Positions 1-64,000 of a DNA stretch of 64,000 nt are shown here, piece by piece. The translations under genes and the position numbers were made by a program. Origin of the DNA: Burkholderiales bacterium (GTDB lineage: Bacteria > Pseudomonadota > Gammaproteobacteria > Burkholderiales > Ga0077523); NCBI GenBank assembly GCA_022843925.1, contig JALHMS010000001.1:208294-272293 (forward strand), read 5' to 3'. Under the pieces are notes generated by a model. That model did no database searches and was not told the DNA's origin. It saw only the letters and a list, made by a program, of their open reading frames with translations. Numbering within the stretch: the first letter of the stretch is position 1; each line of letters begins with the position of its first letter.

Positions 1-3114
<3,114 letters not shown>

Positions 3115-3118
<4 letters not shown>

Positions 3119-3864
3119 GGGGCAGGCGGTTCGTTGGTTGCGAGCCGGTACACGCCGAGCCGCACCACGGTCTCAGCGGACTTGCCTCTACCGCCCGGGT
3201 GGTCGAGCCCCTGCTGACCGTCGCGCGCGACGTCCATCCGGCTGGCAAGGTTCACCTGGCGCGGAGCGCGCAGCGTGAGGAACTCGTCCGGGCGATGCGG
3301 ACGCTGGAAGAGCTTGGCCCCATGCGCGATGTCGAGCCCCACACCGTCGTCGGCCACACGAACGCCGGGCTGTCCGTCCATGGCGACGGGCTCCACGCGG
3401 ATCTCCGGGTCCGCGGGCTTCGACGTGTACTTCCAGGCTTTCGAAAACAGATTGCGCAACACCACCTCCACCATGCGGGCATCGGCCCACGCCTCCAGAC
3501 CCGGCGCCACCGGGACGCGGACCCGACGCTGGATGTCATGCCGTGCGAGTTCGTCGAGGATACGCCCTGCCCGGGCCGTGATCTCGACGGCATCGCGCCG
3601 AAGCGCCCCTCGAGCGGTGCGCGAGCGCTGGAGAAGACCGTCGATCAGCTCCCCCACGGACCGGCCGTCGATAGCCTTCGTGTGGATGACCGCCGGCGAG
3701 TTCTGCGCGATCGCCTGGAGCTTCCGCTCGCGATCACGCAACGCGGCCTCGGTGTTCTTCCTGCGCTGGATGTCCTCGGCGATCCCGGCGGGCTGCCGCG
3801 GAGGCCCGCGACCATCGTGGAACGGGGCTGTCGCCTCGAGGGCGGCTGGATCGTTCCGGATCAA
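3115..3864 (-). pseudogene. Degenerate PAS-histidine kinase remnant
   Basis: The 249-codon frame begins with the end of one PAS/PAC unit (GIAEDIQRRKNTEAAL) and the first part of a second (NSPAVIHTK). It then jumps to the end of a dimerisation helix (GELIDGLLQRSRT) and a phytochrome-kinase-like ATPase domain. The missing stretch would hold most of the PAS fold and the phospho-accepting His. The ATPase keeps an N-box-like part (VVLRNLFSKAWKYTS) and a changed G1 box (ADDGVGLD). The glycine-rich G2 region after HRPDEF is replaced by unrelated sequence, as after a frameshift. It is therefore probably inactive. It sits 36 bases after glk and overlaps the next kinase by 4 bases. An alternative is a small regulatory protein that is still translated. 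Confidence 0.65.
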
Positions 3865-3900
3865 CCTGGCGAACGGGGTGCGTGCGGCGCGGCAGGGGCG

Positions 3901-4854
3901 TCAGCCGGCGCGCGGGGTGTCGAGCGCATGCGCCACGCCGCGAAGCGCCGGGTTCTCCGCAGTGATCACATAGGTGGGGATCGCTGCCATGTAGTCGCGA
4001 TAGCGACCCTTCGCTTCGAAGCGGGCGCGGAACACGGATCGGTCGAACGCCGGTCCGAGAGAGGGCACTATCCCTCCGCCGATGTAGACGCCGCCCCTTG
4101 CACCCAGCGTGACGGCAAGGTTCGCGCTGGCCGTCCCGAGGATGCCGCAGAAGAGATCGAGGACTTCGACGCAGGTGGGGTCCGATCCCGCGATGGCTTC
4201 GCGGGTGATGTCCTCCTGGGACAGCGGGCGCCGCATCCGTCCGTCGAGTGCGCAGACGGTCTCGTGGAGGAGAACGATTCCCGCGCCCTGCAGCAGCCGC
4301 TCGGTCGAGACATGGTCGAAGCGCTGCGAGAGATGGCGGAGCAGGGATTGCTCGCGCTCGCCCATGGGGCTGAAGGCGGTGTGGCCACCTTCCCCTGTCA
4401 CGGGCACCCACCCCGCGCTTCCGGGCAACAGGCCCGAGACACCGAGGCCCGTGCCGGCCCCGATGAGGGCGATGGCCGCCTGAGGTACGGGTGTGCCGCC
4501 GCCTACCTGGCGGGTTTCGCCCGGCCCGAGATGCGGGAGGGCGAGGGCAAGGGCCGTGAAATCGTTGACGATCGCGAGGCGGTCCAGACCGAGGCGCACG
4601 CGGGTGTCCTCGGTCGAGAACACCCAGGGGCTGTTCGTGAATCGCACGAGATCCCCGAGCACCGGGGAGGCGACCGCCATCGCCGCCTCGCGGACGAGCG
4701 GCCCACCGACCTGACCGAGGTAGTGGCTCGCTGCCGCGGCAAGGTCGGGAAACGCGGCACAGGCAAGTACCTGGGGGTCGTGCAGTGCGCCCGTCGCCGG
4801 ATCGATCAGACCGAAGCGTGCGTTGGTTCCACCGATGTCGCCGACGAGCCGCAC
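3901..4854 (-). CDS. glk: Glucokinase (ROK-unrelated, bacterial Glk type)
   Basis: This cytoplasmic enzyme phosphorylates glucose with ATP to glucose-6-phosphate. The 317-residue product has the N-terminal phosphate-binding motif VGDIGGTNARFG (residues 4-15), the catalytic Asp in VNDFTALA (about residue 98), the second phosphate loop GAGTGLG (132-138) and GEGGH (154-158). The length is normal for E. coli-type Glk. The start is taken as GTG at 4854, directly before VRLVGDIGG and preceded by an AAGGGG-like ribosome site. The frame is open further upstream but would run into tkt. It lies 35 bases downstream of transketolase on the same strand, so the two probably share a transcript serving hexose and pentose phosphate metabolism. 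Confidence 0.93.
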   Translation of the reverse strand: MRLVGDIGGTNARFGLIDPATGALHDPQVLACAAFPDLAAAASHYLGQVGGPLVREAAMAVASPVLGDLVRFTNSPWVFSTEDTRVRLGLDRLAIVNDFTALALALPHLGPGETRQVGGGTPVPQAAIALIGAGTGLGVSGLLPGSAGWVPVTGEGGHTAFSPMGEREQSLLRHLSQRFDHVSTERLLQGAGIVLLHETVCALDGRMRRPLSQEDITREAIAGSDPTCVEVLDLFCGILGTASANLAVTLGARGGVYIGGGIVPSLGPAFDRSVFRARFEAKGRYRDYMAAIPTYVITAENPALRGVAHALDTPRAG

Positions 4855-4889
4855 GGTCCTGGTCCCCTTGTCAGCGCTGCGGCGCGGAC

Positions 4890-6893
4890 TCAGCCCAGCA
4901 CCGACTCCGCCACTTCCGTCACGTGCGCCGCGGTGAAGCCGAACAGTTCGAAGAGGGCGCCCGCAGGGGCCGATTCGCCGAAGCGGTCCATGCCGACGAC
5001 GGCACCTTCGAGACCCACGTACTTGCGCCAGAAATCGGAGATGCCGGCCTCGATCGCGACGCGCGGCACGCCGCGGGGCAGCACGGCTTCCCGCCACGCC
5101 GCGGGCTGTCGATCGAACACCGTGGTGGAAGGCATCGACACGACGCGTGCGGCGATGCCTTTCGCGGCCAGCTGCTCCTTCGCCGACATCGCCAGGGCCA
5201 CCTCCGATCCGGTGGCGATCAGGATGACGGCAGGCTTGCCGCCGGACGCTTCCGCGAGGACGTAGCCACCCTTCGCGACATCGGCGAGCTGGGCCGCCGT
5301 CCGCGCCTGGTGCGGCAGATTCTGGCGCGACAGCAGGAGGCTCGTGGGACCGTCCGCGCGCTCCACGGACGCACGCCACGCGGCGGCGGTCTCGACGGTG
5401 TCGCACGGACGCCAGACATCCATGTGCGGAATCATCCGCAGTGTCGCGGCGTGCTCCACCGGCTGATGCGTCGGGCCGTCCTCGCCCAGGCCGATGGAGT
5501 CGTGCGTGAAGACGTAGACGACCCGGAGCTTCATCAGCGCGGCGAGACGCAGGGCGTTCCGGGCGTAGTCGCTGAACACCAGGAACGTCCCGCCGTAGGG
5601 GATGAATCCGCCGTGCAGGGTGATGCCGTTCATGATGGCGGCCATCGCGAACTCACGCACGCCGTAGAACAGGTAGTTGCCGCCCTGGCCGCGGTTGACG
5701 CCCTTGGAACCCGACCACAGCGTGAGATTGGAACCGGCCAGATCCGCCGAACCGCCGAGCAGTTCGGGCAGCGCGGGGGCAAGCCCTTCGATCGCGTTCT
5801 GGGACGCCTTGCGCGTGGCGATCGTCTCGCCCTTGGCGTCGAGCCCGGCCACGAAGGCGTCCGCGGTGGTCTGCCAATTTGCCGGCAGCGCTCCGCCGAT
5901 CCGTCGCGAGAACTCGGCGGCCTCAGCGGGATGGACAGCGGCGTAGGCGGCGAAACGCTTCGTCCAGTCGGCCTGGACGTCGGCCCCCTTGGCGCGGGCG
6001 TCCCAGGCCTGGCGTATATCGTCCGGGATCTCGAACGGCGGATGCGTCCACCCGAGCGCCGCGCGCGTCGCCGCGATCTCGTCGGCACCCAGAGGCGCGC
6101 CGTGCACGCTGCCCGTGTTCGCCTTCCTGGGGGAGCCCTTGCCGATGATCGTCTTGCAGCAGATGAGGACCGGTCGGTCGGTCACGGCACGTGCCGACCG
6201 GATAGCGGCGTCGACCGCATCCGGATCGTGTCCGTCGACGCCAGGGATCACGTGCCAGCCGTAGGCGGCAAAGCGCGCCGCGGTGTCATCGGTGAACCAG
6301 TGCTCCATCGTCGACTTCTCGGAATCGATCGAGATGTGGTTGTCGTCGTAGACGGCGACGAGCTTCGAGAGTCCGAGCGTGCCGGCGAGCGAGCACGCTT
6401 CGTGGGAGATGCCCTCCATCAGGCAGCCATCGCCGAGGAAGACCCAGGTGCGGTGATCGACGATCGTGTGTCCGGGACGGTTGAACTCGGCGGCGAGCAA
6501 CTGCTCCGCGATGGCCATGCCAACCGCGCCGGCGATCCCCTGCCCCAGCGGACCCGTGGTGATCTCGACGCCGGGGGTCATGCCCACTTCCGGATGCCCC
6601 GGGGTCATGGAGTGGAGCTGACGGAAGTTCTTCAGCTCCTCGATGGGCAGCGCGTATCCGGTGAGATGCAGCAGGCCGTACAGGAGCATCGAGCCATGCC
6701 CGTTCGAGAGCACGAAGCGATCGCGGTCGGGCCAGCGCGGATCGGCGGGGTTGTGCTTCAGGTGGCGGCGCCACAGGACCTCGGCGATGTCGGCCATGCC
6801 CATCGGCATGCCGGGGTGGCCGGAATTGGCCTTCTGAACGGCGTCCATGGCCAGGACGCGCAGTGCGTTGGCCAGTTCGGTGGTGGTTGCCAT
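4890..6893 (-). CDS. tkt: Transketolase
   Basis: Transketolase is a thiamine-diphosphate enzyme that moves two-carbon units between sugar phosphates in the pentose phosphate pathway (and in the Calvin cycle where present). The 667-residue protein has the usual length and order. It carries the SGHPG motif (24-28), the ThDP-binding GDG...E segment (154-160), the central pyrimidine domain with GVREFAM, and the C-terminal domain. The ATG at 6893 begins [19 protein letters not shown], a typical N-terminus. It is the first gene of a minus-strand group with glk. No gapA or pgk follows, unlike the gap operons of many relatives. Confidence 0.96.
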
Positions 6894-6964
6894 GGCGATT
6901 ATCCGGGGTCTCGAAGGATGGGGATCCTGCCGGGAACAGGGGGGCAGGCTCGAAGAAGCGCGCG

Positions 6965-6993
6965 ATTCTAATCCGGTTGGCGCCCCAGGCCGC
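6965..6993 (-). promoter_or_regulatory. Candidate tkt promoter
   Basis: Read on the minus strand, a good -10 element TAGAAT lies at 6970-6965, about 70 bases upstream of the tkt start. At a 17-base spacing the -35 position is poor (GCGGCC), so the call rests mainly on the -10. The 180-base gap between ntrX and tkt holds nothing else recognisable. Confidence 0.35.
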
Positions 6994-7073
6994 GGATCCG
7001 CCGGCGCGCGATCGCGCGGGAGCCCTGCCGAATGCGTGCGCCGCGCCGAGCCGAGCCCGACGCAGCGCGGTCG

Positions 7074-8342
7074 CTACGGCTCCGCCCTGCGCGGGAGGAC
7101 GACGCCCAGCTGCTTCAGCTTTCGATACAGGTGGGTACGCTCGAGCCCGACGCGATCGGCGACCCGGCTCATGTTGCCGCCTTCGCGGGCGATGTGATAC
7201 TCGAAGTACGCGCGCTCGAACGCATCGCGCGCATCCCGCAGGGCGACATCGAGGGAGAGGCCTCCCAGGACGCCGACGGGAACAGCCTTCTCGAGCGTCT
7301 CCAGGGCACCGCCGACATCGGCATGGCCGATGTCGGCGCCGGCCGCGAGCAGGGCGGCGGATTTCACGACGCTCTGCAACTGGGCAAGGTTGCCGGGCCA
7401 GGGTTGCATCCGCAGGGTGTTGAGCGCCGCCGTCGTGAAGGTGCGCGGGGGAATCTCCTTCGCCTCCACCATGCGTTCGAGCAGAGCACCCGCCATTCCC
7501 GGCACGTCGTCGGGATGCTCGCGGAGCGGCGGCACCCGCAGGGTCACCGTCGCGAGCGCCGAATAGAGCCGAGCATCGAAGTCGCCTTCCGCGACGCGCT
7601 GCGCGAGCGAGGGATGGGCGGTCGCGATCAGCCGGGTGTTGCATTGGTCGAGGAACGACAGTCGTGAAAGGAGCGAGCGCTGCGAGTCACGGCCCAGCCG
7701 ATCGACGCCGCGCAGGAACAGGGTGCCCTCGGCCGCCTGCGCCAGGGCGCCCGCCGCGGCGTCCTGCAGGAACCCTTCGTCGTCGGGCGCCGCCCAGGGC
7801 GTGTTCTGCCGATGCAGGAAGCGGGCGCAGAGATCCTCGCCGCTGCCCGGTTCGGCCATGAGCAGGACGGGCGCCCGCAGGTCGCGGGCACGCTCGAGGC
7901 GGGTCTTGAGATCGACGATGACCGGCGCGCCCCCCAGCACCGCGAGCGAGTACGCCGGCACGCCGGCCGGAGAAGGGCCAGGTTGTGCCAGGGCCTTCCC
8001 CACGGTGGCGAGCAGCTTCTGCAGGGCGATCGGCTTCTCGAGGAATGCGTAGGCACCGATACGCGTGGCCTCGACGGCGGTCTCGATCGTCCCGTGCCCC
8101 GACATCATCACCACGGGCATCGTGAGCTGGCCCTTCGAGCCCCACTCCTTCAGGAGCGTGATGCCGTCGGTGTCGGGCATCCAGATGTCGAGCAGCACGA
8201 GATCCGGTCGCGAACGGCCGCGCCAGTGCCGCGCCTCGGCAGCGTTCTGGGCGAGCCTGACGTCGTAGCCCTCGTCGGACAGGATCTCGGACAACAGCTC
8301 CCGGATGCCGACTTCGTCGTCCACCACCAGTATCTGACTCAT
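7074..8342 (-). CDS. ntrX: NtrX-like response regulator with a degenerate AAA+ domain
   Basis: This is the partner of the adjacent NtrY-like kinase. The 422-residue protein has an N-terminal receiver (phospho-acceptor D52 in LLDIWMPD), a central region corresponding to a sigma-54 activator ATPase, and a C-terminal Fis-type helix-turn-helix (about 389-414, GNMSRVADRVGLERTHLYRKL). The central domain is degenerate. The Walker A position reads AEPGSGED (163-170), without the Lys. Walker B reads GTLFLRGV, without the acidic pair. No GAFTGA loop is seen. It is therefore unlikely to hydrolyse ATP or activate sigma-54 promoters directly. The start is the ATG at 8342 (MSQILVVDDE), preceded by GAGG. 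ntrY ends 93 bases upstream on the same strand. Confidence 0.88.
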   Translation of the reverse strand: MSQILVVDDEVGIRELLSEILSDEGYDVRLAQNAAEARHWRGRSRPDLVLLDIWMPDTDGITLLKEWGSKGQLTMPVVMMSGHGTIETAVEATRIGAYAFLEKPIALQKLLATVGKALAQPGPSPAGVPAYSLAVLGGAPVIVDLKTRLERARDLRAPVLLMAEPGSGEDLCARFLHRQNTPWAAPDDEGFLQDAAAGALAQAAEGTLFLRGVDRLGRDSQRSLLSRLSFLDQCNTRLIATAHPSLAQRVAEGDFDARLYSALATVTLRVPPLREHPDDVPGMAGALLERMVEAKEIPPRTFTTAALNTLRMQPWPGNLAQLQSVVKSAALLAAGADIGHADVGGALETLEKAVPVGVLGGLSLDVALRDARDAFERAYFEYHIAREGGNMSRVADRVGLERTHLYRKLKQLGVVLPRRAEP

Positions 8343-8435
8343 GATTCCCGCAACCTCGAATGTATCGGCAGACCGTCCGGAACCTCCCGGGGCGTTCCCG
8401 CGGGACCTCCGGGACGGCACGATGTCGTCATCTCG

Positions 8436-10628
8436 TCACGCCCTCGCATTGGCCACGCGCGGTGCCGCCGGCACCTGCGGAAGAATGACGCTCACGCGGG
8501 CGCCGCCGGCCACCAGGTTCTCGAGATGGATGAGGCCGCCGTGTTCCTCGACGATCTTCTTGACGATGGCGAGGCCGAGCCCGGTGCCCTTGGCCTTGGT
8601 GGTGACGTACGGTTCGAACGGTCGGGACAGGAAATCAGGCGGAAAGCCGGCGCCGTTGTCGGCAACGCGCAATGCGACACCGCCTTCCGCGCGCTCGACG
8701 TTCACCGTGATGCGGGGCATGGTGACGGACCCGACGGCGTCCTCCGCATTGCGCACCAGGTTGTGGATCACCTGCCGCAGCTTCGCCGCATCGCCCATCA
8801 CGGCGTCCAACCCCGGCTCGATGCGCACGACGATGGCGGCACCCACCGATTCGTAGAGCCCCAGCACCTCGCGGGTGAGGGCGCCGAGGTCGAGACTGAG
8901 CAGCGTGGCGTCGGGGGAGCGGGCGTACTGGCTGAAGGTGTCGACCATCGCCTTCAGGGCCATGACCTGGTTGACGATGGTCTGGGTGAGGCGCGACAGC
9001 ATGTCGCCGTCGCCGGCTTCCAGTTTCGGATGGAGACGCTGCTGGAGCCGCTCGGCCGACAGCTGGATCGGGGTCAGCGGGTTCTTGATCTCGTGAGCCA
9101 GACGGCGGGCGACCTCGCCCCATGCCGCCTGGCGCTGGGCGCGCAGCAGCTTGGTGATGTCGTCGAACACGACGACATAGCCTTCCGTGGCACCCTGCTG
9201 GGCGATGGCCGAAGCGCGCACGAGCAAGGTGAGTTCGCCGTCTTCGGCCCCGTAGACGACCTCCTGCTCCCAGTGCCGTTCGAGTGGGCGCGACAGGGCC
9301 TCCGAAAGCGGTGCCGCGATCGCGGCGAGCCGGGCATCGGCACGGATCCATTCGTCCACGGACAATCCGACCAGGCCTTCCAGGGTGCGCCCGAGGATGC
9401 GGTGGGCGGCCGGGTTCGCGGACTGCAGCCGGCGATCGGCATCGAGCGAGATCACGCCCGCCGACAGATTGGCGAGGATGCTCTCGAGGGACGCCTTCGC
9501 CGCTTCGAGTTCCGACTGGTACTTCTGCGATGCCCCCTGCGCCTCTCCCAGCTCGCGGGTCATGGCGTTGAACGATCCCGTGAGGATGCCGAGTTCGTCG
9601 TAGCTCTTCACGGACTGCCGTTCGCGAAAGTCGCCCTGGGCCACGGCACGGGTGCCCTCTGCCAGCACGCCGAGCGGGGCCGACAGCCGCTGGCTGAAAT
9701 AGATCGCGAGCAGCAGGGCGAAGAACAGCGAGAGCAGGAGTGCCAGGGTGAGCGATAGTGCATAGAGCCGCTTCAGACCCGGTCGGAAGTACGACAGCTC
9801 CTGATATTCGGCGTAGGCGTTCTGCACGTACTCGGCGTCGCGCGCGATGTCGTCGCGGACTTTCTGGACGAGCTGGAGCGCCTCGATCTCGCCGTCGCGG
9901 ATGTTCACCGGTACGAGCACCCGCAGCAGCAGACCCCGCCGGGCGTCGACCAGGATCCGACTGTTGGATTTCTGCACGCGGATGTCGCGCAATACCTCGT
10001 TCGAAGGCATGACCGGGGCGAGGCTGTCCTTCTCTTCGCTGGAATACACGAGCACTCGACCGGCGTGATCGAAGACGGCCGCCTCCTGCACGGCAGCCTG
10101 TTCGCGCAGCGTGTTGATCACGGCGCGCTGCTGCTGCGGCGTGCCGTCCGAGAGTGCCAGCGCCATGGCGTCGGCCTTCGTGCGGAGATCCGTCAGCATG
10201 GTGTCGAGCGTGGTACGGCCGAGGGCGAGTCCACCCTCCAGGGCCTTCTCGACCCGGACGTCGAACCAGGTGTCGATGGAGCGCGTGAGGAACTGCACCG
10301 ACACTGCATACACCAGCGCGCCGGGCAGAATGGCCACCAGGGAGAAAAGGAGGACGAGGCGAAGCGAGAGCTTGGAGCCGAACACGCGTTGCTTCAGGCG
10401 GTGACGCAGCGCGAGCAGCTGCTGTCCGGTCACGAGCATCAGCACGAGCACGAGGGCCACGCTCGCGCCCAGCAGCCACGTCAGCTGCCCCGCGAGGAGC
10501 GGCGTGTTGCTGCTGGCCGTCGAGAGCAGGTAGAGCATGACCGCCCCGCACGCGGCGATCACTGCCGTCATGACGGTGCCGCTCCTGGTGAGCAGGGTCG
10601 TGCGCCATTGCCAGAACGACCCGCTCAT
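8436..10628 (-). CDS. ntrY: NtrY-like membrane sensor histidine kinase
   Basis: The 730-residue inner-membrane kinase has hydrophobic segments at about 18-37, 48-66, 90-110 and 288-310. Between the last two lies an extracytoplasmic sensor region. HAMP (about 311-365), PAS (about 380-490), HisKA (H512 in RRLAHEIKNPLTP) and an HATPase domain with NLVRNAEDA, DNGAGF and GTGLGLAIVKK follow. All kinase boxes look intact. The family is linked to nitrogen or redox sensing, but the ligand here is unknown. The ATG at 10628 overlaps the stop of the DUF4390 gene (ATGA), which argues for translational coupling in the def-to-ntrX operon. Confidence 0.92.
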   Translation of the reverse strand: MSGSFWQWRTTLLTRSGTVMTAVIAACGAVMLYLLSTASSNTPLLAGQLTWLLGASVALVLVLMLVTGQQLLALRHRLKQRVFGSKLSLRLVLLFSLVAILPGALVYAVSVQFLTRSIDTWFDVRVEKALEGGLALGRTTLDTMLTDLRTKADAMALALSDGTPQQQRAVINTLREQAAVQEAAVFDHAGRVLVYSSEEKDSLAPVMPSNEVLRDIRVQKSNSRILVDARRGLLLRVLVPVNIRDGEIEALQLVQKVRDDIARDAEYVQNAYAEYQELSYFRPGLKRLYALSLTLALLLSLFFALLLAIYFSQRLSAPLGVLAEGTRAVAQGDFRERQSVKSYDELGILTGSFNAMTRELGEAQGASQKYQSELEAAKASLESILANLSAGVISLDADRRLQSANPAAHRILGRTLEGLVGLSVDEWIRADARLAAIAAPLSEALSRPLERHWEQEVVYGAEDGELTLLVRASAIAQQGATEGYVVVFDDITKLLRAQRQAAWGEVARRLAHEIKNPLTPIQLSAERLQQRLHPKLEAGDGDMLSRLTQTIVNQVMALKAMVDTFSQYARSPDATLLSLDLGALTREVLGLYESVGAAIVVRIEPGLDAVMGDAAKLRQVIHNLVRNAEDAVGSVTMPRITVNVERAEGGVALRVADNGAGFPPDFLSRPFEPYVTTKAKGTGLGLAIVKKIVEEHGGLIHLENLVAGGARVSVILPQVPAAPRVANARA

Positions 10629-11275
10629 GGCTTCACCGTCCAGCGGTACCAGTCGGACGACAGGTTCCAGGTCTTGGAGCCGATCGAGGAGATCTGGAAA
10701 GGCTTGGGGAGTTGCGCGGTGTCGAGGCGCAGACGGACCTGGGCGGTGTAGACCTGCGAGGGCTCCAGTTGGTCCCGCGTGGCGATCTGCTGACCGCGCA
10801 CGCGGCCCATGAGGGCCAGGGCCTCCGAGAGGGTCTCGAAGGTGAGCGTGAGGCCCCCCGTGGCGAGCCGGTAGTGGCGCGTGAGCGCGCTGTAGCTGAG
10901 CCGATAGCGCTGCTCGAACGCGCTGATGGTCTTGTTCCAGAGATTGAGGAAGTACCAGCGCTCGTAGAGCAGTTCGAACTCGGTGACGAAGTGCAACGTG
11001 ACGCCGCGCTGGAGGGCGTCCTCCAGGGTGTCGCCGAGGTCGATCTGGAAGGTGGCGTCGAGCACGAGCGCGGCGTCGGGATTGACCGTGATCTCCGCGG
11101 ACCGGATATGCAATCCGGGTTCGTCGGCCAGAAGCAATCCCGCTCCGACGGTCAACCACAACGCGAGCAGGATGCGCCCCACGCGGACCGCGGCCGCCCG
11201 GACCTGTCGATGCAGGCGGACTCCAGGAAGATCTTGAACCGGATCGACGACTGGCGGTGGGGCGGGGGCGATCAC
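10625..11275 (-). CDS. DUF4390 protein, probable exported
   Basis: The product is a protein of about 216 residues with a hydrophobic signal or anchor near residues 28-45 (RILLALWLTVGAGLLLA) and a soluble domain typical of the DUF4390 proteins found between rsmB and ntrY in betaproteobacteria. It includes LLYERWYFLNLWNKTI and a C-terminal SSDWYRWTV. Its function is not known; its fixed position beside ntrY suggests a link to that sensor. The start is uncertain. GTG at 11275, 4 bases after the rsmB stop, is used here; a GTG just before the hydrophobic segment is the alternative. Confidence 0.78.
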   Translation of the reverse strand: MIAPAPPPVVDPVQDLPGVRLHRQVRAAAVRVGRILLALWLTVGAGLLLADEPGLHIRSAEITVNPDAALVLDATFQIDLGDTLEDALQRGVTLHFVTEFELLYERWYFLNLWNKTISAFEQRYRLSYSALTRHYRLATGGLTLTFETLSEALALMGRVRGQQIATRDQLEPSQVYTAQVRLRLDTAQLPKPFQISSIGSKTWNLSSDWYRWTVKP

Positions 11276-11279
11276 AGCG

Positions 11280-12524
11280 TCAGGGAACCCTCTTTCCGAG
11301 CAGCGCGTAGTAGAAGCCGTCGTGTCCGGCGTCAGGTAACAGACGCCCATCGGCCGAGGGCAGGCCGGTGGCCGGCAATCTGCGGGCATCGTCCTGCGCC
11401 CCCAGAAAAGCATCGACCACCTCGGCGTTCTCTTCGCGAAACACCGAACAGGTGACGTAGAGCAATGTACCACCCGGTTCCAGCACCTGCCAAAGCGCGG
11501 TCAGCAATGCTCGCTGGGTCGCCGCGAACGAGGCGATGTCGCCCGGGCGTCGCAGCCAGCGGGCATCGGGATGCCGCCGGACGATGCCCGAGCCGGAGCA
11601 TGGGGCATCGAGCAGCACGCGCTGGAAGGGCTCGCCGTCCCACCAGTCGCGGACGCGCGCGGCATCCGCGGCGATGCAGCGCGCTGCGAGGCCCAGTCGA
11701 TCGAAGTTGCGCTGCGCGTCGTCGAGCCGCGCGGGGTCGGCATCGAGAGCGGTGAGGTGGATGTCGGCAACTTCCAGCAGGTGGGCCGCCTTGCCCCCTG
11801 GCGCGGCACAGGCATCGAGGACGCGCATGCCGTCGCTAGGGGCGAGCAACCTGGCGGCCCACTGGGCCCCCGCGTCCTGCACCGAGACCAGGCCATCCTG
11901 ATAACCCGGGAGGCGGCGGACCGGCACCGGCTTCGCCAGCAACAGCGCCGCGGGCGCGACGTCGCCGGCCTCGATACCCTCCGCGGCCAGACGCAGCCGG
12001 TAGTCGGCGAGCGTCGTGCGCCGAAGATTGGGGCGGACGGCCATCGGGGGATGCGAAAGCCCGGCGGCCAGGATCGCGTCGGCGGCTTGGGGATACTCGT
12101 CGCGGAGACGATCGATCCACCAGGCGGGATGCGACCATCGGCCTTCGCTATCCAACTGCGCCTGGGCAACCAGGTGGTCACGCTCGCGGAGAAAGCGGCG
12201 CAGGGCGGCATTGACGAATGCCGCAGCGCGCTCGAATCCCATGGCCCGCGCCGCAGCGACGGCCTGGTCCACGACGGTGTAGGGCGCCGCACGGGTGTGC
12301 TGCAGCTGATACAAGCCGACCGCCAGCAGCGCCTCGAGCGCAGGCTCGGTCACCCCGCGGGGCGCGAGCGACCGCAGGATGACGCGCTGGGTCCCGAGGT
12401 GCCGCAGGGTGCCGTAGGTGAGGTCGCGCACCATGGGATCGGATTCGCCCGCGGCGTAGGCGAGACTGCGGCCGGAGATGACCTCGGCAACGCGCCCCGC
12501 GGCCCTGCATTGTGCGTCCTTCAA
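11280..12524 (-). CDS. rsmB: 16S rRNA (cytosine-967-C5)-methyltransferase
   Basis: The enzyme methylates C967 of 16S rRNA using S-adenosylmethionine. The 414-residue protein has an N-terminal NusB-like domain (about 1-125) and a C-terminal Rossmann methyltransferase. SAM-binding DACAAPGGK is at 237-245, DAPCSGSG with one active-site Cys at 306-313, and the catalytic TCS at 358-360. The start appears to be TTG at 12524, because the in-frame codon a few positions upstream is the fmt stop. It is the third gene of the def-fmt-rsmB operon. Confidence 0.94.
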   Translation of the reverse strand: MKDAQCRAAGRVAEVISGRSLAYAAGESDPMVRDLTYGTLRHLGTQRVILRSLAPRGVTEPALEALLAVGLYQLQHTRAAPYTVVDQAVAAARAMGFERAAAFVNAALRRFLRERDHLVAQAQLDSEGRWSHPAWWIDRLRDEYPQAADAILAAGLSHPPMAVRPNLRRTTLADYRLRLAAEGIEAGDVAPAALLLAKPVPVRRLPGYQDGLVSVQDAGAQWAARLLAPSDGMRVLDACAAPGGKAAHLLEVADIHLTALDADPARLDDAQRNFDRLGLAARCIAADAARVRDWWDGEPFQRVLLDAPCSGSGIVRRHPDARWLRRPGDIASFAATQRALLTALWQVLEPGGTLLYVTCSVFREENAEVVDAFLGAQDDARRLPATGLPSADGRLLPDAGHDGFYYALLGKRVP

Positions 12525-12533
12525 GCGGCTGGC

Positions 12534-13487
12534 CTAGGCGGACGCGGGGACGAAACGCTCGCCCGGTGCGATGGCACATCCCTGGAGGAAGGTCCGGACG
12601 TGCTGCCGCCGGCCGCCGGGACGCTGCAGTTCGGTGAGCATCAAGGCCGTGCCGGCGGCACACGCGACGAGGATGCCGTCGGAATCGGCGGAGATCACCT
12701 CCCCGGGGGCCCTGCCGAGGGCGCCGCTTGCCGGATGACCGGCCCAGATCTTCACCGGTTCGCCCCGCAGGGTCGTGCCGGCGCCGGGCGACGGATCGAA
12801 AGCCCGCACCTGTCGGTGGACGATGTCGGCATTCGCGGCCCAGTCCAGAACAGCATCCTCGCGCCGGATCTTGCGGGCGTAGGTGATGCCTTCGTGGGGC
12901 TGCGGCACCGGTTGGGGGGAGCCCTCTTGGAGGTCGGTCAAGGTTTCCAGAAGGAGTTCTGCGCCCAGTGCGGCGAGCCGGTCGTGCAATGTGCCGGTGG
13001 TGTCCTCCGGCAGGATCGGGACACGGGCTCGTCGGTAGACGGGTCCGGTGTCGAGGCCCTCCTCCATGCGCATGATGCACACCCCGGTTTCCGAATCTCC
13101 CGCGAGGAGCGCGCGATGAATCGGCGCGGCTCCCCGCCATCGCGGCAGGAGCGAAGCATGGATGTTCAGGCAACCCCGCGGAAACATCGAGAGGATCGCC
13201 AACGGCAGGAGCAGCCCGTACGCGGCGACGACCATCAGGTCGGCTCCCGCTTCCCGCAGGAGAGTCTCGGCATCGGAATTCCGGAGTGTCGACGGCTGCG
13301 CCACCACGAGCCCGTGCTCGAGCGCGAGCGTCTTCACGTCGCTCGCCACGAGCTTCATCCCCCTTCCGGCGGGTCGGTCGGGCTGGGTCAGGACCAGCGG
13401 AATTTCATGCCCTGCCTCGACCAGTCTCTGGAGTGCAACGGCGGCAAATCGTGGCGTACCGGCAAAAACGAGCCGCACCCGGGTCAT
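12534..13487 (-). CDS. fmt: Methionyl-tRNA formyltransferase
   Basis: It formylates initiator Met-tRNA with 10-formyltetrahydrofolate before translation starts. The 317-residue protein shows the family signature: [10 protein letters not shown] at the N-terminus, [12 protein letters not shown] (112-123), catalytic N108, H110 and D146 in the LNIH and GLDTG segments, and a C-terminal OB-fold tRNA-binding domain. ATG at 13487 overlaps the def stop by 4 bases (ATGA). It pairs functionally with def, which later removes the formyl group. Confidence 0.96.
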
Positions 13488-13987
13488 CCGGTGTGCCGCT
13501 GCTGCTTGCGCAACTTCGCGGCGATGCGGTTCTGCTTGAGACGGGAGAGGTAGTCGACGAAGACCCGGCCCTTGAGGTGGTCCATCTCGTGCTGGATGCA
13601 CACCGAAAGCAGGCCGGTCGCTTCGAATTCGAAGGCATTGCCGGAGGCATCGTAGGCGCGACCCCGAATGTGCTCGAACCGCGGGACCCTGTCGTAGACG
13701 CCCGGGACGGACAGGCACCCCTCCTCCAGTGCAGACTCGCCGTCCCCTTCGATGAGGACCGGATTCACGAACACCCGCAGGTCATCGTGCTCGTCGGAGA
13801 CGTCGGCTACGAGGACCTGGCGGTGCACGTCCACCTGGGTGGCGGCAAGCCCCACCCCGGGCGCTGCGTACATCGTCTCGGCAAGATCACGGACAAGGTC
13901 GCGCAGGTTCTCGTCGAAAGATCGGACGGGTTCGGCCACCTTGTGGAGGCGCGGATCTGGGTATTGGAGGATTTGCAGGATCGCCAT
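13484..13987 (-). CDS. def: Peptide deformylase
   Basis: This metallo-hydrolase removes the N-formyl group from new proteins. The 167-residue product has the three family motifs: GVGLA (44-48), EGCLS (89-93, metal-binding Cys) and QHEMDH (132-137, HExxH metal site). The ATG at 13987 gives [14 protein letters not shown], a standard deformylase N-terminus; the frame is open further upstream into the divergent promoter region. It is the promoter-proximal gene of the minus-strand operon reading through fmt, rsmB, DUF4390, ntrY and ntrX. Confidence 0.96.
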
Positions 13988-14100
13988 AAATGCTTGCTTA
14001 CTTAGACTATTACGCTCAAAATCTAATCCAGAATATAGGTAAATCCCGTTACCGTGCGGATTCTCGGGGGGATTTGCCTTGTACCTTGGTGGGGGCTGTG
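13988..14100. promoter_or_regulatory. Divergent promoter region between def and the LysM gene
   Basis: The 113-base gap is clearly richer in A and T than its surroundings, especially 13988-14045, and separates two divergently read gene groups. It must hold promoters in both directions, but no single -35/-10 pair stands out. The LysM gene has a GGTGGGGG ribosome-site-like stretch just before its ATG. Confidence 0.5.
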
Positions 14101-15261
14101 ATGCGCAATTCAATCATATCGACGCTCGCCGGGCTAACGCTCGTGGCGTTGTCAGTGTCCGCACCGAGGGCGGAAGACGCTCCCATGGAGCTCCAGGACA
14201 ACCCGCCGGAGCGCTACGTCGTGACCCGCGGGGACACCCTGTGGGGAATTTCCAAACGCTACCTGAAGAACCCGTGGCGCTGGCCGGACCTCTGGGGCAT
14301 GAACAAGGACGAGGTTCGCAACCCTCATCTGATCTACCCCGGCAATGTCCTCGTGTTCGACACGTCCTCCGGTCAACCAAGACTGCGGCTCGAAGGCGAT
14401 GGTCCGGGCGGACTCGCAGAGATCGCCAAGGGCACGGGCGTCGGGAGCACCGTCAAGCTGTCACCGCGCGTGCGCAGCGAGCAGCTAAGCGGTACGGCGG
14501 TGAAGAGCATATCGGCATCCGTCATCAATCCCTTCCTCAATCGCCCGCTGATCGTTGCACCCGACCAGTTCGAACAGGCGCCGCGCATCATCGCGACGCC
14601 GGAGAACCGGGTGCTCGTGGGTGATGGAGACATCGCCTACGTCGAGGGGATCGGCAAGGACACCCCCCCTCTCTGGCAGGTGTATCGCCCCAGCAAGCCG
14701 CTCATCGATCCATTCACCAAAGAGGTTCTCGGCTTCGAGGTGTTGTATCTGGCCGACGCGCAGGTCCGCGACTATGGTGGCGTATCGACCGTGAAGATCC
14801 TGCGGGCACGCCAGGAGGTCGGCGTCGGGGATCGGCTCGTGCTCTCCCCCCCACCGGACGTGCTTGCCTATGTGCCTCGGGCAGCGAAGTCCTCCCAGGA
14901 GGGTCATGTGATCTCGGCGCCGGACACGGTCATTTCCGAGATCGGCCAGCAGCAGATCATCGTCCTCAACGTGGGCGCACGGAACGGCGTCGAAACCGGG
15001 CAGGTGTTCGCGCTTTACCGGTCAGGCATCGTGTCGACCCCAAGACGCCTGCCGTCGAGCACCTCGAACGACCCCCACCGCGCGGAGATCGTCACCGTGC
15101 AATCGGAATTCGATCCCAAGAAGGAAGGGGGGCCGGTGACGCTTCCCGACGAACGCTACGGGATCACGTTCGTGTTCCGAGTGTTCGAGAAGGTCTCGTA
15201 CGCGCTCGTCATGAATGCCGCCCGCCCGGTGAATCTGCTCGACCGGGTGAAGGCACCCTGA
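14101..15261 (+). CDS. Exported LysM-domain protein
   Basis: The 386-residue protein has an N-terminal signal peptide (about 1-25, cleavage near APRAEDA) and one LysM peptidoglycan-binding module (about 39-87, [17 protein letters not shown] to PGNVL). A long uncharacterised C-terminal region of about 300 residues follows. Proteins of this layout are commonly encoded directly upstream of dprA in betaproteobacteria, as here. The role is presumably in the cell envelope. The ATG at 14101 is preferred because it starts the signal peptide; the frame is open upstream into the promoter region. Confidence 0.85.
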
Positions 15262-15280
15262 TCGCAGGTCAGGGCGTCGC

Positions 15281-16360
15281 ATGTCGGTCGACCCCGACAT
15301 CGAGGACTGGCTGCGATTCACGCTGGTGCCCGGCATCGGGGGCGCAACCCAGCGCAGGCTCCTTCAGCATTTCGGTTCTCCCGCTTCGGCTCTCGGGGCG
15401 TCGCCGTCCGCAGTCTCGAAGCTCCTGAGCGCTACGGCTGCATCGGCGTGGCGCACCGGTGCCGATGCCAGGGAGATCCAGCGAGTGATCGCTTGGCTCG
15501 AAGAACCCGGCAACCACCTGCTGACCCTCGCCGACGCAGAGTACCCACCTGCGCTGCTTGAGACTGCGGACCCACCCACGGTTCTGTATGTGAAGGGATC
15601 GATCGACCGGCTTTCGATGCCTGCCCTGGCCATCGTGGGAAGTCGGAACGCGACGCCTCAGGGACTCTCGACGGCGCGGGAGTTTGCCCAGGCTCTCGGA
15701 TCGGCGGGTCTCACCATCGTGAGCGGCCTCGCATTGGGTATCGACACCGCAGCGCATGAAGGGGGGCTCGCCAGTGCGGGAAGCACCATCGCGGTCGTAG
15801 GGACCGGCCTGGACATCGTGTATCCGGCGCGGAATCGCGATCTCGCGCACCGCATCGCGGCGGAGGGGGCGATCTTGTCGGAGTTCGCCATCGGCACCAA
15901 GGCGATCCCGTCGAATTTCCCGCGCCGGAATCGATTGATCAGCGGGCTTTCGCGAGGCGTGCTCGTGGTCGAGGCAGCCCTCCGCAGCGGCTCTCTTTCC
16001 ACGGCCCGCTTCGCGGGCGAGCAGGGTCGTGAAGTACTGGCCATCCCAGGGTCGATCCACTCTCCGTTGTCGCGGGGCTGTCACGTCCTGATCAAGCAAG
16101 GCGCGAAACTCGTCGAGAGCGTATCCGACGTTCTCGAGGAGCTGCACGTCGCCTCGCCGGTGTCGGTGGCGCTGGATCAATCGAACGATGACGACCCCGT
16201 TCTCGCTGCGCTCGGGCATGATCCGTGCGACTTCGACACCCTGTCACAGCGGACGGGACTGCCGGTCGGGTCTCTGCAGACGCGCCTGTCCGAACTGGAA
16301 CTGGAGGGCAGGATCGCCTGTCTGCCGGGCGGTCGGTTCCAGCGATTGCCGACGAACTGA
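15281..16360 (+). CDS. dprA: DNA processing protein DprA
   Basis: DprA binds incoming single-stranded DNA and loads RecA during natural transformation. The 359-residue protein has an N-terminal helical domain, the Rossmann-like DprA/Smf domain (about 80-295) with GSRNATPQG (120-128) and SGLALGIDTAAH, and a C-terminal winged-helix-like part (about 300-359). It follows the LysM gene by 19 bases. The smg/DUF494 gene often found just after dprA in relatives is missing; topoisomerase III follows after 93 bases. Confidence 0.95.
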   Translation: MSVDPDIEDWLRFTLVPGIGGATQRRLLQHFGSPASALGASPSAVSKLLSATAASAWRTGADAREIQRVIAWLEEPGNHLLTLADAEYPPALLETADPPTVLYVKGSIDRLSMPALAIVGSRNATPQGLSTAREFAQALGSAGLTIVSGLALGIDTAAHEGGLASAGSTIAVVGTGLDIVYPARNRDLAHRIAAEGAILSEFAIGTKAIPSNFPRRNRLISGLSRGVLVVEAALRSGSLSTARFAGEQGREVLAIPGSIHSPLSRGCHVLIKQGAKLVESVSDVLEELHVASPVSVALDQSNDDDPVLAALGHDPCDFDTLSQRTGLPVGSLQTRLSELELEGRIACLPGGRFQRLPTN

Positions 16361-16453
16361 TCTTCGTCCCCCGCGACACCCTCGCTTGCGCCCTGCAAAT
16401 TCGGGCGCTTATCATTCGCGGCCCTTTTTTCCTCCCCCGGCAGGTTTCCCTCG

Positions 16454-19096
16454 ATGCCCACCACGAAACGCGCCGCCAGCGCCAAGACGACGCCCGCGCG
16501 TAGCAAACCCGCTCCGGTCCGACGCCCGACATCCACGGACGACGGTACCGGAACGGCGGTAGGCAAGCGACTCATCGTCGCCGAGAAGCCGTCGGTCGCA
16601 GCCGACATCGCCAAGGCCCTGGGGGGCTTCACCAAGCAAGGCGAGTACTTCGAGAACGACGCGTACGTGGTGTCTTCCGCGGTGGGTCACCTGCTCGAAC
16701 TGGCCGCGCCGGAGGAGTTCGAGGTGAAGCGGGGCAAGTGGTCGTTCGCGAACCTGCCTGTCATTCCTCCGCACTTCGATCTGAAGCCGATCGAGAAGAG
16801 CGAGGACCGCCTGAAGCTCCTCACGCGCCTCATCAAGCGCAAGGACATCGTCGGTCTGGTGAACGCCTGCGACGCCGGTCGCGAAGGTGAACTCATCTTC
16901 CGGTACATCGTGCAGCACGCCCGGACCGACAAGCCCATCGAGCGCCTCTGGCTCCAATCGATGACACCGGCGGCCATCCGCGATGGTTTCGCTTCCCTGC
17001 GCGACGACGCGTCGATGCAACCGCTTGCCGACGCCGCGACCTGCCGCAGCGAGTCCGATTGGCTGGTCGGGATCAACGGCACGCGCGCCATGACCGCGTT
17101 CAACAGCAAGGACGGTGGCTTCTACAAGACCACCGTCGGACGCGTGCAGACCCCCACGCTGGCGGTGCTGGTGGAACGTGAGCGGCGCATCAAGGCGTTC
17201 CGGGCCCGCGACTACTGGGAAGTGAACGGCACGTTCGAAAGCGGCGGGGGTGAGTATCCGGGCCGCTGGTTCGACGAGAATTTCGAAAGGACCACCAAGG
17301 CCGACGACCCCGATGTCCGGGCGGAACGGATCTGGGACAAGGCCCGCGCCGACGAGATCACCGCCAAGTGCATCGGCAAGCCCGGCACGGTGACGGAAGA
17401 GTCGAAGCCCACGACGCAGGCACCGCCCCTCCTGTACGACCTCACCAGTCTGCAACGCGAGGCGAACAGCCGGTTCGGCTTCTCGGCGAAGATGACGCTC
17501 TCCCTCGCCCAGGCCCTGTACGAGAAGCACAAGGTACTCACCTACCCGCGTACCGACGCGCGGGCGCTGCCCGAGGACTACGGTCCCACGGTCCGCAGCA
17601 CGATGGAGATGCTGAAGGGCGGGCTGTCGAATTCGCTCATCGCCGGCTACTCGACGTTGGCCGGACGTGTTCTTCAGGAGGGCTGGGTGCGCCCGAACAA
17701 GCGCATCTTCAACAACGAGAAGATCTCCGACCACTTCGCCATCATCCCGACGCTCGATGCGCCCAAGCATCTCTCCGAAGTGGAGCAGAAGCTGTACGAC
17801 ATGGTCGTGAAGCGGTTCCTCGCCGTGTTCTTCCCGTCGGCCGAACACCTCGTCACCACGCGCATCACGCGCGTCGAGGGCGAACCCTTCAAGACCGAAG
17901 GGCGCATTCTCGTGAATGCTGGCTGGCTCGAGGTCTATGGCAAGGAAGCGGCGGAAGGGGACGAGGGCTCCCTCGCCGCCGTGAAGGATGGCAAGGCGAT
18001 CGCGGCGCACGTGGAAACGCGCACCCATGTCACGAAGCCACCGGCGCGATTCACGGAAGCGACGCTTCTATCCGCGATGGAAGGGGCGGGCAAGCTGGTC
18101 GAAGACGAGGATCTTCGGGCAGCGATGAGCGAGAAGGGTCTCGGCACGCCGGCCACTCGTGCCGCGGTGATCGAAGGTCTGTTGACGGAGGAGTACCTCG
18201 TTCGCGAGGGCCGCGAGCTGATTCCCACCGCCAAGGCGTTCGACCTGCTCTACGCACTCGACAAGTTCGGCATCGACGAATTGCGGTCCCCCGAACTGAC
18301 CGGGGAGTGGGAGTACAAGCTCAAGCAGATGGAGCAGGGCCTCCTCAAGCGTTCCGAGTTCATGCATCACATCATGGCCACCACGAAGGACCTCGTGGAC
18401 CGCGTCAAGCAGGGAACGCTGTCCGACGAACCCATCTCGACGCTGGGAACGCCGTGCCCGAAATGCGGTGGTACGGTCATCGAGAACTACAAGAAGTTCG
18501 CCTGTCAGAAGTGCGACTTCTCCCTGTGGAAGGTGATCGCGAGTCGACGGATGGAAGGGCACGAGATGGAGACGCTCTTCACCGAGCATGCGATCGGACC
18601 GCTGCAAGGTTTCCGGAGCCGGATGGGCCGCGCCTTCGCAGCAATGCTCAGATTGAAGGACGACTTCACCGTCGAGTTCGACTTCGGGCAGTCGTCACCG
18701 ACCAGCGAAGGCGACCAGGAAGCGGTCGAATTCAGCGGGCAGACCAGCCTGGGTGCGTGCCCGAAGTGCGGATCCGGCGTGTACGACCATGGCATGGCGT
18801 ACGTCTGCGAAAAATCGGTGGGCGCCGAGCGGTCCTGTGACTTCCGCTCGGGGAAGATCATCCTGCAACGCTCGATCGAACCCGAGCAGGTGCGCAAGCT
18901 TCTCGAGACGGGCAAGACCGATCTGCTGCACCGGTTCATCTCCAAGAAGGGCAGACCGTTTTCCGCGTTCCTCGTCCGTGGAGCAGACGGCAAGGTCGGA
19001 TTCGAGTTTGCGCCGAGGGCGAGCGCACGCACGAAGACCGTGGAAGGCGAGGGCGAGAAACCGAAGCCCACGAGCCGTCGCAAGAAGGCTGGCTGA
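16454..19096 (+). CDS. topB: DNA topoisomerase III (type IA)
   Basis: The enzyme breaks one DNA strand through a 5'-phosphotyrosine and resolves or decatenates DNA. The 880-residue protein has a basic, Ala-rich N-terminal tail (1-37), a Toprim domain (EKPSVA 44-49, DAGREGE 140-146), the topoisomerase core with active-site Y364 in VLTYPRTD, and C-terminal zinc-ribbon-like modules (CPKCGG...CQKC near 665-685 and CPKCG near 770). A Lys/Arg-rich tail ends the protein. The N-terminal start of the fold (KRLIVAEKPSVA) and the decatenase-like layout favour topB over topA. Confidence 0.9.
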   Translation: MPTTKRAASAKTTPARSKPAPVRRPTSTDDGTGTAVGKRLIVAEKPSVAADIAKALGGFTKQGEYFENDAYVVSSAVGHLLELAAPEEFEVKRGKWSFANLPVIPPHFDLKPIEKSEDRLKLLTRLIKRKDIVGLVNACDAGREGELIFRYIVQHARTDKPIERLWLQSMTPAAIRDGFASLRDDASMQPLADAATCRSESDWLVGINGTRAMTAFNSKDGGFYKTTVGRVQTPTLAVLVERERRIKAFRARDYWEVNGTFESGGGEYPGRWFDENFERTTKADDPDVRAERIWDKARADEITAKCIGKPGTVTEESKPTTQAPPLLYDLTSLQREANSRFGFSAKMTLSLAQALYEKHKVLTYPRTDARALPEDYGPTVRSTMEMLKGGLSNSLIAGYSTLAGRVLQEGWVRPNKRIFNNEKISDHFAIIPTLDAPKHLSEVEQKLYDMVVKRFLAVFFPSAEHLVTTRITRVEGEPFKTEGRILVNAGWLEVYGKEAAEGDEGSLAAVKDGKAIAAHVETRTHVTKPPARFTEATLLSAMEGAGKLVEDEDLRAAMSEKGLGTPATRAAVIEGLLTEEYLVREGRELIPTAKAFDLLYALDKFGIDELRSPELTGEWEYKLKQMEQGLLKRSEFMHHIMATTKDLVDRVKQGTLSDEPISTLGTPCPKCGGTVIENYKKFACQKCDFSLWKVIASRRMEGHEMETLFTEHAIGPLQGFRSRMGRAFAAMLRLKDDFTVEFDFGQSSPTSEGDQEAVEFSGQTSLGACPKCGSGVYDHGMAYVCEKSVGAERSCDFRSGKIILQRSIEPEQVRKLLETGKTDLLHRFISKKGRPFSAFLVRGADGKVGFEFAPRASARTKTVEGEGEKPKPTSRRKKAG

Positions 19097-19252
19097 GCGC
19101 GCGGTCGGCCCGCGGCCGATTCCGGTACCCGGCGTGTCTGGCGACGGGGGAAGGCACGCCGCGATCACGTTTCGCCTGCCCTGCGCGCATACTGCGGGCA
19201 TGACAACTCCATCCGGCAATCCGTCGATCACGCTTCCTACCTGGTGGTCGCG

Positions 19253-20125
19253 ATGATCCGTATCGAGATGCGCGTCGATCTGCGCTACCAGGTCGACGCC
19301 CTTGGCGCCGACTTCATCTTCAACATCCACGCCGCACTCACGCCGAGCCAGGTTATCTCGTCGGAGCGGCTCGAGTTGAACCAGTCCGTCGAACCGCGCA
19401 TGCACCAGGACCCGATGACCGGCAACCGGTATCTGCGGCTCCGCGCCAACCCGGGCCCACTGACCCTTTCGTACTCGGCGACCGTGGATCTGACGCACCA
19501 CGTGGCGGATCCTCAGCAGATCCCGGAAGTGCCGATCCGCAACCTTCCGCCCGATGTGCTCGGGTACATCTACCCCAGCCGCTATTGCCAGTCGGACCGA
19601 CTGGTCAAACTCGCCATCAACGAGTTCGGTGGCATGTGGCAGGGCTACAGTCGCGTGCTCGCGATCCAGGAATGGGTACGGCGGCACGTGACCTTCACGT
19701 CCAACACGTCGAACTCGAACACGTCAGCCGTCGACACGCTCATAGAACAGGTCGGTGTCTGTCGGGACTTCGCGCATCTGATGATTGCCCTGTGCCGCGC
19801 GGTGAACATCCCGGCGCGCTTTGCGACCGGGACCGACTACGGCGCCGACCCCGTGCTGGGACCGCCGGACTTCCATGCCTACGTGGAAGCGTACCTGGGA
19901 GACCGCTGGTACATCTTCGAACCGTCGGGTACCGCCATTCCCATGGGGCTGGTGCGTTTCGGCACCGGTCGGGACGCAGCGGATGTGGCTTTCGCCACCA
20001 TCTTCGGCGGGGTGCGATCGATGGCGCCGATGATCCACGCTCGAGCAGTGGTGGACGACGGGTTGGACTGCAAACTACCCGTCCACACGATGAACGCTCT
20101 TTCCACCGATCGCGGAAACCTCTGA
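19253..20125 (+). CDS. Transglutaminase-like domain protein
   Basis: The 290-residue cytoplasmic-looking protein has an N-terminal beta domain and a C-terminal transglutaminase-like core. C170 lies in GVCRDFAHL and H208 in DFHAYVEAYL. The third triad position, usually Asp in a FDP-type motif, is Glu (E223 in WYIFEPSG). Such proteins may act as peptidases or amidases; no substrate can be named. The ATG at 19253 has GGTGG five bases upstream; GTG at 19244 in the same frame is an alternative. The 156 bases before it hold no clear promoter. Confidence 0.8.
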   Translation: MIRIEMRVDLRYQVDALGADFIFNIHAALTPSQVISSERLELNQSVEPRMHQDPMTGNRYLRLRANPGPLTLSYSATVDLTHHVADPQQIPEVPIRNLPPDVLGYIYPSRYCQSDRLVKLAINEFGGMWQGYSRVLAIQEWVRRHVTFTSNTSNSNTSAVDTLIEQVGVCRDFAHLMIALCRAVNIPARFATGTDYGADPVLGPPDFHAYVEAYLGDRWYIFEPSGTAIPMGLVRFGTGRDAADVAFATIFGGVRSMAPMIHARAVVDDGLDCKLPVHTMNALSTDRGNL

Positions 20126-20133
20126 CGACAGGT

Positions 20134-20167
20134 GGCGGAGTCCCGGTCAGCTGGAAGCGACTCCGCC
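20134..20167. terminator. Hairpin between convergent transglutaminase gene and gyrB
   Basis: GGCGGAGTC at 20134-20142 pairs with GACTCCGCC at 20159-20167 around a 16-base loop. It lies between two convergent stop codons and could end transcription from both sides. There is no T-run, so it may be a weak or factor-assisted terminator. Confidence 0.5.
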
Positions 20168-20177
20168 GCGACGGCGT

Positions 20178-23725
<3,548 letters not shown>

Positions 23726-23913
23726 GGTTTATATGAATGATGAGAATCGATGAAGGGGACCCGAATCTGTGGATAACTCTTCAGACTGCTGAATGCATTC
23801 GGGATTGTTTGACGCCACCAGCCCAGTTGTCGCTGGGGACAAGCAGTGGGTGGATTGTGCATGGTTCCAGCCCGAGCCTCGAAAAAGCGAGTTGTTCACA
23901 ATGTGTCCCCAGG
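23726..23913. promoter_or_regulatory. dnaA-dnaN intergenic region with DnaA boxes (possible oriC part)
   Basis: The 188-base gap has one perfect DnaA box (TTATCCACA on the minus strand, 23768-23776). A near-match, TTGTTCACA, lies at 23892-23900 (one mismatch to TTATNCACA). Two weaker relatives are seen, one overlapping the dnaA stop codon. The end next to dnaN (23728-23755) is A/T-rich. This fits part of a replication origin or DnaA-controlled expression of dnaN. Confidence 0.55.
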
Positions 23914-25272
23914 TTATCCCCGCAGGATCTGAATGAGCGCATCGAAGTCGCGGGCCATGTCGGCGTCGAGTGAACGCAGCTCGGCGATTTTTCTGCAAGC
24001 ATGAAGCACCGTGGTGTGGTCGCGTCCTCCGAACGCATCTCCGATGTCCGGGAGGCTCAGGGACGTCAGTTCCTTGGCCAATGCCATGGCCATCTGTCGC
24101 GGACGGGCCACGGTACGGGACCGCTTCTTGGAGAACATTTCCGCGACCTTGACCTTGTAATAGTCAGCCACCGTCTTCTGGATGTTGTCGACGGAGATCT
24201 GGCGGGTCTGCACAGCGAGAAGGTCGCGCAGTGCGTCGCGGGCGGAGTCGATGAGGATGGGCAGGCTCGCAAACCGGCAGTAGGCGACCACACGCTTGAG
24301 CGCACCTTCGAGTTCCCGAACGTTCGACTGGATATGCGTGGCGATGAAGAACGCGACATCTTCCGACAGAGGGATACGCTCCACTTCCGCCTTCTTCAGC
24401 AGGATTGCCACGCGCATCTCCAATTCAGGCGGCTCGATGGCGACGGTCAGGCCCCAACCGAACCGCGAGATGAGGCGATCCTCCATCCCCGAGATTTCCT
24501 TCGGGTAGCTGTCGCATGTGATGATCACCTGCCGATGCGCGTCGATGAGGGCATTGAAGGCGTAGAAGAACTCCTCCTGGGTACGACTCTTCCCGCTGAA
24601 GAACTGGATGTCGTCGATGAGGAGGAGATCCAGCGAGTGGTAGAACTTCTTGAAGGCGTCGAACGATTTGTGTTGGTACGCGCGGATGACGTCGGACACG
24701 TACTGTTCCGCATGCGAGTACCTGACGTTTGCCGATGGATTCCTCTGAAGCACCAGGTTGGCGATCGCGTGAATCAGATGGGTCTTTCCCAAGCCCACGC
24801 CGCCATACACGAACAATGGGTTGTAGGCGGTCCCGGGATGCTCGGCGACTTGCAGCGCAGCAGCGCGAGCCAACTGATTCGCCTTCCCGGTCACAAAGTT
24901 ATCGAAGGAAAAGAGGGGATTCAGACGCCCACGCTCCCTCGCCGGCGCGATATCCGGTGCTGTCATCGCGGCGGCGGTGGAAACAGGTTGCGCTGGGCTG
25001 TCATCCGGATCGCGACGGGCCCTGGAGGTGGCTGGTCTGGAAGCAAGGGCCAGACTGACTGCTGTCGTACCGTCGCTGATACGCTTGACGGAGTCTTCTA
25101 TGGATTTCAAGAATTTGTCACGCACCCACTCGAGGACGAACCGATTGGGTGCCGTCAGGACCAGCATCTCTTCCACCTGCTGGGCGGCGAGAGGGCGTAT
25201 CCATGTCTGGAACTGTTGTTCCGGAAGGAGGCGTCGCAGCTCCTGTTGACAGGTTTCCCAGAGGTCTGACAT
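23914..25272 (-). CDS. dnaA: Chromosomal replication initiator DnaA
   Basis: DnaA binds DnaA boxes at oriC and melts the DNA. The 452-residue protein has domain I (1-80, [20 protein letters not shown]), a variable linker (about 81-115), and an AAA+ domain with Walker [10 protein letters not shown] (157-165) and Walker [11 protein letters not shown] (from about 216). The C-terminal DNA-binding domain carries the signature [18 protein letters not shown] at 25272 is a standard N-terminus. It is divergent from rpmH, and DnaA boxes flank it on both sides. Confidence 0.98.
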
Positions 25273-25446
25273 TGGAGTCGGGTCGGCTCTCGCGGCTAGC
25301 TTGGTCAGACGGAGAGGGAAGCGAGGAAGGGACGAGAGTCTACCAATGGGGCCCAGAGTTATCCACAGGTACTCGGCGAATCGATTTCCGCAATTGACAT
25401 GGAGTCGCGCGCAAGTGTCTAATTTGAGGCTTTTTCGGGGATAGCC
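25273..25446. promoter_or_regulatory. dnaA-rpmH intergenic region (candidate oriC)
   Basis: This divergent 174-base gap contains a perfect DnaA box, TTATCCACA, at 25359-25367. The rpmH promoter lies next to it, and A/T-rich sequence lies toward rpmH (25380-25432). The rpmH-dnaA gap is the usual oriC position in many proteobacteria. Only one perfect box is seen, so it may work together with the dnaA-dnaN gap. Confidence 0.55.
25394..25423 (+). promoter_or_regulatory. rpmH promoter
   Basis: A perfect -35 TTGACA (25394-25399) is followed after 18 bases by TCTAAT (25418-25423), 24 bases upstream of the rpmH start. It probably drives rpmH-rnpA-yidD-yidC and perhaps genes beyond. Confidence 0.7.
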
Positions 25447-25581
25447 ATGAAACGGACCTACCAGCCTTCAGTGACCCGCCGCAAGAGAACGCACGGGTTT
25501 CGTATTCGCATGAGAACCAAGGCCGGACGCGCGGTCATCAATGCTCGCCGGGCCAAGGGACGTTCCAGACTCGCCGTCTGA
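25447..25581 (+). CDS. rpmH: 50S ribosomal protein L34
   Basis: The 44-residue, very basic protein begins [18 protein letters not shown] and ends [10 protein letters not shown], which is the L34 sequence pattern throughout. It is a structural protein of the large ribosomal subunit. It is the first gene of the rpmH-rnpA-yidD-yidC block, and its 3' end overlaps the frame of rnpA. Confidence 0.98.
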
Positions 25582-25939
25582 GGCGATTGGGGCCTCGAAC
25601 TCGGCTTATGGTCTTCCAGCCGGCCGCCGTTTGCGCGGTGCCGCGGCGTTCGAGCGCGCGTTTCGCGCTGGGCAGCGGAAGACAGGGAAGTTTTTCGTGG
25701 TCTATCGGATCGCGAAAGCAGGCCAAGTCCCCTGTCTTGGGATGGTGGTTTCGAAGCGCATTGCCGGGAATGGCGTTTACCGCAACCGGCTGAAGCGCTT
25801 GGTGCGAGAAGCCTATCGGACCCTTCCAGAAAAGGTTCAACCTTTTGATTTTGTGGTCAGACTGAAAGCGCGTCCTGATCCGAAATCCCTTCTGGAAGCG
25901 TCTCGGGAACTCACGAATTTGTTCCTGAGCACCCCGTGA
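25541..25939 (+). CDS. rnpA: Ribonuclease P protein component
   Basis: RnpA helps the catalytic RNA of RNase P mature tRNA 5' ends. The sequence has the family pattern [19 protein letters not shown] and then [22 protein letters not shown], the RNR-type RNA-binding motif. The start is uncertain. ATG at 25541 lies inside rpmH (41-base overlap) and gives 132 residues. No ATG, GTG or TTG lies between it and the TTG at 25631, which would cut into the conserved N-terminus. An upstream start overlapping rpmH is therefore likely. Confidence 0.9.
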
Positions 25940-26154
25940 TAGCAAGAATGCTGATTGCAGTCGTCAAGGGGTACCGGTTTCTGGTCAGCCCATGGCTGCC
26001 GTCGGCTTGTCGTTTTTCTCCTTCCTGTTCGGCCTATGCCATCGAAGCCCTGACCCGACACGGGGCGTGGCGTGGTGGCTGGCTCACGATTCATCGGTTA
26101 GCCCGGTGTCACCCCTGGTGTGTTGGGGGACATGACCCGGTTCCCCGGGACTAG
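25936..26154 (+). CDS. yidD: Membrane protein insertion efficiency factor YidD
   Basis: YidD is a small peripheral membrane protein that aids YidC-dependent insertion. The 72-residue product has the family cysteine-rich centre (ACRFSPSCSAYAIEAL) and the C-terminal CHPWCVGGHDPVP. The GTG at 25936 overlaps the rnpA stop by 4 bases; ATG at 25948 is the alternative start. yidC follows after 8 bases, the usual order. Confidence 0.95.
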   Translation: MIARMLIAVVKGYRFLVSPWLPSACRFSPSCSAYAIEALTRHGAWRGGWLTIHRLARCHPWCVGGHDPVPRD

Positions 26155-26162
26155 AAGACTCC

Positions 26163-27848
26163 ATGGAATCTCTCCGCCTTGTCTCCCTCGTAGTGTTCTG
26201 CGTATCGCTCTTCCTGCTCGGGGAGAAGTGGTACAGCGAGCAGACCGCGAGGGCACCTGCAGCATCGACACAAGCTGGAAGTCCGGCGGATTCCGTCCCG
26301 GGTGAGGTACCTGTCCCGACGACATCGACCGCAGGCATCGAAAAGCCCGCGGTTTCGACACCGGTGGATGGGTCGATCGTGCCGGCGCCAGCCCTCGCCA
26401 CGACGACCGAGATCGTGAAGCTCGAGACGGATCTCATGCAGGTCGAGATCAGCCTTCTGGGTGGGGATGTGCGCAGGACGGTGCTCCTCAAACACGGCGA
26501 CACGCTGGATCCATCGAAGCCGTTCGTGCTTCTGGAGACGGGCGGCGAGCACACCTATGTCGCGCAGACGGGGCTTCTCGGCGCAGGCATGCCGAACCAC
26601 AAGACGCAGTTCGCGGCCACGGTCCGGGAGGCGAAGCTCCAGGAGGGTCAGGACGAAGTGAGCATCGAGCTCTCGTCCGGACCCACGGCGTCGGGGGTGG
26701 TATTGACGAAGCGCTACACCATCCGTCGGGGTGAGTACGTCATTCGCACCACGCAGGTGGTGTCGGGACTGGAGCCCAACGCGCCTGCGCCGTCGGCCTA
26801 CTATCAGCTGGTTCGGGACGAGAAGTCGCCGGCCGGAGGTTCAAGGTGGGTGCCCACTTACACTGGAATTGCCGTGTATACGCACGCTGATAAGTATCAG
26901 AAAGTTGGCTTCAGCGACGTGGCAAAGGGCAAGGCATCCCATTCGAAATCGGCCGAGGACGGCTGGATCGGAGTCGTGCAGCACTACTTCGTCAGCGCAT
27001 GGTTCCCGGCACCCGGCGAGAAACGGGAGTTCTTCACGCGAAGCCTCGACGGTGGTCTGTTTGCCGCCGGCCTGATCACCTCGACCAAGGCTGTCAAGGA
27101 AGGGCAATGGGAGGTGAGCGTTCCCCTCTACGCGGGCCCCCAGGAACAGAAGAACCTCGAGGCTTTGGCGGAAGGACTTCAGCTCACGGTTGATTACGGA
27201 TGGCTGACGGTGATTGCCACGCCGTTGTTCTGGCTGCTCAGCAATATCCACAGTTGGGTCGTCCAGAATTGGGGCGTCACGATCATTCTGCTCACCATTC
27301 TCATCAAGGGTCTCTTCTTCCCCCTGTCGGCGGCGTCTTACAAGTCGATGGCGAAGATGCGGGTCATGGCACCGAAGCTCCAGAAGCTCAAGGAGATTCA
27401 TGGTGACGACCGTCAGAAGCTCCACCAGGCCATGATGGAGCTTTACAAGACGGAGAAGATCAACCCGCTCGGCGGGTGTCTCCCGATCGTCATTCAGATT
27501 CCGGTGTTCATCTCGCTCTACTGGGTCCTTCTGGGTAGCGTGGAGATGCGTCAGGCACCTTTCGCGCTCTGGATCAAGGACCTCTCGAGTCCGGATCCCT
27601 TCTACATTCTTCCGGTCCTGATGGGCATCAGCATGGTCATTCAGAGCCGCCTGAACCCCGAGCCACCCGATCCGATCCAGGCCAAGGTGATGAAGATCAT
27701 GCCAGTGGCCTTCAGCATCTTCTTCTTCTTCTTTCCCGCCGGTCTGGTGCTCTATTGGTTGGTGAACAACATTCTGTCGATCGGACAGCAGTGGTACATC
27801 ACACGCCAGCTGGAGCAGTCGGGTGTCGGAGCCCAGCCGAAGCGCTGA
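26163..27848 (+). CDS. yidC: Membrane protein insertase YidC
   Basis: YidC inserts and folds inner-membrane proteins, with or without SecYEG. The 561-residue protein has an N-terminal membrane anchor (about 4-20), a low-complexity linker, a large periplasmic domain (about 75-340) and the conserved C-terminal insertase domain (about 350-545). Several membrane segments are visible, including WGVTIILLTILIKGLFFPL and FSIFFFFFPAGLVLYWLVNN. ATG at 26163 matches the family start. Its last 26 bases overlap mnmE in another frame. Confidence 0.97.
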   Translation: MESLRLVSLVVFCVSLFLLGEKWYSEQTARAPAASTQAGSPADSVPGEVPVPTTSTAGIEKPAVSTPVDGSIVPAPALATTTEIVKLETDLMQVEISLLGGDVRRTVLLKHGDTLDPSKPFVLLETGGEHTYVAQTGLLGAGMPNHKTQFAATVREAKLQEGQDEVSIELSSGPTASGVVLTKRYTIRRGEYVIRTTQVVSGLEPNAPAPSAYYQLVRDEKSPAGGSRWVPTYTGIAVYTHADKYQKVGFSDVAKGKASHSKSAEDGWIGVVQHYFVSAWFPAPGEKREFFTRSLDGGLFAAGLITSTKAVKEGQWEVSVPLYAGPQEQKNLEALAEGLQLTVDYGWLTVIATPLFWLLSNIHSWVVQNWGVTIILLTILIKGLFFPLSAASYKSMAKMRVMAPKLQKLKEIHGDDRQKLHQAMMELYKTEKINPLGGCLPIVIQIPVFISLYWVLLGSVEMRQAPFALWIKDLSSPDPFYILPVLMGISMVIQSRLNPEPPDPIQAKVMKIMPVAFSIFFFFFPAGLVLYWLVNNILSIGQQWYITRQLEQSGVGAQPKR

Positions 27849-29175
27849 CACCATTGCCGCCATCGCGACGGCTTCGGGCAGAGGTGCCGTCGGTGTCGTC
27901 AGGATGTCCGGACCGAGGAGTCTCGCTATTGCCGAGGAGGTCGCGGGCGTAGCTGCTTCACCGAGACGGGCGATGCTGGCCAGGTTCTCGGATGGTGATG
28001 GCTCACTGATCGATCGAGGTCTGGTGCTCGTATTTCCGGCACCGGGCTCCTACACCGGTGAGGACGTTGTCGAGTTTCAGTGTCACGGGGGTCCTGTGGT
28101 GCTGGCGGCGATGCTGGAACGATGTCTAGCGCTTGGGGCACGGGCGGCGCGAGCAGGGGAGTTCACCGAGCGAGCCTTCCTCCATGGAAAACTCGATCTC
28201 GCGCAAGCGGAAGCGGTCGCCGATCTCATCGATGCCAGCAGCCGTGCCGCAGCGCGAAGCGCATTGCGATCTCTCGAGGGCGACTTCTCGCGACGGGTCG
28301 AGGCGATTCGGGAACGATTGTTGGAATCGCGGGTTCTCGTGGAGGCATCGCTGGACTTCCCGGAAGAGGAGATCGATGTTCTTTCCAGTTACCGCGTGAT
28401 CGAACGGATCGTCAATCTACGTGACAGCGTTGCCGATCTCCTGCGCCAGGCGGGACAAGGACAGCTGCTTCGTGAGGGGGTGAGAGTCGTCCTTCTAGGG
28501 GAGGCGAACGTCGGAAAATCTAGCCTCCTGAACGCGTTGGCCGGTGATGCGATCGCCATAGTGACTGCGATTCCCGGGACGACCCGGGATCTGGTGCGGG
28601 CAACCATCATGATTGGGGACGTGCCGTTCCACTTCACAGACACAGCGGGGTTGCGAGACGCCGGCGATGAGGTCGAACGGATAGGTATCGATCGGGCCAG
28701 GGCGGCTGCTCGGAAGGCGGACCTGGTCGTCCGGGTGTCCGATGGGTTCGATGATGCAGGTGTGGAGGAATGGTTGGCGCACGAGTTGGAAGATGTTCCA
28801 TGGATCCGTGTTCGCAACAAGGCGGACCTTCGCGGTGAAAGTGCAGGCTGGGGTGCGCGCCGGGACGGTGGGCGTGAGATGGTTGTGTCTGCCAGGACAG
28901 GTGCGGGTCTCGAGGACTTGAAGGGGGCTTTGCTCGAGGCGGTCGGCGGGGTGGGCCAAGACGGCGAGGGTGTGTTCATGGCGCGATCCCGTCATCTGGA
29001 AGCACTCTGCCGATGCATGGACCACCTCGATCTTGCTGTCACGCTCGAGAATCGGGTGGAGTTTCTTGCTGAGGAGCTTCGGTACGCGGAGGCCCGATTG
29101 GGCGATATCACGGGGTCGCGCACGGCTGATGATCTGCTCGGGGACATTTTCCGGAGCTTCTGCATCGGGAAGTAG
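27823..29175 (+). CDS. mnmE: tRNA modification GTPase MnmE
   Basis: MnmE works with MnmG to place cmnm5 groups on U34 of certain tRNAs. The 450-residue protein has the N-terminal folate-binding domain (1-120), the helical domain, and an inserted G domain with GEANVGKSS (226-234) and DTAG (near 274). It ends in the essential FCIGK tail with Cys447. GTG at 27823 gives [15 protein letters not shown], the expected N-terminus; an ATG further inside would remove conserved sequence. It overlaps yidC by 26 bases. Confidence 0.96.
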
Positions 29176-29206
29176 TTCGGTCCGGTTGTTCACTCGCTTT
29201 TCGCTA

Positions 29207-29283
29207 GCGTTTGGCTCGCGGTTGGTCCGCAGTTGGCCCGCAGTTGGCCTGCAGTTGGCCTGCAGTTGGCCTGCAGTTGGCCC
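29207..29283 (+). repeat. Tandem array of seven 11-bp units upstream of parS
   Basis: Five near-identical units GCAGTTGGCC(C/T) run from 29229 to 29283. Two diverged copies lie in register before them (29218-29228 and 29207-29217). The unit length is close to one helical turn, so the repeats present the same DNA face. The array ends 3 bases before the parS palindrome. It lies between mnmE and mnmG and is not coding. Confidence 0.85.
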
Positions 29284-29286
29284 ATA

Positions 29287-29302
29287 TGTTTCACGTGAAA
29301 CC
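29287..29302. promoter_or_regulatory. parS centromere site
   Basis: TGTTTCACGTGAAACC matches the chromosomal parS consensus TGTTTCACGTGAAACA in 15 of 16 positions. ParB binds such sites and spreads or clamps from them to build the partition complex near the origin. It lies about 4 kb from dnaA and 2.6 kb upstream of parA. No other copy of the core was noticed in the window. Confidence 0.92.
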
Positions 29303-29362
29303 TTGATCGTCCCCGAAGCCACCTTCGCCTATCATCACCACCCGCCTCGAGGAACAAGAGCC

Positions 29363-31294
29363 ATGTCGTACCAGGAGCGTTTCGACGTCATCATTGTCGG
29401 TGGAGGTCATGCTGGCACCGAAGCGGCGCTTGCTGCTGCTCGGATGGGCCGTCGAACCCTGCTGCTTACGCACAGTATCGAGACCCTCGGGCAGATGTCA
29501 TGCAACCCGTCCATCGGCGGCATCGGAAAAGGGCATCTCGTCCGGGAGATCGATGCGCTTGGCGGCGCCATGGCCATCGCCACGGACGAAGCAGGCATCC
29601 AGTTTCGAATCCTGAACGAAAGCAAGGGACCGGCCGTCCGGGCGACCCGGGCGCAAGCGGACCGCGTTCTCTATCGTGCCGCCATTCGAACCCGTCTCGA
29701 AGCGCAGCCCAATCTCTCGATCTTCCAGCAAGCCGTCGATGATGTACTCCTCGAGGGCGATCGCGTGATGGGCGTCCGAACCCAGCTTGGGATCAACTTC
29801 GAAGCGCCCAGCGTGGTCCTCACCGCCGGCACCTTCCTGGCGGGCATGATCCACGTCGGGCTCGCACACTACGCGGCTGGGCGGGCTGGGGATCCACCCT
29901 CGGTGACGTTGGCCCATCGGTTGAGGGAGCTGAATCTTCCGGTCGGACGCCTCAAAACCGGAACGCCTCCCCGTATCGACGGCCGCTCGATCGACTTTTC
30001 GGTCATGACGGCCCAGCCCGGTGACGATCCTGCCCCCGTCTTCTCCTTCCTCGGGAACCGCGCCATGCACCCGGCGCAACGCCCCTGCTGGATCACGCAC
30101 ACGAATGAACGGACGCACGAGATCATTCGTGGAGGTCTCGATCGCTCGCCGATGTTCACCGGGATCATCGAGGGCGTCGGGCCGCGATACTGTCCGTCGA
30201 TCGAAGACAAGGTCACACGGTTTGCCGACCGACAAGCCCACCAGGTGTTCCTGGAGCCGGAAGGCTTGACCACCCAGGAGTTCTATCCGAACGGTGTCTC
30301 GACAAGCCTGCCGTACGACGTCCAGATCAACCTGATCCACTCGATCCGGGGGTTGGAGCGTGCCCATTTGACCCGACCGGGGTACGCGATCGAGTATGAC
30401 TTCTTCGATCCGCGCGCGCTTCGGGCAAGCTTGGAAAGCAAAGCGATTCAAGGCCTTTTCCTTGCGGGACAGATCAATGGAACGACGGGCTACGAAGAGG
30501 CCGCTGCCCAGGGGCTTCTGGCAGGACTCAACGCTGCGCTGAAGAGTGCGGGAAGCCCCGCCTGGTACCCAACCCGGGCGCAGGCGTACCTTGGTGTGCT
30601 TGTCGACGACCTCGTCACCCGTGGCGTCACCGAGCCCTATCGGATGTTCACCAGCCGGGCCGAGCACCGACTCAGCTTGCGCGAAGACAACGCGGACCTC
30701 CGTCTCACCGAGGAGGGGCGCCGGCTCGGGCTGGTGGATGATGTCCGCTGGCAACGTTTCGAGGAGAAGCAGGAAGCCATCGAGCGTGAACGACAGCGCC
30801 TCCGCCATTTCTGCTGCAATCCCAGGACGCTCGACGCTGTCGCTCTGCAGCAACTTCTGGGTCAGCCGCTCGAACGCGAAGCAACGGCCGAAGAGCTGCT
30901 GCGACGCCCGGGCGTGTCCTATCCCGACTTGCTGGCCGTGGTGGCGCCGGGAACGGCCGTCCACGATCCCGCCGTCGCCGAGCAGGTCGAGATCCAGATC
31001 AAGTACCAGGGCTATATCGACCGGCAGCACGAGGAGGTCGCCCGGCGGGAAACGGATGTCGACATGCCATTGCCGGCGACGGTGGACTACCGCGACGTCC
31101 GCGGTCTCTCCAACGAGGTTCAGCAGAAGCTGAACAAGCACCGACCCGAGACCCTCGGGCAGGCGAGCCGCATATCAGGCATCACGCCAGCTGCCCTCTC
31201 GCTCCTGCGCGTGCATCTCCGGCGGGCCAAAAAGGCAGATTCGTCCGACCCGAGGTCAGTGCCGTCCGACGCACCCTCTGCGCTTTCCCAGTGA
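29363..31294 (+). CDS. mnmG: tRNA uridine-5-carboxymethylaminomethyl modification enzyme MnmG (GidA)
   Basis: This FAD enzyme partners MnmE in modifying U34 of tRNA. The 643-residue protein opens with the FAD-binding [20 protein letters not shown] (about 9-28), then [24 protein letters not shown], the [13 protein letters not shown] segment, and the C-terminal MnmE-interaction domain with [12 protein letters not shown] at 29363 begins [15 protein letters not shown]. The open frame continues upstream through the repeat array, but that part is not conserved sequence. The product is normal in length. Confidence 0.97.
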
Positions 31295-31932
31295 AGCCCA
31301 CCGAGCACGATCGGCTTCTGCTCGGCGCACGTGCCCTTGGCGTGCCGCTGACGGAGGAAGCCAACCTCAAACTCGTCGCCCTGCTGGATCTGCTTGCAAA
31401 GTGGAATTCCGTGTACAACCTCACGGCGCTCCAGACGCGGGATGAATGGATTGCCCTGCACTTGCTCGACTCACTGTCACTGGCACCACATGTCCAGGGC
31501 AGGCGATGGCTCGATGTGGGATGTGGACCCGGCTTTCCAGGTCTCCCCATGGCTATCGCCATCCCACAGCAACACTGGACGCTCGTAGATAGCAATCAGA
31601 AGAAGACTGCGTTCGCCGCGCAGGCCGCAGCAGAGTTGGGCCTCCGCAACGTCGATGTCCGTCAATCGCGCATCGAAGCGTTTCGCCCTTCGGAAAACTT
31701 CGATGGCGCGGTCTCGCGGGCATTCTCGAGCCTCGCCGACTTCGTCCGGCTTGCGGGTCACTTGGTGAAGACCGATGGCAACCTGATCGCCATGAAGGGC
31801 CGGCTACCGCAGGACGAGTTGGACACCCTGCCCAACGATTTTCGATGCAGCGGCGTCGTCCCGTTGCGCGTGCCCGATGTCGACGCCGAGCGACACCTCA
31901 TTTTCGTGCAACACGTTTCCAACCAGGGGTAG
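31291..31932 (+). CDS. rsmG: 16S rRNA (guanine-527-N7)-methyltransferase
   Basis: RsmG (GidB) methylates G527 of 16S rRNA with S-adenosylmethionine. The 213-residue protein carries [11 protein letters not shown], then the SAM-binding [17 protein letters not shown] and VDSNQKK. The GTG start at 31291 overlaps the mnmG stop by 4 bases (GTGA), so translation is probably coupled. parA starts 7 bases after its stop. Confidence 0.95.
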
Positions 31933-31939
31933 AACCAAG

Positions 31940-32713
31940 ATGGCTCGCGTGCTGGCGATCACCAATCAGAAAGGTGGAGTGGGCAAGACGACCACCAGCG
32001 TCAACCTTGGTGCAAGTCTCGCCACGGCCGGGAAGCGTGTTCTGCTCCTGGATCTCGATCCGCAGGGCAATGCCACGATGGGTAGCGGCATCGACAAGCG
32101 ATCGCTGCCCGCCACCGTCTATCAGGTTCTGCTGGGGACGAAATCTGCCGGCGCCGTCCGAGTGAAATCACCGAAAGGCGCTTACGATGTCCTGCCTGCA
32201 AATAGGGAATTGGCGGGAGCGGAGATCGAAATGGTCGACCTTTCGCATCGCGAGATGCGATTGAAGACAGCCCTTGCAGAGATTCGCGACGAGTACGACT
32301 TCATCCTCATCGATTGCCCACCAGCGCTTAACCTGTTGACTGTCAACGCACTTTGCGCATCCGACGCCGTGATGATCCCGATGCAGTGCGAGTACTACGC
32401 CCTCGAAGGTCTGTCCGACCTTGTCAACACGATCAAGAAAGTCCGCTCCAAACTCAATCCCCATCTCGAGATCGACGGTCTCCTCCGGACGATGTTCGAC
32501 CCCAGGAACACGCTCGGACAGCAGGTCTCGGATCAGTTGCAGCAGCATTTCGGGGACAAGGTCTACCGCACGGTCATTCCTCGAAACATCCGCCTTGCTG
32601 AAGCGCCCAGTCATGGGACACCCGTGCTGGCATACGACCGGCAATCCAAGGGCGCCCTTGCGTACCTGGCCCTCGCGGGCGAAGTCGTGTCCCGTCAATC
32701 GAAAGTGGAGTGA
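31940..32713 (+). CDS. parA: Chromosome partitioning ATPase ParA
   Basis: ParA is a Walker-type ATPase that moves ParB-parS complexes apart. The 257-residue protein has the deviant Walker A KGGVGKTT (11-18), a DLDPQGNAT motif and FILIDCPPALNLLT (Walker B-like). It lacks an N-terminal DNA-binding extension, as expected for chromosomal (Soj-type) ParA. ATG at 31940 is chosen because MARVLAITNQKGGVGKT is the standard start. It forms a unit with parB; the parS site is 2.6 kb upstream. Confidence 0.96.
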   Translation: MARVLAITNQKGGVGKTTTSVNLGASLATAGKRVLLLDLDPQGNATMGSGIDKRSLPATVYQVLLGTKSAGAVRVKSPKGAYDVLPANRELAGAEIEMVDLSHREMRLKTALAEIRDEYDFILIDCPPALNLLTVNALCASDAVMIPMQCEYYALEGLSDLVNTIKKVRSKLNPHLEIDGLLRTMFDPRNTLGQQVSDQLQQHFGDKVYRTVIPRNIRLAEAPSHGTPVLAYDRQSKGALAYLALAGEVVSRQSKVE

Positions 32714-32718
32714 GTCCC

Positions 32719-33573
32719 ATGGCAAAACCACGTGGTCTTGGTCGCGGTCTCGATGCGCTCCTGGGAGGGGACCACGCTCCAGGCGCTCAGGAGCGGTTGG
32801 CGGATCTGCCGGTCTCGGCGCTGCAACCCGGCAAGTATCAGCCCCGAAGCCAGATCGATGCTGCGGCCATCGAGGAGCTGGCCGACTCGATCCGCTCCCA
32901 GGGCCTCATTCAACCGATCATTGCCCGACCTGTGGGTGAAGACCGGTACGAAATCATCGCCGGAGAGCGACGCTGGCGAGCTGCCGCCCTGGCTGGGCTC
33001 CGAGAGGTGCCCGTGCTGATCCGGCACGTCCGTGACGACGCCGCACTGGCCATGGCTCTCATCGAGAACATCCAGCGCGAGGATCTCAACGCGATCGAAG
33101 AGGCGGGTGGCATCCAGAGACTTATCGACGAATTCGGCATGACGCACCAGTCCGCCGCCGAAGCGGTCGGGCGGTCGCGGAGCGCGGTCACCAATCTGCT
33201 GCGCCTGCTGCAGCTTCCCGCAGCGCTTCGCCAGATGTTGACGGACAGCCGCCTGGAAATGGGGCACGCCCGTGCCCTGCTCGGCTTGCCTACCCATCAG
33301 CAGCTCGAGCTGGCCGAGCAGATCGCCGCCAAGGGGATGTCGGTTCGGGAGGCTGAGACTCTGGCCGCGCGGGCAGCAGCAGGGCAGTCCAAGGGCGCGA
33401 AGCATTCGAAGTCGTCGCCGGACCGCGACATCGCCGGTCTCGAAGAGGAACTGTCCGACCTGTTGGGCACCGGTGTGAAGATCAGTTCAAAGCGAAACGG
33501 GCGGGGCAAGCTGATGATCGAGTACGGTTCCCTGGATCAGCTCGATGGACTCCTGGAGAGGCTCCGGCGATGA
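32719..33573 (+). CDS. parB: Chromosome partitioning protein ParB (CTPase)
   Basis: ParB binds parS, forms a CTP-dependent clamp and spreads on DNA. The 284-residue protein starts MAKPRGLGRGLDALLGG. It has the CTP-binding patch GERRWR (82-87), a helix-turn-helix region (SAAEAVGRSRSAVTNLLRLL) that reads parS, and a C-terminal dimerisation domain. ATG at 32719 is preferred over GTG at 32710, which overlaps the parA stop. It probably acts on the site at 29287-29302. Confidence 0.96.
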   Translation: MAKPRGLGRGLDALLGGDHAPGAQERLADLPVSALQPGKYQPRSQIDAAAIEELADSIRSQGLIQPIIARPVGEDRYEIIAGERRWRAAALAGLREVPVLIRHVRDDAALAMALIENIQREDLNAIEEAGGIQRLIDEFGMTHQSAAEAVGRSRSAVTNLLRLLQLPAALRQMLTDSRLEMGHARALLGLPTHQQLELAEQIAAKGMSVREAETLAARAAAGQSKGAKHSKSSPDRDIAGLEEELSDLLGTGVKISSKRNGRGKLMIEYGSLDQLDGLLERLRR

Positions 33574-33601
33574 CCTTCCTTTTGTGCGTCGCGTCAAAGC
33601 T

Positions 33602-33631
33602 TTGACAGCCCGGAGAAAACTCCACTAAACT
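33602..33631 (+). promoter_or_regulatory. ATP synthase operon promoter
   Basis: A perfect -35 TTGACA (33602-33607) is followed after 18 bases by TAAACT (33626-33631), 29 bases upstream of atpI. It lies in the 86-base gap after parB, the only sizeable gap before the atp genes. Confidence 0.65.
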
Positions 33632-33659
33632 CTCGGCCTTTCGTGCGGCTGCAACCGCT

Positions 33660-34016
33660 GTGAGCCAAACAATCCTCCGGGTTTTGTTAATGCAACTCGG
33701 GATTGCCGCAGTGGGCTTCCTCGGGTTTTACGCGTTCTCCGACACGAAAGCGGCCGTCTCGGCGCTGACTGGTGGGTTGCTCTGCTTGATCGCGGGGCTT
33801 CCTTATTCGTTGAGGGTCGCTTCCGCACGCACTGCGTCTCCGATGCAGGTCTTGTGGATTCACGGGCTGGGCGAGCTTTCGAGGGTCGGCATTACCATCG
33901 GCGTCATGGTGGTGGTTTTCAACCGGTTCCAGAATGAGATCGCCGCCTTGCCCATGTTGAGTACTTACATCGCGGCGACTCTGTCGTACTGGGTCGCCCT
34001 TATATTGTCCGACTGA
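33660..34016 (+). CDS. atpI: ATP synthase subunit I
   Basis: This 118-residue inner-membrane protein has about four hydrophobic segments (for example VLLMQLGIAAVGFLGFYAF and ITIGVMVVVFN). It occupies the usual atpI position at the head of the atp operon. AtpI is thought to help assemble the c-ring and is not essential for activity. GTG at 33660 is the likely start. It precedes atpB by 6 bases. Confidence 0.88.
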   Translation: MSQTILRVLLMQLGIAAVGFLGFYAFSDTKAAVSALTGGLLCLIAGLPYSLRVASARTASPMQVLWIHGLGELSRVGITIGVMVVVFNRFQNEIAALPMLSTYIAATLSYWVALILSD

Positions 34017-35118
<1,102 letters not shown>

Positions 35119-35190
35119 TCCAGACCTCCCCGAAACGCGGCTCGGGCGCTCCAGCCCAATGCCGCCGGTGTGTCTCGAGAGGAACAAGCC

Positions 35191-35661
35191 GTGAATCTGA
35201 ACGCAACGCTGATCGCCCAGACCATCGTCTTCTTCGTGCTGGCGTGGTTCACGATGAAGCTCGTATGGCCGCCCATCATGAAGGCGCTCGATGAGCGCGC
35301 CAGCAAGATCGCAGACGGTCTTGCTGCCGCTGAAAAGGGCAAGCAGAACCTTGCCTCCGCCGAATCCCGCGCGGGAGACATCGACCGCGAGGCCAGGGCC
35401 CGTGCACAGGAAGTGATCGCCGCCGCGGAGAAGCGCGCCGCTGCCATCATCGAGGAGGCCAAGTTGGCCGCCAAGACCGAAGGCGATCGCATCATTGCCG
35501 GTGCCCGCTCCGAAGTGCAGCAGGAAGCAACGCAACTCCGCGACGCACTTCGCCATCAAGTCGCCGCCCTCGCGGTGGCAGGCGCAGAGAAGATCCTGCG
35601 CCGCGAAGTCGACACCAAGGTGCACGAGTCGATGCTGTCCGAACTCGCGCGGGAACTCTGA
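35191..35661 (+). CDS. atpF: ATP synthase F0 subunit b
   Basis: Subunit b forms the peripheral stalk. The 156-residue product has one N-terminal membrane helix (about 5-25, LIAQTIVFFVLAWFTMKLVW) and a long charged coiled coil rich in Ala, Glu, Lys and Arg. GTG at 35191 is used because it gives the usual start NLNATLIAQ and has GAGAGGAA upstream. An earlier in-frame start would add seven unconserved residues. Confidence 0.96.
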   Translation: MNLNATLIAQTIVFFVLAWFTMKLVWPPIMKALDERASKIADGLAAAEKGKQNLASAESRAGDIDREARARAQEVIAAAEKRAAAIIEEAKLAAKTEGDRIIAGARSEVQQEATQLRDALRHQVAALAVAGAEKILRREVDTKVHESMLSELAREL

Positions 35662-35668
35662 GACTTCC

Positions 35669-36202
35669 ATGGCCGAGCTTTCCACCATCGCACGTCCGTA
35701 TGCGGAAGCCGCGTTCTCCGCGGCCGCAGACGCCGGAACGCTCAACGCGTGGGCCGACACGCTCGACTCGCTCGCCATGTTCGCCGGTTCGGACGACATG
35801 AACGATGTCGTGTCCGATCCTCGCGTCTCCTCCGGTCAGCAGGTCGAGTTGTTTGCCTCGCTCGTTCCGGGTCTCGACCCGGCCATGCGCAACTTCCTCG
35901 TCGCACTCGCGGAGCACAACCGGTTTCCGGCGCTTCCCGAGATCGCCAGGCAGTTCCATGATCTCAAGGCTGCACGAGAAGGTTCTGCGGAAGCGCACGT
36001 CACCGCCGCGTTTCCGATGGACGACGCCGCACTTGCACGCCTCGTGGCCTCGCTCGAAAAACGCTTCGGCAAGAAAATCCTGCCGCAGGTCTCCGTGGAC
36101 AACGCGCTCATCGGCGGCGTGACCGTCCGGGTCGGCGACGAGGTGATCGACGCGTCCGTCAAGGGACGTCTCGCCGCCATGGATGCCGCACTACGCAATT
36201 GA
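35669..36202 (+). CDS. atpH: ATP synthase F1 subunit delta
   Basis: Delta links the b stalk to the top of F1. The 177-residue protein has the start [17 protein letters not shown], a helical N-terminal domain and the C-terminal motif [24 protein letters not shown] at 35669 is 7 bases after atpF. The frame is open further upstream only as an overlap inside atpF. Confidence 0.96.
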
Positions 36203-36218
36203 ACATTCGAGGACAGTC

Positions 36219-37760
<1,542 letters not shown>

Positions 37761-37795
37761 GCCCCGCCACGACCTACGTTTGAAGGAGCACAGTC

Positions 37796-38680
37796 ATGGC
37801 GGTCGGCAAGGAAATTCGGGGCAAGATCAAGAGCTTCGAAAACACGAAGAAGATCACCAAGGCCATGGAAATGGTCTCGGCGTCCAAGATGCGGAAGGCG
37901 CAGGAACGCATGCGTGCCGCGCGGCCGTACGCGGACAAGATCCGGAACATCACGGCCAACCTGTCCCAGGCGAACCCGGAGTACCACAGCCCGTACATGC
38001 GGAAGGACGGTACTTCCAAGGTGACCGGCTTCATCGTCGTGACCACCGACAAGGGTCTGTGCGGCGGCCTGAACACGAACATGCTGCGGTCCGTCTCGAA
38101 CAAGATGAAGGACATGCAGTCCGCCGGACAGACAGCACAAGCCGTCGCCATCGGCAACAAGGGCTTCGGCTTCCTCAACCGCCTGGGCGCCAAGGTGATC
38201 AGTCACGCCGTGCAACTGGGTGACGCACCGCAGCTCGACAAGCTGATCGGTCCGGTGAAGGTGATGCTCGACGCCTTCGTGGAAGGGAAGGTGGACTCGG
38301 TCTATCTCTGCTACACGCGGTTCATCAACACGATGCGCCAGGAGCCGGTCATGGAGCAGCTGCTGCCGCTGTCGGCGGACCGGCTGCAGCAGACCGCTGC
38401 AGAGAAGGCGCAGTACGGTTGGGACTACATCTACGAACCCGATGCCGCCATCGTCATCGACGAACTGCTTCGCCGGTACATCGAGGCGCTGGTGTACCAG
38501 GCCGTCGCCGAGAACATGGCCTCGGAGCAGTCTGCCCGCATGGTGGCGATGAAAGCGGCCACCGACAACGCCGGCACCCTGATCGCCGATCTCAAGCTGG
38601 TCTACAACAAGACCCGCCAGGCAGCGATCACCAAGGAACTGTCCGAGATCGTGGGCGGAGCGGCCGCCATCGGCGGCTGA
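37796..38680 (+). CDS. atpG: ATP synthase F1 subunit gamma
   Basis: Gamma is the rotating central shaft. The 294-residue protein has the N-terminal coiled-coil pattern [20 protein letters not shown], the DKGLCGGLN motif, and the C-terminal helix ending [23 protein letters not shown] ribosome site precedes the ATG. It lies between atpA and atpD as usual. Confidence 0.97.
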
Positions 38681-38705
38681 CGCAGCCGCACGCAACGAAT
38701 TCTGA

Positions 38706-40121
<1,416 letters not shown>

Positions 40122-40161
40122 GGCGCCGCATCCACCTTCACGATCTCGAGGACACCTTCCC

Positions 40162-40578
40162 ATGGCAACCATCCAAGTCGACGTCGTCAGCGCCGAGGAG
40201 AGCATCTTCTCCGGCCAGGCCACGTTCGTTGCGCTGCCGGGTGAGAACGGCGAGCTGGGCATCATGCCCCGCCATACGCCGCTGATCACCCGCATCAAGC
40301 CCGGTGCGGTCCGAATCCAGCGCGCCGACAACGGCGAAGAGGAGTTCGTGTTCGTGGCCGGTGGCCTGCTCGAGGTGCAGCCGAACAGCGTCACGGTCCT
40401 GGCCGACACCGCCATCCGTGGTCGTGACCTCGACGAAGCGAAGGCGCTCGAAGCGAAGAAGCTCGCCGAGGAAGCGTTGCGCAACGCCAAGGACAAGGTC
40501 GAAGTCGCGACTGTCGAGGCCGAGCTCGCGGTGCTCGCCGCGGAACTGGCCGCCGTCCGCAAGCTGCGTCGCCGCTGA
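40162..40578 (+). CDS. atpC: ATP synthase F1 subunit epsilon
   Basis: Epsilon turns with gamma and restrains ATP hydrolysis. The 138-residue protein has the N-terminal beta-sandwich ([29 protein letters not shown], read in part; MPRHTPLIT) and two C-terminal helices rich in Ala and Glu. It is the last gene of the operon, followed within about 25 bases by a strong terminator. Confidence 0.96.
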
Positions 40579-40601
40579 TCCGACGTACCAGCGCGCCCCT
40601 G

Positions 40602-40631
40602 AAACGGCCTCTTCGGAGGCCGTTTACTTTT
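40602..40631 (+). terminator. Rho-independent terminator of the atp operon
   Basis: AAACGGCCTC (40602-40611) and GAGGCCGTTT (40616-40625) form a perfect 10-bp stem closed by a TTCG loop, followed by ACTTTT. It lies 23 bases after the atpC stop. Confidence 0.92.
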
Positions 40632-40670
40632 CGGATTGCCGATCCCGATCCCCGTAGATCGATACGGGGT

Positions 40671-40699
40671 TTGACACCCTTGGATGTGCCGCCTACCCT
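40671..40699 (+). promoter_or_regulatory. Promoter of the ABC transporter cluster
   Basis: A perfect -35 TTGACA (40671-40676) with a 17-base spacer leads to TACCCT (40694-40699), a weak -10. It lies 41 bases before the binding-protein start and just after the atp terminator. The weak -10 suggests a need for an activator. Confidence 0.5.
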
Positions 40700-40740
40700 C
40701 CCGACGGTCCCCGATAGCTCCCGACTCCGAGAAGAAACCC

Positions 40741-41889
40741 ATGTCGTCCACCGCCCGTGCACTTCTCGCTGTTCTGCTCGCCACCGCCTCCCTCGCGTCC
40801 GCGAAGGACACCGTCCGCATTGCTTTCATCGGACCACTCACCGGCGGCGTCTCCGCCAATGGCCTGGGCGGGCGGAATTCCGCGGAGCTCGCCGTGAAGC
40901 TTCGCAATGCCGACGCCAAAGCGAAGTACTCGTACGAGCTGATGGCGCTGGACGACGAATGCAAGCCGAACGTCGGTGTGCAGGTGGCCACCAAGGCGGC
41001 AGCCGACAAGAACGTCATCGCAGCCGTCGCGCACTATTGCTCCACGGTCGCGATGGGCACCGTCGACGTCTACCACCGCTTCGGACTGCCTGTCGTGATC
41101 TGGGGCGCGGTGCTGCCCGACATCACCTACGCCAACGACTTCAAGGAGATCCATCGCGTCAACGGCACGATGATCAACCAGAACGAGACGGCGGCGAAGT
41201 TCATGGTCGCGCAGAAGTACAAGCGCTGGGCCATCATTCACGACACCACCGACTACGGCAAAGGGCACAACCGCTACTTCAGCGAGTATCTCCAGAAGAA
41301 CGGCGGGCAGATTCTCGGCACCTTCGGCGTCACCGCTGACCAGCAGGACTTCTCGGCCGAACTCACGCGCATCAAGGAGCTGAAGCCCGAAGTCATCTAC
41401 TTCGGTGGGATCACGCCGCTGGGTGTCCGCATCCGCAGCCAGATGGACAAGTTCGGTGTGAAAGCCGTGTTCCAGGGCACGTCCGGCATCATCTCCGACG
41501 CGTTCGTCGAGGGTCTCGGCCCGCTCGCCGAAGGTGTCGTGGCCTTCCGCGAAGGCGCGCCCGCGGAAAAGCTGCCTGGCGGAAAGTACTTCATCGAGCA
41601 GTACGCAAAAGCCGCCTACTCCGATCCGCCCGAAGCCTACGGGCCCTTCGCCTTCGCGGCAGCCAACCTGGTGATGGATGCCGTCGAGAAGGTCGGTCCC
41701 GATCGCAAGAAGGTCCGCAACGAGCTGAATCGCACCCACGACTACGATTCCGTCGTCGGCAAGATCAGCTTCGACGACCACCGCCAGAACGCCGTGCCGC
41801 TCATCACGAAGTTCGTCGTGCAGGGCGGCAAATGGCTCGTCTGGGAAGACAGCGAGTACGCCTCCGGCAAGCGACCCCTCGTACGCTGA
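40741..41889 (+). CDS. Branched-chain-amino-acid-type ABC transporter periplasmic binding protein
   Basis: The 382-residue protein has a signal peptide (about 1-20, ARALLAVLLATASLASA) and a type I periplasmic binding fold of the LivK family (VRIAFIGPLTGG, SAELAVKLRN, DDECKPNVGVQVATK). It should deliver a small amide or amino-acid-like ligand to the permeases encoded next. The ligand cannot be read from sequence. It may be an acylated or malonylated amino compound, judging only by the linked M20 and malonate genes. It is the first gene of a tight five-gene transporter set. Confidence 0.9.
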   Translation: MSSTARALLAVLLATASLASAKDTVRIAFIGPLTGGVSANGLGGRNSAELAVKLRNADAKAKYSYELMALDDECKPNVGVQVATKAAADKNVIAAVAHYCSTVAMGTVDVYHRFGLPVVIWGAVLPDITYANDFKEIHRVNGTMINQNETAAKFMVAQKYKRWAIIHDTTDYGKGHNRYFSEYLQKNGGQILGTFGVTADQQDFSAELTRIKELKPEVIYFGGITPLGVRIRSQMDKFGVKAVFQGTSGIISDAFVEGLGPLAEGVVAFREGAPAEKLPGGKYFIEQYAKAAYSDPPEAYGPFAFAAANLVMDAVEKVGPDRKKVRNELNRTHDYDSVVGKISFDDHRQNAVPLITKFVVQGGKWLVWEDSEYASGKRPLVR

Positions 41890-41907
41890 CGGCAGAACCC
41901 TCGCGTG

Positions 41908-42825
41908 ATGGATCCCGCGCTCTTCGCGCAGCACCTGCTGAACGGCGTGATGCTGGGCGTGATCTACGCCCTCGTCGCCGTCGGCTTCACGCTGTTCTTC
42001 GGCGTGCTCGACGTGATCAAGTTCTCCCACGGCGACGTCGTCATGCTCGGCGCGTTCACGGCCCTCGCCACGTCCATCGCCGCCTCGGCCGCGGGGCTCT
42101 CCTCCCCGGTCATCCTCGCTGCCATGCTGCTGGCTGCCATCGTCGGCATGGCACTCGTCGGCATGCTGATGGCGCGGTACCTGGTCTTGCCCCTGCGCAA
42201 CGCCCCGACGCTGAACGTCCTGCTCGTCACCCTCATGGCCGGCACCGTCATCCGCGAGGGCGTCCGGCTCTTCTATCCGCAGGGGTCCAATCCCAAGCCC
42301 TTTCCGCGCCTCCTGCCGACCGGCGCGTTCGAGTTCGGCGCATTCACGCTTCGCCACGACAGCATCGTGCTGCTGGTGCTGGGTGTCGGCGCGATCGTGT
42401 TCGTGCATCTGCTCATCGTCCGCACCCGCCTGGGTCTCGCGATCCGGGCCGTTGCGCAGGACCCCGAAACCGCCGCAGCGATGGGCATCCCCTTCCGCGG
42501 CACCGTGCTCGCGACCTTCGCCATCGGCTCGGCGCTCGCTGCGCTTGCCGGCGTGGTGAACGGCCTCTACTACAGTGAAGTGAGCTTCAACATGGGCCTC
42601 CTGCTCGGCGCCATCGGCTTCTCGGCCGCCGTGATCGGCGGGCTCGGCAACGTCTACGGTGCGATCCTCGGCGGATTCGTCTTCGCGGCGCTCCAGACCA
42701 TCGGCGCCGTGGCACTGCCCTTCGCGAGCGCCTACAAGGACGTCTTCGCTTTCGGCGTCGTGATCCTGCTCATGGCGTGGAAGCCGGGCGGCCTCCTCGC
42801 CGAACGCTCGGCGGAACGCGTCTGA
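41908..42825 (+). CDS. livH: ABC transporter permease, LivH family
   Basis: The 305-residue inner-membrane permease has about eight hydrophobic segments, the family start LNGVMLGVIYALVAVGFTLFFGVLDVIKFSHGD (quoted in part) and the cytoplasmic coupling region around AVAQDPETAAAMGI. It forms the channel with LivM. ATG at 41908 is used; GTG at 41905 directly precedes it. It is 18 bases after the binding-protein gene and overlaps livM by one base (TGATG). Confidence 0.92.
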   Translation: MDPALFAQHLLNGVMLGVIYALVAVGFTLFFGVLDVIKFSHGDVVMLGAFTALATSIAASAAGLSSPVILAAMLLAAIVGMALVGMLMARYLVLPLRNAPTLNVLLVTLMAGTVIREGVRLFYPQGSNPKPFPRLLPTGAFEFGAFTLRHDSIVLLVLGVGAIVFVHLLIVRTRLGLAIRAVAQDPETAAAMGIPFRGTVLATFAIGSALAALAGVVNGLYYSEVSFNMGLLLGAIGFSAAVIGGLGNVYGAILGGFVFAALQTIGAVALPFASAYKDVFAFGVVILLMAWKPGGLLAERSAERV

Positions 42826-43982
42826 TGGGTGCACCTGATCGCGCAACGATCTTCCCCGCGCTCGCCGCGATTCTCGCGGGCGCCGGCGCGACCCTCGCGC
42901 TGCTGCTCGCCGAGACCCAGTGGCACGTCGCCGTCGTGGCACTCGCCGGTGTCGCCGCGCTGCTGATCGGCGGGCGCGCCGGGTTCGGCGACGCCATCCA
43001 TCGCAGCGTTGCGAGCCATCACCGGGTCACCTCGGCCACCTCGTGGCTGGCGGGTGCCGTCGTCGTGTTCCTGCTGCGCGAACACAACTTCGAACTACTG
43101 ATGCTGTGCACGGTGATGCTGTACGTGCTTGCGGGCCTCGGTCTCACCGTCCAGTTCGGCTTCGCAGGCGTGGTGAATTTCGCTGCCGCCGCGTTCATGG
43201 GCGTCGGCGCGTACACCGCGGCGGTGCTGATGACGTCGACCGGGCTGCCGCACCTCGTCGTCGTCCTCGCCGCCGGTGTCGTCACCGCGCTCATCGGCTC
43301 CGTGTTGTTGCTGCCGCTGCTCCGCACGCGCGGCCACTACGCAGCGCTGATCACCATCGCCTTCGGCATCCTGTTCCGCACGTTCCTCGAAGTGAACGAT
43401 ACGCTCGGTGGGCCGCAGGGCCTGAAGGTGCCCGGTCTGCAGATCTTCGGGTATGCGTTCAACGAAGCCATCGAGTTCGACGACGAAACGGAGTGGTCCT
43501 TCTACACCGCCTACGCCGGCGTGTTTCTCGTGGTGCTCGGCCTCGCGTACACCCTCGTGCGACGCGTCGAGCGCTCGTGGATGGGGCTTGCACTCGACGC
43601 CGTGCGCCTCGACGAGACCGCCGCGTCCGCCTTCGGACTGAACGGCGCCGCCTGGAAGATCGCGGCGTTCTCGTTCGGCAATTTCCTCGCGGGCATCGCC
43701 GGTGCGCTGTACGCGATCCTCACGGCCTTCATCGCGCCGGCCAGTTTCACGTTCGGCGATTCGCTGCTGCTGCTGTCGATCGTCATCCTCGGCGGGCTCG
43801 GCAATCCGCTCGGCCTGCTGCCGGCCGCGCTCGTCGTGGTGGTCCTTCCCGAGAAGCTCCAGGTGATCCAGGAGTACCGCTTCCTGCTCTTCGCCGCGCT
43901 CGTGATCCTGATCCTGCTTCTGCGGCCCGGCGGTCTGATGCCGCGGCGCGCGCGCGAGTACTTCCCGGGGCGCTCGTCGTGA
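42825..43982 (+). CDS. livM: ABC transporter permease, LivM family
   Basis: The 385-residue protein has two or three extra N-terminal hydrophobic segments before the common LivM core (LGLTVQFGFAGVVNFA and LRTRGHYAALITIAFGILF). The coupling loop carries DAVRLDETAASAFG. It pairs with LivH. ATG at 42825 overlaps the livH stop, and its own stop overlaps the livG start by 4 bases, so the set is translationally coupled. Confidence 0.92.
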   Translation: MGAPDRATIFPALAAILAGAGATLALLLAETQWHVAVVALAGVAALLIGGRAGFGDAIHRSVASHHRVTSATSWLAGAVVVFLLREHNFELLMLCTVMLYVLAGLGLTVQFGFAGVVNFAAAAFMGVGAYTAAVLMTSTGLPHLVVVLAAGVVTALIGSVLLLPLLRTRGHYAALITIAFGILFRTFLEVNDTLGGPQGLKVPGLQIFGYAFNEAIEFDDETEWSFYTAYAGVFLVVLGLAYTLVRRVERSWMGLALDAVRLDETAASAFGLNGAAWKIAAFSFGNFLAGIAGALYAILTAFIAPASFTFGDSLLLLSIVILGGLGNPLGLLPAALVVVVLPEKLQVIQEYRFLLFAALVILILLLRPGGLMPRRAREYFPGRSS

Positions 43983-44761
43983 CGCATCTGCTCGAGGTTT
44001 CCGGGCTCTCGGTCCGATTCGGCGGCGTGCGCGCGCTCGATGGTCTCGACCTGCATCTCGACGAAGGCGAGACCCTCGGTCTCATCGGCCCCAACGGGTC
44101 CGGCAAGACCACCTCGTTCAACACCATCACCGGGTTCGTCCTGCCGGCCGGTGGCACGGTGCGCTTTGCCGGCGAGGACATCACCGCGCAACCTCCGCGG
44201 CACGTGGCCCGGCGTGGCATCGCGCGGACGTTCCAGCGCCTGCGCCTGCTCACCGAGCTGTCCGTCTTCGACAACCTGATGGTAGGCCAGCACCTCACTC
44301 TCGATCACGGCATCTGGGCGAACCTGCTCGGGCGCGGGCGGCTCCGTGGCGCCATCGCGCGCCAGACGGACGAGATGCGCACGCTGCTGCGCCACTTCAG
44401 CCCGACCCTGCCCGATCGGCTGCACGAGCCCGTCTCCGCGCTGACGATGATCGACCGCCGCCGCGTCGAGGTCTGCCGCGCGCTCGCGCGCTCGCCGCGT
44501 CTGCTGCTCCTCGACGAACCCTCCGCCGGCATGACGCCCGATGAGACGGCCGAGCTGATGCGCGATCTGCAGAACGTGAAGGCCGCACGACCCTCGCTGG
44601 CGGTGATCCTCATCGAGCACGACATGGCCGTGATCGAACGCGTCTCCGCGCGCTGCGTCGTGCTCGATTACGGCCGCAAGATCGCCGACGGCAGCTATGC
44701 CGAGGTGACGCGGGATCCGGCCGTCCGCCGCGCGTATCTCGGCGAGGAGGCGGACGCCTGA
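43979..44761 (+). CDS. livG: ABC transporter ATPase, LivG family
   Basis: The 260-residue ATPase has Walker A GPNGSGKTT (37-45), Walker B LLLLDEP (174-180) and the switch His in LIEHDMAVI. The usual LSGGQ-type signature is replaced by SALTMIDRRR (152-161), a variant of the LTLxxRKR form seen in part of the LivG family. GTG at 43979 overlaps the livM stop by 4 bases (GTGA). The start gives a regular LEVSGLSVRFGGVRAL N-terminus. Confidence 0.92.
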   Translation: MTHLLEVSGLSVRFGGVRALDGLDLHLDEGETLGLIGPNGSGKTTSFNTITGFVLPAGGTVRFAGEDITAQPPRHVARRGIARTFQRLRLLTELSVFDNLMVGQHLTLDHGIWANLLGRGRLRGAIARQTDEMRTLLRHFSPTLPDRLHEPVSALTMIDRRRVEVCRALARSPRLLLLDEPSAGMTPDETAELMRDLQNVKAARPSLAVILIEHDMAVIERVSARCVVLDYGRKIADGSYAEVTRDPAVRRAYLGEEADA

Positions 44762-45483
44762 TGGGACTCTCGCTCGAAGTGAAGAAGCTGCGCGTCGGCT
44801 ACGACCGCGCCGACGTGCTGACCGATGTCTCGATCGTCGCGCGCGCCGGCGAGATCACCTGCCTGCTCGGCGCCAACGGTGCAGGCAAGAGCACGCTCGT
44901 GCGCGCGGTGCTGGGGCTCACCCCGCCGCGGGAGGGCGAGATCCTGCTCGACGGACGGTCGATCGCCGGCCTCCCCACGCATCGCATCGCGGCCCGCGGC
45001 GTGGGCGCCATCCCGGAAGGCCGGCGCGTGTTCCCGAAGCTCACCGTGAAGGAGAACCTGCGCACGGGTGCGTATCTCGAGCGGGACGGCACCGTGATCG
45101 CCCGTCGCTTCGATGAGGTGTACGCGATCTTCCCGCGCCTCCTCGAACGTTCCAGCCAGCTCGCCGGCACCCTCTCCGGTGGTGAGCAGGCGATGCTGTC
45201 GATCGGTCGCGGCCTCATGGGATCCCCGGGGCTGCTCGTCATCGACGAACCTTCGCTCGGCCTCTCGCCACGGTTCGTGAAAGAGAATTTCCAGGTGATC
45301 CGGCGCATCCAGTCCACAGGGATCAGCGTGCTGCTCGTGGAGCAGAACGTCCATCAGACGCTCGACGTGGCGCATCGCGGCTATCTGCTCTCCGGTGGCC
45401 GGGTCGTGGCCGAAGGCACGGCCGACGAACTGAAGCAGCATCCCGCACTGGTGGCGGCCTACTTCGGTGGCGACGGACACTAG
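44761..45483 (+). CDS. livF: ABC transporter ATPase, LivF family
   Basis: The 240-residue ATPase has Walker A GANGAGKST (37-45), an intact signature LSGGEQ (138-143), Walker B LLVIDEPSLGL and the LivF motif PEGRRVFPKLTVKENL. ATG at 44761 overlaps the livG stop by one base (TGATG). It completes a full LIV-type importer. The next gene starts 86 bases later. Confidence 0.93.
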   Translation: MGLSLEVKKLRVGYDRADVLTDVSIVARAGEITCLLGANGAGKSTLVRAVLGLTPPREGEILLDGRSIAGLPTHRIAARGVGAIPEGRRVFPKLTVKENLRTGAYLERDGTVIARRFDEVYAIFPRLLERSSQLAGTLSGGEQAMLSIGRGLMGSPGLLVIDEPSLGLSPRFVKENFQVIRRIQSTGISVLLVEQNVHQTLDVAHRGYLLSGGRVVAEGTADELKQHPALVAAYFGGDGH

Positions 45484-45569
45484 TCGAGACCTCCGGCAGA
45501 CCCCATCACAACGCCGGGAGCGTGCGAAAGCCCGCAGATATACTCGCCCGAGAACCTCCGAGGAACCCC

Positions 45570-46700
45570 ATGGCCGCCCATCCCGATCCGCTTGCCCTCA
45601 CCCGCGAGCTGCTGCACTTCGACACCATCAATCCCCCCGGCCAGGAAGAACCCTGCGCCCATCACCTCGGCGCGCTGCTCGAAGCGGCCGGCTACCGGGT
45701 CACGTATCACGCGATGGGCCCTGGCCGCGCCAACCTCGTCGCGACGATCGGCGGTGACGCCGAGATCGCACCGCTCGTCTTCACCGGACACATCGACATC
45801 GTGCCGCTCGGCGCCGCGCCGTGGACGCGCGATCCGTTCGCGGGCGAGACCGACGGCGGACGCGTCTACGGTCGCGGGTCCAGCGACATGAAATCCGGCG
45901 TGGCCGCCTTCGTGGCCGCCGCCATCGAGATGGCACCCAAGCTCGCCCGCAGCCCCGGCATCACGCTCGTCATCACTGCGGGCGAAGAGACGGGCTGCAT
46001 GGGCGCGTACGATCTCGTCACCAAGCCCGGCGCCCTCGGGCGTGCCGGCGCGATCGTCGTGGCCGAGCCCACCGGCAACTATCCGTTCATCGGCCATCGC
46101 GGCGCCTATTGGCTGCAGGCGAAGACCCACGGCGTCACCGCGCACGGCTCGATGCCGGAGAAGGGCGTGAACGCCGTCTACAAGGCGGCCTGCGCCGTGA
46201 CCTGCCTCGAGCATTTCCACTACGCGACCCCGCCGCATTCCATGATGGGTCAGGGCACCCTGAACGTCGGGACCATCCGCGGCGGACTCAACATCAACTC
46301 CGTCCCTGACGAAGCCGTGATCGGCATCGACATGCGCACCGTGCCCACCCAGACGCACGCCGGGATCCGCGAGGAGCTGGTGGCCGCACTCGGACCCGGG
46401 GTCGAGCTCGACACCATGTTGAGCGTCGAGTCGGTGTACACGGAACCGGAACAGGCCTGGGTGCAGAGCGTGTTCGACGTGATGCAGCCGATCCTCGGCA
46501 GCCGCCCCGAGCCGCGCACCGCCACCTACTTCACCGACGCCGCGGTCCTGAAGCCGGCGTACGGGAATCCGCCCACCATCATCCTCGGCCCCGGTGAGCC
46601 GCAGATGGCGCACCAGACCGACGAGTACTGCATCGCCGAGCGCGTCCTCGAATCGCGGGCCGCCTTCGTCGAGCTGATCCGCCAGTGGTGCCGCGCGTAA
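45570..46700 (+). CDS. M20-family amidohydrolase/peptidase (ArgE/DapE type)
   Basis: The 376-residue zinc hydrolase has the M20 metal motifs: H74 and D76 in GHIDIVP, D106 in GRGSSDMKSG, catalytic Glu in AGEETG (138-143), E166 and a late His near 348. The dimerisation domain carries TAHGSMPEKG. Family members cleave N-acyl groups from amino acids (acetylornithine, succinyl-diaminopimelate) or small peptides. The position between an amino-compound importer and two malonate genes suggests an N-acyl, perhaps N-malonyl, amino acid as substrate; this is inference. ATG at 45570 has GAGGAA six bases upstream. Confidence 0.87.
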   Translation: MAAHPDPLALTRELLHFDTINPPGQEEPCAHHLGALLEAAGYRVTYHAMGPGRANLVATIGGDAEIAPLVFTGHIDIVPLGAAPWTRDPFAGETDGGRVYGRGSSDMKSGVAAFVAAAIEMAPKLARSPGITLVITAGEETGCMGAYDLVTKPGALGRAGAIVVAEPTGNYPFIGHRGAYWLQAKTHGVTAHGSMPEKGVNAVYKAACAVTCLEHFHYATPPHSMMGQGTLNVGTIRGGLNINSVPDEAVIGIDMRTVPTQTHAGIREELVAALGPGVELDTMLSVESVYTEPEQAWVQSVFDVMQPILGSRPEPRTATYFTDAAVLKPAYGNPPTIILGPGEPQMAHQTDEYCIAERVLESRAAFVELIRQWCRA

Positions 46701-46713
46701 ACCCCCGTCCGGC

Positions 46714-48015
46714 ATGACACCGCGTTTCCTGGAGCTGCCGGTGGCGGAGCGCGTGTCGAGCCTGCTCGACGCGGGCTCGGGCCTGTCCCTCGCGCGGCCT
46801 CCAGACGCCGCTGTGAACGCGCTCTCCATCGAGGGCACGATCGAGGGTCGGCGCGTGATGGTGCTCGCCACCGATCCGGCGCACGCAGCCGGTGCCATCG
46901 GGCGCGCCGATGCCGACCAGCTCGTGCGCGGCATCGCCCACGCCCGCGAGCGGCGCGTGCCGCTCGTGCTGCTCCTCGATTCCGCCGGGGCGATGCTGAC
47001 GGAGGGCGTGCAAGTCCTCGGGGCCTTCCGTCGTCTCGAACGCGAACTCCTCGATGCCGTGGCCGCCGACATTCCCGTGGCCGCCGTCCCCGGGCGCAAC
47101 TGCTTCGGTGGCGCGAGCCTGCTGGCGTTCGCGGCGGAGCTGCGGCTGTATCCCCGCGGGGCGCGACTCGGGGTGTCCGGATTGCGCTCGCTCGCAGCAT
47201 TGCGGGATGTCCCGCCCGACACCCTTGAGGTTCTCTTCGGCGCCGAGAGCCGGGCCCGGCACGACGAGCAGTCCGTGCTCGTCACCGACGCTCCCGACGC
47301 GCTCCGTGCGACGCTCCGTGCGTGGCTCGCCGACCGCCCGCCACGGCACAACCAGGCCGACGTGCAGCGGTCGCTCACCCGCCGTCTGCGCATGTACCGC
47401 GGCAATCCCTACAGCCTTCCGATGGTGCCGCCGCCCCCGGATCTGGAGTCGCGCCTGGACCACCTGTTTCCCGAAGGCTGGGGGGTCCTCTATGGCGACG
47501 GTGTGATCCACGGCGACGGCTGGGTGGATGGCCGCAACACCGGCATCGCCGGTTTCGTCGCGGGGCACGCCGTCGATGCCTTCGCGTGCTGGCGCTTCGC
47601 CGAGGCCCTTCGCCTCTTCGCGCGCGAGCCCCGGCACGTGCCCGTGACGCTGCTCCTCGACAGCCCCGGTCAGTCGAGCGTGATCGAGGACGAGCAGGTG
47701 CTGCTGTCCGAGTACATCGCGCTCGTGGCCCGCGGGGCCCACGCCCTCCGTGCGCAGGGCCGCTCGGTCGAGCTGTGGATGATCGGCGAGGCCGGCGGTG
47801 CCATCTACGTGGCGCTCGCCGCGGCGGCCACCACCATCACGGGCTGGCCCGGCCTGCGTCTGCAGACCATCCCGCCGCGTGCCGTGGATCGCGTCGTCGG
47901 CAAGCAGCCGGATGCGCCCCCCATCTCCGCGCTCTTCGAGGCGCGGGTCATCGACCGCTGGACCCGCTCGCCCGGTTTCGGGGAGTGGCCCGCACCCAGT
48001 GTTCCACCGCCATGA
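46714..48015 (+). CDS. Fused malonate-decarboxylase beta/gamma-like carboxyltransferase
   Basis: The 433-residue protein looks like two carboxyltransferase (crotonase-fold) halves in one chain. Residues about 1-205 resemble MdcD (ELPVAERVSSLLDAGS, VLLLDSAGAMLTEG, oxyanion-hole-like NCFGGASLLAFAAEL at 129-143). Residues about 245-425 resemble MdcE (VTLLLDSPGQSS, GEAGGAIYVALAAAA at 358-372). Malonate decarboxylase uses both subunits to decarboxylate malonyl-ACP without biotin. The acyl-carrier (MdcC) and transferase (MdcA) genes are not here; malonyl-CoA synthetase is instead, overlapping by 4 bases. It may decarboxylate malonyl-CoA directly. The fold call is fairly safe; the reaction is inferred. 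Confidence 0.7.
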   Translation: MTPRFLELPVAERVSSLLDAGSGLSLARPPDAAVNALSIEGTIEGRRVMVLATDPAHAAGAIGRADADQLVRGIAHARERRVPLVLLLDSAGAMLTEGVQVLGAFRRLERELLDAVAADIPVAAVPGRNCFGGASLLAFAAELRLYPRGARLGVSGLRSLAALRDVPPDTLEVLFGAESRARHDEQSVLVTDAPDALRATLRAWLADRPPRHNQADVQRSLTRRLRMYRGNPYSLPMVPPPPDLESRLDHLFPEGWGVLYGDGVIHGDGWVDGRNTGIAGFVAGHAVDAFACWRFAEALRLFAREPRHVPVTLLLDSPGQSSVIEDEQVLLSEYIALVARGAHALRAQGRSVELWMIGEAGGAIYVALAAAATTITGWPGLRLQTIPPRAVDRVVGKQPDAPPISALFEARVIDRWTRSPGFGEWPAPSVPPP

Positions 48016-49517
48016 ACCACAACTTTCTCGACCTCGTCGAAGCGCGCATGCCGCGCGACCCCGCGTCGCCCCTCCTCGAGACGGAGGACGGCAGCACCTG
48101 GAGCTATGGCCGCGTGATGGCGCTCTCCGCGCGCCTCGCGCACGCACTGGCCGCCGCCGGCGCGACGCGCGGGGATCGCGTCGCCGCGCAGGTCGAGAAG
48201 ACGCCCAACGCCCTCGCGCTGTATCTCGCGTGCCTGCGTGGCGGCTTCGTGTACCTCCCGCTCAACACCGCGTACCAGCCCGCAGAGGTCGCGTACTTCC
48301 TGGGCGATGCCGCGCCTGCCGTCTTCGTGTGCCGTCCGGAAAGTCGCGACGCCCTCGACCCCGCGATCCGCGAAGCGAGGATCCGCGCGGTTTTCACGCT
48401 CGATGCGGCCCACGGCGGCACGCTGATCGATGCCGCAGACTCGCAACCCGACGAACACCCCGTGGCGCAGGCCGGCGCCGACGATCTCGCCGTGATCATC
48501 TATACGTCCGGCACCACCGGCCGTTCGAAGGGCGCGATGCTGTCGCACGGCAACCTGTCGTCGAACGGTCTCGCGCTCGTCGAGGCATGGCAGTTCGGCG
48601 CGACCGACGTCCTCCTGCATCAGCTCCCGCTGTTCCACGTGCACGGGCTCTTCGTGGCGAACCACTGCGTGCTGCTGTCCGGCGCCCGCATGCTGTTCCA
48701 CCGGAAGTTCGACGCGAAGGTCGCGCTGGCCAGTCTCGCGCGCGCCACCGTGATGATGGGCGTGCCCACGTACTACGTGCGCCTGCTCGCGGAGCCCGGC
48801 TTCGATCGCGCCGCGGCGTCGGGTGTGCGGCTCTTCATCTCCGGCTCCGCGCCGCTGCTGCTCGAGACCTTCCGCGAGTTCGAGGATCGCATCGGCCAGC
48901 GCATCCTGGAGCGCTACGGCATGAGCGAGTCCGGGATGATCACGTCGAATCCGCTGAACGGTGAGCGGCGTGGCGGGACGGTGGGATCACCGCTGCCCGG
49001 CAACGAGGTCCGCGTCGCGGGCGCCGACGACCGGGCCCTGCCCGCGGGCGAGACCGGCGCCATCCAGATCCGCGGCGCCAACGTGTTCCACGGCTATTGG
49101 CGCATGCCCGAGAAGACGCGCGAGGAATTCACGGCCGACGGCTGGTTCCGCACCGGCGACGTGGGCGTGTTCGACGCGGACGGCTATCTGTCCATCGTCG
49201 GGCGCGCGAAGGACCTCATCATCAGCGGTGGCTACAACGTCTATCCGAAGGAGATCGAGCTGGAGCTCGACGTCCTGCCGGGGGTGGTCGAATCCGCCGT
49301 CGTGGGCGTACCGCATCCCGATTTCGGGGAGGCCGTGGTCGCCGTGGTCGTGCTCGCCAAGGGCGCGATGCTCGACGAGGCGGCGACCATCGCCGGCCTG
49401 CGCACACGCCTCGCGAACTACAAGGTGCCGAAGCGCGTGCACGTGGTCGACGACCTCCCGCGCAACGCGATGGGCAAGGTGCAGAAGGCGGAGCTGCGCA
49501 AGCGCTACGGCGGTTGA
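48012..49517 (+). CDS. matB: Malonyl-CoA synthetase (malonate-CoA ligase)
   Basis: The 501-residue adenylate-forming enzyme should convert malonate, ATP and CoA to malonyl-CoA. It has the P-loop YTSGTTGRSKG (164-174), LFISGSAPLLLETFREF, ERYGMSESGM, YWRMPEKTREEF and GRAKDLIISGGYNVYPKE, all closely matching the MatB pattern rather than long-chain ligases. The C-terminal Lys is in MGKVQKAEL. ATG at 48012 overlaps the preceding stop (ATGA). No GNAT-like malonyl-CoA decarboxylase (matA) or MatC carrier is beside it. The fused carboxyltransferase and ABC importer may take those places. Confidence 0.88.
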   Translation: MNHNFLDLVEARMPRDPASPLLETEDGSTWSYGRVMALSARLAHALAAAGATRGDRVAAQVEKTPNALALYLACLRGGFVYLPLNTAYQPAEVAYFLGDAAPAVFVCRPESRDALDPAIREARIRAVFTLDAAHGGTLIDAADSQPDEHPVAQAGADDLAVIIYTSGTTGRSKGAMLSHGNLSSNGLALVEAWQFGATDVLLHQLPLFHVHGLFVANHCVLLSGARMLFHRKFDAKVALASLARATVMMGVPTYYVRLLAEPGFDRAAASGVRLFISGSAPLLLETFREFEDRIGQRILERYGMSESGMITSNPLNGERRGGTVGSPLPGNEVRVAGADDRALPAGETGAIQIRGANVFHGYWRMPEKTREEFTADGWFRTGDVGVFDADGYLSIVGRAKDLIISGGYNVYPKEIELELDVLPGVVESAVVGVPHPDFGEAVVAVVVLAKGAMLDEAATIAGLRTRLANYKVPKRVHVVDDLPRNAMGKVQKAELRKRYGG

Positions 49518-49606
49518 TCCTGCAGCGCCAATGCCGGCTGAGTTCGGAAGGCGCCGCGCCTCCGTCACCGCGGGCGCAGCCCCGCCGCAGAAAAGGAGAT
49601 TGACCC

Positions 49607-50470
49607 ATGCGCTGGGAAGGCGGTCGACGGAGCGACAACGTGGAGGACCGGCGCGGCATGCCGGTGGGGCGGGGCGTCGCCGGTGGCGGCATCGGGGTCG
49701 TCGTCATCGCGCTCATCGCGATGTTCTTCGGCATCGATCCGCGCGTGGTGCTGGAGCAGGGCGCCGGGATGGCCGGGCCGCCCGCGATGGAGACGCAGCG
49801 GCCCCCGGTGCAGGCCGACCCGGCGGAAGGGCGCATGAAGGATTTCGTCTCGGTCGTGCTCGCGGACACCGAGGACACCTGGACCGAGATCTTCGCCCGC
49901 AGCCAGGCGCAGTACGAACCGCCGAAGCTCGTGCTCTTCACCGGCGCGGTGGGCTCGGCGTGCGGCACCGGGCAGGCGGCAATGGGGCCGTTCTACTGCC
50001 CCGCCGATCGCAAGGTCTACATCGATCTATCGTTCTTTCGCGACCTCTCGCGGAAGCTCGGCGCGCCCGGCGACTTCGCGCAGGCGTACGTGATCGCCCA
50101 CGAGGTCGGGCATCACATCCAGAACCTGCTGGGCATCGCCGACAAGGTGCACGCGGCGCGTCAGAAGAGTGACGAAGTCCGCGCGAATGCACTCTCGGTG
50201 CGGATGGAGTTGCAGGCCGACTGCTTCGCCGGCATCTGGGCGCACCACGCGAACCGGTCGCGGCAGATCCTGGAGTCGGGCGACATCGAGGAGGGCCTGA
50301 ACGCCGCCGCTGCCATCGGCGACGACCGACTGCAGAAGCGGGCGCAGGGTCAGGTCGTGCCGGAGAGCTTCACGCACGGGTCGTCGGCGCAGCGCGTGGA
50401 ATGGTTCCGCCGCGGCATCGAGTCGGGCAGTCCGAAGAAGTGCGACACCTTCGCCCGGGGCGCGGGCTGA
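49607..50470 (+). CDS. ypfJ: YpfJ-family neutral zinc metallopeptidase
   Basis: The 287-residue protein has a short basic N-terminus, one membrane anchor (about 26-42, GVAGGGIGVVVIALIAMFFG) and a zinc-peptidase domain with HEVGH (165-169) and the third-ligand region ELQADC (201-206). It is probably membrane-anchored with an extracytoplasmic domain. Substrates of this family are poorly known. An AAAAGGAG ribosome site precedes the ATG. It is alone on the plus strand and converges on the TPR gene. Confidence 0.9.
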   Translation: MRWEGGRRSDNVEDRRGMPVGRGVAGGGIGVVVIALIAMFFGIDPRVVLEQGAGMAGPPAMETQRPPVQADPAEGRMKDFVSVVLADTEDTWTEIFARSQAQYEPPKLVLFTGAVGSACGTGQAAMGPFYCPADRKVYIDLSFFRDLSRKLGAPGDFAQAYVIAHEVGHHIQNLLGIADKVHAARQKSDEVRANALSVRMELQADCFAGIWAHHANRSRQILESGDIEEGLNAAAAIGDDRLQKRAQGQVVPESFTHGSSAQRVEWFRRGIESGSPKKCDTFARGAG

Positions 50471-50504
50471 GGGCGTCACCGACGACGTCCGCAGACTGTC
50501 GTGG

Positions 50505-50521
50505 GTCGGACTTCGTCCGAC
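50505..50521. repeat. Short perfect palindrome (REP-like or terminator)
   Basis: GTCGGAC at 50505-50511 and GTCCGAC at 50515-50521 pair around TTC. It lies between convergent ypfJ and TPR genes (50471-50585). It could be a terminator stem without a T-run or a copy of an interspersed palindromic repeat; no second copy was noticed here. Confidence 0.45.
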
Positions 50522-50585
50522 GCGGCGTTTCCAATACCGGGGTGAGCGCCACTGGTCGGATCCGCGCCAGCAGCCAGATCGCCGC

Positions 50586-51245
50586 CTACGTCCGCCTTTC
50601 CCCCCGCCGGGCGAGTTCCTCCCGGATCGCCTCCACGTTGGCGCGCACACCGATCATGTTGGGGTTCAGGGTGAGCGCGCGTTCGAACGCATCGAGTGCC
50701 GCGTTGAGCCGCCCCCGCTTCATGTGGATGAGCCCGTAGCCCGAGAGCGCGCCGAAGTGCCACGGATTGCGGTGGAGCACCTCGTCGCAGTCCGCGGCCG
50801 AACCGTCGAGGTCGCCCGCCAGGAAGCGCGCCGTGGCGCGCTTGTTCCAGCCCTCGGCAAAATCGGGCAGGCGCTCGACGACCCGCGTGAAGGTCGCGAT
50901 GCTTTCGGGAAAACGGTGCGCCGCCATCTGATCCATGCCCTCGGCGAGCAGGGCATCCGCAGTGGCATCGCCGGAGCGGCTCCATAGCGCCCAGATGGCG
51001 CGCTCCGCGATGGCGCGGACGAGTGCGTCGTCGTCCCCGGCCAGGGCCGTGATGAGTGCGGGGACGTCCGCCATCGCCCCGGTGTCGGCCAGTGCGAGCG
51101 CCCCGCGCCGCCGCGCCTCGACGTCGGGATCGACCAGCGCCGACAGTGCCGAGGCGCGATCGAGCGGTGCGTCCGCGGCGCTCGCGGGCGCGCCCAGCCC
51201 GACAAGCAGGGCGATCATTGCGAGGCAGCGGAGCAGCGCCGACAT
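50586..51245 (-). CDS. Exported HEAT/TPR-repeat protein
   Basis: The 219-residue protein has a signal peptide (about 1-23, LRCLAMIALLVGLGAPASAA) and a HEAT-like N-terminal part (LVDPDVEARRRGALALADTG, VPALITALAGDDDALVR). Two to three tetratricopeptide repeats follow (about 95-205, AEGMDQMAAHRFPESIATF, ALDAFERALTLNPN). Such proteins act as periplasmic scaffolds; no partner is evident. ATG at 51245 starts the signal peptide; GTG at 51263 would overlap the VUT gene. It follows that gene by 10 bases. Confidence 0.8.
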   Translation of the reverse strand: MSALLRCLAMIALLVGLGAPASAADAPLDRASALSALVDPDVEARRRGALALADTGAMADVPALITALAGDDDALVRAIAERAIWALWSRSGDATADALLAEGMDQMAAHRFPESIATFTRVVERLPDFAEGWNKRATARFLAGDLDGSAADCDEVLHRNPWHFGALSGYGLIHMKRGRLNAALDAFERALTLNPNMIGVRANVEAIREELARRGERRT

Positions 51246-51255
51246 GATCGGGCGC

Positions 51256-51777
51256 TCAACCACGCGCGCCGTACAGCGCCATCGCGGCGCGGAACGGCAT
51301 CAGGGCGATCAGTGCGAGCGCCACCTTCACGCCGAAGTCACCGATCGCCAGCGTCACCCACGGCATCGCCGTCCCGGCGAACGCGACCGAGAAGAAGACG
51401 GCCGTGTCGACCACCGATGCCACGAGCGTCGACACGAGCGGCGGCTTCCACCATGCGTGCCTTCGCAGCCGGTCGAAGATCATCACGTCGAGCAGCTCGG
51501 CGGTGAGGAAGGCGAGCCCGGAGGCGATCGCGATGCGCGGCGTCGCCAGCCAGGCCGATGCACCGATGGCGATCACGAATCCCGCGTAGACGACGCGGCG
51601 GGCGAAGGCGGCGCCCTCGAAGCGATTCGCGAGGTCCGTCACCAGGAAGGCGAACGGATAGGTGACCGCGCCCCAGGTGAGCCAGTCGTTGATCGGCGTC
51701 TGGACGGTGATGTTCGCGGCGACGATCACGACGACCATGGAGGCGACGTAGCCGGCGAGGATGTGCGGGCGCTGCAT
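51256..51777 (-). CDS. VUT-family transporter (queuosine-precursor type)
   Basis: The 173-residue inner-membrane protein has about five or six hydrophobic helices and the family features ITVQTPINDWLTWGAVTYPFAF, LVTDLANRFEG and VSTLVASVVDTAVFFSVAF. Homologues (YhhQ/QueT-like, vitamin-uptake-like) import queuosine precursors such as preQ0 or preQ1. No que genes are nearby. ATG at 51777 is a regular start. It is divergent from dadA. Confidence 0.85.
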   Translation of the reverse strand: MQRPHILAGYVASMVVVIVAANITVQTPINDWLTWGAVTYPFAFLVTDLANRFEGAAFARRVVYAGFVIAIGASAWLATPRIAIASGLAFLTAELLDVMIFDRLRRHAWWKPPLVSTLVASVVDTAVFFSVAFAGTAMPWVTLAIGDFGVKVALALIALMPFRAAMALYGARG

Positions 51778-51927
51778 GGTCGTGGGTCCGGGAGATGCTT
51801 GCGGCTGGGTGGTGCGATGCTAGCACGCACGCCCAGGCGGCCAGTGTCGCGTCGTCGTCCCGGAACTTCCGGTGGGGCGCGCCATCGACACCAGGCAGAA
51901 TCTCCTCACGCGGAAGCCCCTCCATCC
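51778..51927. promoter_or_regulatory. Divergent region between VUT gene and dadA
   Basis: The 150-base gap must serve both directions. On the minus strand TAGCAT (51822-51817) resembles a -10 for the VUT gene, but the -35 is weak. No clear dadA promoter or operator was recognised, and the dadA start has only a poor ribosome site. Confidence 0.35.
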
Positions 51928-53181
51928 ATGAAAGTCCTCGTTCTCGGCAGCGGTCTCCTCGGTACGACCTCCGCGTGGTTTCTCTCGGAGGCGGGCCACG
52001 ATGTCACGGTGGTCGACCGACAACCGGCGGCCGGACTCGAGACGAGTTTCGCCAACGGCGGGCAGATCTCCGTGAGCCATGCCGAGCCGTGGGCCAATCC
52101 GCATGCACCGATGCAGGTCCTACGCTGGTTGGGTCGCGAGGACGCACCGCTGCTCTTCCGGCTCCGGGCCGACCCCGACCAGTGGCGCTGGGGTCTCCGC
52201 TTCCTCCTCGAATGCCTTCCGGGGCGCACCCGCAGGAACATCGAGAGTCTCGTGACCCTGGGCATCTACAGCCGCGCCACGCTGCAGGCCCTGCGCGCCG
52301 GGACCGGCATCCAGTACGACCATCTCGAGCGCGGCATCCTGCACTTCTACACCGACCGGGCGGCGTTCGACGCGGGTGTGCAGGCCCTCGCCCACATGAA
52401 CGACTTCGGGTGCGGCAGCGTCCCGACAACAGCAGACGAATGCGTCGCCATCGAGCCCGCGCTGCGCGGCGCGCGCGATCGCATCGTCGGGGGGACCTTC
52501 ACTCCGAGCGACGAGTCCGGCAACGCGTGGCGCTTCACCGATGAACTGGCGAAGCTCGCGATCGCCCGCGGCGTGGATTTCCGGTTCGACACCACCGTGA
52601 TCGCGCTGGAACGCGAAGGCGACCGCATCACCGGGGTTCGCGTGCGGAATACCGAAGGCGAGACCCGCCTCACCGCCGACGCGATCGTCGTCGCGCTGGG
52701 CAGCTACTCGGTCCACCTGCTCCGGCCGCTCGGCCTGCGGATTCCCGTCTATCCCGCGAAGGGCTACTCGATCACCGCGAAGGTCATCGATCCGGCGTCG
52801 GCGCCGGAGGTGAGCCTGACGGACGACGGCTACAAACTCGTCTTCTCGCGTCTGGGTGACGAGCTGCGCGTGGCGGGCACCGCCGAACTGAACGGCTGGG
52901 ACACTTCGATCAACCAGGTGCGATGCGAGGCCATCGTGCGCCGCACGCGCGAGTTGTTCCCGGACGCGCTCGACTACGCCGGGGCGCGCTTCTGGACCGG
53001 CCTGCGGCCTGCCACGCCGGGCAACGTCCCGATCATCGGCCGCACGCGCTTCTCGAACCTGTACCTCAACACCGGCCACGGCACGCTCGGCTGGACCCTC
53101 TCGTGCGGTTCGGCGCGCGTGATCGCCGACATCGTCAGCGGTCGCAGGCCGGAAATCACCATTCCTCTCTCGGGCGGCTGA
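51928..53181 (+). CDS. dadA: D-amino acid dehydrogenase small subunit
   Basis: This FAD enzyme oxidises D-amino acids to 2-oxo acids and ammonia and feeds electrons to quinones. The 417-residue protein has the dinucleotide fold VLGSGLLGTTSAWFLSEAG (4-22), VDRQPAAGLETSFANGGQIS, and the C-terminal FWTGLRPATPGNVPIIG and NTGHGTLGWTLSCGS, typical of DadA. ATG at 51928 is a standard start. No alanine racemase is next to it. Its presence 2.4 kb after the transporter-M20-malonate genes may be meaningful (see findings). Confidence 0.93.
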   Translation: MKVLVLGSGLLGTTSAWFLSEAGHDVTVVDRQPAAGLETSFANGGQISVSHAEPWANPHAPMQVLRWLGREDAPLLFRLRADPDQWRWGLRFLLECLPGRTRRNIESLVTLGIYSRATLQALRAGTGIQYDHLERGILHFYTDRAAFDAGVQALAHMNDFGCGSVPTTADECVAIEPALRGARDRIVGGTFTPSDESGNAWRFTDELAKLAIARGVDFRFDTTVIALEREGDRITGVRVRNTEGETRLTADAIVVALGSYSVHLLRPLGLRIPVYPAKGYSITAKVIDPASAPEVSLTDDGYKLVFSRLGDELRVAGTAELNGWDTSINQVRCEAIVRRTRELFPDALDYAGARFWTGLRPATPGNVPIIGRTRFSNLYLNTGHGTLGWTLSCGSARVIADIVSGRRPEITIPLSGG

Positions 53182-53214
53182 GACCGCGGTGACCGTCTGA
53201 CGATCACCGCGGTC
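53182..53214. terminator. Bidirectional hairpin between dadA and the PEP-CTERM gene
   Basis: GACCGCGGTGA (53182-53192) pairs perfectly with TCACCGCGGTC (53204-53214) across an 11-base loop. It starts at the dadA stop and precedes the convergent PEP-CTERM stop, so it probably ends both transcripts. No T-run follows. Confidence 0.65.
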
Positions 53215-53225
53215 AGCCTGCACGC

Positions 53226-53834
53226 TCAGCGACCCGCGCGCCTCCTGGCACGGAGGGCAGCGCCCAGCACGCCGAACCCGGCCAGCGTCAACACCGTGGT
53301 GGAAGGCTCCGGCACTGGCACCGCCTGAAGCGACAGCGTGACGCGATCGCCTGCGACGAGGCCGTCGAAGCCCACCAGCCAGGACTGCGGACCGGCCTGG
53401 GAGAACGGATTCCCGAGATCGACCCCGAACGGCTCGGCAGGGTCGAAGCCGATCCGCTGCGACAGCGTCGAACCGGTGATCGCGCCGAGGCCACCCAACT
53501 GCGCCGTGACATCGCCGACCAGTGCGAAGCTGCCGCGGTCCATCCGCACGTCGAGTGCGGAGAAGGGCCCGACGCCGACATTCGAGAGGATGGCATCGAA
53601 GGCGATCCAGCCGCCGACGTCATCGGCTTCCACCTCCAGGGTGAGGTCCACCGCCGCCCCGTTTCGGAAGCCCACTGTCACCGCGAGCAGGGTCGGACCG
53701 GTGCCGAAGGTGTCGAGATCGTTGCCGCGCGCGTCGAAGGCCACCAGCGAGGCGGCGGAAGCCGAGCCTGCCGACGCGAACAGCGTCGCGGCCAGAATCC
53801 GCGCGATCGCCCCGCGGGAGAGAATCCTGTGCAT
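53226..53834 (-). CDS. PEP-CTERM sorting domain protein
   Basis: The 202-residue protein has a signal peptide (about 1-27) and a beta-rich secreted domain with no clear family. The C-terminal exosortase signal is complete: VPEPS (174-178), a hydrophobic helix (about 179-194) and RARRR (195-199). Such proteins are processed by EpsH-type exosortase and reach the cell surface or matrix; the exosortase is not in this window. ATG at 53834 has GGGAGA eight bases upstream and is preferred; ATG at 53852 overlaps the phoD stop. It seems co-transcribed with phoD. Confidence 0.85.
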   Translation of the reverse strand: MHRILSRGAIARILAATLFASAGSASAASLVAFDARGNDLDTFGTGPTLLAVTVGFRNGAAVDLTLEVEADDVGGWIAFDAILSNVGVGPFSALDVRMDRGSFALVGDVTAQLGGLGAITGSTLSQRIGFDPAEPFGVDLGNPFSQAGPQSWLVGFDGLVAGDRVTLSLQAVPVPEPSTTVLTLAGFGVLGAALRARRRAGR

Positions 53835-53848
53835 CGCCGTTCTCCCGT

Positions 53849-55438
53849 TCATGCCGGCACCAGCGTCTTCTGATACACCGACACGCCGTCGATGTTCTTC
53901 AAGTCGACGGTGAGGTTGCGCGATCCGTGCGCGATGTTCACCTCCCCGAAGAATTGCGCCCCGGCGTAGGGGGACGCGTTGGATCGCGGCCCCGTGCGCG
54001 TGAAGACGGCCTCCGGACCGAACGTGTCGTCGAGCGTGTTGGGTCCGAACGAGCCGGCGTTCAGCGGCCCGGCCACGAACTCCCAGAACGGAGCGAAGTC
54101 GCGGTACTGCGCCCGCGTCGGATCGTAGTGATGGGCGGCACAGTAGTGGACGTCGGCGGTGACCCACACCACGTTGCGGATGTTCTCGCGCGCGATGAAG
54201 GTCAGCAGGCGCGCGATCTCCAGTTCCCGCCCGAGGGCCGGTCCATTGCCGTTCGCGAGGCCTTCGTAGCGGCTGCGCCGCTCGGCGTCGCGGCCGTCGC
54301 CGATCACCACACCGACCGGCATGTCGGCGGCGATGACCTTCCACGTGGCGCGCGAGCGCTTGAGACCCTGGCGCAGCCATTCCATCTGCTGCAGACCGAG
54401 GAAGGCCGTGTCGTCGCCCTCCTGCTCCTGGCGGTTGAACGTGTTCGGGCCGCGGTAGCTGCGCATGTCGACGACGAACACGTCGAGCAGCGGGCCGTAG
54501 GGGATGTGGCGGTAGACGCGCTCGGACTCGTCGGCCGTGTGCGGTCGCATCGGCGCGAACTCCTGGAAGGCGCGCGAGCCGCGCGCGATGAGCAGCGGGA
54601 CGTCCTTCACCGTGTAGCGCGCATCGGCCGAGAGGTCCTTCGACGCGGACCAGTTGTTGGTGACCTCGTGGTCGTCCCACTGCCAGACCTGCGGCACCTC
54701 GGCGTTGAAGCGGCGGACGTTGGCGTCCATGAGGTTGTACTTGTACCGGCCGCGGAACTCGGCGAGCGTTTCTGCCACCTTCGCGACTTCCGGCGTCACG
54801 ATGTTGGTCCACAGGCGGCCGTCCTCTGCCGTCACGGATTCCGCGATGGGGCCGTCGGCATAGATGGTGTCGCCGCTGTGGATGAAGAAGTCGGGCTCGA
54901 CGCGCCGCATGGCTTCGTAGATCTTCATGCCGCCGAACGACTCGTTGATCCCCCAGCCCTGCCCGGCGGTGTCGCCACCCCAGACGAAGCGGATGTCGCG
55001 GGCGAGACCAGGCGTGCGGAAATGTCCGGTCACCGGTTCGCTGCGCGCACGGGCGTTCGTGAGGTCCTCGAACCACACCTTCACGAACACGTCGCGGTTC
55101 GCCGGGAGGTTGGTGAGATCGAGGCGTGCGGTGTAGTCCGTCAGGTCGAGCGCATGCGGGCCGACGAGCGTGCGTGCGCCGCGGAACGATTCGTCCATGG
55201 CGTATTGCACGAACATGCGCGACGGGCGATCGGCGCGGCTCCACACGAGCGTGCGACCGAGCCCCTGGTCACCGAACTGGATGCCTTCGCTCATGCGCGG
55301 TCGGGCGTCGTCGGCCAGCACGATGGCAGGCGCTCCGAGACCCAGCGCGGCGATGCCCGCGCTCGGCAACACGGTGGAGCCGGCGATGGCGGAGGCCGTC
55401 TTCAGGAAACTGCGGCGGTCGTTCTTCGGTGCATTCAT
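53849..55438 (-). CDS. phoD: PhoD-type alkaline phosphatase/phosphodiesterase (Tat-exported)
   Basis: The 529-residue enzyme has a twin-arginine signal (NDRRSFLKTAS, 6-16), a PhoD N-terminal beta domain (about 50-145) and the metallophosphatase core: GGDTAG (154-159), HSGDTIYADGP (187-197), WDDHEVTNNW and VTADVHY. It should release phosphate from phosphomonoesters or diesters outside the cytoplasm, with Ca/Fe cofactors as in known PhoD. ATG at 55438 has AGGAG seven bases upstream. No Pho box was recognised in the 105 bases before it. Confidence 0.92.
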   Translation of the reverse strand: MNAPKNDRRSFLKTASAIAGSTVLPSAGIAALGLGAPAIVLADDARPRMSEGIQFGDQGLGRTLVWSRADRPSRMFVQYAMDESFRGARTLVGPHALDLTDYTARLDLTNLPANRDVFVKVWFEDLTNARARSEPVTGHFRTPGLARDIRFVWGGDTAGQGWGINESFGGMKIYEAMRRVEPDFFIHSGDTIYADGPIAESVTAEDGRLWTNIVTPEVAKVAETLAEFRGRYKYNLMDANVRRFNAEVPQVWQWDDHEVTNNWSASKDLSADARYTVKDVPLLIARGSRAFQEFAPMRPHTADESERVYRHIPYGPLLDVFVVDMRSYRGPNTFNRQEQEGDDTAFLGLQQMEWLRQGLKRSRATWKVIAADMPVGVVIGDGRDAERRSRYEGLANGNGPALGRELEIARLLTFIARENIRNVVWVTADVHYCAAHHYDPTRAQYRDFAPFWEFVAGPLNAGSFGPNTLDDTFGPEAVFTRTGPRSNASPYAGAQFFGEVNIAHGSRNLTVDLKNIDGVSVYQKTLVPA

Positions 55439-55543
55439 GAGTGAGCTCCTCGGTGGGTGGACGACATTTCCACTACCAGGATCATGGTCGGGAGGCATTG
55501 CGGGGCGGGTACTGCCGATGGGCGAAGTGACGGACCCTATGGC

Positions 55544-56539
55544 CTACCCATCCGTCATTTCCCGTGACGGCCCCCTGGGCCGATGGACGCGTCTCCGACC
55601 CCCTGCTGTCCTCGGCAGCGCGGCTGCTGCGATCGGCCCTGCCAGCACTTCCGACAGGAACTCGATGAATGCGGTGAGCCGTGGGGCCACCGGTTTGCCC
55701 GGGTGCCACAGCGCGTACAGCTCGTAAGCCGGCGAGTGCCAGCCAGGCAGCACCTGCACCAGAGAACCATTGGCGAAGTGCGGTTCGAGCACGAACCGAT
55801 AATCCTGATACAGCCCGAGCCCGCCGATGGCAGCCAGCAGGCACGCGTCGGAGTTGTTGCTGCAGAGCCGGCCCTGCGCCGGCATCACGAGCGGTGCGCG
55901 TCCGGGGTGCAGGGCGTCCTCGAACGCCCAGTCGAAGGGCTTGCCGGCCACCGAGTTCACGTAGTCGATGGTCGTGTGCGCCGGGATCTCGCGCGGATGC
56001 CGCGGCGCGCCGTGCTGCGCCACGTAGTGCGGGCTCGCGGCCGTGATGAGCCGCATCGAGCCCAGTGCGCGATACCGCATGCCGCTGCGGGGCGGCAGCG
56101 TGAACCGCAGGAAGACATCCGCTCGCGTGGAGGGCGCCTCGTCCACGTGCTCGTTCAGGATGAGGTCGATCGTCAGCGCCGGATACCGCGCCAGCAGCTC
56201 GGGCAGCCGTCCGGCGAGCAGACGCGTCCCGATGAACTCGGGCACCTCCACCGACAGCAGCCCCGCCACTTCGCCCGATCGCTGCGCGTACTCGTTCTCC
56301 AGCGTGTCGACCTCGGCCACGATCGCCTCGGCGCGGGCGGCATACCGGCTGCCCTCGGGTGTGAGCGCGACCCGCCGCGTCGTGCGCGTGAAGAGCCGGG
56401 TGTCGAGGCGTGATTCGAGCTGCGCGATCTGCAGCGACACTGCCGCGCGCGACAGCCCGAGGCGCCGGGCGGCGACGCTGAAACTGCCGGCGGCCGCCAC
56501 TTCGCAGAAGGTGCGCATGAGTCCGAGGCTGTCTGCCAT
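55544..56539 (-). CDS. LysR-family transcriptional regulator
   Basis: The 331-residue protein has the LysR winged helix-turn-helix (4-62, MRTFCEVAAAGSFSVAARRL, AAVSLQIAQLESRLDTRLF) and a C-terminal inducer-binding domain (about 90-300). A basic 25-residue tail follows. It is divergent from a MATE exporter, and the 148 bases between them hold a nested palindrome of the T-N11-A type, so it probably controls the exporter and itself. ATG at 56539 is the normal LysR start. Confidence 0.92.
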   Translation of the reverse strand: MADSLGLMRTFCEVAAAGSFSVAARRLGLSRAAVSLQIAQLESRLDTRLFTRTTRRVALTPEGSRYAARAEAIVAEVDTLENEYAQRSGEVAGLLSVEVPEFIGTRLLAGRLPELLARYPALTIDLILNEHVDEAPSTRADVFLRFTLPPRSGMRYRALGSMRLITAASPHYVAQHGAPRHPREIPAHTTIDYVNSVAGKPFDWAFEDALHPGRAPLVMPAQGRLCSNNSDACLLAAIGGLGLYQDYRFVLEPHFANGSLVQVLPGWHSPAYELYALWHPGKPVAPRLTAFIEFLSEVLAGPIAAAALPRTAGGRRRVHRPRGPSREMTDG

Positions 56540-56555
56540 GGGCTTTCCCGTGGAA

Positions 56556-56638
56556 GGAACGAATTGGATTGTCGAGTAGCGCTGAACGATCAGTTTGCGG
56601 CACGCAATCACCATCGACAATACAGTGCGGTTCGTTCC
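56556..56638. promoter_or_regulatory. Candidate LysR operator (nested palindromes)
   Basis: Three dyads share nearly one centre. They are TTGCG-GCA-CGCAA (56595-56607, a T-N11-A box), ATTGTCGA/TCGACAAT (56568-56575 and 56614-56621), and GGAACGAA/TTCGTTCC (56556-56563 and 56631-56638). They fill the gap between the divergent regulator and MATE genes. Confidence 0.6.
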
Positions 56639-56687
56639 GCGGTCGAGCGCCCCACCAGGGCGACTCCCGCGGCATCGGGAGATTGTC

Positions 56688-58070
56688 ATGTCGTCGTTCC
56701 AGCGCCTCCGACCGGAGTTCCTGCCGCTTGCCCGCCTCGCCCTGCCCCTCGTGGCCGGCCTGGGGGCGTCCACCGCCCTCATGCTCACCGACACGTGGAT
56801 GCTCGGTCCGCTCGGACCCGTGCCCCTTGCGGCCGCATCGCTCACGTCCAGCGCCCTGCTGATCCTCTGGGCTGCACTCTATGGATTCATGGGGCCCGTC
56901 GGACTGCTCGCCGCGCGGGCCTTCGGTGCGGGCGATGCCCGGGCGCTCGCAAGCGTCGTGCGCCACGGTTGCGCCTTCGGCGCGATGGTGGGTGGCGGCG
57001 GCGCGCTGCTCATGATCGGCGCGCTCTTCCTGCTGCCGTACGCCGGCCAGCCGCCCGAGGTGCTCGCGGTGATCGCCCCGTACTGGGTGCTGCTTGCGCT
57101 GATGCTCCTGCCGTATGGCGTCTCGCTCGTCTTCAAGCAGGTGTTCGACGCCATCGACCGGCCCTGGACGGGCGTCGCGCTCATGTTCACCGCCGTCGCC
57201 GTCAACCTGCCCCTGAACTACGTCCTCATCTCCGGCCGCCTCGGCTTCCCGGCGCTCGGTCTCACTGGTGCGGGGGTGGCCACGCTGCTCGCGGAGTGCG
57301 CCGCGCTCGGCGCGTTCTGGCTCACCTTCCGGCGCGCGGAGGTGATGCGTCCGTATCGCATCCGGGTGCCGCTCGGTCGCGAGGGATTCGCCGCGCAGGC
57401 GAAGGCCGGTTTCCCGATGGGCATCCAGTACCTCGCCGAGGGCGGTGCGGTCGCGGTGTCGGGCGTGCTGATCGGTCTCCTCGGCGCGGTCGCCCTCGCG
57501 GCGAACCAGATCGTGTTCAGCGTCGAGTCGCTGCTGTACATGCTCCCGCTCGGCGTGGCGAGCGCCACGGGCATCCGCATCTCCCAGGCGATGGGCAGCG
57601 GCGAACTGCAGCGCGTGCGGCCGATCGGCCACGCGGCCCTGCTCACGGCCTCGGTGTGGACGCTGGTCCTGACCCTGCCGCTCGCCCTCGGCGGCGCCAG
57701 TGTCGCGCGCGCCTTCGTCGACGACCCGGCCGTGATCGCCACGGCAGCGGCCATGTTCATCGCGGTGGGGTTGATGCAGTTCTTCGACGGCATCCAGACC
57801 GTGAGCCTGGGCGCGCTCCGCGGCATGCACGACCATCGGTGGCCGATGGTGGTGACGCTCGTGGCCTACTGGTTGGTGGCGCTGCCGCTCGGCTGGCTGC
57901 TCGCGATCCCCCTGGGCCTGGGTGCCGCCGGCTTCTGGTCGGGGTTCGCCATCGGGCTCGCGCTCGCGGCCGTGGTGCTCGCGCTCCGGTTCGAGCGGCG
58001 CTGCCAGGCGCTGACAGCGCCCGACGCGCCTGCGGGCCTTGTACACGGACTCGGCGCCGCGGCCCGCTGA
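56688..58070 (+). CDS. MATE-family efflux transporter
   Basis: The 460-residue membrane protein has about twelve hydrophobic helices in two repeats, with family landmarks LPLVAGLGASTALMLTDTWM, QVFDAIDRPWTGV, LPLNYVLI and ALRGMHDHRWPM. MATE proteins export cationic drugs or metabolites by sodium or proton exchange. It is of the NorM/multidrug type by overall look. ATG at 56688 has CGGGAG upstream. Expression is probably set by the divergent LysR protein. Its stop lies 10 bases from the convergent TauE gene. Confidence 0.9.
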   Translation: MSSFQRLRPEFLPLARLALPLVAGLGASTALMLTDTWMLGPLGPVPLAAASLTSSALLILWAALYGFMGPVGLLAARAFGAGDARALASVVRHGCAFGAMVGGGGALLMIGALFLLPYAGQPPEVLAVIAPYWVLLALMLLPYGVSLVFKQVFDAIDRPWTGVALMFTAVAVNLPLNYVLISGRLGFPALGLTGAGVATLLAECAALGAFWLTFRRAEVMRPYRIRVPLGREGFAAQAKAGFPMGIQYLAEGGAVAVSGVLIGLLGAVALAANQIVFSVESLLYMLPLGVASATGIRISQAMGSGELQRVRPIGHAALLTASVWTLVLTLPLALGGASVARAFVDDPAVIATAAAMFIAVGLMQFFDGIQTVSLGALRGMHDHRWPMVVTLVAYWLVALPLGWLLAIPLGLGAAGFWSGFAIGLALAAVVLALRFERRCQALTAPDAPAGLVHGLGAAAR

Positions 58071-58080
58071 TCGCGTCGCC

Positions 58081-58890
58081 TCAGAAGAGCGAGATGGTCA
58101 TCTTGATCGCCATGATCGACAGGATCACCGCGAAGACCTTCTTCAGCCGGGGCACGGGAATCGAGTGCGCGACCTTCGCGCCGATGGGCACCGTCACGAA
58201 CGTACCCGCCACGATGCCGACGACGGCGGGCAGGTAAAGGTAACCGGCGGACAGCGCGGGCAGGTGGTCCTTGTCCCAGCCACCGACGAGGAATCCGATG
58301 GTGCCCGAGACGGCGATGGGGATGCCGAACGCGGACGACGTCGCGACGCACTGGCGCATCGGCACGTTGCAGAAGCTCATCAGCGGGATGCTGAGGAAAC
58401 CACCACCCGCGCCCACCAGCGCCGAGGCCACGCCCACGGCGCCCGCGCCCAACTGCAGCCCGAGCGGCCCCGGCAGACGGTTCGTGGGCTTCGGCTTGAT
58501 GTCGAGCATCATGTTCACGGCGGAGTAGACGACGAAGAGCGTGAAGAGCACGGCCAGCACGTTCGACCGCAGCGCATCGGCCACCGCCGTGCCCGCGAGC
58601 GTGCCGGCCACGAGACCCAGCGCGGTGCCCTTCACGATGTCCCACTGCACCGCGCCGTGGCGATGGTGCGACTGCACGCTCTTCAGCGACGTGAAGATGA
58701 TCGTAGCGAGCGACGTGCCCAGCGCCAGATGCATCACGCGGTCGGCCGGGAAGCCCTGGGCATTGAACGTCATCACCAGCAGGCTCACGAGGATCATCCC
58801 GCCGCCGATGCCGAGCAGCCCGGCGAAGAACCCGGCGAAGAGCCCCATCAGCGGGTAGATCAGCCACCAGACCGAGATCGCGTCGGTCAC
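58081..58890 (-). CDS. TauE/SafE (TSUP) family membrane permease
   Basis: The 269-residue inner-membrane protein has about eight hydrophobic helices and the paired family motifs GLLGIGGGMILVSLL and ALVGAGGGFLSIPLM. TSUP proteins move sulfite, sulfoacetate, thiosulfate or other organic anions. The nearby SulP and TsdA-like genes favour an inorganic sulfur substrate. GTG at 58890 overlaps the EVE stop by 4 bases (GTGA), so the two are probably coupled. Confidence 0.88.
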   Translation of the reverse strand: MTDAISVWWLIYPLMGLFAGFFAGLLGIGGGMILVSLLVMTFNAQGFPADRVMHLALGTSLATIIFTSLKSVQSHHRHGAVQWDIVKGTALGLVAGTLAGTAVADALRSNVLAVLFTLFVVYSAVNMMLDIKPKPTNRLPGPLGLQLGAGAVGVASALVGAGGGFLSIPLMSFCNVPMRQCVATSSAFGIPIAVSGTIGFLVGGWDKDHLPALSAGYLYLPAVVGIVAGTFVTVPIGAKVAHSIPVPRLKKVFAVILSIMAIKMTISLF

Positions 58891-59342
58891 AGCAGCGACT
58901 CGATGGCCGCCCACTCCGCCGGAGTCACCGGGGTGATGGAGAGCCGATTGCCCTTCTGCAGGATGCGCATGTCGGCGAGCGCGGGATGGGCACGCAGATC
59001 GGCGAGCGGGATGAGGCGGATCTTCTTCACGAATTGCACATCGACGTGCACCCAGCGCGGGTTCTCGCGCTTCGACTTCGGATCGAAATACTTCCCGCCC
59101 GCCTCGAACTGCGTGTCGTCCGGATACGGCCTGCTCGCGACGCGGGCGAACCCGGCGATGCCCGGCTCGGGGCAGCTCGAGTGGTAGAAGAGCACGGGGT
59201 CGCCGGGCTGCATCTCGTCGCGCATGTAGTTGCGCGCCTGGTAGTTGCGGACGCCGAACCACGGAACCGTCTGCTCGGGCAACTTCGCGAGGTCGTCGAT
59301 GCTGACCTCGGACGGCTCGGACTTCATCAACCAATGACGCAT
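58887..59342 (-). CDS. EVE domain protein
   Basis: The 151-residue protein is a single EVE (PUA-like) domain: HWLMKSEPSEVSIDDL, WFGVRNYQARNYMRD, PGDPVLFYHSS and GIAGFARV. EVE domains bind modified bases in DNA or RNA; the bacterial stand-alone form has no settled role. ATG at 59342 gives MRHWLMKSEP, the standard start. It overlaps the TauE/SafE gene by 4 bases, and a 98-base gap separates it from the upstream SulP gene. Confidence 0.93.
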   Translation of the reverse strand: MRHWLMKSEPSEVSIDDLAKLPEQTVPWFGVRNYQARNYMRDEMQPGDPVLFYHSSCPEPGIAGFARVASRPYPDDTQFEAGGKYFDPKSKRENPRWVHVDVQFVKKIRLIPLADLRAHPALADMRILQKGNRLSITPVTPAEWAAIESLL

Positions 59343-59440
59343 CGGCGCGGCTCCGGCGGGCGTGGGGGATGCGGCCGATTGTAACGGGGTCGTGCAGCGC
59401 AGCACCCGCGGCGCGCGCAATTGCCGGCAGCAGCCCGTGG

Positions 59441-60967
59441 TCAGGCCGCTGCCGCGATCCCGGTGACGTCACCGCGCACCAGGTCGAGGCGTCCACCTTG
59501 CTGGTTCCGTTCGCGCCGGATCATGTCGATCGCCGCGATCGCGGCCGAGTCGCAGTACGGCACGGCGCGGAGGTCGAGCGTGGTACGCGTCGCGGGGTGC
59601 GCCCGCAGATGGCCGACGAGCCCGTCGATGGATGCGTAGAAGAGATTGCCGCGCACGGCAATGTGCTCGGTGTCGCCGTCGCGCGTGATGTCGAGCGACA
59701 CGCGCGATGCGCTCGCGACGAAGAAGACGACCGACGTCACGATCGCGACCACGATGCCCGCCTCCAGGCCGACGAAGCAGACGGTGAAGACCGTCACACC
59801 ACACACCGTCGCGTCGACGCGGCTGCGGGCGTACAGGCGGATCTCCTTCCACTGGATCATCCCCGCGCCCACAAGCAGCAGCACGGCGGCGATCGCCGGC
59901 ATGGGCAGATGGGTGAGGAACGGACCGAGGCCCCAGGCGATGGCGACGACGGCCAAGGCCGCCACGATGCCCGACAGCGGCGTGCGCGCGCCCATCTCGA
60001 TCGCGACGCTCGTGCGGTTGAAGCTTCCCGACCCCGCGAAGCTCGAGAAGAACGGGCCGACCACGTTGGAGAGGCCCTGCGCGAAAACTTCCTTGTGCAG
60101 GTCGACCGACGGGCTCATGCGCGTCTTCAGGTCCCGCGATATCACCAGCGACTGCGCGAGTCCGAGCACCGCGATCGCCACCGCGTTGGGGATCAGCTCC
60201 TCCAGCACCGCGAGGTGCTCGGTCGTCACGGTGAGCAGACGGAGGGGCAGGGGATCGAACACCACCCGGCCCAGCAGTTCCACCTGGGATTGCACGGGGC
60301 CCACGACGCCGTCGATGACCCAGCCGACGACGGCGCCGATGGCGACGGCCACGATGATGTAGGCCCGCGGAAGCCATCGCTTCAGCCGCAGTGCGGAGAG
60401 GATCGTCGCCGCGCTGATCGCTGCCGCATACGGATTCACGATCTCGCTCCACGACGCCAGCACGACGTAGAACTTCTCGTGGAAGAACTGCATCGTGAGC
60501 CCCGACACGCCCAGCGTGCCTTCGAGCGCGGACGTGATGAGGAGCACGCCGACACCGATCTTGATGCCGCCGATCGCGGCCGGACTGAGATAGCGGAAGA
60601 GCGTCGCACCGCGCAGCGCCCAGAGCGCGAGCTGCACGACGCCGACCATCAGGCTGAGCAGCAACACGTACTCGGTGTAGAGCGGGCTCCCGCGGCCGGC
60701 GTGGGGCATGATCGCGATGCTGAGCAGGATCGACAGCGCGGTGTTCGGCCCCCCCACCATCGCCGAGTTGCCGAAGAGGCTCGACACCAGCGCGACGAAG
60801 GCGGCGCAGTACAAGCCGTACTCCGGCCCCAGACCCACGACGTAGGCGAACGTGATCGCCTGCGGAATCACGAGCACTGCGCCGGCGATGCCCGACGCGG
60901 CCTCGCGCCGCTTGTCCGCGCCCGACCACCACGAGAAATCGGGCAGTACCTCGCGAAGCACCGACAT
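59441..60967 (-). CDS. SulP-family anion transporter with STAS domain
   Basis: The 508-residue membrane protein has the SulP transport core (about 20-395, GIAGAVLVIPQAITFAYVVG, NSAMVGGPNTALSILLS, FAGSGSFNRTSVAIEMGA) and a C-terminal STAS domain (about 410-500, LDLRAVPYCDSAAIAAIDMI). SulP proteins carry sulfate, bicarbonate or related anions. Its ATG overlaps the stop of the TsdA-like cytochrome gene by one base (TGATG). This supports a sulfur-oxyanion substrate, though bicarbonate cannot be excluded. Confidence 0.9.
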   Translation of the reverse strand: MSVLREVLPDFSWWSGADKRREAASGIAGAVLVIPQAITFAYVVGLGPEYGLYCAAFVALVSSLFGNSAMVGGPNTALSILLSIAIMPHAGRGSPLYTEYVLLLSLMVGVVQLALWALRGATLFRYLSPAAIGGIKIGVGVLLITSALEGTLGVSGLTMQFFHEKFYVVLASWSEIVNPYAAAISAATILSALRLKRWLPRAYIIVAVAIGAVVGWVIDGVVGPVQSQVELLGRVVFDPLPLRLLTVTTEHLAVLEELIPNAVAIAVLGLAQSLVISRDLKTRMSPSVDLHKEVFAQGLSNVVGPFFSSFAGSGSFNRTSVAIEMGARTPLSGIVAALAVVAIAWGLGPFLTHLPMPAIAAVLLLVGAGMIQWKEIRLYARSRVDATVCGVTVFTVCFVGLEAGIVVAIVTSVVFFVASASRVSLDITRDGDTEHIAVRGNLFYASIDGLVGHLRAHPATRTTLDLRAVPYCDSAAIAAIDMIRRERNQQGGRLDLVRGDVTGIAAAA

Positions 60968-61767
60968 CAGCGTCGCCCCGTGAGGCCGCCGAGCCAGTGG
61001 ACGAAGCGCTCGGCGAGCTTCCGCAGGCGCCCGTCGCGGGGGTCGACCGGGCGCCCCTGCAGATGCAGGTAGGCGGCGACGTCGAGGGCTTCCTGCTGCG
61101 TGAGCGACCGGCCGGCGCCGAGCGGCATGTTGGCCCAGATGAAACCGGCAGCCTTCTGCACGTTGTTCATGCCGGCCCCGGCGCTGTACGACGCCGGACC
61201 CCAGAGCGGCGGCGCGGACCCGACACCGCTGCCGTCGGCGGCGTGACACGAGACGCACGCGCGGCGATACACCATCTCGCCCATCGCCGGGTTCGGATCC
61301 TGGTTGGTCCCGGTGAGTGTCGGCACGCCCCAATGCTTCGGCGGCTTTCCGATCACCTCGCCTTCCGAGAGATAGTTGATGTATGCCGCGACCGCGAGCA
61401 CCTCCGGCGCGTCGGCAGGCGGCATCACGCCGTTGTGGCTGTAGAGGAAGCACTCGCGGATGCGCAGGCCGATGCCGTTGCGCACGCCGTTCTTCGCGCG
61501 CCATCGCGGGTACAGACCGGCCACGTTGAGGGGCAGGCCATCAGGCGTCGTGCCACCGGCCAGATGGCAGTTGGTGCAGCTCAGGCGGTTGCCCGAGTAG
61601 CGCGGCGCGTGACGCGGCGTGTCCATCACGATGTCGTAGCCGTGCAGGACGTTGCTCTCGTAGTCGTCCAGCACGCTGCGCGCCTTCAGTTCCTCGATGG
61701 TGGGTCGCGCGGCCACCGCGAGCGGCAGGCCGACGAGCAGCATCGATACGAGCAATCTTCGGAGCAT
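60967..61767 (-). CDS. tsdA: TsdA-like dihaem cytochrome c (thiosulfate dehydrogenase type)
   Basis: The 266-residue protein has a signal peptide (about 1-20) and two haem c sites, CTNCH (64-68) and CVSCH (171-175). It shares the TsdA landmarks: NRLSCTNCHLAGGT, YPRWRAKNGVRN, the C106 position in RIRECFLYSHNG (the unusual Cys haem ligand of TsdA), PPLWGPASYSAGAGM and GFIWANMPLG. TsdA oxidises thiosulfate to tetrathionate in the periplasm, or the reverse. ATG at 61767 starts the signal peptide. It is coupled to SulP and lies 106 bases after the DsrE-like gene. Confidence 0.82.
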   Translation of the reverse strand: MLRRLLVSMLLVGLPLAVAARPTIEELKARSVLDDYESNVLHGYDIVMDTPRHAPRYSGNRLSCTNCHLAGGTTPDGLPLNVAGLYPRWRAKNGVRNGIGLRIRECFLYSHNGVMPPADAPEVLAVAAYINYLSEGEVIGKPPKHWGVPTLTGTNQDPNPAMGEMVYRRACVSCHAADGSGVGSAPPLWGPASYSAGAGMNNVQKAAGFIWANMPLGAGRSLTQQEALDVAAYLHLQGRPVDPRDGRLRKLAERFVHWLGGLTGRR

Positions 61768-61873
61768 GGAATCCGGGGTTCGCCGGGAAGTGGGGAGCGA
61801 TGTCATCGACCGCGCTGCGCGGTGTTGCCGCCGTGCCGGGCAGGCGCGCCCGACACGGTGTGACGCCATCGGA

Positions 61874-62551
61874 TCAACCTGCGAACACGTAGGTGCAGCC
61901 GCGCGCCTGCGCCGCATGGGTGGCGAAGACGCCCGACGGCAGCACCTCGATGCCCGGCAGCACGGAATCGATCCATTCCTTCTTCACGGCCACGGGGTCG
62001 AGCCCCATCTTCTTCGCGATCATCGCGCTGCGGAACGTGAGGGCCAGTTCGCACGCGGCCACCTTCACGCCTCGGGCGATCAGGTTCACCAGCGCGGCGT
62101 CCGGGAACGGCAGGCCACCGGGTTCGAGGTAGAACGGGTTGCGCACCGCCGGCGACTTCGTCTTCGGATCGTCGATGTGGAACACCGCGCCCAGGTTGTA
62201 CTTCTCCCACATGGCGTCGTTCAGCGCGATCGGGATGGTGTCGTGGCGGATCACGAGGACGGCGCCCACGTCGCTCGCGGGGACGCCGAATCCGACCGGC
62301 GTGCTCATGAGGAAAGCGAGCGTGTAGATGAGACCCATGCCGTTGTTGACCTCGGGCCAGTCGGCCACCTGGCGATGCTTGCCGGGGATGCTGTCGAGCC
62401 ATCGGGCGGCGGCCGCGGCCACCGGCGTGGCGGGCTCAGCGGCAGCGGCCGTCGTCGCGGCCGCCGGCAGCAGGGCACCCATGCCGACCGCAGCGGACGC
62501 GGCCATGGCGAGAAACTCGCGGCGGTTCTCGGGGGGCGTGGCGTCTTGCAT
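61874..62551 (-). CDS. Tat-exported DsrE-like protein
   Basis: The 225-residue protein has a twin-arginine signal (NRREFLAMAAS, 9-19, hydrophobic to about 38). Its DsrE-like domain contains GAVLVIRHDTIPIALNDAMW, LIARGVKVAACELALTF with C167 at the position of the sulfur-binding Cys of DsrE proteins, and a C-terminal ARGCTYVF. Cytoplasmic DsrE relays sulfane sulfur; an exported version next to a TsdA-like cytochrome could do so in the periplasm, which is inference. ATG at 62551 has GAGGAG upstream. It is first in the minus-strand sulfur-gene group. Confidence 0.8.
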   Translation of the reverse strand: MQDATPPENRREFLAMAASAAVGMGALLPAAATTAAAAEPATPVAAAAARWLDSIPGKHRQVADWPEVNNGMGLIYTLAFLMSTPVGFGVPASDVGAVLVIRHDTIPIALNDAMWEKYNLGAVFHIDDPKTKSPAVRNPFYLEPGGLPFPDAALVNLIARGVKVAACELALTFRSAMIAKKMGLDPVAVKKEWIDSVLPGIEVLPSGVFATHAAQARGCTYVFAG

Positions 62552-62793
62552 CTGGGGCTCCTCGTGTGGGTGTCGGGCGACATCCTTCTCACCTTCGATG
62601 GTACTCCCGGGCAAGGTGCGAATGCCGTGCGGCGAAGGCCGATCCGGAGGAAGGCTGCCATGGTCCGCATGGACGCTTCGCGCGATCGACAAACACGAGG
62701 TTGCATCTGCCACCATCGAGGCGCCCGCCATCGAAGATCCAGGCGATCCACGACATCCCGGCACGACGGCGACCACCGACCGGAGACCACGCC

Positions 62794-64000
62794 ATGCCAC
62801 GCGTACTGCCCCTGATCGCCACGGCCGCGATCCTCGCCCCGCTCGCCGGCCATTCGGCCATCCTGGTGATCGACACCCCGCGCAACCCGCTTTCCATCGC
62901 CGGCGACGACATCGCCCGCGTCGTCGACGGGGCCGACCTCGCGTCGCTCACCGCAGCTGAACGGGCCGTCGTCGAAATGACCGGCGGCCGGGTCCTCGAC
63001 TACGCCCTGTCGGGCGATTCACGTGCGACGCTGACTGCAGGAGAGATCAGCACCGTCTCCCTCGCCGACCGCGCGACGGCCGACTTCAACGGCAGCTTCC
63101 ACGGGAAGCAGATCACACTCACGGGCAACGCACGCGCGGATGTGCGCGGGGGCTATTTCCTGTCGGGATGGTTGGGCATCTCCGATTCTGCGACCGCCCA
63201 CGTATACGGATCCGAGTTCACTTTCGGACAGGGGCGGTTGCGGGGATTTCTGCAGGACGGAAACCCTATCGGCTGGTTCGGCGAGGGCTGGGGGGTCGGG
63301 CGGACGGACGATCCTTTCGCGCCATTCCGACAGCTCATGCCGGAGGGGCTGTGCGTCCACACCGGCGGCAACGAGCACTGCGGACCGACGCTGTTCTACA
63401 GCACGTTCAACGATATCCAGCTGCACGGGACCGATCGGATGACCGTGGTCGAGGGCGGGTCCGCAAGGTTCGTCCGGATGAACGGCCAGGCGAGTCTCGA
63501 CATTCGCGGGGGATCATCTGGTTTCGTCGAGATGGTCGACGACGTCCGGGTCACGATGAGTGGCGGCACCGGGGGGCCGTTCTACGTCGGCGGTCGTTCG
63601 AGGCTGGAAGTCAGCGGTGGCGTTCTGTCAAATGTCGAGCTCTTCGACGATGGCGTCGCGGAGTTCACCGCCCGGGAGGCGCGCTTCAACCTCGGTCGCC
63701 TCGAGGGCGAGTGGGCAGACGGGACAACCTTCAGTTTTGCGGTGACCACGCCGCCCACATTCGATGTTCGATTCATGCCCTCTGGCATGTGCGTCATCCG
63801 TGGCGCCGACAAGTTCTGTGGCGCCACGTTGTTCTACGAATCCAACAACGCTCAGTTCCTGGGCGGGACCGAACGTGTTGCGATGGTCGACGGCGCGCGG
63901 CTCGAAGACGTCCGCCTGTTCCAGGAGGCAGCGCTCGATGTCAGCGGTGGTTTCGCGTCATTCGTCCGCCTGGCCGGAAGCAGTCAATTGACGATGACGG
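62794..64000 (+). CDS. Secreted repeat protein of unknown family (3' end missing)
   Basis: An open frame of 402 codons runs from ATG 62794 to the right edge. The product has a signal peptide (about 1-22, LPLIATAAILAPLAGHSA) followed by a Gly- and Val-rich, regularly spaced pattern that suggests a parallel beta-helix (LDIRGGSSGFVEM, LDVSGGFASFVRL). A module with two cysteines, MPxGxCV...CGxTLFY, occurs at 182-202 and again at 328-348, 146 residues apart. The family was not recognised. The missing end could carry an anchoring signal. The 242 bases before it hold no clear promoter. Confidence 0.7.
   Translation, partial: MPRVLPLIATAAILAPLAGHSAILVIDTPRNPLSIAGDDIARVVDGADLASLTAAERAVVEMTGGRVLDYALSGDSRATLTAGEISTVSLADRATADFNGSFHGKQITLTGNARADVRGGYFLSGWLGISDSATAHVYGSEFTFGQGRLRGFLQDGNPIGWFGEGWGVGRTDDPFAPFRQLMPEGLCVHTGGNEHCGPTLFYSTFNDIQLHGTDRMTVVEGGSARFVRMNGQASLDIRGGSSGFVEMVDDVRVTMSGGTGGPFYVGGRSRLEVSGGVLSNVELFDDGVAEFTAREARFNLGRLEGEWADGTTFSFAVTTPPTFDVRFMPSGMCVIRGADKFCGATLFYESNNAQFLGGTERVAMVDGARLEDVRLFQEAALDVSGGFASFVRLAGSSQLTMT

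Follow-up and report, generated by a model that had tools for sequence, protein, structure and literature searches.

Introduction

Among the described systems closest to the locus analysed here is the MdcD–MdcE pair of biotin-independent malonate decarboxylase (PDB 5VIP, 5VIT and 5VJ1), two separate crotonase-fold chains that, according to the structural report, decarboxylate malonyl-CoA in vitro with a kcat of 2.3 per s and a K0.5 of 100 μM (PMC5534430). The same report places kcat/Km on malonyl-CoA 38-fold below that of human MCD, finds the MdcE variants S142A and Q100E each about 10-fold weaker, and leaves open the physiological meaning of malonyl-CoA decarboxylation by MdcD–MdcE (PMC5534430). 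A second system is the mat route, in which MatA/MCD (PF05292, PF17408) has MatB as its partner. A third group is formed by the carboxyltransferases of acyl-CoA carboxylases, such as PCC beta, AccD–AccA and transcarboxylase 12S.

Here we analyse a window of 64,000 nucleotides from a Burkholderiales genome, in which a single chain joining an MdcD-like to an MdcE-like domain stands directly in front of matB. The fused protein resembles MdcD–MdcE in the order of its two crotonase-fold domains, in the oxyanion-hole positions and in a glutamine at the place of Gln100; it differs in being one chain rather than two, in lacking an equivalent of the C-terminal 80 or so residues of MdcE, and in carrying Gly for Ser142. 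It is set apart from the Mdc system as a whole by the absence of MdcA and MdcC from its genome, by scores under the curated cut-offs and by a clade separate from MdcD. With MatA/MCD it would share both the expected reaction and the MatB partner, although the two belong to unrelated sequence families and MCD is absent from its own genome. With the acyl-CoA carboxylase carboxyltransferases it has the fold, the Carboxyl_trans domain and the CoA-side motifs in common, but no biotin partner is recognised nearby, the C domain is MdcE-like, and the predicted in-chain packing is unlike that of PCC beta. The MatB of the window is itself a full member of the known family (4FUQ; NF005702), here with the fusion in front instead of the matA pairing.

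We suggest, with a probability of roughly 55%, that the fusion is a single-chain malonyl-CoA decarboxylase, free of biotin and of any acyl carrier, that works with MatB. Whether it amounts to a third kind of malonyl-CoA decarboxylase, in which one crotonase-fold chain with MdcD- and MdcE-type domains and neither biotin nor acyl carrier would, with MatB alone, take malonate to acetyl-CoA, we judge to be a shade under an even bet. If so, malonate catabolism in these bacteria would consist of two enzymes only, simpler than the known routes, and the weak malonyl-CoA side activity of MdcD–MdcE would have become a dedicated natural enzyme, beside MatA/MCD and Mdc/Mad; such an enzyme would also be of practical use for adjusting malonyl-CoA levels. 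With its subunits fused, its carrier machinery shed and its gene tied to MatB, the protein makes the physiological question about MdcD–MdcE testable with one purified protein. A literature search, with most subscription journals outside its scope, found no fused MdcD–MdcE or biotin-free malonyl-CoA decarboxylase beside matB.

Gene order of the locus

The genes considered here all lie on the plus strand, in the order Liv-type transporter (40684–45483), M20 deacylase, fusion and matB. The transporter comprises a substrate-binding protein (40684–41889; Peripla_BP_6), a LivH/UrtB-type permease (41905–42825; below equivalog cut-offs), a LivM-type permease (42825–43982; start inferred, named by eye), a LivG-type ABC ATPase (43979–44761; GTG start codon inferred, named from its position and from matches in the neighbourhood survey) and a LivF-type ABC ATPase (44761–45483; ORF list and profile search). 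There follows an M20-family deacylase of the ArgE/DapE type (45522–46700), which scores 218.9 bits against TIGR01910 (cut-off 217.6), and directly downstream of it the fused gene (46714–48015), whose carboxyltransferase-fold product, a candidate malonyl-CoA decarboxylase, was delineated from its ORF, profile searches and a structure model. The next gene, matB (48012–49517; 501 aa), was assigned by profile, structure match and junction. The fusion stop and the matB start share ATGA, the 4-base overlap that the earlier note had read there; its 433-residue protein with MdcD- and MdcE-like halves is likewise borne out, by profiles for both halves and by the fold for the N half.

The assignment of the synthetase is strong: the window MatB scores 778 bits against NF005702 (cut-off 558), and its closest solved structure is the malonyl-CoA synthetase 4fuq (E 1e-163).

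Conservation and spread of the fused gene

A locus survey in the species collection comprised 52 loci, 38 of which contain the fused gene or its end and 34 of which have enough downstream DNA to be read; four (L066, L067, L068 and L070) break off inside the fused gene or shortly behind it, and 14 distant loci without MatB (L071–L077, L079–L085) were excluded from the count. A MatB-like gene lies downstream on the same strand in 34 of the 34 readable fused loci, the weaker cases being L054 (37% over 189 residues, to the contig end) and L058 (a 311-aa ORF in between). With matB starts set by homology, spacing could be taken for 32 loci: the two genes overlap in 13, lie within 0–60 bases in 16 and are more than 60 bases apart in three. 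Among 100 related genomes, 22 were counted as having the fused gene from hand-picked full-length or two-part matches, G016 and G092 being the weakest; MatB is adjacent by coordinates in 19 of these, stands elsewhere in one (G029) and is missing from two (G016 and G092). The two surveys, which answer the earlier note's call to see how often the fusion sits beside matB, partly cover the same species and are therefore not independent.

An alignment of 34 fused proteins (L021, with an internal stop, and L023 left out of alignment A1; L057, with an internal stop, L066, L067, L070 and L078 left out of A2) has 22 invariant columns, many of them glycines or polar residues at both active-site halves. 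In a tree of N halves the 34 fall on one side of a branch (support 96/98), opposite six MdcD and five other carboxyltransferases. Within them 16 proteins form clade B (100/100); the remaining 18, including the window protein, are referred to here as group A, although the tree does not support them as a clade of their own. The dN/dS of the fused gene, 0.07–0.37 in four pairs, is like that of MatB and denotes purifying selection, with the fused gene evolving a little faster than MatB in two pairs (L042: 0.37 versus 0.26). Downstream MatB in every readable locus, together with purifying selection, marks the fusion at the level of sequence as a real family, more than chance.

So tight a coupling to matB, with 13 overlapping loci and 16 more within 60 bases, would also suit a non-catalytic partner or regulator of MatB, acting in a complex with it, as its stabiliser or as a sensor of its product. 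The somewhat faster evolution of the fusion in two of four pairs points the same way, as does a relative (G016, L105) that has lost the N-domain motifs. Such a role is nonetheless rather improbable given that so many of the invariant columns lie at both active-site halves and that dN/dS is well under 1, and we continue to favour a decarboxylase.

Spread by plasmids or viruses was considered and rejected, with no plasmid match and no relative in viral contigs. A phylum-wide scan at E 1e-40 returned one of 398 genomes, the own genome alone; four candidates were scored per genome, so rare relatives may be missed.

Family relations of the two halves

The N half matches the NCBIfam model malonate_beta (TIGR03133) over residues 40–226 (E 1e-14), with 54.5 bits against a curated cut-off of 278, and the C half matches malonate_gamma (TIGR03134) over residues 246–397 (E 7e-10), with 38.9 bits against 237. 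The MdcE model PF06833 gives the fused protein 27.9 bits, under its cut-off of 32.7, and a profile search with the MCD/MatA domain PF05292 gives no match in it. By these cut-offs the protein is a member of neither MdcD nor MdcE, nor of MCD. Profile–profile comparison with the MdcD and MdcE of relatives aligns the N domain, residues 3–229 (46720–47400), with MdcD (99.6%, E 4e-25) and the C-domain core, residues 246–397 (47449–47904), with MdcE (98.9%, E 2e-17). Across the family, malonate_beta matches 34 of 34 members (best E 5e-29) and malonate_gamma 33 of 34 (best E 2e-31), while AccD models reach a best E of only 4e-13 among the 34. As far as profiles can tell, both halves are closer to MdcD and MdcE than to any other named family. 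A phmmer search of the PDB with an isolated C half turned up no true relative; the family profile reaches MdcE weakly (E 0.002).

Membership of the Carboxyl_trans superfamily (PF01039), in which the fused protein scores 53.3 bits over a Pfam cut-off of 22.3, would also suit a carboxyltransferase that serves a biotin-dependent acyl-CoA carboxylase in the synthesis of malonyl-CoA-type esters, and many biotin-dependent carboxyltransferases are indeed among the structural matches. We find this very unlikely: the genome has ordinary AccD-like genes elsewhere (weak matches, contig C5), the neighbouring ORFs inspected include no recognisable biotin carboxylase or biotin carrier, and AccA-type models match at most seven of the 34 C halves that MdcE models match almost throughout. 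We thus retain the decarboxylase reading in what follows.

Predicted structure and active site

The AF2 model of the fusion has a mean pLDDT of 91.7 and a pTM of 0.92, with residues 420–433 low. The best structural match of its N domain is the MdcD chain 5vip_D (Z 27.4, 215 residues, 2.0 Å), several carboxyltransferases scoring within 1 Z of it; the structural comparison proposed in the earlier note therefore yields a confident model whose N domain lies closest to MdcD. Both domains together fit 9kkm_A, a chain from an acetyl-CoA carboxylase of the single-chain type (390 residues, 3.1 Å, Z 25.0). Whole PCC-type chains fit the model at 16–18 Å only, and Foldseek comparison with whole carboxyltransferase chains gives a TM of about 0.4 and an rmsd of 16–20 Å, a poor fit that arises because the domain packing differs at the level of the chain. 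In the model, the two domains may make one in-chain active site, as MdcD and MdcE do across two chains.

In profile alignments with the MdcD and MdcE of relatives, Ala93 and Gly132 align with the oxyanion positions of MdcD, while Gln320 and Gly362 align with the Gln and the Ser of MdcE; the motif and the equal spacing suggest that these residues correspond to Val121 and Gly162 and to Gln100 and Ser142, respectively, of the P. aeruginosa proteins. Ala93, Gly132 and Gly362 are invariant in all 34 fused members; at position 320, 13 members have Gln, the window protein among them, and 21 have His. With the equivalent of Gln100 kept and Ser142 changed to Gly, the window protein would hence retain one of the two MdcE residues named as important. 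The earlier note had named loss of residues needed in both active sites as a point against its own proposal; these positions are mostly kept, in that the oxyanion-hole positions and the Gln100 equivalent are preserved and Ser142 is not. The Gly at the Ser142 place, which on this mapping is shared by all 34 members, counts against the decarboxylase reading, as does position 94, where 29 of 34 members have Lys or Arg and the window protein has Met. We would also count the slowness of MdcD–MdcE in vitro against it.

Distribution of MCD, MdcA and MdcC

The own genome, 99.15% complete, was searched whole. Profile searches found in it no MCD (PF05292, PF17408), no MdcA (PF16957) and no MdcC/CitD-type carrier (PF06857), the controls for the latter two being matched. 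For MCD the control genomes gave nothing, though the MCD model matches 20 of 100 relatives, and the search thus works; of the two MCD models one matches 20 and the other 19 of these relatives, and the MdcA model 13. The lack of MdcA, MdcC and MatA that the earlier note had remarked on accordingly extends to the whole genome, and the 12 genomes of the genus have neither MCD nor MdcA.

Kinship with MdcD–MdcE would by itself also allow the fusion to act with an acyl carrier protein, as those subunits do in malonate decarboxylase. With neither MdcA nor an MdcC/CitD-type carrier in the genome, and with MatB as the source of a CoA ester, we give this hardly any credence and favour decarboxylation of the free CoA ester.

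Among the relatives, 20 genomes have fusion and MatB, 16 of them without MCD and MdcA and four with MCD; the 13 genomes with MatB alone divide into seven with MCD, two with MdcA and four with neither. The MdcA tally admits only ten genomes (E <1e-280) and omits short over-cut-off matches in G037 and G071 and a sub-cut-off match in G034. The difference in MCD, 4/20 versus 7/13, is not significant (Fisher p 0.06); counted by bacterial family, MCD is present in 3/6 versus 5/9. This trend is no proof that the fusion has replaced MCD.

Proposed route from malonate to acetyl-CoA

Gene order, conservation, family relation, predicted fold, retained residues and the lack of MCD, MdcA and MdcC are the observed basis of the decarboxylase reading. 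From these we infer a substrate, a reaction, an in-chain active site and a malonate source. MatB, encoded by the overlapping gene, would turn malonate, ATP and CoA into malonyl-CoA, which the fusion would bind mainly through its MdcD-like N domain. The thioester oxygen would be held in an oxyanion hole formed by the backbone amides of Ala93 and Gly132, and the free carboxylate would face Gln320 and nearby residues of the MdcE-like C domain; departure of CO2 would then give acetyl-CoA. The M20 deacylase would probably supply the malonate intracellularly, cleaving it from an amide imported by the Liv-type transporter.

In group A, 15 of 17 loci have the M20 gene immediately before the fusion, and one locus (L045) retains M20, fusion and MatB without adjacent Liv genes. 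The own genome also has a second fusion–MatB pair on contig C19, 33% identical and with MatB adjoining. Genes nearby encode an amidase, a protein of the formamidase family and a transporter, the binding protein of which scores over the cut-off of a urea-transporter model. Both settings would fit the release of malonate from an amide.

The decarboxylase and two-enzyme route put forward in the earlier note are thus upheld in part. In their favour are the MdcD- and MdcE-like halves, the lack of MdcA, MdcC and MCD, the conserved linkage to MatB, the mostly kept active-site positions and the published precedent of MdcD–MdcE; against them as a general rule stand the MCD genes of clade B, two relatives with M20 and matB and no fusion between them, and the three of 22 relatives in which MatB is not adjacent.

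Clade B and divergent loci

An MCD gene is present in 8 of 16 clade-B loci versus 0 of 18 in group A, a difference with a Fisher p of 0.0007 when relatedness and unequal locus lengths are ignored. In six loci (L047, L049, L050, L051, L053 and L063) it follows MatB; in L054 and L059 it is found upstream, on the opposite strand. With a true MCD in the same cluster, the fusion does not simply replace MCD in these loci. We accordingly rejected strict replacement as a general rule, since clade-B loci have both genes and the genome table is not significant. The Gln100 place also tracks the split, being His in 16 of 16 clade-B proteins and Gln in 13 of 18 of group A, and the contrast between a group with Gln and no MCD and one with His and frequent MCD offers a ready comparison for substrate choice.

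In two relatives, G004 and G029, the M20 gene is followed directly by matB, with no fusion between them and no MCD or MdcA, so that malonyl-CoA would be usable there without the fusion. The fusion of G029 (L107) stands in a separate Liv-type operon with an enzyme of the benzoate-CoA-ligase family instead of MatB, and in G016 (L105) the relative without N-domain motifs is preceded by a YdiJ-like gene and followed by a family III CoA-transferase. These loci, with the MCD genes of clade B, indicate that the substrate may vary or may not be malonyl-CoA itself.

MatB-type enzymes also accept methylmalonate. The fusion might decarboxylate a substituted malonyl-CoA (methylmalonyl-, hydroxymalonyl- or another alkylmalonyl-CoA) or another beta-carboxylate CoA ester, with malonyl-CoA left to fatty acid synthesis or MCD. 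This would account for the co-occurrence of fusion and MCD in half of the clade-B loci, redundant if both used malonyl-CoA, and it would suit both the benzoate-CoA-ligase-family partner in G029 and a Gln/His switch at a substrate position. We nevertheless judge it a live but distinctly less likely alternative, since the window MatB belongs fully to the malonyl-CoA synthase family, the closest kin of the fusion are subunits of malonate decarboxylase, and the order M20, fusion, MatB suits malonate itself; for the window protein we therefore keep to malonyl-CoA.

Two apparent novelties in clade B proved to be artefacts. A giant N-terminal fusion in L047, a 1841-aa ORF, is an open frame that overlaps the real YdiJ-like gene in another frame, and a 290-aa gene after MatB in L049 and other loci, which had first seemed of a new kind, is a shadow ORF over the MCD gene. 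A YdiJ-like FAD/FeS dehydrogenase, under the YdiJ cut-off, precedes the fusion in 8 of 16 clade-B loci, and one idea for the role of clade B is metabolite repair, involving malonate and D-2-hydroxy acids.

ATP synthase genes lie directly upstream (window positions 34000-40600) of the window cluster, in which Liv-type transporter genes and an M20 deacylase gene accompany the fused gene and matB (40684-49517, forward strand). Genes for the ATP synthase beta and epsilon subunits are also found 5′ of the cluster at eight loci carrying relatives of the fusion (L034, L038, L039, L043, L044, L046, L064 and L069). The recurrence of this neighbourhood in the window and these eight loci suggests that the cluster occupies an old, long-fixed chromosomal position beside the ATP synthase genes.

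The genome of the window carries another fused gene with its own matB on contig C19 (locus L003, 9522-12349 and downstream). Genes nearby encode a protein of the FmdA family, an amidase and an ABC transporter of the urea type, whose binding protein scores above the TIGR03669 cut-off. This gene set may serve to liberate malonate, with an amide or ureido compound as the source.

In clade B, the sister clade comprising 16 of the 34 aligned fused proteins, the cluster (L047, L050, L063 and others) combines a YdiJ-like dehydrogenase gene with the fusion and matB, and in several cases also a MatA-type malonyl-CoA decarboxylase gene, with a TRAP transporter and a BhcA-like aminotransferase encoded on the opposite strand. 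At L105 (6304-8758), a relative of the fusion has lost the N-domain motifs; a YdiJ-like gene lies on one side of it and a gene for a family III CoA-transferase on the other. The fusion at L107 (1863-10251) belongs to a Liv-type operon that also encodes an alpha/beta hydrolase and an enzyme of the benzoate-CoA-ligase family; this fused protein perhaps acts on a different CoA ester. The fused protein at L106 (5980-8261) reaches an MdcE score of 84.3 bits, above the Pfam cut-off and the highest among the fused proteins of this analysis; its gene adjoins one for a TauE-family permease, and neither MatB nor MdcA accompanies it.

An in-frame stop interrupts the fused gene in L057 (7944-9149) and in L021. 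Two records are probably misbinned or misnamed: L036, named as an Acidobacteria MAG, is near-identical to the betaproteobacterial L037, and L045, named as a Bordetella parapertussis MAG, clusters with unclassified Betaproteobacteria.
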